From positions 26,309,201 to 26,373,200 of the forward strand of contig CP099846.1 of assembly GCA_030062745.1 (NCBI GenBank): DNA of 64,000 nucleotides. Direction: 5' to 3'. The notes under the pieces were generated by a model. It did not search any database and had not been told where the DNA came from. It was given only the letters and a program-made list of their open reading frames with translations. A program made the position numbers and the translations under genes. This stretch comes from Capitulum mitella. Taxonomy: Eukaryota > Arthropoda > Thecostraca > Pollicipedomorpha > Pollicipedidae. Positions within the stretch are counted from its first letter, which is position 1; each line of letters starts with the position of its first letter. Below, piece after piece: positions 1 through 64,000 of the stretch.

Positions 1-18
1 CAGCCGCAGCAGCACCGG
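1..18 (-). CDS. INPP5A: INPP5A last exon, first six codons (partial)
   Basis: After the acceptor tgcgtttcag (28-19) the first codons read PVLLRL, which match the residues that follow GDHK in the family. The rest of the exon, expected to end in a CAAX prenylation motif, is outside the window. Confidence 0.8.
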
Positions 19-3000
19 CTGAAACGCACGGTCCGCGCACGGTCAGCACGGGAGGCGGCTGTCGGCGCAAGACTTCAGGGAGTTCGACATACTCGTCTGG
101 GTTGACGCATTGAGGCGAGGCGTAATAGCACGTAGACAGGACAAAGCGTTGGGATACGAGACGCAGGAGCACCTGACAACGGTGAGGGAGCCCAGTCAAT
201 CGAGCAGCTATGTTTACACTGTTGCTTGCGTGACATCTCACAACTACCATGCAGTTTTTACTTCCAGAATAAATAGGTACATACGGCACGCTCCCGTCCT
301 CGCTGAAAACACATAACATGCAGATGTACCCATACGTTCAAGCACATCCCTGATCCATCCCAGCGAACGCTGAGGACTGAGCTGGGCTTTAGATATGGAC
401 TACGAACGACTGTAAAACTATCCACTGTCAAGAAACAGACAATGGAGTTACCTAAAAAAAAATCAATGATAACGCCCGTCCCAGCCAGCCACGAAGACCA
501 CGTGGCACTATAATATCCGAAGGAAAAACTCCACAACATTTCCTGGAAAGGCGTACTTGTGTCTGACGTGCGCACGGTGATATTAACGACGAGGACTTTA
601 ACCCGCTGAGCGATGTATTTCGAAGTTTTGTCTGAAACGTGTTGCAACATGTTGTGCGGCAAGCGCGAATAACCACCTGACGGTAGAGCAGTGAAAAACT
701 AGGCCATGAATTACAAGCACTGACCGGGCGCCCTTTTTGAGGCCTGTGTACGTCAGTCGACAAAAGCACAAATAACACCACGGCCGCATCAGCAGCGGAA
801 AATGACGCGCTGAGCGACCACGAACAGCGAAAGCAGGAGGAACAGCAAACCTACGAAAAGGATGTGCAACGTTACTTAAAAAAGACAAAAAACTACTTAA
901 AAGGTAGGACGGAAAAACGTGTTCGCGGCCGTAGCGCGCATCAAGCAGACGTGGCAACGTGCGAAGTACGGCACGCCTGAGGACACTCCGCTACACACAG
1001 CAGGCGTGAGAGGGTGGGAGGCGGCCGGCCGCCTACAAAAGGCTCCACGATGCGACGACACAACCAATCTAGCACGACGGGAAAAAGTGGCAGTCAGCGC
1101 CGGACGGCGCCGCAGCACTAGCGCTACACTGAAAGCGGCCAGCCGGCGTACCTTTCCATCACTTCAGGTTGAAAGCCAGATAAACGGGCTGCGGGCGCAG
1201 CGAAGGCGGTTACGGTCGGCACGCGGCCGGACATCGCCTGCCCCGGTCCGGGCAGCGAGGCACAGGGCGACAATGCTGAGCTCGCGAGGACAGGCCACAC
1301 GACACACCGCCACCGGGTCACGGACACTGCACAGAGAGTTATGTACAGGGCTATCGTGTAAGGGCATGGGAGGAGTGTGTTCCCACAGCGAACGGGGGCG
1401 CAGCAGGGTCTGTTGGCGGTGACACCTGGATGTCTTCCAGCCGAGCTCGGTGATGTCTGCTTCGGTTGGGCGAGCAACCAGGGTCTGGATTACTGGACTA
1501 CACACACAATACACCCAAAAGTGACATGAAACCAGTATAGCTGCATAGTTTCACTAGCATGGCCTTGACGATCATTGTTATCGGCAAAATGGTTGCGCAG
1601 GACATCCACAATCAGGATTTCTGTGGAACATTTTCAGAAGCATTGCAAATTACTGGACTTCGTTTATTACAAACCCAACCCTTCCACAACATCAGCATCC
1701 CACCAAACAGCCAAGCTGCAAGGGTTACACCATCAACGGAGCCATCTCCCAGCAATGCAGATACCTATCGCCACTCCTTCACCACGCAGCACGGTCCCAA
1801 TTCACAAGCCCGTCAGGCCGACATTCTGAGCCGTGCGACAGTTTCCCCGTCAAATGCACGCTACACAGTCACCACCGCCACCGCCGCCACCACCACCAGA
1901 GGGCGACGCGAGCCCGGCAGCTCACCTTGTGGTCTCCCATGCAGCGGTCCCTGCCCACCATGCCGTAGGTGACGTCCGACGGGTCCTCCTGGGGAGGGGC
2001 AGGGGCACGATCAGCGCCAGACGTATTCGGTGAGAGACCTCAGCAGACCCGCAGAGAAGCACGTCAACCCCCTCATGTGACCATTTAAAGATAAGCCCGC
2101 ACGGAAACCTCGGATTCAGATGTCAATATCAGATGGACGGATAGTCAACACGAACACAATGTGTACCGCTTCGTATTACTTTGGTCCGAACTATTTGGTA
2201 CCGCGATGCTTGGCATCGGAGCCCCTAGCCAAGCACAGGTTGTCGTAAGGACTCGGCGCATCACACCGAATAGTGCAATTCAAAGTGACTGCTGATTCTA
2301 TGGCGAAGGCTTAACGTGCCGTCAAAGACACGACACGACCCTGATGCACTCAACATGACCCTCTGTTGGTCGGCTGTCAGCTGCTATGCCAGTCAAATAG
2401 ATGGAGCCACATCTGAAGTCACCCATGACTGCGCATCACAAACAATCTATTGATGGACGTGACCGTAATGCCGTTATAATTTCACGGCCGCAACCCTGTG
2501 TCGAAGACGTAAAAGACGACACTTAATGTACCCTGAAATGACAAACTGACCAGCGTTCCAAATCAAATTCAAGCTTGCTGCCCTACATCAAACACACCGT
2601 CGGGCACACATCCAGACATCCGGCGGCCAGAAATACGTTACGGGCGCTCAACTGCTTATTACCTAGAGGTCGGCGGACATTAAGACCACAAACACATACA
2701 AACAACACCACACACAAACATACATCAGGCCACAGGCCGCCCGTCCCTGCTGGTCTACCACCTCCGGCCTGTTCCAACCAGACGCATCACCTACAGCCGA
2801 CTCATCGAGCCCACCATGTCCCGTCGACCCCACCTGGTGCACCACCTCCAGCGCCGACTTGCTCATGACGATGCGGTCGCACCAGGAGGGGCACCGGGTC
2901 TTCATCAGGTACTGGGAGCGGTGCACGTTCTCCTCGAACGGGTACGACGGCGGGAACTCGATGGGGAACTCGTGCAGCCGGTCCTGGAACTCGTCCAGCT

Positions 3001-6000
3001 CACGGTCGAAGCCGCGCAGCTGGAACGGCCGACGGTCAGCGGTCAGCTGTCAGCGGTCGGCGGTCAGCGGACGGCATAGGGCGTCAAACGGGCGAAGGAA
3101 TCCAGAGGACAAGCGGAACACGGTCGGTCGTTTTCCTTTGACCCGAGTACGTGGAAGTGGGAAGTCTTGGGTCAGCGTTCATGTCGGCACGAGCTCGCCT
3201 GTGCTACCCTTGCAGATGTGGGAAACGAGCGGGAAGTGGCCAGTTGGTTCGATGTAAATCAGTTTTCCCCGACGGCGAGACGGGCGACGCTGGACGGTAT
3301 TTACTGTGACACCTAGCTCAACAACGCGGTCCCGACGCAGGTGATAATTTCCGAACTGGGACTAACTGCTGGCGACATTTCTGAGACTCGAACCCAGCGC
3401 AAGCCGCAATTCGAATGATGCAGTCTGGACCACCATCCAACAGATGGGCACGGCAGCGACAGCACAAAAGAGACGTGCCTCTTACAGTCGGTGACCTTCG
3501 TACGAACGGTCGGCTTCGCGGAGGCGATTTCAAAACAATCATACATGGCCGTTTCGTGAGGAACCTAACGCGGTTGACATAATGATACAGATACGTCCTC
3601 CTGAACATGATTAGTCAAGAAATATGGGACAAATATTACACAGACCAGATTATTAGGTAATGCAACAAACTTGAGCTATATTACGACGTGGCACGAAATA
3701 CATACATTTCAACACAATGGTTTCATCACTTCAGTCAGAACACGTTTCGTCACGAATCGCCCTAAGTGGAGTAACAGCCGATGAGCAATCAATCGCAGCT
3801 GATATTTACCCAAGAAATATCCTGCAGAAAGGTGTCCTGATGGGTCGAATGGAAGAACTCCTTCTTGCCTACCCGCAGCACGACCGTCTCGTCGTCGTCA
3901 TGGTATTCCACCATCTCCAGGTCCGCCTTGGCCAGTGGCTTTAGATCCTTGGTCAGATGCTGTAAAACCGACAGCACTCTCAGACGGCAGTTCGCAATGA
4001 GCGGGTGGCAGCCGGTAACCAACGCTCGCGGCGCCATGAACGCGGAGATCGATTCATCGACCAGTGTTCAGGAACAACGTGGCCGCCTCAGCGCGCCAAA
4101 CGGACCAATTCTACGAAACACCGCAACATTAACCAGCGCTCAGCTCGCCTGTTCACGTCTGCGACAGGTTCAGTCGTAACTGCCAGTGGTCGGCGCTATC
4201 GCGAAAATCCGCACAGTTCATTGCCTTGTGAACCCTGCCGTAAGAACAAAGAGAAAGGATCGACCTCAGGATTCCCGAGTCGGGCAAATATTAGCGCTGG
4301 CGGCGTCCCGCAAAGCTCAGCGGCATGCAGACGGTGGCGCGGCTCGCCCCGTGCGTCTGCGGCAGCTGCGTCAGCCAGCGCGGAACAGCCGCCTCCGGCC
4401 CACTCGCGGGGGCCCAGGCGGCACTTGCCTTGACCACGCCGTGCGTGTTCACGCGGAAGTTGAAGTCGCCGAAGATAAAGAACGGCACGTTGCTGTGTTT
4501 GTCGGCGTGGAACCTGTCCAGGGTGTGCTGGAGCGCCCGTCTCCGGTTTTCCGAGTACGGAGAGGGGGACTGCACGCAACGCCGAGGGGGAACGTCAACA
4601 GCATGGTCCTTATCGGATGCCACTCCACAGCGCACGCTCTGGCTTTCTATGAACGCCGCACAAGTATCGAAATTGCCACAACACGGCTAATATTCATCGT
4701 ACGTCCCATTTTAATTCCTTAGGACCAAAAGCGTACACCAGCTGCACAAACGTTCGGAATACCAGCCTGCAGACGGTCCCACTGGTGCCACGAGCCGTTT
4801 AACAACTATCGATCTGAGAACTCAATCTCGTCAGCAAAACTCGACGTTCAGTTCCATCTGGTGACAACCCAGCCGAAAACAAAGCTTTCGCCCTTCAGTG
4901 GAAAAACTTCTTCACGCCTGGCAACTTCCAAAACAGCCTATAAGAAGAGGTAGCGACAGCGGCCAGGATCAGACCGTGACGGTTGTCTCACGTCTCACCG
5001 CTTCGATGGCGATCATATTGCAAGCGTCGTGGAAGAGGTGGATGTTCACCAGGTCCACCTCGGTGCCGCGAATCTTCCACCGAGTGCGCAGGTAGCCCTT
5101 GCGGGACCACTTGCAGTTGGGGAAGTAGTCTTGAGGGAACTTGTCCTTGTCGGCCACAGAGACGCCGGACAGGTCGCCGCTGTACACCTCGTGCCCCTCG
5201 ACCGGACGGTACGCCTCCTCTGCACAGCAGCAACGGCATCAGGTCAAAACTGGCACCTCCACTGCGTGCGGGCGAGCGGCAGGTGGATGAACGCGCCACA
5301 CCGGGCCACACAAATCCCCTCCGTCTAATCTACAAACAGGCGGCAGATACCTGATGCCGTCGCCGACGGCCTGTTCATGATGTCTTTCATGCACGGGCAC
5401 CTGGTGTCATCAGAAGCTGATGACGAACTGCCACGGCGATTCCTGATCTTTCCAGTCTCAGAGCTCGACAAGTCGCAGTCGGCGACGGACCGCGTTACGG
5501 CGCAGTCCCATTCCGCCAGTCCCACCGCGCGACGCGCAGCAGTCCGCGACTGACCACGCCGCCGCGGAGTCTCACCCTGCCAGTCCCAGAGCTCCACGGC
5601 CGGCAGCCGGCGGCTGATCAGATAGAGGTTGCCCAGCGCCGTGAAGCTCGCCGCCCGATTGAAGTCCTCGTCCAGCAGGATGACGGCCCGGTCGAACTGG
5701 CCGTTGATGTCGGGACTGGACAGCACGTCTCTGTCGGCCCACACAGCGCGACATTGGGACGGGTCCGCAAAAAAGTGGCACTGGTAGTCTGTAGCAGATG
5801 ACAGGGATGCAATGCATGCCATGCATGGAAACTTCCTTCCATTTAGGCCACAGAAACAAGCATCAAGGACAGCTGTGCTGTGCAACTGCTGGCTAGCAAT
5901 CTTCAGTTAATTTCTGGCAAACGTTTCATTCAAGCAATTCTTGTATGAACAAACTTCACAAATGAGACAAAGCTTCCCATAACCTGAGCCAAGTGAACAA

Positions 6001-7281
6001 CTATGTAGGGCATCAGTGGCAGTTTTGCAATGGGCACCCACCAAACTCACTTACAATTTTGACAACTGAAAATCTGCCATTTGACTCAGACCACAGTGCC
6101 CATTGGTCTGAATATCTGTTTGGGTTTTCAGTGCCATTTTCTTTTGGTACACATGTTTTGTTAAGTGTGAAAGCATAGTCATGGATTCAAGTCAGCTCTT
6201 ATATTTCTGAGAGCATTCAGCTTATCAATAAAGGTGCAAGAGAGAGCTTGAGTAAAAATATTTTTCAAGTATCATTTTTGGTTGTTCCTCAATGCCAAAA
6301 ATGACACTTTTCAAATCCTGAATGGCATTCACACAGGTCATTTCTATATCATCATTTTTATATCTTGGTCATTTTTATATAATCATTTTTAGATGAGACC
6401 AAATGGCATTATGATTATAGATAGGAATGAAAGTTTGCAAACAAATTCTGTTTCATAGCAATATACAAATAATTACATACCATAACTAACCTATATGATT
6501 TGAGAAGAAAATGTTGCATTACCTGACAAATTTGCTAACATGTTGCATGCTTGTTTCATAGTTCTTCCCACCAACTTCCTGGCAATGCAGGGCCAGGAAC
6601 TCAGGTTTTTGCTCTCGTATCAGCTGAGGAGGGAACCAAACCTTAATGACTTGCTGGCATTCCTGGTGCTGTCTCATATGGTCCATTCCATTACTAGAAA
6701 AACAAAAACCATCAATAGCCTATTCATTCATCCATTGTGTTCTTCACAAATACAGAATTACAACATTCTTTTCATACATGCTCACCTTCAAAAATTCATC
6801 CATCCATATCTTCAGCATATGCTCTGGCTGCAAACAACAAAATTATTATGTTGTACATCAAAGAAATAACATTCATGATAATCATGACTGGATGGGAATC
6901 AAGGAAAGATAAGAATTACAAATGAGCTGATGATTTTGAAACTAGCCAAATATTTGATTAACAAGGTTGCGCTTTAAGCATACTGGAATATACAATACAC
7001 AATACATAGTAAATATCTGCATTGGCTATGAATTATGCAAACATTTTGTGCCAATAATATTCAACCTCCTGTTTCCCAATTTTTTTCTATAGATCCATTT
7101 ATCATATAAATTGATGAAAGAACCATTATCATAACCATTACATAGAACCATTATATCCATTAAAAGAAAAAAACATCAATGTCAGCACCTGACTAAGCAA
7201 AACATGTTGTGTTTTGGGGCCACTCACATCCTCAAAAATGGATCCAACATTTGCTGTCAGCAGGAGAACTTCAGTTGACAT
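1..7281 (-). CDS. INPP5A: Type I inositol 1,4,5-trisphosphate 5-phosphatase (INPP5A), 3' partial at window edge
   Basis: Coding exons, in order of transcription: 7281-7228, 6827-6786, 6623-6523, 5730-5576, 5219-4999, 4569-4429, 3959-3810, 3019-2834, 1988-1926 and 18-1 (continues off the window). The pieces sum to 1131 nt, 377 codons in one frame, and every splice phase matches. The family removes the 5-phosphate of IP3 (and IP4), ending calcium release, usually at the plasma membrane through a C-terminal CAAX motif; that part is missing here. Seen directly: the N-terminal LLLTANVGSIFED, LALHCQEVGGKNYE, FTALGNLY, DLVNIHLFHD, the metal and catalytic motif FGDFNFR, the signature PSWCDRIV and CMGDHK. 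Vertebrate INPP5A is about 412 residues, so only a short tail is absent. The intron after the FGDFNFR exon has a GC donor. Identity is near certain; exon borders are by eye. Confidence 0.95.
1926..1988 (-). CDS. INPP5A: INPP5A coding exon 9 (CMGDHK motif)
   Basis: Twenty-one codons, EDPSDVTYGMVG then RDRCMGDHK, the C-terminal catalytic-core motif. The acceptor is cctccccag and the donor GTGAGC, phase 0. Confidence 0.92.
2834..3019 (-). CDS. INPP5A: INPP5A coding exon 8 (PSWCDRI active-site motif)
   Basis: Sixty-two codons containing FDRELDEFQDRL, EFPPSYPF and TRCPSWCDRIVMS, the second 5-phosphatase signature. Acceptor gttccag, donor GTGGGG, phase 0. Confidence 0.95.
3810..3959 (-). CDS. INPP5A: INPP5A coding exon 7
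   Basis: Fifty codons starting HLTKDLKPLAKADLEMVEYH and ending TFLQDISW, including VLRVGKKEFF. It sits where the family has a variable loop between the FGDFNFR and FPPSYP motifs. Acceptor ggttttacag, donor GTAAAT, phase 0 on both sides. Confidence 0.9.
4429..4569 (-). CDS. INPP5A: INPP5A coding exon 6 (FGDFNFR active-site motif)
   Basis: Runs from SPSPYSENRRRAL to VNTHGVVK and carries FFIFGDFNFR, the metal-binding catalytic motif. It is 47 codons in phase 0 at both ends. The following intron starts GCAAGT, a GC donor with otherwise perfect consensus. The only nearby GT (GTCAAG, six bases earlier) is a weak site and would delete the residues VK. Confidence 0.93.
4999..5219 (-). CDS. INPP5A: INPP5A coding exon 5
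   Basis: Contains KFPQDYFPNCKWSRKGYLRT and DLVNIHLFHDA, both strongly conserved in INPP5A. The acceptor is gctgctgtgcag (phase 1) and the donor GTGAGA (phase 0). This block forms part of the substrate pocket in the family. Confidence 0.95.
5576..5730 (-). CDS. INPP5A: INPP5A coding exon 4
   Basis: Completes the split Arg codon and continues DVLSSPDINGQFDRA, then DFNRAASFTALGNLY and the end of a beta strand, WDWQ. It enters in phase 2 and leaves in phase 1 at donor GTGAGA. FTALG is a recognisable family motif. Confidence 0.92.
6523..6623 (-). CDS. INPP5A: INPP5A coding exon 3
   Basis: Encodes KPEFLALHCQEVGGKNYE, an N-terminal hallmark of the type I 5-phosphatases, and ends in KFV plus two bases of a split Arg codon (phase 2, donor GTAATG). 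The acceptor is ccctcctcag. Confidence 0.93.
6786..6827 (-). CDS. INPP5A: INPP5A coding exon 2 (42-nt small exon)
   Basis: Fourteen codons, PEHMLKIWMDEFLK, between a tttgcag acceptor and a GTGAGC donor, phase 0 on both sides. It aligns with the PENLQ.NW..EF segment known in this family directly before the LALHCQE motif. It is too short to show as an ORF and was found by reading the frame between its neighbours. Confidence 0.88.
7228..7281 (-). CDS. INPP5A: INPP5A coding exon 1 (start codon)
   Basis: Eighteen codons beginning MSTEVLLLTANVGS, the standard N-terminus of the family. The exon ends at the donor GTGAGT (7227 downwards), phase 0. The ATG is 7281-7279. It is preceded by tttcacag at 7294-7287, which looks like a 3' splice site, so an upstream noncoding exon is possible. 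Confidence 0.9.
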
Positions 7282-7604
7282 GGTGCCTGTGAAATGAGAT
7301 AGTTACTGCAAAATAAGATAGCTAATGTATTGCATTATGTATGTGCTGAAATGTGTAAAAAGGTACAGAACATATTTTTTGCTGTATAACAATAAATACA
7401 ATGAACTATTAACAATCTGTATTAACAAAGAAAAAAATTATATTGAACATCTACTCACTTCACTCCATATTCACGTCTATACAATATGTCACAGATTACC
7501 CACTAATGTTGAATACAAGAAACCACTTCCAGGAGAATTATCGCCATTGGAACATTTATAGGCATGCTGTGCACCCACGGCGGAGCATTACGCGATGACC
7601 TACC
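7282..7604 (-). promoter_or_regulatory. Possible 5' UTR intron of INPP5A
   Basis: Directly before the start codon lies a 3' splice-site-like sequence (AG at 7288-7287). About 310 bases upstream the minus strand reads CATCCAG followed by GTAGGT (7603 downwards), a good donor. Together they suggest a noncoding first exon ending near 7604. This is a hypothesis from splice-site shape only, without transcript support. Confidence 0.3.
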
Positions 7605-8212
7605 TGGATGGCGTGTCAACCTATATATAATGCAGCCATCGCCGTTGCTATCAAAAGGTCTACCATGACCCAGAAAGACACACCACTGTTCGCGAAGGTC
7701 ATAAGCAAAATTTTCGGCATCGGTGGAAGCTTGAACGCGCCTAAGTCAACTTGTAACCGAGAAATGCAATGTCCCAATCTCGAGACACCCCAGTGTTTTC
7801 ATCTTGAATTTTGTGAGGCTTCATCCGCAACAAATCATCTCGTTTGCTTACTTTACGCCCAATCGATACCATCCTGCTCGATTCAATATAAAGAAAGCGG
7901 GGCTTTCTACATTTTGATTGGTAGATATGGGCAAGTGGTAGAAAACAGCTAGTTTCATTGGTCAATTTTCTGCATCAATCGCATTCCGAGCTTAGCTACG
8001 ATCACAAAAATCAGACTACTTTGAATGGCTTTCATTTCCCCACTGGGCATTGTGTTCGTATTTTGAGTTAGGAATTTTTGCAGTTATCCAAGATGAAATT
8101 GCCTTGTTATAAGAAATTTTATGTTCTTTTTGCGTCTTTCGTCTTTAAAGGCAGTTTTCCTGAGCAATGCTTTCGTTTCGAGGAATTGTCGACAGTCGCG
8201 GCACAGCTGTCA

Positions 8213-8220
8213 TATAAATA
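8213..8220 (+). promoter_or_regulatory. TATA-box-like element
   Basis: TATAAATA on the plus strand, followed at about +30 by mixed-composition sequence and, near 8305, by a donor-like GTAAAT. It could be a core promoter for an unannotated plus-strand transcript, but the surroundings are AT-rich and chance occurrence is likely. Confidence 0.2.
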
Positions 8221-8782
8221 TACGCAATACGGAGTCGTACGTCCATGTGCGCACGAGCCCGAGCAGCTGTGCGTCCTAACCCTACAAGAACAAGAACAAG
8301 AGCAAGTAAATCCATGCGAAAATCAGACAGTCGGACAAGCAGGAACGAAGCTGACTTCGGAGGGGTATTAATATTTTCAGGACTGACTCTTAAACTATGC
8401 CTGGATACTGGTTACATCGATTAACTTTGTATTCCTCAGGGGTACCCTCTCAATTTCTTTCTGTTATACATCTGCATTATGAAGGTTAGGTACAGGGGTA
8501 TCGACTTGTATTCTTTTGAGAGGGCCCTGATCCACCCAGTGTTGATCTTGGCCCTCCCAATGTTGGTTTGGGCACCCAGTATTTTCTTTAAACAGAAATG
8601 AGTAACAATAACAAAAAGAATGGCCACATTAGATTATAGACAGGCAGAAAGTAAAGAATAAAGTCTAGCAATGTGCCTATCTACCTTTCATTTTCTGCAT
8701 GTATATATATATATGCCTATATGCTTTGGAAAAAGTCCTTTTTTATTTAATAACTAAGAATAAACCTTATACATTTTCATTT

Positions 8783-8930
8783 ATCAAAATAAAGTGGGTT
8801 AAATCCATTGACAAGCCCATGTTTGAGAGTGGTAAGGCTGTCAGGCCCTCCATTCATCAAATAAAGTGGGCTAAATCCATTGAGAAACCCACATTTGGAG
8901 GAGGTTAGGTTCTCAGACCCTCAGCTGGGC
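8783..8930. repeat. Two-copy direct repeat, 73-bp unit
   Basis: The segment starting atcaaaataaagtgggttaa at 8783 recurs, slightly diverged, from 8856 (ATAAAGTGGG.TAAATCCATTGA is shared). Only two copies are visible. It lies in the AT-rich intergenic island. Confidence 0.75.
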
Positions 8931-10403
8931 CCCCAATCATTTATGGAAATTGACACCCCTGGTTAGGTATATTTAATGCATGCTGCAAATTTTGTGCCTG
9001 TTTTTTCACCTCATGCTAGGGCAAATTGTTTGGGAAAAATGAACCAGGTTCCTGTGTCTGATCCTGGGTAGGTTGGCAGTTCTGTACTTATCCCCACTGA
9101 TATGGCATGTTCCACTGTGCTTGATTTTTTGTGTTTATAGGCATTCTGCATGCATATTCTGCTTTGTTTCTTCTGGTGCTCTGTGCATTTGTGATGACCC
9201 AGATATTTTCTGATGGCAGGGAATATTAAAGGCTGTTGTAAGTATTATCACTGTTATTATGAGTATTAGTATTATTGCTATTTCTTTTATCATTATTATT
9301 ACCTTTTTCAGATGGAATGATCTAATGTAATATGTGTTGTGAAGTGAGATTGTCAACTTGTAATCTTTATTTCTAGAAGTCAACCTACATGACATATTAT
9401 GTTTTCAAAACTACACTTACTGATGTTGAGGGTGATTTTGTATGGGTTTTCTTTGTGTTCCATTTGACTCTGTCCTTTATGCAGTTCTTTCTTGGCATCA
9501 TGGGTGGGTACCTACAAAAAAATGCTCTAGAAGTGGCCTCCACTGCCCAGTTTCCACTCTTGGAGGATTCGGAATTCACTTGCATCATGCCTACTAGCCC
9601 ACCGAGGGCCCTATAAAGGAACATGCCCCGTATCCAAGTTGCTCCTCCTTCATTGGTTTCTGAAATGGTTGTGGTATTTCAGAAAACCATGGCCTGCTGT
9701 GCCTCCTACTCGCATTACAAACACCTTAATTTAGACATATCTGACAATTGACTGGCCAAACAATGCCTTCTGTGAAGTCTGAAACTCTAATGAAACAGGA
9801 ATGCATGTGCTTCTCATGTTAGTAGAGAAAAATAATGTATTACCCATATGACATGACATGGAAATTAGGACTTCAAAATGGTATTTGCATTGCCTTGAGT
9901 TTTGGGGAAGTTCGGTCCCTGGCCAGATGGGTTCGAGTCGCCTCGGCGCTCGTTATTTGGTCCTCGAGCACGCTGGCAGCTGGCCAACATAGGTTCATGT
10001 TTACAGCTTTCCGGTTGTGCCGCACCCTCGGCGGCCTATCAGACATTTACCACAAAATTAGTCATTATCTTGAATTACGTGATCAGGGAAAGGGGTCGGG
10101 GTGTATCCAACAAACTTTTTTTAGGGCCGTCGTCGATCCTGAACATCGCCTCAGCAGCAAAGGATTTGATTATAACAGAATGACATAACAGAGACCATTA
10201 CAGGTCGTCGCGCATACAAAAACATCGTACGTCGGATTGGGTGCAAGCTGTGATCCTCTGGCAAGCAAGCATGTTGCGCATACTTTTACGAAAATTCCAG
10301 CCGCAACATGCCTGGGCAGAATTCCTAAAAAAATTTCCGACCTTTGAAGCATATGTTGAATTTGACGTATTACCGAAAATTTCGCCGTTCTGTACCATCG
10401 TTT

Positions 10404-10459
10404 TTTATTTATTTATTTATTTATTTATTTAGATAGATAGATAGATAGATAGATAGATG
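10404..10459. repeat. Compound microsatellite (TTTA)n-(GATA)n
   Basis: A run of ATTT/TTTA tetranucleotides is followed without a gap by about seven GATA units. Typical length-variable simple repeat in intergenic DNA. Confidence 0.95.
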
Positions 10460-12035
10460 GCCTGCATCCACGTAAACGCCTGTGTCCAAGCGAACCGCCG
10501 TAATTCGCCGTTTCATTTCGCCGGTTGACAGTGAAGTCCTTCGCCTTGTCCGACCGGCCCGCGTACCAGAGTGCGGACCAACGACCGCGAACTACGGGCC
10601 GTCCGCCAAACGCACGTTCCCTGTGCGATCCCTGGCCCGGGAAAGTCTCCAGGCAGGGGTCGCCGCGTGCCCGCGAGTCTTCGTAATCTTTTCTGACGTC
10701 ACGCGCGGGTACTTGACCCATTGTTTCGTGCTCTTTGGTCGGTACTCGATAACGATGTCAGTTTAGCCTTTGCATGTGGAAGATGACCCTGGTTTCGTTA
10801 CCTGATCGTTGGGGAGAATTAAATGGTATAATGTGCTGCTAGGGCTGTATGGCTAAAAGCAATACCAATTATAGCTTGGGGGCTTTGGCTTAATAGGGGT
10901 TACATAAGACGGTAATCTATCTAGCAGAAACCTTTGGTGGTCTGCAGGTATAATTTACACCAAAGGAGCTCCCTGAAGCTGCGTTCATGCAGGACAGATA
11001 CCAGAGAAATAAACCGCTGTTGGACAGTGCATGTGCGATTGACGGCTCGAATAACCGACATATCTTAAGTACGTAATTTACAACATGTGAAAACAGCGTT
11101 TCATATGTTCTGAGTGCAAGTGAAGGGTGGTTAGAGGTAGCATGTTATGACGATTCCGCAGTGCACAGTTAGCAGTGATATTGCTTGCTACGCTTCTACG
11201 GGCGCATTTTCCACGTTGGTTACCACCCTTTGACTTCGGTAAACACGAGACTGGGACCGTATGCACGCCCCGTGATTCGGCGTGCTCCACATAAAAATTA
11301 TGACGCTCGAACAAGGCGTACTTTCTGCTGTCGGCAAACGCTGGGAACCGTCGACGAGATGGGGTGGCCGCCGTCCTGATTAGATAGCTTTGCCTCTATG
11401 GTGTTGTTGTCGAGCTACTAGCCGACACGTTGAATTGAAAAGGCTCACTGCTTGAGTTCAGTAGACCTGTTGATTCCGATTTCTGTATGTCTAGACCTTA
11501 TACGAGAATGCAGCTCCGTAAAATTTTGGAATACGTTTGTGATAAAGGCCTCCGAAGTTTCGCTTTTCACGCTGTTCGTATGACGTAAGTACACCCGGAA
11601 GGCGTGATTGTTTGCGGTAATGTTTATCAGTACACGGCTTACCATAGAGGCCACGTTCAGGGTGGCCGAACAAGTGCATCGTCACCAGACATGAAGCCTG
11701 CGAAGACTGTTTCATGCACAGGACGCAAACGATTGACCGCTAGTGGAGGACAACTGGATCTGGTTCCGACGCAGGCCTGCTTAGAATGCACGATCTGATA
11801 GCTTGGCTTTAAATTTCGCCGAAATCATGCTGGCACGACCAGCGAGGCTTCGTGCAGGCATCAGTTGACACGTGACGGTACCGTAGAATCAAGTCCTCAG
11901 GCACGTAGTCCGCTCCAAGAGGTAAGAGTCAGGCCAGGGGTGGAGGAAACGGAGCACGTGTTGGGACCATTGGCCAAAGTCGTCATTTGTACGGTCCGCC
12001 CTGCGACGTCTGGTCAGACCACAAGCCGGGGTATA

Positions 12036-12083
12036 TTCCTGTGGTCCCACCATACAACTGGGCGTATGGTGGGACCACAGGAA
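12036..12083. repeat. Perfect 20-bp inverted repeat with 8-nt loop
   Basis: ttcctgtggtcccaccatac at 12036-12055 is exactly reversed and complemented at 12064-12083. The loop is aactgggc. It would fold into a very stable hairpin. No poly(A) signal or gene end is adjacent, and no flanking target-site duplication was confirmed. Confidence 0.9.
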
Positions 12084-13877
12084 CGGGTCATCCTGCAGTA
12101 GCGTGGCTGAAGATTTCCGAAAATTATTGGGGAGTTGAATGAGATTTCATGCCATTTTTGCAGCCATCATCATACGCCTAATGTTGAAACCTCTGAAAAG
12201 CAGGCGGTCGCCCTCCCTCTTCCCCCCCCCCGATCTTTAGCCAAATCTAAGATTCGGCCCAGCGACACATTGGCGTCAGCCTGAGGCGGGGTAACGGGGC
12301 GCGTGCAGCGACACCCGCTCCTCACCTGCCGAGTCGGCGCGCGTCGGCGGACGGTCCGCGATGAGGGGCGGCCGCTCGCGCAGCCCCATGGTGGCTCACT
12401 GGCGGGCGGGCGGGCGCGCGCGCCGTCCTGCGCCACCGCCGCCGCCGCCGCCCGGCTGCAGACGCGCCGCGCCGCGCGCAGAGAAAACGCGGCCAGAGCG
12501 GCCGCCGGCGGGCGGCCGGCACGAGCGGCTGCGTGCCGGTGCTGACCTGGCCCCGGCCGCGGCCCGGCCCGATAATCGCGGCCGCCGCCGGGCAGTCTGG
12601 CGCGCCTCCCGAGGTCGGCGGAGCACGCTCGAGGTCCGCAGAGGTCTGTGGAGGTGTGTAGGGGACTGTAGAAGTGTGTAGGGAACAATAGGATGTAGGA
12701 GACTGCAGGGGTCAAAAGGTGTGTGGAGGTTTGACGATCCGCTTCGGATGTTGTGTCAGTGTGTTGAGGTCCACAAGGTCCGTGTAGATCCTTGGACTTG
12801 TTGGGGGATTTCAGAGGTGTAACGTCAGCCCGGTTCTTGAAAATCCGTGCCCCTGGGCCGACGAATCGGCGGGTCAGTGTCTCGAGACGATCCGCGATCG
12901 CTGTCGGCCCGTGGAGCGCGGAAAACTCACGTCCGTCGTGATCTTGTGAAGTGGCTGGGCCCCGAGGCTCCCGTCCGCTGGTGCCGGTCGGTGGAGGTCT
13001 GGTGGTCCGTGCGTGCTGCCGTCGGCCTGTCAAGCTCCGCCGTCGCACTGGCCTTTAAAGGTGTCGCACGTGGCGGTCCTCGCGCCGGTCGCCACGCTGT
13101 CACTGTGTCGGCTGCAGGGGCGCGCGCGTCCGCCAAGTCCGCCCGCCGCCCACCGGCGCCAGCTGACTTTACGAGCGGCGCTGCGAGCTGCGGGGCCCGC
13201 CTCCGCCGCCGCCGCCGCTGGGCACGGCGTTAAGCCCCGGCGTCACGTCGGGCAGGATTCCGATCCTCCGCGACCCGCGACGGCGCGGCCGCCGCTCCGC
13301 CGGGAAAGCCCGCGTCAGCGCGCGCCGCCCCTGCGGCCGGGGCGGCCGCCTGGCCGGCCGTGGGCGGCGTCCGGGAGCCGCTGACGTCGGCGCCGCCCGA
13401 GATGGGCCAGTGACGTCACGGCGGGTCGGACTGCCGATTCTGGCGGCCTCCAGCCGGCCCGGCGCCGGCCGGCTCGTTGATGAGCCCGCGACGGATGCCG
13501 GGCCGCGCGCTGCTGCGTGCCGGGCGGCCGAGCAGGCGGCGGCGGCGACGACGGCGGCGCGGGCGTGACGTGGAATTCCGCCGCCCGGCGAGCGCCGCCA
13601 CGCGGGCCGCGCCTCGCGGCTCCCGTCCGGGGGAACGTGACTTCCTTATTGGCCATCGGCTGAATTACGTGCCCGGCGCCGGATAACGTGCACTCTTGAC
13701 GACTGCTGATGTTGAAACCGACCAATGCCCTGCCGGCCGCGCCGCATCGCGAATAACAAAGCGTCGGCGTCTGGGATTAGGCCGTAAACAGCAGTGTTTT
13801 GCGGCCGGTGGAATGTGAGCTGCGGGTTTCGCGGCGGCCCTAACTGGTGTCGGTTCACAGCGCCAGCGGCACCCGGC

Positions 13878-14565
13878 ATGGAGGGCGGAGGATTGGGCAG
13901 CACTCTCCCACCGGAGGACCGTCCTCGTGCTGCCGAGGACGACCGGCAGCTGCCGGCGAGGGTTGACGGAGAATGCATCCTGGAGGTGGAGTGTGAACCG
14001 CCAGAGGACTGCCAGCTGTCAGTAGACAAGGTGTATGAGCCGATTGGAAAGGATTGCGGCGAGTCTGTTATGGAGGATGACTGTGTGCCCCTGGAGGAAT
14101 GGGAACCGTGGGAGGACGTTTGTGAACCGGCCGGAAGCGATCGCAGTGAGTCCGCGGCGAAGGACGACCGTGAACCGTCTGCAGAGGACGCCCATGAACC
14201 GCCCAGAAACGACCGCAGTGAGTCCGTCATGGAAGAAGACCATGAACCGGCTGCAGAGGACGACCGTGAACCGCCTGAAGACGACGGCCGTGAACCGTCT
14301 GCAGGCGACGACCGTGAACCGTCTGCAGACGACCGCGAGCTGCCGTCGGAGGACGCCTGCGGGCGGCGGGGTGGCCGGATCGCGGTGGAGGTGGCCGGCC
14401 GCTGCGGCTACGTGTGGAGCGCGGCGGCTGCGCTGCGGCTGCGGCGCCGCCACGGCGTGCCCGGCCACCTGAGCGGCGGTCTGCCGCGCGCGCCGCGCCA
14501 GCCCGCCCAGCTGGGCCTGCCGCTGGCGCTGCTGCCGGAGGAGCTGGCGCTGCTTCACCGGCAAG
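13878..14565 (+). CDS. TSEN34: TSEN34 exon 1 (acidic repeat region and N-terminal domain)
   Basis: Begins MEGGGLGSTLPPEDR, passes through a Glu/Asp/Pro-rich repeat region, then the conserved Sen34 N-terminal domain ending ALLHRQ. The donor is AAG|GTACGG at 14566, phase 1. Confidence 0.88.
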
Positions 14566-16070
14566 GTACGGCGCCGCCCTGTCGGCCGGTCGGCTCCGGG
14601 CGGGGTGGGGGAGGGGCGTGGGTAGGCATGTCCGTGAGGGGTCTCATCTTTTCGCGAAGTCGCCGAGACCTTGGTTATTCGTCAGCGCTCGATTGTGGAC
14701 GGCATGGATGTAATCTGTGCGGGGCTGTGGGAGACATATCTCCCGCAGTTTTCCAGAACAGGTGAGTTGCCCCCCCCCCCCGTAATTTTTATGGTACCAA
14801 AAAGGGATTCTCCACTGGCGACACAGTTTGGACTTTGAAATCCAATAAAAGGGATTTCAACCGTAGTTTGTCATGCAACCCCCGGAAAATGATTTCTATC
14901 CCGCCCCACCTATTCTTGGTGGATTGTAGTCGGCTTACCCCCTGAGTTTCTGAACCGTGGATACACCGTGTGGGGCAGAGGACATGACAACATGACGGAG
15001 AACATCAGGTCGGCTTCTGCAGTCCTGCGAACAGATGCAGTGGTGATCTGTCTCACAGCTCCTTGGCTGTTCCCGCAGCGTGAAGTCCTTGAGCCTGTTG
15101 TGGTAGCAGATCGCGTGCAGTGCTGATGTGCATCTCTACGGTTCGATTTGGCCGGTGGAACTGTCTGGAAGTTTTTCCGTCGGTGGGCGGCGTGTGATGT
15201 GGTTTCCGCTGGGGCCTGATTTCCTGTCGGCGATAAGACGTCTGTTCTGGGATGGGCGGGAAGGTTTGCGTTTCCGGGCCGCAGTCCGACGAAATGTTTA
15301 TTGTACGCTCGATTTGTTCACTGCGTGTGCGATTTTCAGGCATTTGTGACCTGGTGACGTACCCGGAGCTGCTCGAGCCGCGGTCGGAGGCGCAGCGGCG
15401 CCTGCTGGACGAGCTGGAGCGGCGCAGCGTCGAGGCGCAACAGCGGCTCATGGTGGTGGCGCGCCACAAACAACTGCTGGAGCGCGCCGACCAGATCGCC
15501 GACGGCAAGTGGCGGAAGCTGGAACGGCAGCGCGCCGCCGGCCGCGCCGTGGAGCCGGCCAGCCGCGACCAGTTACGCTTCGAGTTCATCGAGCGGCTGC
15601 GCGCCGACGTGCGGCCGCCGTCGGCCGCCGGCTGCTACCTGCAGCTGTTCGGCGCGCACCCGCTGCCGGCGGCGGCGGCGGCGGCGCGGCCGGCGCCGGC
15701 GCGCTCGCCGCTGGAGCGCGCGCGCCGCGCCGTGTACGCGGACCTCTGGCGGCGCGGCTACGCGCTCACCGACGGCCTCAAGTTCGGCGGCGACTTCCTG
15801 GCGTACGAAGGCGACCCGCTGGTGCACCACGCGGCGCTGGTGGTGCGCTGTGTGGCGCGGCCGCCGCACGCGCGCGACGTGGCCGGCCTGCAGCGGTTGG
15901 CGCGCGGCTGCGGCAAGACGCTGCTGCTCAGCGGCGTGGACGCGCGCGGCCGGCCGTGGCACCGGCCCGTCAGCCGCGCGCCCGTCCGTCTCCGGCCGCT
16001 GCTGCGGCGCCGCGCCCCGCCGGAGGACGCCCCGCCACCGGGGCTAGCCGTCGAGACCGACGCCGCGTAG
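13878..16070 (+). CDS. TSEN34: tRNA-splicing endonuclease catalytic subunit TSEN34 (Sen34)
   Basis: Two exons, 13878-14565 and 15340-16070, join in phase 1 (a Gly codon split G|GC) to give 472 residues. TSEN34 cuts the 3' splice site of intron-containing pre-tRNAs in the nuclear TSEN2/15/34/54 complex. Seen: the N-terminal domain from about residue 165 (IAVEVAGRCGYVWSAAA, then GLPLALLPEELALLH) and the C-terminal nuclease fold with YADLWRRGYALTDGLKFGGD. The catalytic triad is Tyr385 (LAYEGDP), His393 (eight residues later, as in the family) and Lys422 (CGKTLLL). The start ATG at 13878 has a good context (ggcATGg). Odd: about 165 acidic, repetitive residues precede the conserved domain, and the middle is rich in Ala and Arg. 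Family members usually begin almost at the conserved domain, so the true 5' end may differ. Confidence 0.93.
14150..14350 (+). repeat. Coding 21-nt minisatellite in TSEN34
   Basis: A degenerate unit of about 21 nt, close to gacgaccgtgaaccgtctgca, recurs and encodes variations of DDREPSA. It lies entirely in the N-terminal extension and keeps the reading frame. Confidence 0.75.
15340..16070 (+). CDS. TSEN34: TSEN34 exon 2 (nuclease domain, stop)
   Basis: Acceptor gattttcag at 15331-15339, then ICDLVTYPELLEPRSEAQRR, a charged helical linker, and the endonuclease domain with Tyr, His and Lys in order. The stop TAG is 16068-16070. Alanine runs near 15670 are GC-rich coding microsatellite. Confidence 0.93.
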
Positions 16071-18079
16071 GCCGGCTCGGCGCCGGCGGCTGGCGGGGAG
16101 GCCTGCCGCGCATTGCCGCGCCGCCCGCGAATGGCTGCGATCCGCCGGACGGTGGTGGCCGGCCGGCGCACGACATGACCGGTTTCGGGAGCGGTGACGC
16201 GCGCCGCGCCGAATTATGCGCCCGCGACGCTCTCTTACGTGGGCGGCGGCGGATCCGGCCCGGCGGCGTAATCGCGGCGCGGCGCGCGGCCGCCGCCGGG
16301 CGTCCGGCCGCGGCCCGGGACGGACACGCGAGGCGCCGATCAGGCCGGCGGCGGCCGGAACTGGAGCTGCGCCACTCAGGACCGGCCCGGACCGGCGGCC
16401 GCGCGCCGCGCTAAACGGCCACCCGCGGGTTTCGGGAACGGCCGTTACGTCAGGACTGTGACGTGCGCGCCCGCGGCGGTTGGACGCGCGCCAGGGGCGC
16501 CGGGGTCCGGCCTGTCGGCGGCTCGAGCGAAGGGCCGCGACGAGGCGAGGTGAGCGGCGTCCCCGGCACAATCGCACTGGTCCTGGTCGAGGTCAGTCGG
16601 ATCGCGACCATTGCTATACTACAGTCCGCTACCGAGCGAAACTCATTGAGCCGGCGTGGAGGCGCGATGAACGTGCCGGGGGATGAAGTGTATGCTTGGC
16701 TGCCGGCGCGCCGCACCGCCCCAAGGAGCGGCTAAAATGGCGATAGATTGGCCATGTCGGTACTCGGTGGTCGGGTGGGATCAGGGTCAAGGTGGTCTGG
16801 TCGCTGGGGCGGGGCGGATGTGCCAAATTGCAGCAGGCGAAGCGCAGCGCCCCGATGCATTGTGAAAGTAATACAGTTGGCTTTACTCCAGCAGACGCCG
16901 GCGTGTTTGCGCAATATTGAAGCGATTCTGGGTGGATTTTCTCGGGCGCCAAAAGTGGCCTCCTGTAGTTTACCTGTGAGCTTCACGGCGCGGACGGCAG
17001 TGAATCATGTCGCGGTCGGGAGAGCGGCCGGTGCGGTTTCTGGCAACTCGCTTGCCCATAGCGCCAGGAAGCGGGCTCTGCGCACCTCCGCGGCCCTCCA
17101 ACTCAGAGTTCCCAAGCCCCCCGAAAATAGCAAAGCACGTTGTGTGGGGATTCGGTTAGATCTTGGTCGCGAGGAGTCTAAAAAAACAAACATTTACAGT
17201 GCGGTTAGGCGATTCCCGTAAAAAAAGTCCTGTTCGGTTCTGAAGGCGAAAAACGCGCATTGATCACAGATCAAACTGAAAATGCCGAATCGCATCAACC
17301 AGACACATTAAAACTTGCACTGATAACAGCCTTTCTGTGTGATGTGGTTCTTGCTGCTTATGCGAAGAAGTCTTGTAACAATGAAAATGTTTCTGATGCA
17401 CCTGCACCAGGCATCGCGTTGGCGTTCTCATTCTGTCATCCGAGGAAAAGCTGGCGAAGAATCTAGATCCGACCTGAACCGCCTCCGCCGGCCGAGCCAG
17501 ATCCACGGATCCGCTGTTCTGTCCCGTTAGATTCAACACGGCGTCGCTCTTCGCCCGAAGTGTGGGAGCGAGAAGGGGCTGCGAGCTTAACCTTCATTCC
17601 CGCACGTCCCGCATTACGCTCATGGCGGCATGTTGCATGGAGGGAATTGCTTCAAAACCCGCCAGTGCCCCTCCCTCCCAGCCATTTCCTCGACCCTTTC
17701 GCCTATTTCTGCCATGTCGGAACGAGCCAGCCGCCGTCCCGTCGTGCGTTCGGGGGTCATTGGCGTAGGCAGAGTGTCCATCGGGCCCGGAAGCGGTATT
17801 TTTTCGGCCACGCCGGCGGAACGGCGGCAGTCCGGCGCTGGTCGACTGGGGCCGTGGGCGGCCGCACGCGAGCCAGCGCCGCGGTCGGTAATCGACATGT
17901 CGTTTCCCCGGCGGTAACGGCCTGCCAGGGACCTCTGTTGCTGGCGGCGGCCACGTTGCCCGGGAGGAAAGACTCGGGACGTAAACAAACGTCGCCAAGC
18001 GGTGGCGACCCGAAGGCCCTCAGTTGCGCGGCTGGCCCACCATCCTACGCCACCCCGCCCGGCTTGCGCGCTGGTGACC
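16071..18079. other. Intergenic region between TSEN34 and the PAN-domain gene
   Basis: GC- and CpG-rich to about 16700, then mixed composition. I see no recognisable coding segment, RNA gene or repeat family. Long ORFs on both strands lack family motifs and overlap each other. It should hold the TSEN34 3' end and the promoter of the next gene, but no clear poly(A) signal or TATA box stands out. Confidence 0.45.
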
Positions 18080-19588
18080 ATGTCCTGCCCCGGCGCCGCC
18101 ACCCTAGTCCTGGGGGTCCTTCTGGCCCGGCTCGGCGCCGCCGAGTGCAAGTACGCCAGCGGCGTGCACCGCGTCGGCAAGCGGCTGGTGGACCAGCCGG
18201 CCATCGAGGAGCACCTCGTCTCGGACGTCGATCAGTGCCTGGCCAGGTGCGAGGGGGCGAGCGAGTGCCGTGCCTTCAACTACGGCTCCCTGTCGTCCGC
18301 CGCCAACTGCCAGCTGCTGGCTGAGCGAGCCTGTCAGCGCCACATCCTGGTGAGCGAGCCCGGAGTGGACTACTACGACGTCAGTGACCATCCCAGCCGG
18401 CTCGTCGAGATGCAGCAGCTGTACTGGGGGGACCCGGTCTGCACGGAGCAGGGCTACTGCTCGGAGACGTGCTTGGCGCGGGAGGAGTACGACTTCTGCG
18501 CCGGCGACGCACACTGCTACTCGCCAACGCTGGCGCCGCCGGGAAGCTTCACCTGCCAGTCCAACTTCTGCCAGCTCAGCGACGACTTCTGGCAGGTCGG
18601 CATCGGCTTCGCGCTGCCAAGGAACCTCCCGTGGTACGCCAGCAACATATTCTGGAGCTACAAGAAGCTGAAGCCGGGCAGGTGCGCGCTGAGCGTGAGC
18701 CTGAGGATCGGCAGCGGCGTCAAGGTGCTCCTCACCGCTGCGCACGTCGACCAGCTGGCAGCGACTCGCCTTACGTTCGCCGTGGCGCTGACGACCACAG
18801 ACCTGTACTACTACGACCAGATGGGCACGCACCACGCGCTGGTCACCGGAGCCAACACGGTCGGCATGGTCAGTGCCGACTCCGACAGCGAGCTGCGGGT
18901 GTCCTGGTGCGGCGGCCAGATGGATATCGGGCCCCCCTCGAACCCGCGCCTGGTCACCGGCAGTATGCAGCTCACCCAAAGCATGGAGTATTTCAAGGTG
19001 ATGAGCAGCGAGAACGAGCCCGCTTGGCTGACGGTGGGCTTCGGACTCGCCGACAGCTGGCTGTTCGACGTCGAGGGGACGGGGCCGGATCCCGTCTTCG
19101 TCGTCGGCGAGGGCTCGAACGTCAACAAGTACATCGCGCCCGCGACCGACCTGACCGTCACGTACGACTGCATGGCCCCACTGGACTGCAATGTCTTTCT
19201 GGCCGGACCTGGCCCCGAGATTATCGTGATCTGCGTCGGCTGCGCGGGCAACACGAGATCTGACCTGGGATACTGGTCCAAGGAAACGGGCCATACTTCC
19301 TGGGCCGCGCCCTTCGACACCGGCCCCGTCCTCAGCGAGAGCTCGTACAACACGTTCTCAGTGCGCTACAACAACGGCTCGATATCCGTCTTCATGAACG
19401 CCCAGCGCGAGGCCATTTTCAGCGTGGTGGCGGCGAGGCCGGTCCTGCCGCACGTCAACTGGATCGGCGTCGGCGGCTGTTGCAGCAAGAAGTGGGTCAA
19501 ACTCGCCAAGTACGACCCGCAGTGGAGGACGGACACCTGGCGCACCCAGGGGATCGGCTTCTCCAACCAGGACGGAAGCGACGCTTGA
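18080..19588 (+). CDS. Secreted PAN/apple-domain protein with FAMeT-like beta modules (intronless)
   Basis: A single open frame of 502 residues from the ATG at 18080 to TGA at 19588. The frame stays open upstream to 18002, but without an earlier ATG. The protein begins with a signal peptide (hydrophobic core TLVLGVLLARLGA, cleavage probably near AAEC). Residues about 23-105 carry six cysteines spaced as in PAN/apple domains, with ECRAFNYGS and a final NCQLL. A short Cys-rich segment follows (CTEQGYCSETC), then two beta-rich regions. The second reads SSYNTFSVRYNNGSISVF and later VNWIGVGGCCSKKW, reminiscent of the farnesoic acid O-methyltransferase (Methyltransf_FA) domain, which despite its name is a binding or structural module in many arthropod extracellular proteins. 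That second assignment is tentative. No membrane span or GPI signal is visible, so extracellular secretion is inferred. The lack of introns contrasts with its neighbours. Confidence 0.8.
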   Translation: MSCPGAATLVLGVLLARLGAAECKYASGVHRVGKRLVDQPAIEEHLVSDVDQCLARCEGASECRAFNYGSLSSAANCQLLAERACQRHILVSEPGVDYYDVSDHPSRLVEMQQLYWGDPVCTEQGYCSETCLAREEYDFCAGDAHCYSPTLAPPGSFTCQSNFCQLSDDFWQVGIGFALPRNLPWYASNIFWSYKKLKPGRCALSVSLRIGSGVKVLLTAAHVDQLAATRLTFAVALTTTDLYYYDQMGTHHALVTGANTVGMVSADSDSELRVSWCGGQMDIGPPSNPRLVTGSMQLTQSMEYFKVMSSENEPAWLTVGFGLADSWLFDVEGTGPDPVFVVGEGSNVNKYIAPATDLTVTYDCMAPLDCNVFLAGPGPEIIVICVGCAGNTRSDLGYWSKETGHTSWAAPFDTGPVLSESSYNTFSVRYNNGSISVFMNAQREAIFSVVAARPVLPHVNWIGVGGCCSKKWVKLAKYDPQWRTDTWRTQGIGFSNQDGSDA

Positions 19589-19758
19589 GCCAGGTCGGGA
19601 CGTCATGTCGGACTCGACGCAAAGAATCGCCGTGGCTCGGACGCGAAGACTCGGCGTGCGCCGAGGTACAGTTTGGACATGGCCGGATCAGAAAATGACT
19701 GGGGAACGCAATTGAATGTTTGGTCCTTTTTGTGCCCAGTCCATGTCATTGGCGTGGT

Positions 19759-19764
19759 ATTAAA
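19759..19764 (+). terminator. Candidate poly(A) signal ATTAAA
   Basis: ATTAAA lies about 170 nt downstream of the PAN-domain gene stop codon. It is the commonest variant of AATAAA and the nearest plausible signal to that gene. Not supported by transcript data. Confidence 0.35.
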
Positions 19765-22700
19765 ATATCCTACAGGTGGGATGTCCACACTCAGCCCCAG
19801 GGCCTCGTCGAAGGCATTTTGACAGGGGAGCCAAGTCTTCAAGCCTGGTATCCGATTAGGGCCTGCCACCTACCAAGTCAAGTGGTGTAAAAATGACAAG
19901 AAAAATCTGCTTGTCATGTTATACGCGTCGCTGAAAAAAATGTTTGGAAGAGGCATTTTTGCGGTGACTTGGCACTTGAAGAAGAAATGTTACGTCCCCG
20001 CAGAAGACCCTTTATTTTATTATCTTCGAGCATCCCAACGCCCAGTCCCCCCCCCCCCAGTTGCCCAGTTTTGCCGTGATAGGGGCCGAGTGGGAGGGGG
20101 GAAGCTGGCGACTTCACCGCGGGGCCGAGTTCCTCCCCCTTCCCGTTAAGCGTGTCAGACGAGGCCCTGTCAGTCCCAAGGATGATTTGCTGGAAATCAT
20201 GGAGGCATGGCTCGCGGGAACCACAGTGACATAACATCCTTTTGTCCGACTAATCCAGTAATCATGCAGTCTATCCGTGATACGAATTCGGTCCGTACTT
20301 CAATCCTAGAAGTCGCACCGGTAACGTAGCAAGGTGTTTCGTACGGGGATCGGGTGCGTCCAGAGCGCCGGCTTACTCTGGGAGTCGTCTCCCCCCCCGT
20401 GCCCGCCCGAGGCCGTCACCCCTGGCAGACTGCACTGATATCTACGGAGCATCACCGCCGCCGTCACGTCACAGCTCGTCCGGGCCGGGGTCGGGCTGCG
20501 TGACGGGCGTGCTGTCAGTCTGCGATACCGGCTCCGGCACGCGGCCAGCGTCGGTGACGGCCCGGACGGGCTGTGACGTGGCGGCGGCGCCAGAGCCTCC
20601 CCTATTCCAACTCGCCGTCCCGTCGGCTGAAAACGACGTTCGAGCTGTGGATGTGGGCTCCGCCAGGAGAGGCGGATCCGAAACTCTCGAGAGTTCAAGT
20701 TCTTTTTTATTTTGAAATTGAATTCAAGAATCCAAGGGAATCTTATTAGTTGAATTTGCTTTGAGAGTGTAGGCCCATTCCAAGGCAGTGAGGCCCCTTG
20801 TTTCTTTTTTCTTCCGTGTTCTTCGCATATTTGCGTGGTACGATTTTAATTTTGCGCGTATAACAGGTTTATTGGCGCTCCAAGGTCTGCAAGGAAGGGA
20901 CGATGACATCATGATCTCATCGCTCTTCCTTTTGGATCCGCTCCTGTCCAGTAACGGGAACGTTCTTTCCGAAGTATCGCGTGTTGCACTTTACGCGTGG
21001 GTGAATAAATTAAACCTACATTGTATGTACATACCTTCCTTAGGCGTTGGCCGATAAAGGACCAGTCAGCTTTGAAGCGAAGCTGTGGTGCGGCATTTAA
21101 CAGCGCATGTTGTGCAAAGAAAGAACAGAATTAAAACTGAGGATTCCTCAGTCAGCCGTAGAGTTTCCTGGCACGAAGGGCCGCGAATTGTACAGTGACA
21201 CCGTATGGCGGCCCGACTGGATCCCTTGGACATGCGTGCCAGGAGCAGGGAAGATTGCGTGCATGTTTTTCTTATCATAGTGTGTCTTATAACTCCGGAG
21301 GAAAGTGCTCACTCGCATGAAATTCCCGATAATGACGAAACTTTCGATGGCTGTGTTCATTTCGGTGATTCTGAAGGAAATTATTTGCCTGAAAATACAT
21401 TTTTTTTTATGTTGAGACCGGCGTGCATCCATAGAATTTTTGGAGTGTGTACCGATTTCAATCGCCGCCAGACATGAAGCAGAACGTAGGGATTAGTTAT
21501 CGCCGAACTTTAATTTCATACACGAGGCAAATGCATTATGGGCGGCCAAGAGTAGAGACCGGATAATTGTTGGTGTTGCCAGTGTCACTTATGTGAAGTT
21601 CATTGTCTAAGTACTCCCAAAAAGCCCAAGTGAAATTAAGCCCATTCTGTACCTACCTACATCGCCATAGACCTAATGCTAAATTTCCGAATCATTGGCG
21701 TTGTGCTGGAGATCAGGACAGGAGATTCATGCACATTAGCACAGGAGATTCTACCGAACCGAACCTGCTCAGCCAAATTCACTCCGCCCGCTGGGACGGG
21801 GCACCCCGGAACCCGTGAGCTCACCAGGCGGTGAACACGACGCCCGGAAGTTGGCCAGCATCTCGCTCACGTAACCAGCTCAGTGGTCTCGGCGGCCAAT
21901 TACGGCTTAATGCCGGGGCCGGGCGGGCGTCAGCGGCCTCGCAAACGCCACTGACGGCGGCCGGCGGGCCGGCCGCGGGCTGCCGCTCCAGCTCTCCATT
22001 AATAACACCTGATTACCGCGCAGGCGAGAGGAGCCCCACCTCCCGGCGCCGGCCGGCGCTGGCCGGGCCGGCCCGACACGGCTGGTAACGCGGCCGACGC
22101 TACAGCGCGCCGGCCGGCCCGCCGCCGTGCTGACCGGCAGGCTGAAGCCCAGCTCGCGAGCGGCAGAAACGCGCGGCTCCGTGCGGCTCTGCCGCTCGAA
22201 CGGCGCCACCCGCCTCACGGCTGCAGGAACACACCGACCGGTGACGTTTCGTGACGCGCCAAACGTCTTCATTGGCCATTGGTGATCAGAGATCACGTTT
22301 GCCAATCAGCGATGCTGGGGGTGGAAGGCCTTTCCAGAGACAGATCCGCCTACACGTCCCGGCTATGCCCCTCAATAGCGCGGTGATCAGCGTTTTGAAC
22401 TCCGAATCAGACGACACCTGGTTCGAATTAAGAAATACCGCAGCACTTTCGAGGCTGCAACACATAGGTGGCTATCACCGTTACGAAGTATGACGTGTGT
22501 ATGACATAAGCACGTGACGTATGTATGACGAAACACATGGCGACCAGTCAGCTGCTGCAGAGTGGTCGCCCTGCCGTCGCGGCAACACCGCTCGTGTAAT
22601 CCGGCCTTTACACGAACGAGGCCGCTCGAGCCTTCGCGAAACCAGCCGCCAGCGCTGACGTCTGTTCGACGTAATACTGTGGACACTTCCGACTACCTGA

Positions 22701-23490
22701 CACGAGCACGGTATGCAGCTGTCCGATGGCGAGAGCCGGCGAATCACGAACTACAGGACATTTACCACAGTACCGACGTGGTCCCGTCCATCCCGCAGCC
22801 TGCTGCACAAGACGCCGGACGCGCGGTATAAAATATATTAGAATACATTACGTCAAAGGAACGGGTGCCGCAGGTTTCCGACAGTCTCTCTCATGAAAAT
22901 CGCCGACTAATAGAAACGCCGCTGAGCGTGGACAAGACCATGAGCGCAAACGAGAAGTCACAGAACACATTGTACTGGGGCGGTCTTAGCGAGATTCAAA
23001 AAAGACAACCTATAAAACCCGCGGAGCCGGGCGCCGGTCTCCTGGCCGGCTCGCTATGTACAGAAAATGCTGGAGCTACCTCGTCCTCGCCCGCGGGCGA
23101 ACAGGAACCGAACGCGCCGCCGGGCGGCCGACCGCCCGCCGGCCCGCGCGGCGGCAGAGTCGGCCGCGCCGGCCACCTGAACAAGCTGCCTCCTTCCACG
23201 TTATCGATGCCGCCGGGATCAGTCATGTTGTACACAGACGGCGTCACGCCCACGTCACTGGTCTACACTGCCGTCCCGCTCCGGTCCGCGCCCGGAGGCA
23301 CCACAGGCGTCCGGCCGCCGACGACACGCGCCGCGCGCTCGTAAGAAGTGTAAAAAAGCGTTAAAAATTCTCCGCGCAGGGGCTGCCTTTGGCACAAATA
23401 ATGACTGAAGAGCCGTGGCGGAGTATGTGCCGTGTGCCGCCCGGCGCGCGGGCGGCGCCTATGTACATGAAGTCGGGGTGCGCGCGGCCG
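19765..23490. other. Convergent intergenic region between the PAN-domain gene and the receptor
   Basis: Both flanking genes end into this stretch, so it should hold two 3' UTRs. It contains a C10 tract near 20049, a moderately AT-rich patch at 20700-21800 and GC-rich DNA at 21900-22250. A minus-strand AATAAA occurs near 20868 but is too far from the receptor stop to assign. No coding sequence, RNA gene or repeat family is recognised. Confidence 0.45.
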
Positions 23491-23589
23491 CTAGCACTGG
23501 AACTCGGAGGCCGTGATGGCGTTCAAGTCCTTCATCAGGCCCTCCAGGTTCGCCATCTCCTGCGTCAGCTCCTCCGAGCTGTACGACGG
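23491..23589 (-). CDS. fra: fra last exon: P3 motif and stop
   Basis: PSYSSEELTQEMANLEGLMK then DLNAITASEFQC and TAG (23493-23491). This is the P3 helix, the most conserved part of the receptor tail. Acceptor ccccgttccag, phase 0. Confidence 0.96.
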   Translation of the reverse strand, partial: PSYSSEELTQEMANLEGLMKDLNAITASEFQC

Positions 23590-26500
23590 CTGGAACGGGG
23601 CGAAAGCGTGAGCTGCCGCAGAGGGTGGCACTCTGCGGTACAGTGGGAACGGCTGGCAGCACTGGCACGGCCCGGCTGATGAACGAAAAATGATAATACA
23701 GACCACACCACCATCGTTACGGATAACGACCGGCTAGCAGACATACACATGTCGATGACGCAATTACCTGACTCACGTTTCAAGGCACGTGACATTGCAA
23801 CATTCCACGACAAAATGCACTTCCTCTCATAATAAAACAACACCAACACAAGAACGGCACACACAATCATCCGATCGATTCGTGTCCGTCAGTGAAAACG
23901 CCAGAACGCACGACTGCATACGCCGCAGCCCCAGCCTGGCACCACACAACCGGCTCCCACAGCCGCCGGACGACCACCGCCGGCGGCGCGCACTGACCCG
24001 GAGCGGCGCCAGCTCCTCCCTGGTGGCGGTGCCGTCGGCCGGGCGCGGCGAGCCCGGGAACGAAGGCCGCTTGAGCGGGCTGCCGAGCGGCCGCGGCCCG
24101 GCCGCCGGCGGCGGCGGCGCCGGCACGCCGAAGCTCTTGAGCGGGTGCGGCTGCGGCGCCGGCGCGCGTTTGCCCAGCGAGCCGGAGTCGACGCTGCTGG
24201 CCGCGCTCGACGGGTAGCCGGCCGGCAGCCCGGTCGGCCCGCCCGCCTCCGACGACGAGGCCGACGTCAGGCCCAGGCCGGCTCCGTAGTGGCTCTCCGG
24301 CGCCGTGGGCGCTGCGGGCGCGACCGCGCGTGTCAGACGCTCGGTCCGCCCGCGCCGGCCACCGAGGCGGCGGCCGGCCCCCGAACGACCGGCGACAGCG
24401 CGGGCGACGAGACGCTTCGCGGCCATGAGTCCAGTGCAGGACGCGAATCGTCCCCGCCGGACGACACAGAATCGTGACCTCCAGAAACACCGACACACAA
24501 ACTCACAGGGATCGCCTCACTCAGCGTACCGTCGCAACACACTCCACACCACTCTACAGCGACCCCAAGACCGCATAAACCCAACAACGACACGGCAATA
24601 CGCCTGGCAGCATTCCCACCGAAAACACTACCGTGCTCTGACACATTACTCAACCGTGTACCTGGCCAACGTATGACCAGTAAGTCGGCGCCCCAAGTCA
24701 ACCTCCACCGTACATGTTCACGAAGTGATGGCCACAACCGCGCGACACCACCGAATCGGTCGACCCGGCGTCGCCGCCGCGACGCCCAAACACGCCCGCA
24801 GTCCGCGGCCGACTCACCGGGCGGCGGCGGCGGCTCGCTGCTCAGGTTGCGCGATATGCTGAACTGGGTGCGCGGGTACACGGGCCGCGTCTCCACCGTG
24901 CCGTTGGCCAGCGCCGTGGCCGACGTCCCAGGCTGGAACGGACGGGCCGCGTCAGAGGCCTGCGGCGACACGGGCGGCGGACTGCGGACTCCGCCGGCGC
25001 CTGCTGCACGGACCACAGCCTCAGCTGATACGACACGGACTGAACGGTGCGACAAGCCACTCTACAGAGACGACAGATAGACACCGAACTTCAGTATGAC
25101 ACGAAAGCGACGCTCCAAATGCCACATTCACACGACCGAGACACCGTGCGCCGCAAAGCCTCGGCTCGAATACTCACATTCCCGACGCGGCGCGACATCT
25201 ATGGGCACAACGATAGGCTTTGGTTTGAACACGGACCGCCTGTGGAGCTGCTTGTCTAACCGCTCCTCACTGCGGGAAGACCCTGCGCAGGAGGCGGGAG
25301 GCCGCGTCAAATCATGCGCCGCTGGACGCCCGACGCGCTTCGGGCGGCAACAGCCATGCACCAGCTAGGCAGGCAGGCAGACACAGCCAGTGCAGCACTC
25401 CGGCGCAGCCCAGCCAACGGTAAACAGTCAACTGTGCAGCAACACCTATGTGTGTCTCATCAAGCGTGCAAGGCAGTGAGCCGGGCGTTGGCGCGACGAT
25501 ACCGGCGGGCGGCGGCGCGGCGGAGATCTTCGCGGCTAGCACAGCCCGGCGGATGGACGGTGCGCGTGCAGGCTGGCGACAGGCTGTTGCCCAGGCGTGC
25601 GACCTCCCGTGGCGCGGCGCCCTCCCACCAGCGGTCCAGACCCAGCTCTTCAAAGTGACACACATCAGTGGTTTGGAAGCGTATTGCCATCAGTACCCCG
25701 AGAGCTGCCCCCACCACAGGCCCAGGGGCGACCGCCGCCGCCAGCTGCCACCGGTGACTCACGTGCACCCCAGCCAGACGTCCGAAGGCCGCCCCCATCG
25801 ACACCGCCGTGACGAGAACCCAGCGCGCTACCGACACCGCCTTCCCGGCCGGGAGCCGCGGCGGCCGGCCCACGCCGCGCGCCCACCTTTGCCGACGGCC
25901 GGCGACTGGGCGCGGCCGAGCCGGTCGCGCCGGTCCAGCGTCGACGCGAACGGCCGCCCGTCCAGCTCGTAGTCGGGCGAGTGGCGGCGCAGTGTCGAGC
26001 AGCTGTCCGAGCGCTGCTTGCCCATCGGGCGCAGCTCGGTCTGGTCGTGGTGGATCCACAGGTCGGGCGGCTTCAGGTCCGGCGTGCCGATCTCCGTCTG
26101 GCCCTTCACGTAGCTGTTGCTGCGGGGCGGAGGCGTCTCATCAGCGGCGGGGCGGGCCGGCGGGCTGCGCACCACGGGCCGGCGCAGGACGGGGGGCCGG
26201 GCGCCCGACTCTCGGAAATTACGACCTGCGCCAATCACCGACGAAACAAGGCCAGTCTCTCGATATCAGTGTCACTGCCATCGTCGGCGCCGTGTGCGTC
26301 CGCAAGCAACCACACCGGTGGCGCTTGCGGAGGCAGAGGCAGCCCACCGGTTCAACGTCTAAAGAAGAATACGCCTAGACAATCGATGCGCTAAGCCGTA
26401 AAATGCAACACCAATGCCGGCGATCCACGCAGAGCACAGCCAGCCGCTAGCTCTCCGGCACCTCAAGGACACCAAACGTCAACGCAGAACTCCGGAAAAT

Positions 26501-29500
26501 TATTGTTTAAACAGCGTAAATTATTGTAAATTATACTGTAAATTATTCTTCCGCAGAGCGACGAAACCGCAGATTTCCTGGGCCATTGAGAGCCGGCCCG
26601 GCCACGGCTACTGTCGGCCGCATACCTCTTGTGGCCGCGGCGAGGCGCCTGTGGTCCGGTTTTGCGCTTGCAGAAGCAGACGGCGCCGATTATGACGATC
26701 ACCAGCAGGAGGGTGGCGGCGCAGGCGATCACGACGTACAGCAGGTGGTCGCCGAGGCCGCCGCCTGCCGGACCAGGCAACGGGCGTCCTCAGGTGGCCG
26801 CCGACCACGTCACACACGTCACGACACGGACCACGTCACGAGACGGGCCGCGGAAGACACGTCACGACACGGACCACGCCAGACATGTCACGACACGGAC
26901 CACGGCAGACAAGTCACGACACGGACCACGGCACACATGTCACGACACGGAGCACGTCACACACGTCACGACACGGGCCACGTCACGACACGGACCACGT
27001 CACGAAACGGGCCGCGGAAGACACGTCACGACACAGACCACGTCAGACATGTCACGACACGGGCCACGTCACGAGTCGGGCCGCGGTAGACACGTCACGA
27101 CACGGACCACGTCAGACACGTCACGACACGGACCACGCCACACACGTCACGACAGGGACCACGTCACGAGACGGGCCTCGGCAGACACGTCACGATACGG
27201 ACCACGTCAGACATGTCACGACACGGACCACGGCAGACAAGTCAAGACACGGACCACGTCACGACGAGGACCACGTCACGAGACGAACCGCGGCAGACAT
27301 GTCACGACACGGACCACGGCAGACAAGTCAAGACACGGACCACGTCACGACGCGGACCACGTCACGAGACGGACCGCGGCAGACATGTAACGACACGGAC
27401 CACGGCAGACATGTCACGACACGGACCACGGCACACATGTCACGACACGGACCACGACAGACAAGTCACGACACGGACCACGGCACAAATGTCACGACAC
27501 GGACCACGGCACACATGTCACGACACGGACCACGGCAGACAAATCAAGACACGGACCACGGCACACGTCACGACACGGACCACGGCAGACAAATCAAGAC
27601 ACGGACCACGGCAGACAAGTCACGACACGGACCACGGCAGACAAGTCAAAACACGGACCACGTCACGAGACGGGCCGCGGCAGACACGTCACGACACGGA
27701 CCACGGCACACACGTCACGACACGGACCACGGCAGACAAATCAAGACACGGACCACGGCACACATGTCACGACACGGACCACGGCAGACAAATCAAGACA
27801 CGGACCACGGCAGACAAGTCACGACACGGACCACGGCACACACGTCACGACACGGACCACGGCACACATGTCACGACACGGACCACGGCAGACATGTCAC
27901 GACACGGACCACGGCAGACAAGTCACGACACGGACCACGCAAAAACAGAACGCACGAACGGACCACGGCAACGTCACGACACGGACCACGGCACACATGT
28001 CACGACACGGACCACGGCACAGTCACGACACGGACCACGGCACACGACGTCACGACACGGACCACGGCAGACAAGTCACGACACGGACCACGGCACACGT
28101 CACGACACGGACCACGACAGACAAGTCACGACACGGACCACGGCACACATATCACGACACGGACCACGGCAGACAAATCAAGACACGGACCACGGCACAC
28201 GTCACGACACGGACCACGGCACACATGTCACGACACGGACCACGGCAGACAAATCACGACACGGACCACAACACACGTCACGACACGGACCACGGCACAC
28301 ATGTCACGACACGGACCACGGCACACATGTCACGACACGGACCACGGCACACATGTCACGACACGGCAGCACGTCACACACGTCACGACACAGACCACGT
28401 CACGAGACGGGCCGCGGCAGACACGCCACGGCACGGACCACGGCACACATGTCACGACACGGACCACGGCACACATGTCACGACACGGACCACGGCACAC
28501 ATGTCACGACACGGACCACGTCAGACATGTCACGACACGGACCACGGCAGACAAGTCACGACACGGACCACGTCACGAGACGGACCGCGGCAGACACGTC
28601 ACGACACGGACCACGGCACACATGTCACGACACGGACCACGGCAGACAAGTCACGACACGGACCACGTCACGACACGGACCACGGCAGACAAGTCACGAC
28701 ACGGACCACGGCACACATGTCACGACACGGACCACGTCAGACATGTCACGACACGGACCACGGCAGACAAGTCACGACACGGACCACGTCAGACATGTCA
28801 CGACACGCACCACGTCACACACGTCACGACACGGACCACGGCAGACATGTCACGACACGGACCACGGCACACATGTCACGACACGGACCACGTCAGACAT
28901 GTCACGACACGGACCACGGCAGACAAGTCACGACACGGACCACGTCACAGACACACACGTCACGACACGGACCACGGCAGACATGTCACGACACGGACCA
29001 CGGCACACACGTCACGACACGGACCACGTCACGACGACACGGGCCACGGACCACGGCAGACACGTCACGACACGGACCACGGCACACATGTCACGACACG
29101 GACCACGGCAGACAAGTCACGACACGGACCACAGGCACAGACAAGTCACGACACGGACCACGGCACACGACAGAACGGACACGCACGACACGTCACGACA
29201 CGGACCACGGCAGACACATGTCACGACACGGACCACGGCACACATGTCACGACACGGACCACGGCAGACAAGTCACGACACGGACCACGGCAGACATGTC
29301 ACGACACGGACCACGTCACACACGTCACGACACGGACCACGTCACGACACGGACCACGGCAGACACGTCACGACACGGACCACGGCACACATGTCACGAC
29401 ACGGACCACGGCAGACAAGTCAAGACACGGACCACGGCAGACGACACGGACACGGCAAGACACACGGACCACGGCAGACACGTCACGACATCACGACACG

Positions 29501-32500
29501 GACCACGTCAGACATGTCACGACACGGACCACGTCACACACGTCACGACACGGACCACGTCACGAGACGGGCCGCGGCAGACACGTCACGACACGGACCA
29601 CGGCACACATGTCACGACACGGACCACGGCAGACAAATCAAGACACGGACCACGGCAGACAAGTCACGACACGGACCACGGCACACATGTCACGACACGG
29701 ACCACGGCACACATGTCACGACACGGACCACGGCAGACACGTCACGACACGGACCACGAGTCACGACACGGACCACGGCACACATGTCACGACACGGACC
29801 ACGGCACAGACAAGTCACGACACGGACCACGGCACAACACGTCACGACACGGACCACGTCACACACACGGACCACGGCAGACAAGTCACGACACGGACCA
29901 CGGCACACATGTCACGACACGACACGGACCACGGACGCACGGACCACGCAGACAAGTCACGACACGGACCACGGCACACAACGTCACGACACGGACCACG
30001 GCACACATCACGACACGGACCACGGCAGACACGTCAAGTCACGACACGGACCACGGCAGACAAGTCAAGACACGGACCACGGCAGACACATGTCACGACA
30101 CGGACCACGGCAGACAAGTCACGACACGGACAACGAACAGTCACGACACGGACCACGTCACGGACCACGGCAGACACGTCACGACACGGACCACGGCAGA
30201 CACGTCACGACACGGACCACGGCACACATGTCACGACACGGACCACGGCAGACAAGTCAAGACACGGACCACGGCACACATGTCACGACACGGACCACGG
30301 ACCACGACACGGACCACGGACACGTCACGACACGGACCACGGCACGCACACACGACACGACACGGACGCACGGCACACATGTCACGACACGGACCACGCA
30401 AGACAAGCACGGCAGACAAGTCACGACACGGACCACGGCACACACGACACGACCACGGACAGACACGGACCACGACAGACAAGTCACGACACGGACCACG
30501 GCAGACAAGTCACGACACGGACCACGGCACGAGACAAGTCACGACACGGACCACGGCAGACATGTCACGACACGACACGAGACCACGACAAGACAAGTCA
30601 CGACACGGACCACGGCAGACAAGTCAAGACACGGACCACGGCACACATGTCACGACACGGACCACGTCACGACAGTCACGACACGGACCACGGCACACAT
30701 GTCACGACACGGACCACGGCACAACAGACACGGACCACGGCAGACAGCACGACACGGCGACACAGTCACGACACGGACCACGGCAGACAAGTCACGACAC
30801 GGACCACGGCACACATGTCACGACACGGACCACGGCAGACAAGTCACGACACGGACCACGGCAGACAAGTCAAGACACGGACCACGTCAGACATGCCACG
30901 ACACGGACCACGTCACACACGTCACGACACGGACCACGTCACGACACGGACCACGTCACGAGACGGACCGCGGCAGACACGTCACGACACGGACCACGGC
31001 ACACATGTCACGACACGGACCACGGCAGACAAATCAAGACACGGACCACGGCACACAAGTCACGACACGGACCACGGCACACATGTCACGACACGGACCA
31101 CGGCACACATGTCACGACACGGACCACGACACGACAGAAAGTCACGACACGGACCACGGCACACATGTCACAGTCACGACACGGACCACGTCAGACATGT
31201 CACGACACGGACCACGGCACGACACGTCACGACACGGACCACGTCACACATGTCACGACACGGACCACGACACGACACGGACCACGACACACGACACACA
31301 CGTCACAACACGGACCACGGCAGACAAGTCAAGACACGGACCACGGCACACATGTCACGACACGGACCACGTCAGACATGTCACGACACGGACCACGGCA
31401 CACACGTCACGACACGGGCCACGTCACGAGACGGGCCGCGGCAGACACGTCACGACACGGACCACGTCAGACACGTCACGACACCGACCACGTCACACAC
31501 GTCACGACACGGACCACGTCACGAGACGGGCCGCGGCAGACACGTCACGACACGGACCACGTCAGACATGTCACGACACGGACCACGGCAGACAAGTCAC
31601 GACACGGACCACGGCAGACAAGTCAAGACACGGACCACGGCACACATGTCACGACACGGACCACGTCACAACACGCACGGTAAACTGACAGCACCGGTAA
31701 CAAAAGCCGAGCCCATCCACCAGGCGTGCGCAGAGAACGGCGATGACGGCTGAACGGCCAGGGTTTTACTGTCAGATTACACTGTCCACAGCGGCTGCAG
31801 AAAGGCAACGCCTCGGCAAGGCCGACAGCTGGTCGGCACTTCACTGAGCAGGCTGTCGCCAGAGCGAAAAAACTGAAAACTTCCGGCGGAAGTCAGCCGA
31901 CATCTGAGAGCGAATATTACTTAAATATAACACTCCCAGGGCTCCCGAGCCACTGACGTGCCGGCGACTGAGTTCCGTGGAAGGCGGTCATTTCCGGCGG
32001 AGCGTGATTTCTACCGTCTGGAGCACGCCCCCAGGGAGATTCGCGGAGCGTCCATGACGGCACGTTCAAGGGCCGCGGGCCGCATTAATCATAAGATAAC
32101 CCGGGAGCAATCGCCAAGTCTTCTGCGAACGTCCAATACCTGATCTGGGATGTGTTTGATCGCCTACGCGCGAACTCAGCCAAGAATATTTCAATTTCGA
32201 GGGTCAGCCATTCGCATAACTACATGACGCAGCCGCACGTGTCTGCTGCAGCATTCTGCTTTTAAAGCATTCTGTATGTCTCACGGTAAACACAGTTTTG
32301 CGGTACGCACGCACCGGCCTGTGGTCACAGCAGTGAACGAATGATTCCTTCGTTGCTTGACTTCCTCAGCATAAGTTACAAGTCAGCCATCGTGAGAAAA
32401 TAACAATGTTTTGGTCGTCAAAAGCTGGAATAGGTACTGTTTCATTTTAATCATGGCATATACGTTAAGGAATGCCTCGTGTTTCTGTCTATCTGGTATA

Positions 32501-35500
32501 CCCATGTTTTCTTAAAACAATATCGTTGCCTTTTACATCGTTACAGGACAGGAGACATCACTTCACAAGAACTCCGTTGTTTTTCAGCTACCAAACAACG
32601 CCATTCGAAAATCTAAAAAAATATATATAATATTTCAACTTATTTTTCATAGGCTTGGTAAATATCGTGTTCCGAACCGCACGGATAACCAAAACACGAC
32701 GGGGTTCACAACTAAAACAAATAAAAAGGAGTCACGGACAAAGCATTGCAAAGAAACGGCCAACAGTACTTTGATTCCACCGCAAAAGGCATCATCAGAG
32801 GCACACAAAAAGCGAGGGGACATTGTCTGCATTCCAGCAAAACGAAAAGACAATCTCACGAACGAAAATGCGATCCACGAATGATACAACAAAGGAGAGC
32901 GGGGCGTTCAATGCTCACCTCCCCTCCGGCGGTCCGCCAGGCTATAGCCGGGGTCTAAAAAAAACGAAACAAAAACGTCAGCTGGATGCGTGAGCGGGCC
33001 AAGCGCCGGGACACGGCAGAACAGAACACCGCCAGCGCAACGGAACAACTCAGCAGAAACGGCAGGCGCAACAGGGGGCGGACCGGCGTTCACTGGCAGG
33101 ATCTGTCCCTCAGTCGACAGGCGTCCAGCACGGTCAGTGGCGTGGACCAGCCGCCATCCTGACACCGAGCACATCGAGGCGCCGGGCTGGCGCCCGCAGA
33201 AAAGCGCGTGCAAACGCATGCTCTCATCGACACTGCCATGCCACAAGCAGTAGTAAACGAAGCCACACGGGCTTGATTTCCCGTTGCGCATGCATCGCAT
33301 AGTTCATCGTTCCGTTCGATTCTGAGACATTCTTAAACTCAGGAGATTTGCAATGAATTTCGGACTGAGACCACTTGTCAAGAACGAGCCCCGAGTTTTC
33401 GCTTCCCGTGAAGCAGTAGCTCCAATCACAGCCTAGTCAGCTCACTAAACAAGGATAGCCAATTCCATCGGGCATATCTCGGAATTCCGTCGACCCAGCC
33501 GTAGCCCGGCCGTCCGCCTGGTTCTGCAGCGGCCGTCCCTGGCCGGCCGCGGGGCTCAGCGTCAGAGAGGGCCGTACAAATCAGGCGCCGCCGACAGGCA
33601 ATCGGCCCGCTCAGAGCGGCCGGTCCGATCAATGGTAACGGATTGCCCAGCTGGCCACAGGACTGACCGACCGGACCTGGTCCCGTCATCTGCCGCTGGC
33701 CACAGCCATAACCGGCCAGACCTGGTCCAGTCATCTACCGCTGGCCACAGCACCAACCGGCCGGACCTGGTCCAGTCATCTACCACTGGCCACAGCACTA
33801 ACCGGCCGGACCTGGTCCAGTCATCTACCACTGGCCACAGCACTAACCGGCCGGACCTGGTCCAGTCATCTACCACTGGCCACAGCAATGACCAGTCGGA
33901 CCTGGTCCAGTCATCTACCACTGGCCACAGCAATGACCAGCCGGACCTGGTTAGACTATCTACAGCTGGCCACAGTACCGACGGGCTGGACCTAACCCCA
34001 CGATCTACCGTTCCCATAACAATAACAGGCCTGACCTGGTCCAACTATCTACAGCTGACCAAAGTACTGAGGCTGTGCCTGGTCCAATCATCTACAGCCC
34101 CCACAGTAATGATGGGCTGGACCTGGCTCAACATCCACACTGACAAGCCGTTTCACCTTGTATGGCACGAAACCAGCTGCTGACCGTACCGAGTCCAGAA
34201 ACTGGCAACGGCGTCCTCTGCGACTTGCATACATGACAGCCAGACATTTAACGTTCAACATGCACGTGCTTGATCTCAAGAACACGCTAAGGAAAGGGCG
34301 AAAGAACTGTCTCTTATGTCACAAACATTCAAACATAAGCAATTACTTCCATTCACAACACGAACACGGTAAAAGCACAGCTCCAAAATCAAAACGAGTG
34401 CATAAATCCCCGGCACGTTCCCATAGGAAAACCAAGCCCACCCGTCCACCACTTACCCAAACAGGACCAGGCCGGCCTAGTGCAACCCAACACCCTGTAA
34501 CATCCACTCCCGCGCTGGGCCCGGACCGGCAATGTCCCCCCGGGTGCCGGGCAGGCCGCCGGCGTCCGGCCGGCCTACCTGAGCTCGTCTGCAGCTTGAC
34601 CGGCCGCGAGATGGGACTGTTGCCGGCACCGTTGCGCGCCTGGATGCGGAACCAGTAGACGGTGGAGGGCGTCAGGCCGCTGAGCGTGGTCGTCATCTCG
34701 TCGCCGACCACCGGGTGCACCAGCCAGTCGCGGTCCGGCAGCGACCGGTCCGTCGTGTACTGGATCACGTAGCCTGCGGCGGCGGCGGCGGCGGAGGCGG
34801 TCAGGGCCGGCGGGCGGTGACGCGCCGCCCCGACGGACGAACTCATGGGCCGTCCCGTGGTGGCCACTGAAGAGGTCTGCACGTCGCGCCGACATGCACA
34901 GCGCAATGCAAGCTTCACGAAACCGTCGCGCGGCGGGCGATTGTGCGCAATGAACTGACGTTCCAAGCGTTAAACTATCAATGTCCAAAAAGTAATATCA
35001 TGCAACTGTCGTACATTGCGTTACGACCTTTCCGCACCAAAAAGGCAGAGCTTATTTTCCCGCTTCATGACAAATGTGTCGCATTCTGCGTTCCCCGTGC
35101 ATTTCAAACCATACGGCGCATCCCGTCAGCCTTTCGGTAGCACGACTCTTCCCCGACCACCCCACCCGCCCTCCGACCGAACGCCGTCTCCGGTCGCTGC
35201 ACTTGCCGTCGATCTTGCCGTTGGGCGCCTTGGGCGGCTGCCAGTTGAGGTTGATGATGGCCGGGTTGTCCTCCGACTGGACGATCGTGAGGTCGCGCGG
35301 CGGGCTGGACGGCGGCGCCTCGCGCGTCTGGTTCACCACGATCAGCGACCAGTCCGACTCGCGGTGGCCCTGCCGGCGCCACGCGGCGGCTGAGCGGCGG
35401 CGCGGTCCAACCACGCCACTGCCCTTACAACTCACGGCGGACGCGGCGGATGCGCTCACGCTCACGCCCACCGCAGACGGCATCACGTCACGCGACTCGC

Positions 35501-38500
35501 GGACGTCACGGCACCTGATCTGCTCCGTATATCCGTCACGGTGCTTAATCCGTAATGACTGTGCCATCCGCCTATCTCGCCGCCGCCGTGTCCCCTCCGA
35601 CACGCGATGTTCGGTTCTCGTATTGCGTGGCACACCCGTCACCGTGCCCACCCCTATACGTTGTGCGCGTCACGCCTCACCGCAAGTCAAGCCTCCGAGC
35701 GACTCCTCACCTTGACCGCCTGCACGGAGAACTCGTACGTGGTGGCCGGCCGCAGGCCCTCGATCATGCAGTTCAGCTGCGAGGCGTTGTAGTAGCGGAA
35801 CTTGTCCGGGCTGGCCTGGCTGCTGTACCGCACCCGGTACATGCGGCCGTCGGTCACCACCTGCGGCATGCGCCCGGCGCCGCTCAATGCCGCTGCTGCT
35901 CGTCGGTGTCGACCACAGAGTAACCACTCGTGCGGTCTCGTACTGATCAGGGGTGCAGGCTCAAAAGGACTGATGCGTTACAATAGCAGTAATTCCACCA
36001 AACCTTCAAAACCGACTGTGCTAAAGCTACCCAGTATAGAAAGGTCGGGACTTCTAATGTCATTAGAATGAGCAAAGGTGGGTACAATGGCAATTACTAA
36101 CACGATGACAACTGAAAGAAGAGCTTAAACGAGCACAATAGGACAGGGACCACTCCTTCGGAAGCGCGTCGTGGCGAACAATGCTCCGCCACTCCCGCTT
36201 ACACAGACGGCAAAATCCGGACGTGACGACATCCAACAGGCCAGAGTCGACCCTGAGCCCAATCCAGCCCAATCCAATCACCACGATCCGACCCAATCAC
36301 CCAATCCGGTCCAGCCTCAGCGCACCCTGTCCACAGCCACTACTGACTGACCAGACCGCGACGGCCTCTGCCGCGCGCCGAGCTAACGCCAACTGACCCC
36401 TCCCACCCCGCAGCCAAAAGCCGCTCGCACCACCCCACCCGCCGCCGGCCGCGGCCCAGCCCGGCCGCGCCCGCCGGGCGGCCGCACCGGCTCCGTACCT
36501 GGTTGGGCAGCGAGCGGTCGGTCCAGTGGAGCACGGCGGCCGACTCGCTGACCACGATCACCTTCAGCCCAGTGGGGATGACCAGCGGCCGCCGGTCCAG
36601 CTGGTCGGCCGGTCGCCGCGTCCACAGCGTCTCGTAGATGGGCGTGCCGTTCCCGGCGGCGTTTAGCGCGCGCAGCGACACCACGTACTCGGCGTAAGGC
36701 TCTGCGCGCACGAGCGACGTTCCGGTGTAAGCCGCTGAAGGTGATACTGTAGCCGTAATGACCAGTGATGGAATAAAACCGATATTGTGGTAACGACAAA
36801 CATACAACACCCAGTGAATGTGACGACGAAACTGATGACAATAATGCGTCCTAAATCTTCGTTTTTACCATTTTTCGGCGAGGAAATTGAATAATTGCTC
36901 GATACCCGACATTACGACTGATGTCCCTATTCAGCATCGCAGCAACTTTGTTCCCAACTCAATACGCGCAGCACCGCCACAGCCACGGCCGACCGGCGGG
37001 CGGTAACCACAGGCAGGGCTCGGACTGGGCGGCGGCCTCCTCACCGAGTCCGGTGATGACGTAGTAGCGCTGCTTCTCGTCGATGACCTCCGTGTAGCTG
37101 TCGGGCACGCCGCGGCCCCAGCCGATCGTGTAGCCGCGCACGCGGATGTTGCGGTTCTCCGGCGGCGACCACAGCACGGTGATGGTGTTCTCGGTCGGCC
37201 GCGCTGCCCGGGGCGGCGGTGAGGGTCAGCGAGGGCCGGCGGCGGCCGACTGACCGGACACAGGTACAAACAGAGCCGAGCGAACCACGCCTCCACCTGC
37301 CACCGAGCCCGCAATCGCAAAGAACAATCGGTGCGATGACAAGAAACAATAGAAATGGGATCGAAAGCTAAACCCTGGTAAAAAAAACCGACAATGGACA
37401 ACCAACATCACGGACAACAGCTTCATCTCTCGCTCCTGTTCGCCACCAACTCAACCTGCCGACGCGAGACATCAGCCTTTCACGGACGCGAAGCACCTCT
37501 CAACGGGTCGCGGCCTCGGCTGCCACCCGCCGCGCGACAGCCTGACGGCGACCCACCTCGCAGCGACGCGGGCCGGTCCGGCACGGCCGTCTCCACCTGC
37601 AGCCGGTGGAACGTCTGCGCGCCGTGCCAGCGCGTGTACGGCCCGGTGCCGTTCACGGTGAGCGCCGCGATCTTGACCAGGTACTCGGCGTCCTTCTGCA
37701 GGCCGGTGAGCGCGTGGCTGCGCCGGCTCGCGTCCGTGACGACAGTCTGCGCGCCGCGCCGGCCGCCGCCGCCGCCCGCCTGCGGCTTGTACCGGATCTT
37801 GTAGCCGGTCAGCCGGCCGTTGCGGTGCTCCGGCGGCGGCGGCTCCCAGTGGACCACCACGCTCTGCGGGGTGGGCGGGAGGTCAAACGCTGTCGTGGGC
37901 TGCCAGGCGCGCGGACCGAAGAAACGCCACGACGCGGAAGATCACTTTCACTGCGATCGAATGGGTGCGGAGGTTCAGATGCGCGGTCGAACCACTCGAA
38001 TCAACCAAGACGCCAACCGCACCACGACCAGCCGTCTCCGCGGCGTCTCCCGCTGCGCCCCGCGTCTCCGGCCACTGACCGTGTCGCTGGCCGTCTCCAC
38101 GGTGACGTTCTGCGGCGTCTCGGACGGCACGTCGCTCCAGGTGGTGGTGCGCACCTCGGGCGTGCTCGGGCCCGGCCCGTTGCCGTTGACGGCCGACACG
38201 CGCGCCGTGTAGTTGGTGTACTTGCGCAGCCCGGTCAGCAGGTAGTGCGTCTCGGTCGTGTTGATGACGCGCTCCGGCTCGCCGCCGACAGTCTGCGGCG
38301 CGCGCGCGGGGTAAAGCCGCCGGCCCATTCAAGTGGGGTTACGAGTACGAACGCTTCAAAGTGTGTAAGAAGAACTTGTTTCGGGCGGCACTTGAGTGAG
38401 AGCAGTGCACAAGAAATGCAGCTTCGTGTGAAAGTTTAGACAAACTGAGCGGCAGAATGGAGAACGGAGAATCGCGGCAGAATGGAAACCCGATAAAAAC

Positions 38501-41500
38501 TCAGGGAACAATTGAAACAAACATTTGATGCAAGAGCATTAAAAAGAGCGTTTGTTTGGTTCTGGAAGTAAACATCCATTTCAAACATGCTTTCTTCCCC
38601 CTGCCAAATACCATTCAGCAATGAGGAACAGCGACGAAGAAGGCACGTAGCCCCTCTCACACTTACAGCCATCCACCACACCCCTCAGGTTGCGCACAAC
38701 AGTCCTCCAAACACACCACGGAACACCTGACAGCCAACCACCACAGCCGCGCCACACGGCCCGGCCGCGCCCTGACCTGGGCCACGTAGAGCCGGTAGCC
38801 CGCCGGCGGCGGGCTGACGGGCGCCCAGCTGGCGCGCAGCCGGGTGGCGCCGGCCGGCCGCAGCTGCAGCTGGCGCGGCGCCGGCGGCACCGTCCGCTCC
38901 GGCTCGGTGCGAAGCCGCAGCGGCGGCCCGCTCCGACCAGCCCGGTCGCCCACGTTGGCCACCACGCGGAACGTGTACTCGGTGTCCGGCTGCAGGCCCT
39001 GGATCTGCAGGCTCGGCGAGCCGGCGCCGGCCGTCGTGTTGTGCACGCGCTCCCTGCCGCCGGCGGCCGGCGCGTTACGGTCGGGCCCGCGCGCACGGTC
39101 AGAACGCACCACAGTCGCCAACACAGTGCCCCAGCCAAACCAACAGGCAGGGTCAGAACGCGCCACAGCCGAGGCACTTCAGGCATCGAACGGAAAAACA
39201 TAGCACGCCGCATAAGGAATACCATCTATCCAGCCGCACCGCAATCGGAGATGAAACATTTCCACGACGAAGACACACCAGCTCAGGTCCGAACAGATGC
39301 AGTGCAGGAGCCCCGAGTTTACATGTCGTCTCCTTCCTGGCTCCAACGCTTGACAATGTCCCCTCCGGCCGTCAACCACCGACCTCTTCCCCAGCTGTCC
39401 CCTTTCACCGGCAGCGCCGTCCGCCCCGGCCCGGCGTCTCACCTCTCGGAGCCCTCCTGGTGGTAGACGACCGAGTACGAGGTGACGGCGGCCGTGCTGC
39501 TGAGCGGCTCGCGCCAGGTCAGCGTCACGAACCGCGTGCCGACGATGCGCGCCGTGAAGTTGCGCGGCGCCGTGGCGGCGCCGGCGGCCGCCGCGCTGTC
39601 GGCGCCCGCTGCCAGGGCCGGGCCGCCGTTATGGGCGCGTCCACTCTCTGAGGCGGGGGAGGACGGGCGGGAGGCGGGCAGGGCGGGAGGGAGGCGAACG
39701 AAAGAGACGTTAGTGAGGCGCGGCGGCGGTCGGCGGCCGCGCAGTCGACCGGCGGTGGCAGACGCGGACAGACACGCAGACGGACAGACACGGCATGCGG
39801 TGGCCCGGACGGCGGCCTGCAGCGGCGGGCCCGAGGGCCCGGCTCGGCCGGCGTCGCCGCCCGCTCCACTCTGAGCGGAAACGTGGAAACACTGGTCGCA
39901 AATGCTCCTCACAGGGCCGGACGCCAATGGCGTGAGGGTGAAGGAACGTGCAAATGAACTGCCCGAAATCGTTATCTGAATGCATGGGGCCCAGCTAAGT
40001 AGCGGCGCTTGCACGTTTATAATGCTTAAATAGACAGGTGGTTTCCGAATTTGACGCATACAATGTCGAGCCTTTCCATTAGAAAGGACATGACCAGAAC
40101 CTGGTGGGTAAATGATTTAAAATCGGACAAGGTGAACAGGTACAAACAAGAAACAGACGTTGAGTGACTGGTCTGAATTAGCCCCCTTTTTTATCCCTCC
40201 AGGAGATTAACTATGATAATCTCGGCCGTGCATCCATGATATTCCAAATGCCCTACACGGACGATGAAATGCAGAAACGGACACAAAACAGATGTTCTTT
40301 GCAAGCATGATTCAATCCATACAGATATCCGTGCACTGTTGAAAACATTGATGAAAGGCCGCTAACGTAAGCACGACAAAAAAATATGAGGAAGCATGTC
40401 ATACGAGTACCTACACACATGAATGCACACAAGCCTTGTAAAAAGGTTCAGAGCAGCCAATCTAGCAACAGATACGTATCAGAAGACGTAGAAACCTCAG
40501 AGAAAAGAAACGATCTGGACGACGGATTTATGGATGAGGGATAAACGTCAGCATCATGCCTTACCATCATTGAAGGATGGTTTGCAAGGATTCTTGGCGC
40601 GACAGCGGTACAACAACTGTACAGCTCTTTGCAGCGGTAAGCGATGTCAGCGTAATATGCTTCGGCGCAAGCATAACAAAGTCACCTTCCACGTGTTAAG
40701 TGTGTCAAAACACGATATCAAATTCACATCCAGGCAAGTTTTACGCTAGGCAAGCCGCGAGCAGCACATGTCTTGAGCTCGTCGCCTAACGCTCCTGCCT
40801 GCCTTCAGCAAGCTCGGCAACAGCCAAAGTTCGGGGGGGGGGGGCGGGGGGGCGGTGGGCGTCCCCGCGCCGGGGGGGCATCCGCCGCCGACGTACCCGG
40901 CGCCAGGACGCTGAGTCGGACCGCCGTCTGCACGTTGCCCGCGTCGTTGGCGGCGAAGCACTGGTAGACGCCCGCGTCACGCTGCACCAGGCCGAGGATG
41001 CGAAGACTGCCGCCGTCCACCAGCTGCGTGGGCAGAGGGTGACAGACTGAGACAGTGGACCGCAGCGGGGACGGACAGACTGCTGCTGTCCGCCAGCTGC
41101 GCGGGCAGAGGGTGACAGACTGAGACAGTGGGCCGTAGCGGGGACGCACAGACTGCTGCTGTCCGCCAGCTGCGCGGGCAGAGGGTGACAGACTGAGACA
41201 GTGGGCCGCAGCGGAGACGGACAGACTGCTGCTGTCCACCAGCTGTATGTACAGGCGGGGAGAGAGGCACGGGATTCCCCTAGGCCGGGTCGAGGGCTGT
41301 ACACACATGCTTCAACATCAGTGTACGGCGGTCAGATACCACGCAGGAGGGCGACCACATCAGCCACGGGCCGCAGACATGGCCGGGGCCCGGCCCACCC
41401 GGCGCCGCCTCGTCCGTCGGGACCCCTCAGCAGCCAACCGAAATCAGCATCAACTGACCGAACCAATTCCCATCTAACGGCCGACATTACCCTGTTCGCC

Positions 41501-44500
41501 GCATCGCACAGCACTCGAGCGGCGCCCCAGAATACACGCTCCGGCCTGATTGTATACAATGCAGCCGACAGCACGCCCCATCCGGGACAGGACCCACGGC
41601 CGGCGGCGCGCGTCGGCGCGGAGGCCCACCTGGAAGTACTCGGAGTTGTGCAGCTTCTCGCCGTCCTTGGTCCAGGTGATTTCGGGCGGCGGCGCGCCGC
41701 GCGCCCGGCACGCCAGCTCCACAACCTCCTTCTCGGCGGCGGCCGTCTGCTTCGGACGCACCTCGAACTCGGGCGGCACTGCGCGGCAGCAGGCGGCGGC
41801 TCAGGACGGCGGCGCGGCGCGCAGAGACGCAGGGGACACGATGCACAATACACGATGCACCACATGACACGTCACGACGCGTCACGTGGTTGGGACCGCC
41901 ACGGTAAACGGTGCGGAGACCCTCTGACGAGCACGCAGAGCAGGGCTGGGACGGCACACGACATACGGCAAACGACGGGGAGACCGCATCAGAGGCACTG
42001 ACGGCAGGACGCAACGCCCACTGTGGACAGGCCGTCCGACTGGCCCAGCAGGGCTGGGACGACCCAAACGGAGGACTGACGGCCGGGAGGCCGGCCGACG
42101 CGAACAACAGGGCGGACACGACGGACGACGTGCGACCGACGGCGGAGGGGCCGCCCGACGGCCGCAGCACGCCTCAGCGACCACGCCCGGCGCCCAGCGA
42201 GGACAGGTCCGCGCTGGGCGACCACGAGTCCGACACAGACAGGTGTCCACGGCTCTCTGCGGCGTCGACTCGGCACCTAAGACTGCGCCCGTCTTCAACG
42301 GAGGCGGTGACAGAGGCCGAGTCGAGGCGACGCCCAGCACACGACTACTGGCCCCGCGGCTCTTCGGCTGGCACAAGGCACAGCCACAGCACAAGGCACG
42401 CGGTCTTCATGGTCCCTCGGCTCAGCACACCAAACAGGACTCGCCGTCCGGAAGCGGGTCGCAGGGCGGAGCTGGGAGTAGCCCAGAGCGGCTGTATGGC
42501 AGCCATCTCCGATTTCGAGAAGACAAGCTGTCTCGTGCTGCCCCGTCATGTCTGCTGCTCAAGAGCGCCAGACGCACTTCAAGACCCGCATGACAGCTCT
42601 CCAGTGTGCTTAGTTTCCTACACGATATGAGCCATATCTCAAGTTCCACAGGTCCTTGGCCTGTCTAGCACAGGTTATGAGTTTGGTGCCATGCACCTGC
42701 TCGCAAAAGGCCATTTTATCAGCTCCGATCTCGACCCAGGCCCTTCCCACTAAATCCGCCATGTTACGCTGATTACAGCACTTTCGCAGCTGCAGATAAA
42801 TCGCACGTCCCGGCTTCCCAGCGGAAACGTGCAGCGCGAGTTTCCGCAGCGATACACGCTGGACGGCAGAAAGGCAGCCCTGGTGTTCCCGGAGGCGGCA
42901 ATGTTTGCCGGAGTGTACGCCCCAAGGGAGGTCCAGTGGCCCGATATAGGCACTCGTGGGAGTTTTCGGACAGATGCGCATCCAGCTGGCTGGTATATGG
43001 CAAGTTTTCGTCGAAAAATGGTCTGTTACGGGGAGTCCGATACGGAGAGTTTCCCGACAATATCCAATGAAGGTTGAATGTGTGCGATTCTAGACTACAT
43101 TTGGCGACACTCACAGCTTCATTCTGATCCCTACGGAGCTCACGGCCTGATGAGAAGCCGTGATCCATCGTCTGTTCGTCAGAACCGACCAATGGCTGGC
43201 TTAAACCAGCATCATTAGCTTAATCCAAAGAGGTACAGCCTATGTCCAAAAAGTGAGGTGGGCGTAGTAAATAAGACTAAAAGATTATCTACGCCACCAG
43301 GTGTCCAGCCGTCAGAAAAAATCGCATTTGTCAATTCTATTGAGTCCCATACAGCTGAAATTGGTTTCGAAAGGCTCAAGTGAACAACCTTAATTAGCCG
43401 TCTGTATTGTCCTTAGTTGGATTTCCATTGGGATTACTGAAAGCCAGTCGACTTTCACCAGACGACGGCAAACAGGTGTTCACTTTTCGTTTCTCGCTTT
43501 GTCGGAACTGGGGTGAATGACCGCTCTCCTCACTCCGGTTTTCCGAACTGCGGGGGCGCCGCTGCCGTTTGCCCCTCCGCCCCGCTCGAATGCATCGCTG
43601 TCCGGCAGACCAGCCGGGCGCCCTCCGCCCCGCTCGAATGTATCGCTGTCCGGCAGACCAGCCGGGCGCCCTCCGCCCCGCTCGAATGTATCGCTGTCCG
43701 GCAGACCAGCCGGGCGCCCTCCGCCCCGCTCGAATGCTTCGCTGTCCGGCAGACCAGCCGGGCGCCCTCCGCCCCGCTCGAATGTATCGCTGTCCGGCAG
43801 ACCAGCCGGGCGCCCTCCGCCCCGCTCGAATGTATCGCTGTCCGGCAGACCAGCCGGGCGCCAGCGCGCCGGTCGGGAGTTCTATACCGCGTCCGGACGG
43901 CTCGGCAGCGCCGCGCGTCCACGGCAGAGGCCTCGGCGCCGCCCGACAGCGACAGACGCCAGCAGACCAGGCGTGACCCGGGGCGCCGCACGCCACGCCA
44001 GTGTCGACGAGGCCGGCAGAGTTGTCACGCCGCACCGCTCCCGCTGCGTGACGATCCTATCGACACAGGACCTACCCTGCTGGTCGAAGCCCATCCGACT
44101 GACCGCTCCGAAGGATCACAACGTACCGCGAACCCGGAGCACGGCGCTGGCGTCGACCGAATCGGCCGAGTTGTACACCCGGCACTGGTAGGTGCCCGAG
44201 TCCTTCTCGCGCACGTCCACGATCTGCAGACTGCTGACGCCCAGCATGAAGAAGCGCCGGTCCAGGTACCTGGCGTGCACCGGCAGAGCCGTGAGGCGCG
44301 GCACCTCATGATGACGTGGGGTCAATGCAATAGTGCAGGAGTCCGTAAGCATGGTATGTGTTTGCGACACGTAGTGATTCGTAGGCGTTACACCTGTCGC
44401 GATTCATCACCCGCATCGCCGCAATTTATCGAGGAATTCTGAAACTGTAGCACCCTAGAATCCTAGAATCCGAGAATTAGGCGTAATCATCAGCGGTTGC

Positions 44501-47500
44501 TGATGATTACGCAGGATTACTGCTGTGCTGCAAGAGTTCTTAAGCATGCCATGTATCTATGACACGTTCTGAGTCGTAAGCATTCCCAGCTGCTGCGGTA
44601 AACCACCTACAACGGCACAGATTGCCTCTTTTATTTTTACCAAAATCCCGGGGCGAGTCTACGAACAGAGACGGTTTCCAACAAATAAATAAACCAACAC
44701 ACAGCGCAAAACGGCGCACCACAACTGCACCGCAACACGGCGACCGCCGCCGCAGAGCCGGGCCGGCGCGCCCGACGGCGGGCGACACTCACGACATGTC
44801 GATGGTGTAGCCGTCCTTGAGCCACCTGACGTGCGGGCGCGGGTTGCCGTTGGCGGCGCAGTCCATGGTGACCGGTGTCGCCGCGCAGCGCCTCCGTGTC
44901 GGCCGGACGCGCCACGAAGCTCGGCGCCGCCTCGCTGTTGGCCTCCGCTGCCGGAGCGAGGGGTCTCCGTTGGTAACGGGCGGGCACGGGCGCCGCACAG
45001 GGCCGTATACTCCGGCGCGGGGGAGGGGCACATGCGCCGGGCAGAGTGTGACACATACGGGGTCATACGGGGACACATACGGGGTTACGCTCGGGCCCGG
45101 CCAGGTGACTCAGCTGCTAGACTCCGGGTCGGGCTACACAGGCAGGCACCTATGCGCGGCGCCCGCCGAAGCATCTATCCGAGGTAACCGACGCCGCGGA
45201 CCCCAGAACTTCGGCGAGCCATACACTAGGCAAGAACACGAGTGAGTCTCGGCGCCGAACGTGTACTGGCGTCAGGGGCTCAACGCCAAAACCCTAACGC
45301 CTCCATCTCCTCACCGAGGACCGGCTGATGCCTGCCCAGACGTGTAACGTTCCAGTCACCCGGGCAGCGGCGGCGGCGGCGGCGGCGCGTGACGACAAAA
45401 GATCAGCGACCGGCCCGCCAACCCGCGGCAATAAGCCACCACGTGCTCTCGCCGACGGGCTCCATCATTCATCCTAGTCCAATATGCGGGCGACGCCAAC
45501 CTACCAGGGTTACCGTAGTAACTGCTCGTATGGCGACGGAACAATGGCTTGCTGCTGCGCGTTCGGTGCCGTATAATGCGGAATAAATCCGACGTCGGCC
45601 GCGAGACCGTCCGAACCAACCACCATTGACGAGAAACAACCACGTCACGACGACTTCGAACTGACGGCACGGGGACCGCCAGATCTACCGTGTCGTGCCT
45701 CCGAAGTGCACGGCCTCTGGTGCGACGAAATCCATCGCTACGATACCACGGCAAGACTACGCCCATCGCATGACGTCCACGACAATGCCCACGGAAGCCA
45801 TTCATTCAGACGGCAGCTCGACGTCATTGAGAACAATAAACGGAAGCGTGCATACGGTGAATGCCCACGCCTCGGCCACAATCCGAGCCTGCCAATACGG
45901 CTCGTTTGCAGCGCGTCAGTGCATCCGCGGCCGCGCCGGCCTGCGCCCAGCAGCGGCCGCTACGGCAAGGCACGAACACCTTTCTGCATTCCGGCGTAGC
46001 GTGCAAGCCTGCACAATGTCACCTTGCAGTCGGCGGGCTCACGTTCGCCGCGCTTTCGGGACGTTGCCAAACGTATGTAAACAAATGCCCGCCGCGGCCG
46101 CGCGGGCCTCCCGATAAGACTCGGACTGTTCTATTTGCCTAATGCAAGGCCAGTCCGGGTATCGGCCCATATGTTCCGGACGGCCGGGCGCCATGGCTGA
46201 CGGCGCCGACCGCCCGCCTGGGAGCGGCCGGCACCGCTGGCAACAGCTGGGAGCGGACAGCAGCCTGGGAAAGACCAGCAGACCTGGGAGAGGTCGCCAA
46301 GGCTGGGAGCGACCGGCAGGCCGAGAAACCAGCAGTGCTGGGAAACACCGGCACGGCGGGAGAGACCAGCAGTCCATCGACCGCCACGCAGAGCCACCGC
46401 AGGGCCGTCCGCCTCTCCCCTCGGCGCCGGCTCCCCGCAACCCCCGGCCGGCCGGCCGACCGCGCAGACCGCCGCGCGCCACCGCGGCCTTTGCCGCCGG
46501 CGCCGGCACCCCGCCCGCCCGCACGGTCGGCCGACCGCGGCCGCACGTGGCCGTCTGCGGCTACCCGCGGCCGGGCCGCAGCTTTGTTCCGGTTCAGCCA
46601 CCCCGCCGTCTGGCTGACTGACGGCCGGGTGGCGCCGGCGGCGCCGGTCACTCGCGGCACGACCCGACCGGCGCCAACCCGTGGAGCCGCGTCACAAAAT
46701 CAGCCAGCGACCAGTCAGGGAAGTTATCAAATAATCTAACCGTGAGACACTGCGACATATAACCATTCAAAAATAAACCAACGTTAGAAGGGTGTGGCGG
46801 CTGGCTGAGCTAGCGAACGAATGAGCCAGCAGACGACAGTGGACGAAAGAGCAAATGAATGAGCACGCGAAAGAAGGGTACAACAAAGAAGACGGGCGGA
46901 AGAATGCCCGAACGAAAGCCATCGAATAAACCCGCAAAAAGTCGCGTCAAAAAACGAACAATAGCACAGGCCAGCGCACTCCGCAGGGTAAATAAACATT
47001 CCGCGTTCGCTCCGAAGCGCCGGCAGCGTTGCAGCCACGTGCCACCGCGCGCCCGCCGCCGCTCCACGTCCAGCGGACGCCGGCCAGACGCCGGCCCGGC
47101 CCGGCCGGCCCGGCCGGCGCCGGAGGAGGCCCTGTTGCGTCCGGGACGGCCGGCCAGTTCCGGGCCGTTGGGGCCACCGCGGCGCCGGCCGCCGCCGAGG
47201 ACGTCGCCGCCGCCCGGCCGTTCCGGCGGCCGGGCGGCGGCGACGTCAGAACGTTCGGCCGTATCAATCACTGCTGGCAGAAGTGGGCTGCGCGTGGGAC
47301 CGGCCGCACGGACAGCCGACACCCACGTGCGGGTGTCACACGGCGCGCGATGGCTGCGTTAGCGGCCGCGACGGCAGAAGGCCCACGACCTGGTAACAGC
47401 CTCAACGTGGAAGCGTCACATCCCACGAAGCCACCCACCGTGATCCGAAAACCGACGGCGAGCAACTGAGTCACCGTGCCCGGCTTGTGAGCGATTTGGT

Positions 47501-50500
47501 CCAAACCGGTAGGCTATGGAATACGGACGCGGTGCCAGGTGGAGCGCGACCCGCACCGCAACCGCAGAGGAGGAAATCGAGGAGAGCTCGCGCGCCTGGG
47601 CCAGACAGCCGTTCCGAAGAGGCTACTTCACAAAACCGCCCGTCTGACAGCGTAAGTGGTCGAAATCACGAAGTGCTTACAAAGAAATTCCATTCCCAAT
47701 CATACAGCGGAAAGCGGCCTATTAGAAATCTGATGTTTAACGCATACAGGGCAACGGTTAAAGTTTTCCCAAACATTCACGTTACATAACCGAGCTACCG
47801 CCCTGCAACACTGTGTCGAACATGATTAAGAATGCCGCAGCACTAATTCACCTTCTACATTCCACAAAAGCTGAAAGCGCCACTGAAGCCGCGCGAAGGT
47901 TTTCATCAGCGTCGCCACCATATAATTAAAGGCAAGTCAACAACGCCCGGGTCGCTTTTCATACCGCCGACAGGACGCCAGCCAATATCGTCCCTCTCGC
48001 CATCATCGCGCCATCCCACCCCGGCGCGCTGTCGCGGTGGGCCGCTCCGCCCCGCCTCGCTCGGCCAGCCAGAGCCGGCCGGTGCTCGGCTGGCACCGGC
48101 CGGCCCGGCCCGGCCCCGGCCCGGCACCCGATTGCCACTCAGTTGCGAAACTTTTTGCATTGACACTCCATAAACGCCGCAGCAAAAACGCCACGGGCGA
48201 AAATTGGCCGCGGCAGCCACGCCATCAGTCAGCCTTTTGGCACGCACTGAGGTCGGGTCCCACTGCGGCCCTCTCGACCTCCTCCACGCCTCTCTCCCTA
48301 CTCTTTCTCTTTCTCCTCTCATCCCTCTGTCCCGTCTCTTCATTATCTCTTCTTTTAGCTCTCGCCTTCACCCGTTCCCGCCACATCTGCCCCGTCTGCT
48401 CTTTTTTACGTTCACTTCCCTCTGCCCCACCCGCCTTTCCATTTCCGCTCCCTCTAATTTCACGCCACGATCCTCTCTCCGCCGCCGAAGGCCCACATCG
48501 CCCCGTCAACACGCGGCGATTAGCGCGCGGCGACGACCGCCTGACACGGCGCGTCGAAATCGCCGCACGTAAGCCGCCGCGGCTTTCCCGCGACCCGGCG
48601 CCCCGCTTTGACAGCCCGCTCCGGCGGCAGGCGCGCGCGCCGCCGCACCGGACGACAGCGCTTCCCATCGGGCCGCCGCCGACGGCGTTACTCCGGATGC
48701 TCGACAGACGGCGGCGACCGGGCGGCGACCGGGCCGCGACCGGCCGTCCCATTAGGCCCTCTTGACGACGGAAGGCGCACGACCGCGGCTGGAGTTTGTT
48801 GATTTAGAGTGACGCTTGCCATCAATTTCGTCCGAAGTGAGTTAGGATGCGGCTGGCCAATTAAACGCCGCGTGGTCTTCCAGATGAAGACGTATGGGCG
48901 TTAAGAAAAACAGACAACGGCTAACGAGACGATGACCCGTGTTCTAACAGGCGTGAGGCGGACAGTCGGGACAAAAATGAGAAATCCGCTCCCGCCAGAG
49001 ATCCAACGCTGGAAGCCAATTACCGAGAACGACGCCGACTGATTAGAAAGACCAATGTAATCAAGTTACGCAAGACGCAGCGCGTCCGTTGCAGCGCAGT
49101 CCTGAAGCCATCGCCAGCGATTGCCCGGGCCACACGGCCCATATTAGGCCCGTCTCGCGGACCGCGCTCTGCGCTAAATCACGGCCGATACGACCGGCGC
49201 GTCCCGGGAAGGCGCGGCCGGCCGGGCGCCAGCCGACTTCTGCCATTCCGCTGATTTACAGGCCGGCCCAGGAAGGCCGCGCCCGACTCGCTGCAGGCCG
49301 GCCGGCCGTGGCGCGTCCACGTCGCGCCCGGACAGTCTCCAGGCCGGCGCCTGGCCCGGACGACAGCCTCCGGCGCGACGTCGCAGCCTGACGCGCGGCG
49401 CGGCCGCCGCCCGACAAGGCGTGGGAACGGCTGTCGTGTTCCGGTCTCGTGTTCCGGTCCGCTCGGCGGCTGGTGACGACAGGATCACATGTGCTCAAAC
49501 ATGAGCGCTGGCTGACAAACGTCCCGGCAGCAACCCTACCAATCTTTCAAGCGAGACGAGGCCACGCAGTGGTCTAGACATTTTTCGACCCAGCCTGCCG
49601 CTTGACCGCATTGTGTTCGGTGTTCTTAGTTGTTAGTCTCAGCTCTTAGGGTGTTCATAGCTCTTCGAGTCTCTGGTGCAGAGGACTGGAGCGGACTGTA
49701 CCACGTCTAGGTCCTGACCCAGCGGGGCGGCCCGAACCAGCAAGCCCTGACTCAGGCTGATGCCGCACTGGATCACCTCGGGTCCCACAGGAGACCCGAG
49801 GCACCTCCTTTCCTGGTCCAGTAGTCCAGTCCGGTCCGGTCCGTCGTCAGTCCGTCGTCCGTCGTCTGAACCAGACGGCTCCGCGCTGACGCGTATTGAT
49901 CACCGCCCGGTCGCTCGCACGGCGCCGCATTCTGCCGCCGCCGCCGCCGCCGGGGTGCCGGTCCTCCGCCGGGACGCCCAGGCGGCCGCTCCCCTCTCAG
50001 CTGGCGGCCGGGACCGGCCGGCCGGCGTCCCGCGCGGCTGAGCCAACAGGGGCGGCGCGGCGCGCGGGCGCGCGGCGCAGAGCGCGGCCACAATAAGCCA
50101 TTAGCTGCGTCAATAACAGCCGAGCTCAGTTCGTGCGAGGCTTCGGCCGCCGCCGGCAAAAAGACGGCGCAAAACAGACTGCCGGCGGCTGCCCATCGAC
50201 CGACAGGTGCCGTCCTGCGACGGGAACAGGGCCCCACGGTGCCATCCTGGGATGAAGAGGGTGCTGGGAGCGGCCCCGAGGGTGCTCCCTTGGGACGTGT
50301 TCCAGTCAGCGCCCCAAACACAGGGAAAAGTTCTGAAAGCAAAATCCCATGCCTAACAGCGTAACTGATTTCACTTTTTTCCGCGACATTCTCTGACGAC
50401 GAAACTCTCAAGAACAATGAGAAGTCATGACGTCGTTTCAGTACTGGTAAAGCCCAGTGGGAGCATCCAAATGCCCCTACCGCCGGCATTTTTCCCTAAT

Positions 50501-53500
50501 CCTGACCAGCTTTCACGGTCCAGTCCAGACTGTCCCGCGGGTGGACCCTGGAGCGACACAGCCTCGGGCGACCTCGGTCCGGGTCGGGTTGCCCGGGAGC
50601 GCGACCAGACAAGGGTCGGCGCCCTCCCTCCCGACCAACGCAATTACCCGCGCCGATCACCGCCGGCGGCGCTCGCGGGCCCGAATAGCGCGCCCGTCCG
50701 CCCGGCGGCGCGGCGGACCCGACACCTCCCCGGGGAGGAGCCGGCCGGCCGGCGCGGCGTGCGGCGCTCAGCCAGCCTCCCCGGCCGCCGCGGCCGTCGC
50801 CCGGGAAACGCGGCAACAAGCGCGCATCGGCGGCCGTAAAGCGGCCAGTAACGGCCGCGCGAAGCACGCCGCCGAGTGATTACCGGCCGCGGCCGGCAGG
50901 CGCCCGGCTGACTGCCAAATGAGCGGCCGGCGGGCGCATCGATCCTCAGGTGCCTCCGCCGCCGGCCCGCCCGGCGACGGGCAGGGCGCGAGCGACCGCG
51001 GGCCTCAAGCGGGCGTGAGCGACCGCGAGAAACGAAGTGGGGCCCGAACGTCTCGGCGAGGCTGCAGCTACGCGGCGGCCGCAGGCGCGGCGAAACAAAG
51101 CGTTCGGAGCCATGAGGCTTATCAGTGACATGGAAGATTCACGGCAGGCGTCGATACATCGATGGCGCAACGACGGCTGGAAGTCCTATCGATGCTGAGC
51201 TCGCTTTTCCCCACGAAAGCTACATGCCACAAAAGCTCACGGCATCGCGACAAAAAAAAAAAAACGCTAGAAAATAACGAATACCGTAACAAAATAACTC
51301 CAGCCACATCGACGGCACCAAATTACTGGCAGCTAGCACCATATCCAACAACGAGCGAGGTATTCCAATAAAACTCACATTTCCGCGTCGTAAACACCTA
51401 ACTGGAAGCGGAATCGACCCGCAAAGGTGACCTTTACCCCGCCTCTCCGGCTGCCGGTTGGAGGTCGGACTCCCGTGCCGCGCTCTATGCTTGTCACGCC
51501 GCAGACGCCACGGCAATATGAGGCTTCCATATCAAGCCGAGTTCTGCGCCCGAGACCACGCGAACCCATTCCTTGCAGGCCGCCCTGTCATCCGGCTCAT
51601 TTGCATACCTTCCGCCTGGCATCCTTTGATCCTCCATTTACAGCCACGTCTCCCCACCGATCCGTCCGATTTTTTGCTCGTTGAGACGACGCCGTCGATA
51701 AACGTCAAAGCTCAGTTCGCAGTTCGAAGAGGAGAGTCCTCAACAGCGGGGACGGAGAAACGCTCAGCTCGAGGGCTCTTGCGTGCGTTTGAAGACGCGG
51801 CCCTCGGAAGCGTCTCGCGCCGTTTCCGGCGACTCGCGATGCAGCACACTACATCCCCTTCCCGTCAAGGCCGTCTGAAGCCTTCCCCCCTCAGGGCCGT
51901 CCGAAGCCTTGCGTCCGCCGGCACCGCCGGGTCCTCCCCAGCGACAGCCGGCGCTCGCCAGCCTGCGTCGAAGCCGACAAGTCCGCGACGCCGTCCCCAC
52001 TCACCGAAGTTGGTGTTGATGACCAGCTGGGTGCGCGCGCCCAGCTCGAAGCCGTGCGCGTTGGAGGCGCGGCATACGTAGGCGCCGCCGTCGCGCATCT
52101 GCACCTGGTCCAGCTCCAGCGCGCCGGACGGCAGCACCAGCATCCGCGACTGGTCCAGCGCCAGCGGCTGGTCGTCCTTGAGCCAGGTGACCTGCGGCGG
52201 CGGCCGGCCGCGCACGCCGCACTCGAACCGCGCCGTCTGGCCCAGGAACACCGTCAGCGAGCCGGACCGGCCGCCGGTCGCCGACAGCTCTGCAGGCACG
52301 GCGTCAGCGGCGTCAGCCGAGGCCGACGCTGATGTCGGCGCGGTCACATCAGGATGGACGGATCATGAGGGCGCGGGACGGCGTCTGGTGGGGCTGACGC
52401 CGACGTCAGAGCACGGCCTGACGTCACGGCGGACGGCTCTGCGTCACGACGCAAAACGGCGCCGGAGGAGCCCGATACACCGGATAACGTCAACACAGAG
52501 GCTCTGTAACAAGACGTGGCAGGACGCCGGCAAGACTGGCAATGACGTCAGCGAAGACTGGCAGCGACGCCAGAGTACACAGGGAACAGAGCGCCCGCAG
52601 AACAACACAGGGCCGCAGTGATCGATACACATCGAGTGCAGCATAAAAAGTCCACTGAAAACGTCAGGAACGCAACGGTAAGAACAAAGCACAAAAACGT
52701 TCCAGCAGATCAATCTTGCTGCAATCAACATCAATGACAGGCCGGCAGCGAGCCGTTCATGAACACAAAGCACATGCACCCGGTCATTTGTACAGCGTCC
52801 TCCCACGCTTGCATGGTTTCCACATCCCGGTCCCGACGATGTCATCTCCACTCTCCACAATCAGCCGACGTAAGTGCCGTGATCGCTTAAGCGCATGTAA
52901 AGCTAACCGAATGGAAACAGCCCTGCTGTTGGCGGCGGTCGACATTATTCAACATCCAACAGCCCCAAAACGCGAGATGCATGACGGTGAATCCGCTACC
53001 GCCACACCTATCGCGATCCCGCCGGCGCCAAATCAACGCTCTCGAAGAGTCGGCACTTGATGTATAAACCATGCGTCCAAAGGCGACCCATCTGCGAGCG
53101 AATCTTTCAGCCGGCTTGTGACCCGTTCTGCGCAGATGTGCAGCACAGTGGCCGGTTCGGGTTCCGACCAACGAAATCGTCGCTTAGCAAGTCGTTCGGA
53201 GGGCACGACTCCGGCCCATCACCATCCCGCGCCCACCTCGGCGAGAATGAACAACCCGCCGGCTCCACACCGCCCGGTCCGCTGCTTCATTCCCCCATCC
53301 CCCAGCGAACAGAGACCATCCACCTGCACCCACGACCAGCGCGGCTATCTCGGGGAAAGTGTGGTCTCACTCTTGACGACCCTATCTCAGGCATGTCGAG
53401 CGCCGTCACCCCACGGTAGGTTAAGTGGACAGTCTCTTGACCGTGGCGGGGGCAATTGTCCCACGAAGGTTGTTAAACCGCCAGTTCGCGTGTCACCCAG

Positions 53501-55106
53501 ACGTCTGGCCAATACCCCCTGCAAACCCGCCTCGACGCGCGCGGTCGTGTGAAGCTCACGAACACTCTGACCGTCGAAAGTTCAGGAGCGCAGGGTTCAC
53601 GCCGACTTCCTCCAGCCAATGGACGACTGATGAACTTCCTCAGACACCCACGAAGCGCCGGTCGACGCGACCACCGTCCAGCGCGCTTCCCATGGTCCGC
53701 CGCCGCGCTGTCCACGGCAGACAACGACCTTCGACCCTCGGGAGGTCCCTCGGCCGCCAGCCGCACCGGACGTCGGCCATCCTGCCCCGGGGCATGGGCC
53801 AGGTTGGCGGGGATCGGCACAGGGCCGGTCTGCGGCCGGTTCACGGTACTGAGCTGTCGCCACCGGCCGACGCGTCACCCCAAACCGGACACGGCCCCTC
53901 CAGCGGCGCCACCGCTCCAGCCCGCCGCACTGGTCATCGCGGTGACCTGGGGCTACCAAACCGCCTTGGCCTATTGCCGTCAATCGGCATCGACCCGGCC
54001 TTTTAACCCTGCTACTTGCAGACCCGAACTGACTCGACCTTTTAGCCATAGCTCCGCCCTGTCGCTCTGATAATGGCGAAGATTACCGGCATGGTGACTT
54101 GGCGCGGGTGAACGGACTTGGGACAGTTTCGGCCAAATGTTTGTAGCTCCGCAACGAGCATTTGGTGTGTGGTGAGCGTGGTCCTACTAATTCACGCAGA
54201 TGATTCTGTATCCCGACATGCTGCGTGCCGCGGAGACACCGGCAGATAGTACTTATGTTTTTAATGCATTTGATTCGAATGGTTGCTGTTGGCGATTTTC
54301 AGGGTTACCTTGTGATGTGCTGATAGGACATCTTATCTTTCTGCCAGGCCGAAGCATATGCCGTTGGAGGATCGTCTACCTCTCAGTGCTGGTAAGAAGA
54401 GGCAGCCCCCTAATCCCCACAACCGTGACGGAAATGGCCTTTTTATCACAGACCACAGGTGGGCTGCAGATTACCTCTATCCTTTGAGTGCGATAAAGTC
54501 TCGGAAACAGTTGACTAAAGGGAGCAATGATGTCACGAGCCACATCAGGTTGGAGAGGTTTGATAGCCGTGAAATCTGCCGACAACCTGAACCTTTGTCA
54601 GCTCTGGCAGCTCGATGATGTTAACAACAGAGGATATGATAGCTGAAGGAGACTGAGTCAAATGATATGATGCAGCATTAAACAATGCAGTCCGACCCAG
54701 CAAGCTGACCTGACGGTACCCACCTGCCAGCTGGAGGAAGGCAGCACCGGTGAAGATCATGGCGCCCAATGTGGTGTGGTCCGACCAAACAGATGACTTG
54801 ACAGCTGATCTGACAGCTGATCTGACGGCACCTACCTGTCAGCTGGGGGAATGCGGTCCTGCCGAGAATGGCAGCTAACCTGGCGGCTGACCCGACGGTA
54901 CCAGCCTGTCAGCTGGAGGGAGGCGACGGCGGCGAACATGACAGCTGACCCGACCGCTGACCTGGCAGTACCCACCTGCCAGCTGGAGAGAGGCGGTCCT
55001 GCTGAGAATGATGCCGCCTGCCTGCAGTGTGGCTTCACACTGGTAGTCACCCTGGTCGGCCGGCCGGACGGATGAGAAGTGCAGCGAGCCATTGGCCAGT
55101 AACTGT
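23491..55106 (-). CDS. fra: Frazzled/DCC/neogenin netrin receptor (5' partial)
   Basis: Twenty-one exons joined in consistent phases give about 1311 residues to the stop at 23493-23491. Order: second half of Ig1, Ig2, Ig3, Ig4, six fibronectin III domains, one membrane span (LLYVVIACAATLLLVIVIIG), then a cytoplasmic tail. The tail has the P1 motif DLKPPDLWIHHDQTEL, a proline-rich middle and the C-terminal P3 motif EELTQEMANLEGLMKDLNAI. This layout defines DCC, neogenin and Frazzled, type I membrane receptors for netrin (FN4-6 bind netrin; P3 mediates receptor association) in axon guidance and cell migration. Oddities: one extra base in the Ig3 exon at 44872-44873 breaks the frame; the intron at 35206 has a GC donor; the linker between FN6 and the membrane is very short; several introns hold minisatellites. 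The signal peptide and first half of Ig1 were not found and should lie above 55106. Family assignment is certain; the exact vertebrate orthologue label is not meaningful. Confidence 0.96.
23998..24311 (-). CDS. fra: fra exon: proline/serine-rich tail (P2 region)
   Basis: Encodes APTAPESHYGAGLGLTSASS, GYPSSAASSVDSGSLGKR, PLKSFGVPAPPPP and further Pro-rich sequence to EELAPLR. It occupies the position of the P2 region, which in the family binds SH3-domain proteins; the motif itself is weakly conserved. Acceptor gcgcccgcag (phase 1), donor GTCAGT (phase 0). Confidence 0.86.
24818..25003 (-). CDS. fra: fra exon: cytoplasmic linker 2 with NAGNAG acceptor
   Basis: Reads SPPPVSPQASDAARPFQPGT, then ETRPVYPRTQFSISRNLSSE and a Pro run. 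The acceptor is CAGCAG (25006-25001), so the exon can begin at 25003 or 25000; both keep the frame and differ by one codon. Donor GTGAGT, phase 1. Confidence 0.8.
25178..25282 (-). CDS. fra: fra exon: cytoplasmic linker 1
   Basis: Encodes SSRSEERLDKQLHRRSVF then KPKPIVVPIDVAPRRE, which matches the position of the RAK.MIPMD segment of the DCC tail. Acceptor cctgcgcag, donor T|GTGAGT, phase 1 on both sides. Confidence 0.82.
25887..26119 (-). CDS. fra: fra exon: cytoplasmic P1 motif
   Basis: NSYVKGQTEIGTPDLKPPDL then WIHHDQTELRPM is the P1 motif of DCC/neogenin/Frazzled. A Ser/Arg-rich stretch with SDSCSTLRRHSPDYELDG follows. Acceptor gccccgcag (phase 2), donor GTGGGC (phase 1). Confidence 0.94.
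26626..26764 (-). CDS. fra: fra exon: transmembrane segment
   Basis: After GGGLGDH follows a hydrophobic stretch LLYVVIACAATLLLVIVIIG, then AVCFCKRK, a basic stop-transfer sequence. The acceptor is ggtccggcag (phase 1) and the donor GTATGC (phase 2). This exon lies 7.8 kb from the FN6 exon. Confidence 0.93.
26810..31680. repeat. 26-bp minisatellite array, about 4.9 kb, in a fra intron
   Basis: The unit is close to gtcacgacacggaccacggc followed by six bases of the form acacat or agacaa, 26 bp in all, in roughly 185 copies. Variants (gtcaagacac, gtcacgagacgggccgcgg) are mixed in, and broken units of 20-24 bp are common at 29400-31300. Units contain no stop codon in any forward frame, so three overlapping ORFs of more than 1200 codons arise that encode nothing meaningful. 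The array lies between the FN6 and transmembrane exons, about 45 bp from the latter. Confidence 0.98.
31681..33649. other. Unique part of the 7.8-kb fra intron
   Basis: Between two tandem arrays. Moderately AT-rich at 32150-32720, mixed elsewhere. No exon with matching phase, no RNA gene and no transposon ends were recognised. An additional alternatively spliced juxtamembrane exon cannot be excluded. Confidence 0.4.
33650..34140. repeat. 45-bp tandem repeat, about 11 copies
   Basis: The unit is ctggccacagcactaaccgg followed by ccggacctggtccagtcatctacca. Central copies (33735-33920) are almost identical; outer copies diverge progressively to both sides. Because 45 is a multiple of three it creates 15-residue periodic ORFs on both strands, which are not coding. 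Confidence 0.95.
34579..34773 (-). CDS. fra: fra exon: second half of FN6
   Basis: GYVIQYTTDRSLPDRDWLVH, then TTTLSGLTPSTVYWFRIQAR, NGAGNSPISRPVKLQTSS. The acceptor is ccgccgccgcag and the donor GTAGGC, phase 1. Confidence 0.94.
35207..35369 (-). CDS. fra: fra exon: end of FN5 and start of FN6 (GC donor)
   Basis: HRESDWSLIVVNQTREAPPS finishes FN5; PPRDLTIVQSEDNPAIINLN, WQPPKAPNGKID starts FN6. The intron begins GCAAGT (35206 downwards). The phase (1) fits the next exon exactly, and no suitable GT donor exists. Confidence 0.92.
35711..35860 (-). CDS. fra: fra exon: central part of FN5
   Basis: Fifty codons: VVTDGRMYRVRYSSQ, then IEGLRPATTYEFSVQAVK. FN5 carries the main netrin-binding surface in DCC. 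Acceptor catgccgcag, donor GTGAGG, phase 0. Confidence 0.93.
36499..36701 (-). CDS. fra: fra exon: end of FN4 and start of FN5
   Basis: EPYAEYVVSLRALNAAGNGT completes FN4; IPTGLKVIVVSESAAVLHWT begins FN5. Acceptor gtgcgcgcag (phase 1), donor GTACGG (phase 0). Confidence 0.93.
37045..37203 (-). CDS. fra: fra exon: first half of FN4
   Basis: RPTENTITVLWSPPENRNIR then VRGYTIGWGRG and KQRYYVITGL. FN4 belongs to the netrin-contact region of the family. Acceptor ccccgggcag, donor GTGAGG, phase 1 on both sides. Confidence 0.94.
37557..37863 (-). CDS. fra: fra exon: FN3
   Basis: SVVVHWEPPPPEHRNGRLTG then YKIRYK, a Gly/Arg-rich loop, HALTGLQKDAEYLVKIAALT and VNGTGPYTRW. VPDRPASLR leads into FN4. Acceptor gcccaccccgcag (phase 0), donor GTGGGT (phase 1). 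Confidence 0.94.
38080..38292 (-). CDS. fra: fra exon: end of FN2 and start of FN3
   Basis: HYLLTGLRKYTNYTARVSAV ends FN2; SETPQNVTVETASDT begins FN3. Acceptor gcgcgccgcag, donor GTCAGT, phase 0 on both sides, 71 codons. Confidence 0.92.
38777..39053 (-). CDS. fra: fra exon: end of FN1 and start of FN2
   Basis: LQIQGLQPDTEYTFRVVANV completes FN1; PPAPRQLQLRP, LRASWAPVSPPPAGYRLYVA and a final Gln start FN2. The donor is GTCAGG, phase 0. Splitting each FN3 domain near its middle is the pattern throughout this gene. Confidence 0.92.
39443..39647 (-). CDS. fra: fra exon: first half of FN1
   Basis: An Ala/Gly-rich hinge (AGADSAAAAGAAT) is followed by APRNFTARIVGTRFVTLTW and SYSVVYHQEG, strands A-C' of FN1. 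Acceptor ccgcctcag (phase 1), donor GTGAGA (phase 2). Confidence 0.92.
40831..40860. repeat. G-rich tract next to the fra Ig4 exon donor
   Basis: Runs of ten and seven G on the plus strand (C on the transcribed RNA) about 40 bp inside the intron following the second Ig4 exon. Such runs are prone to length errors in assemblies. Confidence 0.85.
40897..41023 (-). CDS. fra: fra exon: second half of Ig4
   Basis: Reads LVDGGSLRILGLVQRDAGVY then QCFAANDAGNVQT, the E-G strands of Ig4. The canonical start is after cacgcag (AG at 41025-41024). Three further acceptor copies lie 73, 146 and 219 nt upstream in a tandem repeat; the most distal one is in frame. Donor GTACGT, phase 1, next to a G-rich tract. 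Confidence 0.9.
41021..41250 (-). repeat. 73-bp tandem repeat containing the 3' splice site of the second Ig4 exon
   Basis: Each unit carries ctctgcccgcgcag followed by CTGGCGGACAGCAGCAGTCT. Acceptor copies have their AG at about 41025, 41098, 41171 and 41244, exactly 73 bp apart. The proximal one starts the canonical exon. The first codons of the exon (LVDGGSL) recur as LADSSSL and LVDSSSL in the copies. Confidence 0.9.
41630..41778 (-). CDS. fra: fra exon: first half of Ig4
   Basis: Starts VPPEFEVRPKQTAAAEKEVV, then LACRARGAPPPEITWTKDGE, the A-C strands of Ig4. Acceptor gctgccgcgcag, donor GTGGGC, leaving in phase 0. Confidence 0.93.
43569..43864. repeat. 48-bp tandem repeat, six copies
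   Basis: The unit is ccctccgccccgctcgaatg followed by tatcgctgtccggcagaccagccgggcg, nearly identical in all copies. It lies in the intron between Ig3 and Ig4. Since 48 is a multiple of three, all six frames show periodic 16-residue ORFs, which are not coding. Confidence 0.96.
44127..44269 (-). CDS. fra: fra exon: second half of Ig3
   Basis: Contains FFMLGVSSLQIVDVREKDSG then TYQCRVYNSADS, the E-F-G strands of Ig3. Acceptor gcacgccag (phase 2), donor GTACGT (phase 1). Confidence 0.92.
44481..44512. repeat. Perfect 14-bp inverted repeat with 4-nt loop
   Basis: gcgtaatcatcagc at 44481-44494 and its exact complement at 44499-44512, loop ggtt. It lies in the short intron between the two Ig3 exons, next to a small direct repeat of tagaatcc (44455-44472). 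Confidence 0.9.
44793..44947 (-). CDS. fra: fra exon: first half of Ig3, with a one-base frameshift
   Basis: Reads AAPSFVARPADTEALRGDT in one frame and VTMDCAANGNPRPHVRWLKD in the next; together they form a normal Ig strand A'-C. The exon is 155 nt, but its flanking phases require 154. The extra base is one G of the minus-strand ACCGGTC (44872-44873). No splice site nearby repairs it. A sequencing or assembly error is the simplest cause; a null allele is the alternative. Confidence 0.88.
44948..52004. other. 7-kb fra intron between Ig2 and Ig3
   Basis: GC-rich, with a degenerate repeat of about 20 bp around ctgggagagaccagcag at 46218-46385 and a pyrimidine-rich tract at 48270-48500. Long ORFs on both strands are Arg/Pro/Ala-rich shadows of GC-rich DNA. 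No exon, RNA gene or transposon was recognised. Confidence 0.5.
48270..48500. repeat. Polypyrimidine tract
   Basis: About 230 bp made almost only of C and T on the plus strand (ctctctccctactctttctc and so on), inside the intron between Ig2 and Ig3. A low-complexity tract of unknown role. Confidence 0.75.
52005..52289 (-). CDS. fra: fra exon: Ig2
   Basis: A complete Ig domain: FLGQTARFEC, then VTWLKDDQPL, LVLPSGALELDQVQ and GAYVCRASNA, with both disulfide cysteines and the Trp. Acceptor gtgcctgcag, donor GTGAGT, phase 1 on both sides. Confidence 0.94.
52290..54715. other. fra intron between Ig1 and Ig2
   Basis: Mixed composition, somewhat AT-rich at 54200-54700. No exon, RNA gene or transposon was recognised. 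Its end nearest Ig1 holds the duplicated splice-donor repeat described separately. Confidence 0.45.
54716..54990 (-). repeat. 70-bp tandem repeat containing the 5' splice site of the Ig1 exon
   Basis: The Ig1 exon end CTCCAGCTGGCAG|GTGGGTAC recurs downstream. Donor positions are 54975 (used), 54905 (decayed to GC), 54835 (GTAGGT) and 54723 (GTGGGT). The first three are 70 bp apart; the last is 112 bp further because of a small inner duplication of gatctgacagct. Confidence 0.87.
54976..55106 (-). CDS. fra: fra exon: second half of Ig1
   Basis: Reads QLLANGSLHFSSVRPADQGD, YQCEATLQ and LSRTASLQLA, the E-F-G strands of Ig1 in DCC (NGSL, then YQCEAS). Acceptor gatcgcag (phase 2), donor GTGGGT (phase 1). 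The donor region is tandemly copied downstream. Confidence 0.9.
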
Positions 55107-55218
55107 CTGCGATCACAGTACAGACGCAGTCCGGTGAGAAAACAAGTCAGCACGTGACTTCTTAGTCTCATGTTTGAATTTATATCTCAGGTTAATATAA
55201 TCGCTACTTTCGTTATCT

Positions 55219-55289
55219 GGAGTATACAAGAGTTACACTTTTTGTTATTTTCAACGGAAAATAACAAAAATGCAACTTCTGTATACTCC
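55219..55289. repeat. Imperfect foldback, arms of about 33 bp, 4-nt loop
   Basis: 55219-55252 (ggagtatacaagagttacac onwards) pairs with 55257-55289 with a few mismatches; the loop is aacg. It sits about 110 bp upstream of the Ig1 exon acceptor. It could be a small foldback element or a structured intron segment. Confidence 0.85.
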
Positions 55290-58200
55290 GAAAAGCCAAA
55301 ACAGCCATTAAGCCAGGACCCCAGCTTCAACCACAGTCACCCGTATACTGGCCGCACAACAGCTACCATCGTCACGTGACTAGCCAACGGGTCACCGCTC
55401 CAAATACCTAGTCACGGAGGCCACGGCTGCGTTCACAGAGTCGTGGCTGCCACGTCCCGGCCAGGCTCGGCCGGCAGCTCGGGAACCGGCCGAGCTCGGA
55501 CTCGGCTCTCCGGTGGACGTTCACGTCCTCCGTGTGGTCCGTGGATGAAGGGGGCATCACGCATGATTTGGTGCTCGGCCGGCGCCTGAGTCGGGCGCCG
55601 GCCGAGCAGAGTTCGGAATATCAAGGCGCATCACCGGCTAGGGCTATGTCGCCACCAGTTTCGTGGCTAACTTGCCAAAAGGTTCACGGTTGCACTTTGT
55701 CGTCGCCCAACTCTCAACGACTTTTCTGGAGAAGTTCTGAGAGAAAAATGTTTTGCAGACGACAGGCTGGGACACCATCAACGAACACCTACGCTCAAGA
55801 CGTCTGTCTACAGGATTTTCGTGACCTTTTAAAAGAAACGAGCGGTTCTGCCTACTGTCAAAGTTCTATCCCGTTACAAACAAGTTAGAGTGATCGGCTG
55901 AAAAAGCGAAACCCAATTGTTCTAACCCACCATCAGAACGCCCGGGGGATGTGCCAGGGGTTAACAGAGATCGATACGGGGTCCCGGCGGGGGGGGGGGG
56001 CGGTGTCCAGCCGCACCATGCCGCCGGCGCGGCTGCATCACGCCCCTCCCCCCCCCTCCGTCCCCATTCGCGTCAGAGGCTGTAAAGAGGGTCCACAGGA
56101 GACGGCGTGCCACCCTGAGACCGCGAGGCCCAGTGAAGCAGCACAGTTGAGAACACGTCACGAGCTGTTGTCGTTCAGGTGTCCCCAAAAAGTGCGGTTA
56201 ACATAGGTGTGCTGTGTCCAAATTTTGATGCATGCGCGCCACTTTCACCATAATTAGCGCACAGTCAAGCGTCCAGTGGGAGCGTTTGCTGCCGTCTTCC
56301 ATCAACCTGGTTTCGAAAAAAAAACACAAGGAGTGGCAGGGTCTCCCGTTTGAAGTCCACCGGTAGTATTTTTACGAACCGTCACAAAAACAAGTTTTCG
56401 TAAGGGTACTGCAGAATGTATTCTGTTCTTTCAAGAGCTTTTACGACCATAATTTCCAGAAGAACTGTGGGTGGCCGCGACAGGTGTGTGACACGTGACA
56501 CACCTGTCGCGCCATGAAAGGTCAGGTCCTCTGAGACTGCCCTGAGAGGTCCGAAACGATGCACCGCTCCCGCGCAATGAGGTACCGTGACGGTCAGCAG
56601 GGACGGGAATATCAAATTACGGAGGAGGAAACTTGGTCAGCAAATGGCGCAGATGTCTAACCTGATCGTTATACCGGGACAAGCTGTGGCACAAAAAAAA
56701 TCGGTGCGAATGTCGTTGGCCACAAATCCTTAAAAATCGTCGCAGCCTTCTCCAAAGGTCGGTAGCATCCAACGCCGACTCTTTTCCGGCCTTTTGTCGG
56801 GACTTTATCATCCGTAAACACTCGCCTTCCCGCGACGCCACAAAGCGACTTCTCCCGCGCTTCCGGCCGAACGCTCCGACCGAACGGACGGCTCGCCGTT
56901 TTTGCCGTGACCCTCGATTCCGGCGCGTCTCCCGGAGCCAGTGTCAGCGCGCACATCCCGGCGAATGCCGCCGCCTCCGCCGGCTTCCGGCAGTCCGCGG
57001 CCGACCGAGGTCACGAGAAAGTCGCCTCCGGCCGGGTCAGGCGCCGCGGTCTCCAGCAGCTCAGCCCCGGTGCGGCGGGCCCGCCACGACCGGGCCCAGT
57101 CGCGGGTCCCGCTCGGTCCCACCGGCCGCGGGCGGCCAACGCGCCCGGCGGCAGGAGCGGAACCCGCTCTGCACGGCGATAAGCAGGTGCAACCGGAAGC
57201 CGCGTGCCAGAGGTATCTTATCGGGTGGAAGCTGGCTCCATCTCGCCAGCCGGAGCTGCTTGACACGTGGCGCCCGGCGCCTGAGACGGCAGCGGCCGGG
57301 GCCGAGGGCTTCACAGCTCCACAGCCCGCCAAGCTGCATGGCATGGGCGCCCACGGATTTAAACGAGCATTACGTGCAGTTGGTAAGCAGCGATTTGTCT
57401 TAATGTTTGCTAAACGTTTGTCTAATCCCAGGGTCTTTGTCTGGAAGCTTACACTTGTACTTAAGAATCGTCCACAAGAAAACTTAGGTACCGAGTTACA
57501 GGCGAATGGGCGTAAGGAGATCAGACGACAGAACCGCTATTGTAAGTATCTTGTGGTCCGTCTAATGAAAAAGATCCCTTGGATTCCTCCCAGTGGCAAG
57601 AAAAAAAAACATCGCGATCGCCTAAAGACCAACAACAATGCAATCGTACGACAAAAAATCCCAACGCCACACGAAACGACGCTGAGTTATGCTCCATTCG
57701 AGAAGAAAGCGTTGTTGTTCGACAGCGCTGCGACGCGACGGCCGCGAACACTGCGACAGCCTCTGACAACAAATCAGCAACGTCGGGAACACTCTCGGCG
57801 CTGAGCCTCCAGCTCGGCCGCGAGCCCCACAGCAGCCCGAGTAACGCCCTCGCAGCACGCCGACCGCGCGGCCACACACGTTTATTCCGCGGCACGCGCG
57901 GATTACGCCCCACCTGCCGCGCGATTATCCCAGCGCAACGCGTAGCACGGCGGCGCGGCCGGCGGCCAGGGCTCGACCGCAGCCTCGTGCGGACCAGTCC
58001 ACGCGATCGGGGCGGGGGCGGCTGCACCGGGCCGGGTCACGACCCGCCGACGGTGCAGCGGCCGGCCGGACGGCGGCCGGGCGGCCCGGCCCGGACAGAG
58101 CCGCCCGTCACGATCTCGGACGGGTCGGCACGCGCGGGAAGGGCCGACCGAGGCTTAGAGGCCAGGGCGACTGGCACGATATGGGGCAGCTCCGCGCGAC

Positions 58201-60158
58201 CGAGGCAAGCCTGCTCCAATGCTCCTGAGGACCCGGGTCGGACGAGGCAAACCACGACCGTGCAATCTCAACGCTCGCTGGGAAACGGTCAGACCATCAA
58301 CTTAACATGGAAGCCAAACAGCAGTGGACCACGATCTCCGCCAGCTCGACAAGCCCCCGGCTGACGTGCTGGCACACGGCCGAGCCGGCCGAGCGGCTGT
58401 GGGTCGCGACTCGGCCGAGCCGCCCATCTCCGGCGACCCACTGACCGGCCGGCCTGCAGACAGCACTCAGCGGCCGGCGGCCAGCGTCAGCGCCCGCGGC
58501 GCCTGCGGCAGGCCCAGCACCTGACTCTCCTGGCAGCCGCCGCCACCGCAGACGGCGCCACGGCCGGCCAGGTCGCCAGTGACCGCGCCGACACCGTCAG
58601 ACCGCCGACAGCGGCCGACCGCGCCATTCCCCCTCCCCCTTCACCCCCCCCGCGGCCCATACGACCGTGACTGCGGCCGGCCGGCCCCGGTCACAGCTCG
58701 GCTCCGGCCGGCCGACCGCGCGGCCGCCCCCGACCGGCCGTCCGTCGTCCTCCGCGGCCCACTTGTTGCACGCTAATGGTCCGCGCACGCGTCCAGCCTT
58801 GGCCAAATTGAGACGAAGTGTCGTGCAGCCGACCCGCCGGCCGGCTCCGGACACGTTCGGTGGACGGCACAGGACCGCCGCGCCAGCTCCCAGTCAGAGG
58901 AGCTGGGGGGGGGGGGGGCCGGGACGCGGCCGGGACGGAACCATCCGAAAAGCAACCGCGACCGACTCCCACAATGTCTGAGTCTACGTCTGAGTCAAGA
59001 CCAGAGCTGGAAAAGGTACCGTTTTGTGTGTGTGTGTTGAAGGCCACCACAAAATAAGTGCTCCAAAAACATTTTATACTCAAAAGGTCTGATTTTGTGC
59101 CCCATCAGAAAGCTACATTACAACCACGTTGAAAGATTCCTAACTCTGCAAGCAAATGACTGTCTCCGTTCAGTAAAAAGCAGGTACAAGGTCATATCCG
59201 CCTTGAGTCGGTATGACATTACACCTGACTTACACCAATAACGCCCGCTTTAACTATTATTACTCTTCGCAAAATGCTGTACTCCAAAACAAAAATTATG
59301 TTCCGATGCGAACAAAAACCAAATTTCCAACCCTGGTACAGACTGAGCTAGGACCACGCCGTATGTCCAACCGAACGGCCGGCGATTGGGTCAGAAGCAT
59401 CTATCTATCCGATGGCACGACCGACTCCGTGCCACAGCCCGGACAGCGGCTGAGCCGCCTCTTTCGCGCGGAGCGCCGGCGCCGCGCCCTCCGACCGGAA
59501 GTCCTAAACCGAAACGGGCGTCCATTACATGACGCGGCGCGCGGCTGCAACGCCGGCCGGGGCGCCGCGGGGCGCTGCGGGGCGCCGCCCGCCCCTGCAG
59601 GTGTCCGGGCGCCGATTCGGCGGCCGATTGCAGCGTCGGTTCTCGGCAGCGCGGCCCGCCGCCGGCCGGGTCAGGGCCACCGCGGCGCGCTCCGCCGGGC
59701 CCGGGCACCGACCGGGCCCCGCCCGTGCACGGTGCTCCATCACGTCTGACGTCACGAAACGGCGCCGGATGGCGCGGCCGTGATTCGGTCAACCGGCGGC
59801 TCCCGGGGACAGGCGGGTCAAGAGCGGCGGCGCGGCTCCGGCCGCCCCGGGTCTGTCGCCGGGAGTCCGCGGCTCGGAGTCCACAGCCCCGCCAGAGTCC
59901 GTCCGACCGCCGCCAACACGGGCCGGCGGCGCCATGAAAGCCCGGGGGCGCCTCGGCAGCAGACAGCGCTGGCAGGACATGACAGGCCGGCGCCGCCGCC
60001 GGCTAGGGCCTGCCGGCACGCGCCACCGCGTCCAGACGGCACCGCTCGGCGCGGCGCCGACAGACGGCTTGACAGATCGGCCCGGTGGCGCCGAGCGCGA
60101 CGGGCATTCCGCGTCGCAACCGCCTGTTTACGGCCGCCGACGAATGAGACGCGCCGCC
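55290..60158. other. Presumed 5' intron or upstream region of fra
   Basis: No exon for the signal peptide or the first half of Ig1 was found here. Composition alternates between GC-rich (56900-58900, 59450-60150) and AT-rich (57350-57600, 59050-59350) patches. G or C homopolymers occur near 55988 and 58907. ORFs are shadows of GC-rich DNA. Confidence 0.45.
56477..56510. repeat. 13-bp inverted repeat around a CACGTG core
   Basis: gcgacaggtgtgt and its complement acacacctgtcgc flank gacacgtg. It can form a hairpin, and it contains an E-box-type hexamer. In the presumed 5' intron of fra. Confidence 0.85.
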
Positions 60159-61222
60159 CGCGGAACGACCTCGGGCGGTGACCCCGACCCCGCGGGACCA
60201 CCTCGGGTGGTGACCCCGGCCCCGCGGGACGACCTCGAGCGGGTGACCCCGGCCCCGCGGGACCACCTCGGGCGGTGACCCCGGCCCCGCGGGACGACCT
60301 CGGGCGGTGACCCCGGCCCCGCGGGACGACCTCGGGCGGGTGACCCCGGCCCCGCGGGACGACCTCGGGCGGTGGCCCCGGCCCCGCGGGACGACCTCGG
60401 GCGGTGACCCCGGCCCCGCGGGACGACCCGGCGGTGACCCGGCCCCGCGGGACGACCTCGGGCGGGGACCCCGACCCCGCGGGACGACCCGGCGGTGACC
60501 CCGGCCCCGCGGGACGACCTCGGCGGTGACACCGGCCCCGCGGGACGACCTCGGGCGGTGACCCCGACCCCGCGGGACGACCTCGGGCGGTGACCCCGGC
60601 CCCGCGGGACGACCTCGGGCGGTGACCCCGGCCCCGCGGGACGACCTCGGGCGGTGACCCCGGCCCCGCGGGACGACCTCGGGCGGGTGACCCCGGCCCC
60701 GCGGGACGACCTCGGGCGGTGACCCCGGCCCCGCGGGACGACCTCGGGCGGTGACCCCGGCCCCGCGGGACGACCTCGGGCGGGTGACCCCGGCCCCGCG
60801 GGACGACCTCGGGCGGGTGACCCCGGCCCCGCGGGACGACCTCGGGCGGTGACCCCGGCCCCGCGGGACGACCTCGGGCGGGTGACCCCGGCCCCGCGGG
60901 ACGACCTCGGGCGGTGACCCCGGCCCCGCGGGACGACCTCGGGCGGGTGACCCCGGCCCCGCGGGACGACCTCGGGCGGTGGCCCCGGCCCCGCGGGACG
61001 ACCTCGGGCGGGTGACCCCGGCCCCGCGGGACGACCTCGGCGGTGACCCCGGCCCCGCGGGACGACCTCGGGCGGTGACCCCGGCCCCGCGGGACGACCT
61101 CGGGCGGTGACCCCGGCCCCGCGGGACGACCTCGGCGGTGACCCCGGCCCCGCGGGACGACCTCGGGCGGTGGCCCCGGCCCCGCGGGACGACCTCGGGC
61201 GGTGACCCCGGCCCCGCGGGCC
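60159..61222. repeat. 32/33-bp GC-rich minisatellite, about 33 copies
   Basis: The unit is gacgacctcgggcggtgacc followed by ccggccccgcgg, with a one-base length variant (ggcgggtg). On the minus strand each unit reads GGGGCCGGGG, so the array has strong G-quadruplex potential. It produces a spurious 382-codon minus-strand ORF. Confidence 0.97.
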
Positions 61223-64000
61223 GCCCGCCGCGGCCGACACAGAAGACGTCGTCCGGTCGCCGCGTCCGCCGCCCACGGCCCGCGATGACCTACCGCAACG
61301 GAGCGCGGCGCCGGGCCGCGGCAGATTAACGACGCCGGCTGTTTATCGAGCCGTCAATAAACAGGCGGTGGGCGGCGATCCCCCGCCGGCGACACGCGGG
61401 GGGTCCGCGCGAGACGGGAGCGACGCGCGGAAATCCATTGCCGGTCGCGGGAACTGGCAGGGACCGCCGGCTTCTGTGCCAGCGCGGTGCGAACGGCCTC
61501 GAGGAAGCCTCCGTGGCGTCCTAGAGGGAACGCCAGCACGCTGTCTTGCGAGGCTGTGATGAAACGGCGAGTGACGCATTTCGAATTTCGGACAGGTCCT
61601 TGACACACCCTTTGATCAGTCCTACGACGTCGCCGTTATTCCGACTACGTCTTCCTCGTGCGCCACATATGAATGCCAGTGCACCAAAGCCAGCCGCGCT
61701 GTCGCTGCTTCAAAGCAGTACGGGCGTGACATCATCTCGTTAATGACCCATGCAACACTGCAGGTCATTAGCATCGCCATTTCTCACCCCGCTTGCCCAG
61801 CGTAAGCCGGCAGCCAAATATTTAAGCCACGACCGTTCGTGCGGCTTGAGTCTTGAAAGTGAGTAGACATCCTCACGATGCGAAGCGTGCGAACATTGCG
61901 GAATGCACACGACGCCCATTTGACATGGCATTAGCGTGGACCATTTCCGCTTTTAAGCTCTTCTGTTGGTCTGCTTGTGACGCCTCATTTCGACAAAGAA
62001 CAAGTAAAACGGGTATAGACATAAAACATGTTTGTACAACCCAGACTACGGAAAAGACGAAAACGACTTTTTTCACGCCAACAAGACAAGGCTCAACAAT
62101 GGAAAGTCACATACCTTCTACTTCCGTCCCACCATTCGAACAACAAACGGTGACGAGTATCAGCGCCGGGTACAAAGAAATGCCACAGAACCCGTTTGGT
62201 CATCTCATGGCTGAGGGCTCCGACACGGCGTTCAGGCCTAAGCCCAACCCGCGACACCCAGAGCCCCACGATTTACAATGCCCAGGAGGGTCGCAGACCG
62301 GACGGTCGACGCGTCCGCCAGAACTCCGCAAATCAAGCAAGTAATCCCAAGAAGCGGCGGCGTCGACATCCTCAGTCTGACATCTCCGAGATACGGCGGA
62401 ACAGACAGCTCCAGCCTGAGATCCCCGAGATAAGGCGGGAGACAGCCTCAATCCAGGACACTCCAGCCCCGGCAGAACTGACGGCCTCAACCCGTGGTCC
62501 TCGACACCGGGCAGACACGGCAGAATCGGCCCGTGATCCACAACTGGACCGCCCCGGCAGACACGGCAAACGTGGCAGGTTCTGCCCGCCGCCGGATCTC
62601 GGCACGTTCGCCGAACTGGGCAGACTGCGCGCGGTCGACAGACTCTGTCGCGGCAGACTCCGCCGCTGTTGCCGGCCGGCGGCGGCCGCCAGACTCTGAG
62701 AATCGACAGACTCGCCCGTCGCGGCAGACTCCGCCGCCGTCGCCGGCGGCGGCCGACCCGGCCGACGGTCTCGGCGGGCCGTCTGCCGGGGGCGGCTTCG
62801 GCCGCCGCCGCCGCCGGCCGTAATCCGTTCCCGGTAAAGCGGCACATAAATCAGAGCAGGCGCCGCTCATTTCCCGGGCAGCCGCCGGCCGGCTGCGGGT
62901 CCCGGGAAGAGCGGCCGGCTCCGGCGACATCCCGAGCTCCTCTGGAGACCGCAGCGGAAGACCAGCCCGCGCACCGATCTCCCCAGACCGGAGCCTGCTC
63001 CTGGGAATCTCATCGACCCCGAAAGTTGCATCCCGGAACACTGCGTGCAGTGTCCTGAGCACCCCTGGAAACTGCTTCCGGGAGCGTGCATCGCTACCAC
63101 TCAAAACGCCCGGTTACCGCTGCCCACACAACACGATAGCTCCTGGAGGGAACTGCCACTCCTCAAACGCCCGGGCAGTTGCCACCTGGTGCCGAGGCGT
63201 TCATAAAAGCTGCCAGCACGCCTCGGATTCCACTGCACCCCAGAAGCCGCTTCCGGATTCGCCCGGCGCCTTTGGAAGTCGCTATCGATATCACGCGGTG
63301 TACCTGGCGGCAGGCGGGGCCAGCACCGGCCGAGGCCCGCCGGCACCGCGGCCGCAGGCCGCTATCGACCGACGGCCGCCGGCGCCTCTGTCGAGCTGAA
63401 GCCGGCCGCCGTTGCCACCCACGCCGTGCCGTCCACGGCTGTCCGGCGCGAACTCCGGCGCCGGCCGCCCCCGTGCCGTCTGGCCGGAGTCGGCGCGAGG
63501 CACGCGCCTCGCCGCCCCCGTGAGGCCGCGTCTCCCCCGGCTGTCTGGACGAGAGCCGGACGTGGCCGCAGTGCCAAGATCGGACGCCGGTCGTCGTGGC
63601 TCAGCCGGCCGCCCGGGCCGCGCCGGGGTCTAACGGACGCCCTCGTCAGGGTTTAACCAGCTGCACGACCCGCGCCGGCTTCAAGCGCCGACGCTCCTTC
63701 CGGCGACCGCCCGCGGGCGCGAGGTCGGGCCGCCGGCCACCGGCCGGGCCGGGCCGGCCGGTGACCGGCCACGGACCGCCGGCCACGCAACCGACCGGGT
63801 CAGGTATGCAATCAATACGGCCGGAGCTTCTGTGAACCGATGCGTGAGCCACGGCCACAGGCCCACGCTTCGCAGGCTCCCATTGATCGAGGCCGACGTT
63901 TTCGTATCGAACAGACCCGGCGATTGTTCGCAGCCCGCCTCGGCCTTGATTAGGTCTCAAGCGGCTCGTCAGTATGTAATGCTATGCGCCCGGCATGCCA
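61223..64000. other. GC-rich flank beyond the 60-kb minisatellite
   Basis: A mixed-composition patch at 61560-62200 lies between very GC-rich segments. A degenerate ggcagac-rich repeat occupies about 62490-62770. No exon of fra or of any other gene was recognised on either strand. Confidence 0.4.

Follow-up and report, generated by a model that had tools for sequence, protein, structure and literature searches.

A 73-bp minisatellite spans the 3' splice site of an Ig4 exon in a netrin receptor gene of Capitulum mitella

Does a minisatellite that repeats a 3' splice site of a netrin receptor gene act as an isoform switch, or is it a by-product of repeat growth? The locus lies in a 64,000-nucleotide window of Capitulum mitella DNA (contig CP099846.1, positions 26,309,201 to 26,373,200), and receptor features are given in window positions. 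The receptor gene, on the minus strand, is of the DCC/neogenin/frazzled type, combining Ig domains, FN3 domains and a Neogenin_C tail within one gene. A home-made profile located part of Ig1, Ig2 and the two halves each of Ig3 and Ig4, and a separate home-made profile located the FN3-type exon pieces. The first Ig4 exon (41630..41778, from the sequence, the DCC Ig4 alignment and the I-set profile) ends with ...SEYFQ in phase 0 (TAC TTC CAG, followed by GT), and its donor is GTGGGC from 41629. The second Ig4 exon (LVDGGSLRILGLVQRDAGVYQC..., 40897..41023, from the sequence and the DCC Ig4 alignment) has the donor GTACGT. Joined, the two exons align with DCC Ig4 (3laf) without a gap at the junction (YFQ-IVGGSNLRILG in 3laf, YFQ-LVDGGSLRILG in the receptor; 71.0 bits for that domain), and we therefore take 41024 as the conserved acceptor, which gives an intron of 606 nt (41024..41629). 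This ungapped alignment, together with the genome's two reported Neogenin_C matches, both inside the gene (23506-23595 and 25993-26076), bears out the initial annotation of a netrin receptor.

Tandem Repeats Finder places the minisatellite at 41004-41245 (period 73, 3.3 copies, 93% matches, 0% indels, score 421). Read on the minus strand and in register, it comprises three complete units followed by a 23-bp partial one that extends 20 nt into the second Ig4 exon. The array thus crosses the 3' splice site and copies it along with the first 20 coding bases of the exon. CAG followed by CTGG occurs four times on the minus strand, starting at 41245, 41172, 41099 and 41026, and the first exon bases after the four CAGs are 41242, 41169, 41096 and 41023. 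The multiplication of the splice site proposed in the initial annotation therefore holds, in its coordinates and in the exact 73-bp spacing of the four acceptors. Its further description, of a polypyrimidine tract copied with each acceptor, needs amending for the distal site, whose tract is flanking sequence outside the repeat. Any two full units show 4 mismatches over 73 bases. Against the intronic copies, the partial copy in the exon shows 2 or 3 mismatches over 23 bases, two of them at sites where it carries G and every intronic copy A. The ancestral acceptor could be either the distal or the canonical one, as the sequence is compatible with both. An upstream extension of the array as decayed copies was considered and found unconvincing (in-register identity is 29 of 73 bases overall and 12 of 25 at the end, a level that 5.3% of shuffles also reach). 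A search of the 477-Mb assembly (16 contigs), which skips very common words, returned no second copy of the array besides itself. At least 150 scored Chitin_bind_4 matches in this genome, along with its size and contig number, agree with an arthropod such as a barnacle.

The four acceptors, all on the minus strand, differ in their predicted consequences. The canonical acceptor (41024..41026) is the one joined to conserved coding sequence in the DCC Ig4 alignment. Use of the distal acceptor (41243..41245) would add the 219 nt from 41242 to 41024. This stretch, in frame with Ig4 and free of stops, would, as had been predicted, place 73 extra residues between the ...SEYFQ and LVDGGS... segments of that domain. 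The two middle acceptors would shift the frame, also as predicted. The first (41170..41172) would add 146 nt and, judging from the frame translations, would run into a stop in the next (FN3-1) exon, and the second (41097..41099) would add 73 nt and reach a stop within the second Ig4 exon.

The open frame of the distal form might be taken as a sign of coding, so its frequency elsewhere matters. Within the gene span, 6,124 of 32,282 positions (19%) start an open frame of 219 nt, as do 1,069 of 3,782 positions nearby. When units were shuffled and repeated three times, 1,591 of 5,000 (32%) were open over 219 nt, and 2,814 of 5,000 shuffles of the whole 219-nt stretch were open. Because openness is common both in the gene span and among unit shuffles, we reject the open stretch as a sign of coding selection: such frames are common in this GC-rich receptor gene and are no evidence of coding. 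The predicted insert translates a single DNA unit in three successive frames, a pattern that does not resemble selected coding sequence. Against the I-set profile, the insert-bearing form splits the match into two stretches and lowers it from 74.6 to 66.4 bits.

Acceptor strength was scored with a position matrix trained on 53 myosin acceptors from this genome, which had been chosen by that matrix. On this small and partly circular scale the distal acceptor scores -3.13, both middle copies 2.55 and the canonical site 1.05, with a leave-one-out median of 3.07 in the training set. The corresponding percentiles among the leave-one-out scores, subject to the same small size and circularity, are the 2nd, the 43rd and the 15th, so that the distal acceptor is the lowest of the four and the frame-shifting middle copies are the highest. 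The distal site has 77% pyrimidine at -25 to -4 (68% for the repeat-copy acceptors), yet carries purines close to the AG (tgtacatacag). A second AG within each 73-bp unit scores 1.05-1.81. The AG with the top score in the Ig4 intron (4.65) lies upstream of the array, at 41279, which makes the limits of the matrix evident. A search of the 80 nt upstream of the canonical acceptor for a yUnAy site found none, only GTCAC at -17. All three decoys keep an intact CAG and two of them outscore the canonical site; given this and the lack of a yUnAy match, site strength alone does not predict exclusive use of the canonical acceptor. All that the partly circular matrix shows is that the in-frame distal site has no advantage and that the frame-shifting sites match or exceed the canonical one; this second point weakens a simple account in which the best site wins. 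Canonical use would need help from exon definition or exon enhancers. The in-frame distal isoform of the initial annotation keeps its 219-nt frame, but its functional meaning has weak support, open stretches being common and its acceptor the lowest-scoring of the four.

Similar arrays are found at other exon edges of this genome. We sampled 105 domain matches (66 myosin head and 39 I-set) with 150-bp flanks, 224,131 bp in all. These are the placed share of 236 reported matches (86 myosin, 150 I-set) and a best-scoring, non-random set: the rows entered for placement numbered 84 for myosin (of 86) and 47 for I-set (of 150), the I-set rows being chosen by eye because they fell in the sampled loci. 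As the sampled items are domain matches, some of their edges are not exon edges, and five pairs lie in shared open frames, leaving at most 101 separate frames. With a cut-off of period at least 20 and at least 1.8 copies, 42 minisatellite intervals cover 7,460 bp of the sample. Outside the receptor gene, boundary-spanning arrays were found at 5 of the 105 sampled matches, two at acceptors and three at donors, the edges being assigned by homology and splice consensus.

Of the acceptor arrays, the one at C1:19017383-19017548 has a 38-bp unit at an Ig exon; among its upstream copies one keeps the CAG and two have lost it. This was the only array for which an upstream exon fixing the phase was found, and use of the surviving CAG, 71 nt from the true site, would shift the frame. 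The other (C9:11618607-11618769, 88-bp unit) has a single decoy, which is intact. At the donor array C11:8468282-8468409 (43-bp unit), GTCAGT is kept by two decoys and lost in one. The myosin GYPSR donor array at C2:10684317-10684713, with units reported as 23, 45 or 68 bp, carries CCGTCCAG joined at the donor to GTGGGCAG six times, true donor included. The next exon was not found within the sampled loci for these last two arrays. In the myosin donor array at C14:5784870-5785121 (79-bp unit), the true donor is GTGAGG and both decoys are GCGAGG, as expected if selection acts on the true site only. The GC decoys there would fit either decay of decoys or selection against them; several other arrays retain intact decoys, so such selection does not act generally.

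Several further arrays were left out of the boundary-spanning count. Those at C16:5450066-5450222, C9:23180126-23180201 and C14:17200523-17200573 proved intronic on viewing, the one at C6:25059104-25059209 lies inside coding sequence, and three more (C1:14898681, C12:3443277 and C2:10682094) lie inside matches. The array at C9:11638754-11639144 was set aside as ambiguous; it consists of 14 diverged copies of a 28-bp unit directly upstream of a Robo-like Ig exon, and is possibly a decayed boundary array.

Recurrence at boundaries does not imply that boundaries attract repeats. Five of the 210 edges lie inside arrays, close to the mean of 7.4 (95% range 3-13) obtained when these arrays are placed at random. 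Excluding the 5.6 kb of sampled DNA that belong to the receptor gene leaves 41 arrays on 6,687 of 218,560 bp and an expectation of 6.8 (range 2-12). A distance profile of the first 93 matches has no clear peak at the edges. Its 3' side has a mild rise, to 5.4-5.5% at 20-60 nt outside the match compared with 0.4-4.8% farther out, with few arrays behind it; its 5' side is no higher at the edge than elsewhere. With an edge rate at background, we reject an attraction of minisatellites to splice boundaries and regard boundary-spanning arrays as an expected product of a minisatellite-rich genome.

Arrays of this kind have a precedent in amphioxus. The Adh case there is reportedly due to Canestro et al. 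2002. Ebner et al. 2010 (PMC3087553) describe mirages, minisatellites that duplicate exon-intron boundaries, and give BflGb6 with 6 and 3 units in two haplotypes; the PGBD5 paper (PMC3902484) adds TnC and PGBD5. The authors conclude or suggest undisturbed splicing for the globin, Adh, TnC and PGBD5 cases. Ebner et al. take the Adh3 data and their RT-PCR to suggest regular splicing without interference, and add that mirage copies might act as cryptic sites. These two papers were the only ones on amphioxus mirage minisatellites that we found in the open-licence literature. In the same literature we found no paper on mirages in a crustacean, barnacle or other arthropod, which does not imply that none has been published.

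The receptor array shares with the amphioxus mirages tandem units of minisatellite size across an exon-intron boundary and copies of the splice signal. Several genes are affected in each genome (here at 5 of 105 matches outside the receptor), a trait reported for mirages rather than strictly defining them, and both acceptors and donors are hit. In the receptor array the exon-attached copy is the most diverged (2-3 of 23 bases), while the distal unit resembles the rest (4 of 73). On sequence grounds, the array is best read as a minisatellite of the mirage kind, of the amphioxus type. It differs in its host, an arthropod, in its gene, a netrin receptor, and in its unit of 73 bp, against 10-72 bp (Adh3), 60 or 108 bp (PGBD5) and 150-160 bp (globins) as quoted for amphioxus. 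Haplotype instability and RT-PCR are described for some of the amphioxus cases, whereas the receptor array is known from the sequence of one assembly.

Two other systems are related in part. As described in PMC4930329, vertebrate Dcc has a long and a short isoform through alternative exon 17 sequence that adds 60 bp (20 residues) between FN4 and FN5, a choice regulated by NOVA through binding sites in intron 16. This is alternative exon sequence in the same receptor family, but it affects the FN4-FN5 linker and not Ig4, and no boundary-spanning minisatellite is mentioned in the passages on it. In the Rogers model, as set out in PMC2891723 with Drosophila cases, introns are gained by tandem duplication of AG/GY proto-splice sites. 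There too tandem duplication yields new splice signals within a gene, but coding sequence is duplicated and part of it turns into intron, whereas in the receptor an existing intron edge was multiplied and no new intron is seen.

Three other explanations of the receptor array were weighed. Distal use might be a functional alternative 3' splice choice that puts 73 residues into Ig4 and alters the Ig domains, with copy number setting the frame of the long form. That the 219 nt are open and in frame, and that PMC4930329 documents a real exon 17 isoform pair in vertebrate Dcc, speak for it. However, chance gives the same openness at 19% of positions in the gene and for 32% of unit shuffles, the distal acceptor scores last of the four on the small, partly circular matrix, and the insert is one unit in three frames placed within an Ig domain and not in a linker. 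Similar arrays also occur at unrelated exons, most with units that are not multiples of 3 (38, 88, 43 and 79), and the myosin array on C2 has reported units of 23, 45 or 68. We regard this explanation as improbable. The frame-shifting copies could instead serve as an expression rheostat, in which decoy use routes part of the pre-mRNA to nonsense-mediated decay and copy number sets the receptor level. The middle copies do outscore the canonical site on the small, partly circular matrix, and a stop in the second Ig4 exon (second middle copy) or, probably, in the next exon (first middle copy) would follow their use. Recurrence at background rate argues instead for a passive origin, and a rheostat appears just as doubtful to us. 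An assembly artefact, with the repeat collapsed or expanded or the array confined to some haplotypes, deserves mention as minisatellites are error-prone in assembly and, according to PMC3087553, the draft amphioxus genome contained an aberrant assembly of the BflGb6 array. Distinct substitutions in each unit, however, indicate that the array is not one stretch copied, the search of the assembly gave no second copy, and five further boundary arrays exist elsewhere in the genome, which makes an artefact highly improbable.

Frame openness, site strength, recurrence and background rate favour a passive mirage. We consider it probable that the receptor array is a mirage in which the canonical acceptor is mostly used and the copies are near-neutral decoys removed as intron; rather than serving as a dedicated isoform switch, the array most likely arose from repeat growth as a by-product close to neutral. 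One end of the initial tandem duplication would have lain about 20 nt into the exon, so that the 3' splice site was copied together with the start of the exon, and repeated duplication would have produced the three 73-bp units. The spliceosome would mostly pick the acceptor on the real exon (41024), and the copies, leaving with the intron, would keep the array close to neutral. Low-level use of the decoys could yield frame-shifted mRNAs from the stronger middle copies, probably lost to nonsense-mediated decay, and, from the weak distal copy, a rare in-frame insertion of 73 residues.

The sequence has so far given no evidence of a functional effect on the receptor. If the sampled rate holds, the mirage phenomenon described in amphioxus would extend to an arthropod genome, a few per cent of exons would have their own splice site repeated in a minisatellite, and these would be natural tests of how the spliceosome chooses among near-identical adjacent sites. 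It is a slim prospect that minisatellite growth over splice sites maintains a standing, copy-number-variable reservoir of acceptors and donors, in which a unit count that is a multiple of three would give an in-frame Ig4 insertion isoform, other alleles would lack it, and individuals would differ in the receptor forms they make.

Other minisatellites occur in the window. About 4.8 kb of a 26-bp family (26832-31665) lies inside the receptor gene span. A 45-bp array is present in 7.6 copies at 33651-34095 and a 32-bp array in 33 copies (95% matches) at 60157-61220. Between the Ig3 and Ig4 exons, a 48-bp array (43573-43862) has 6 copies with 97% matches, and its near-identical units suggest recent growth.
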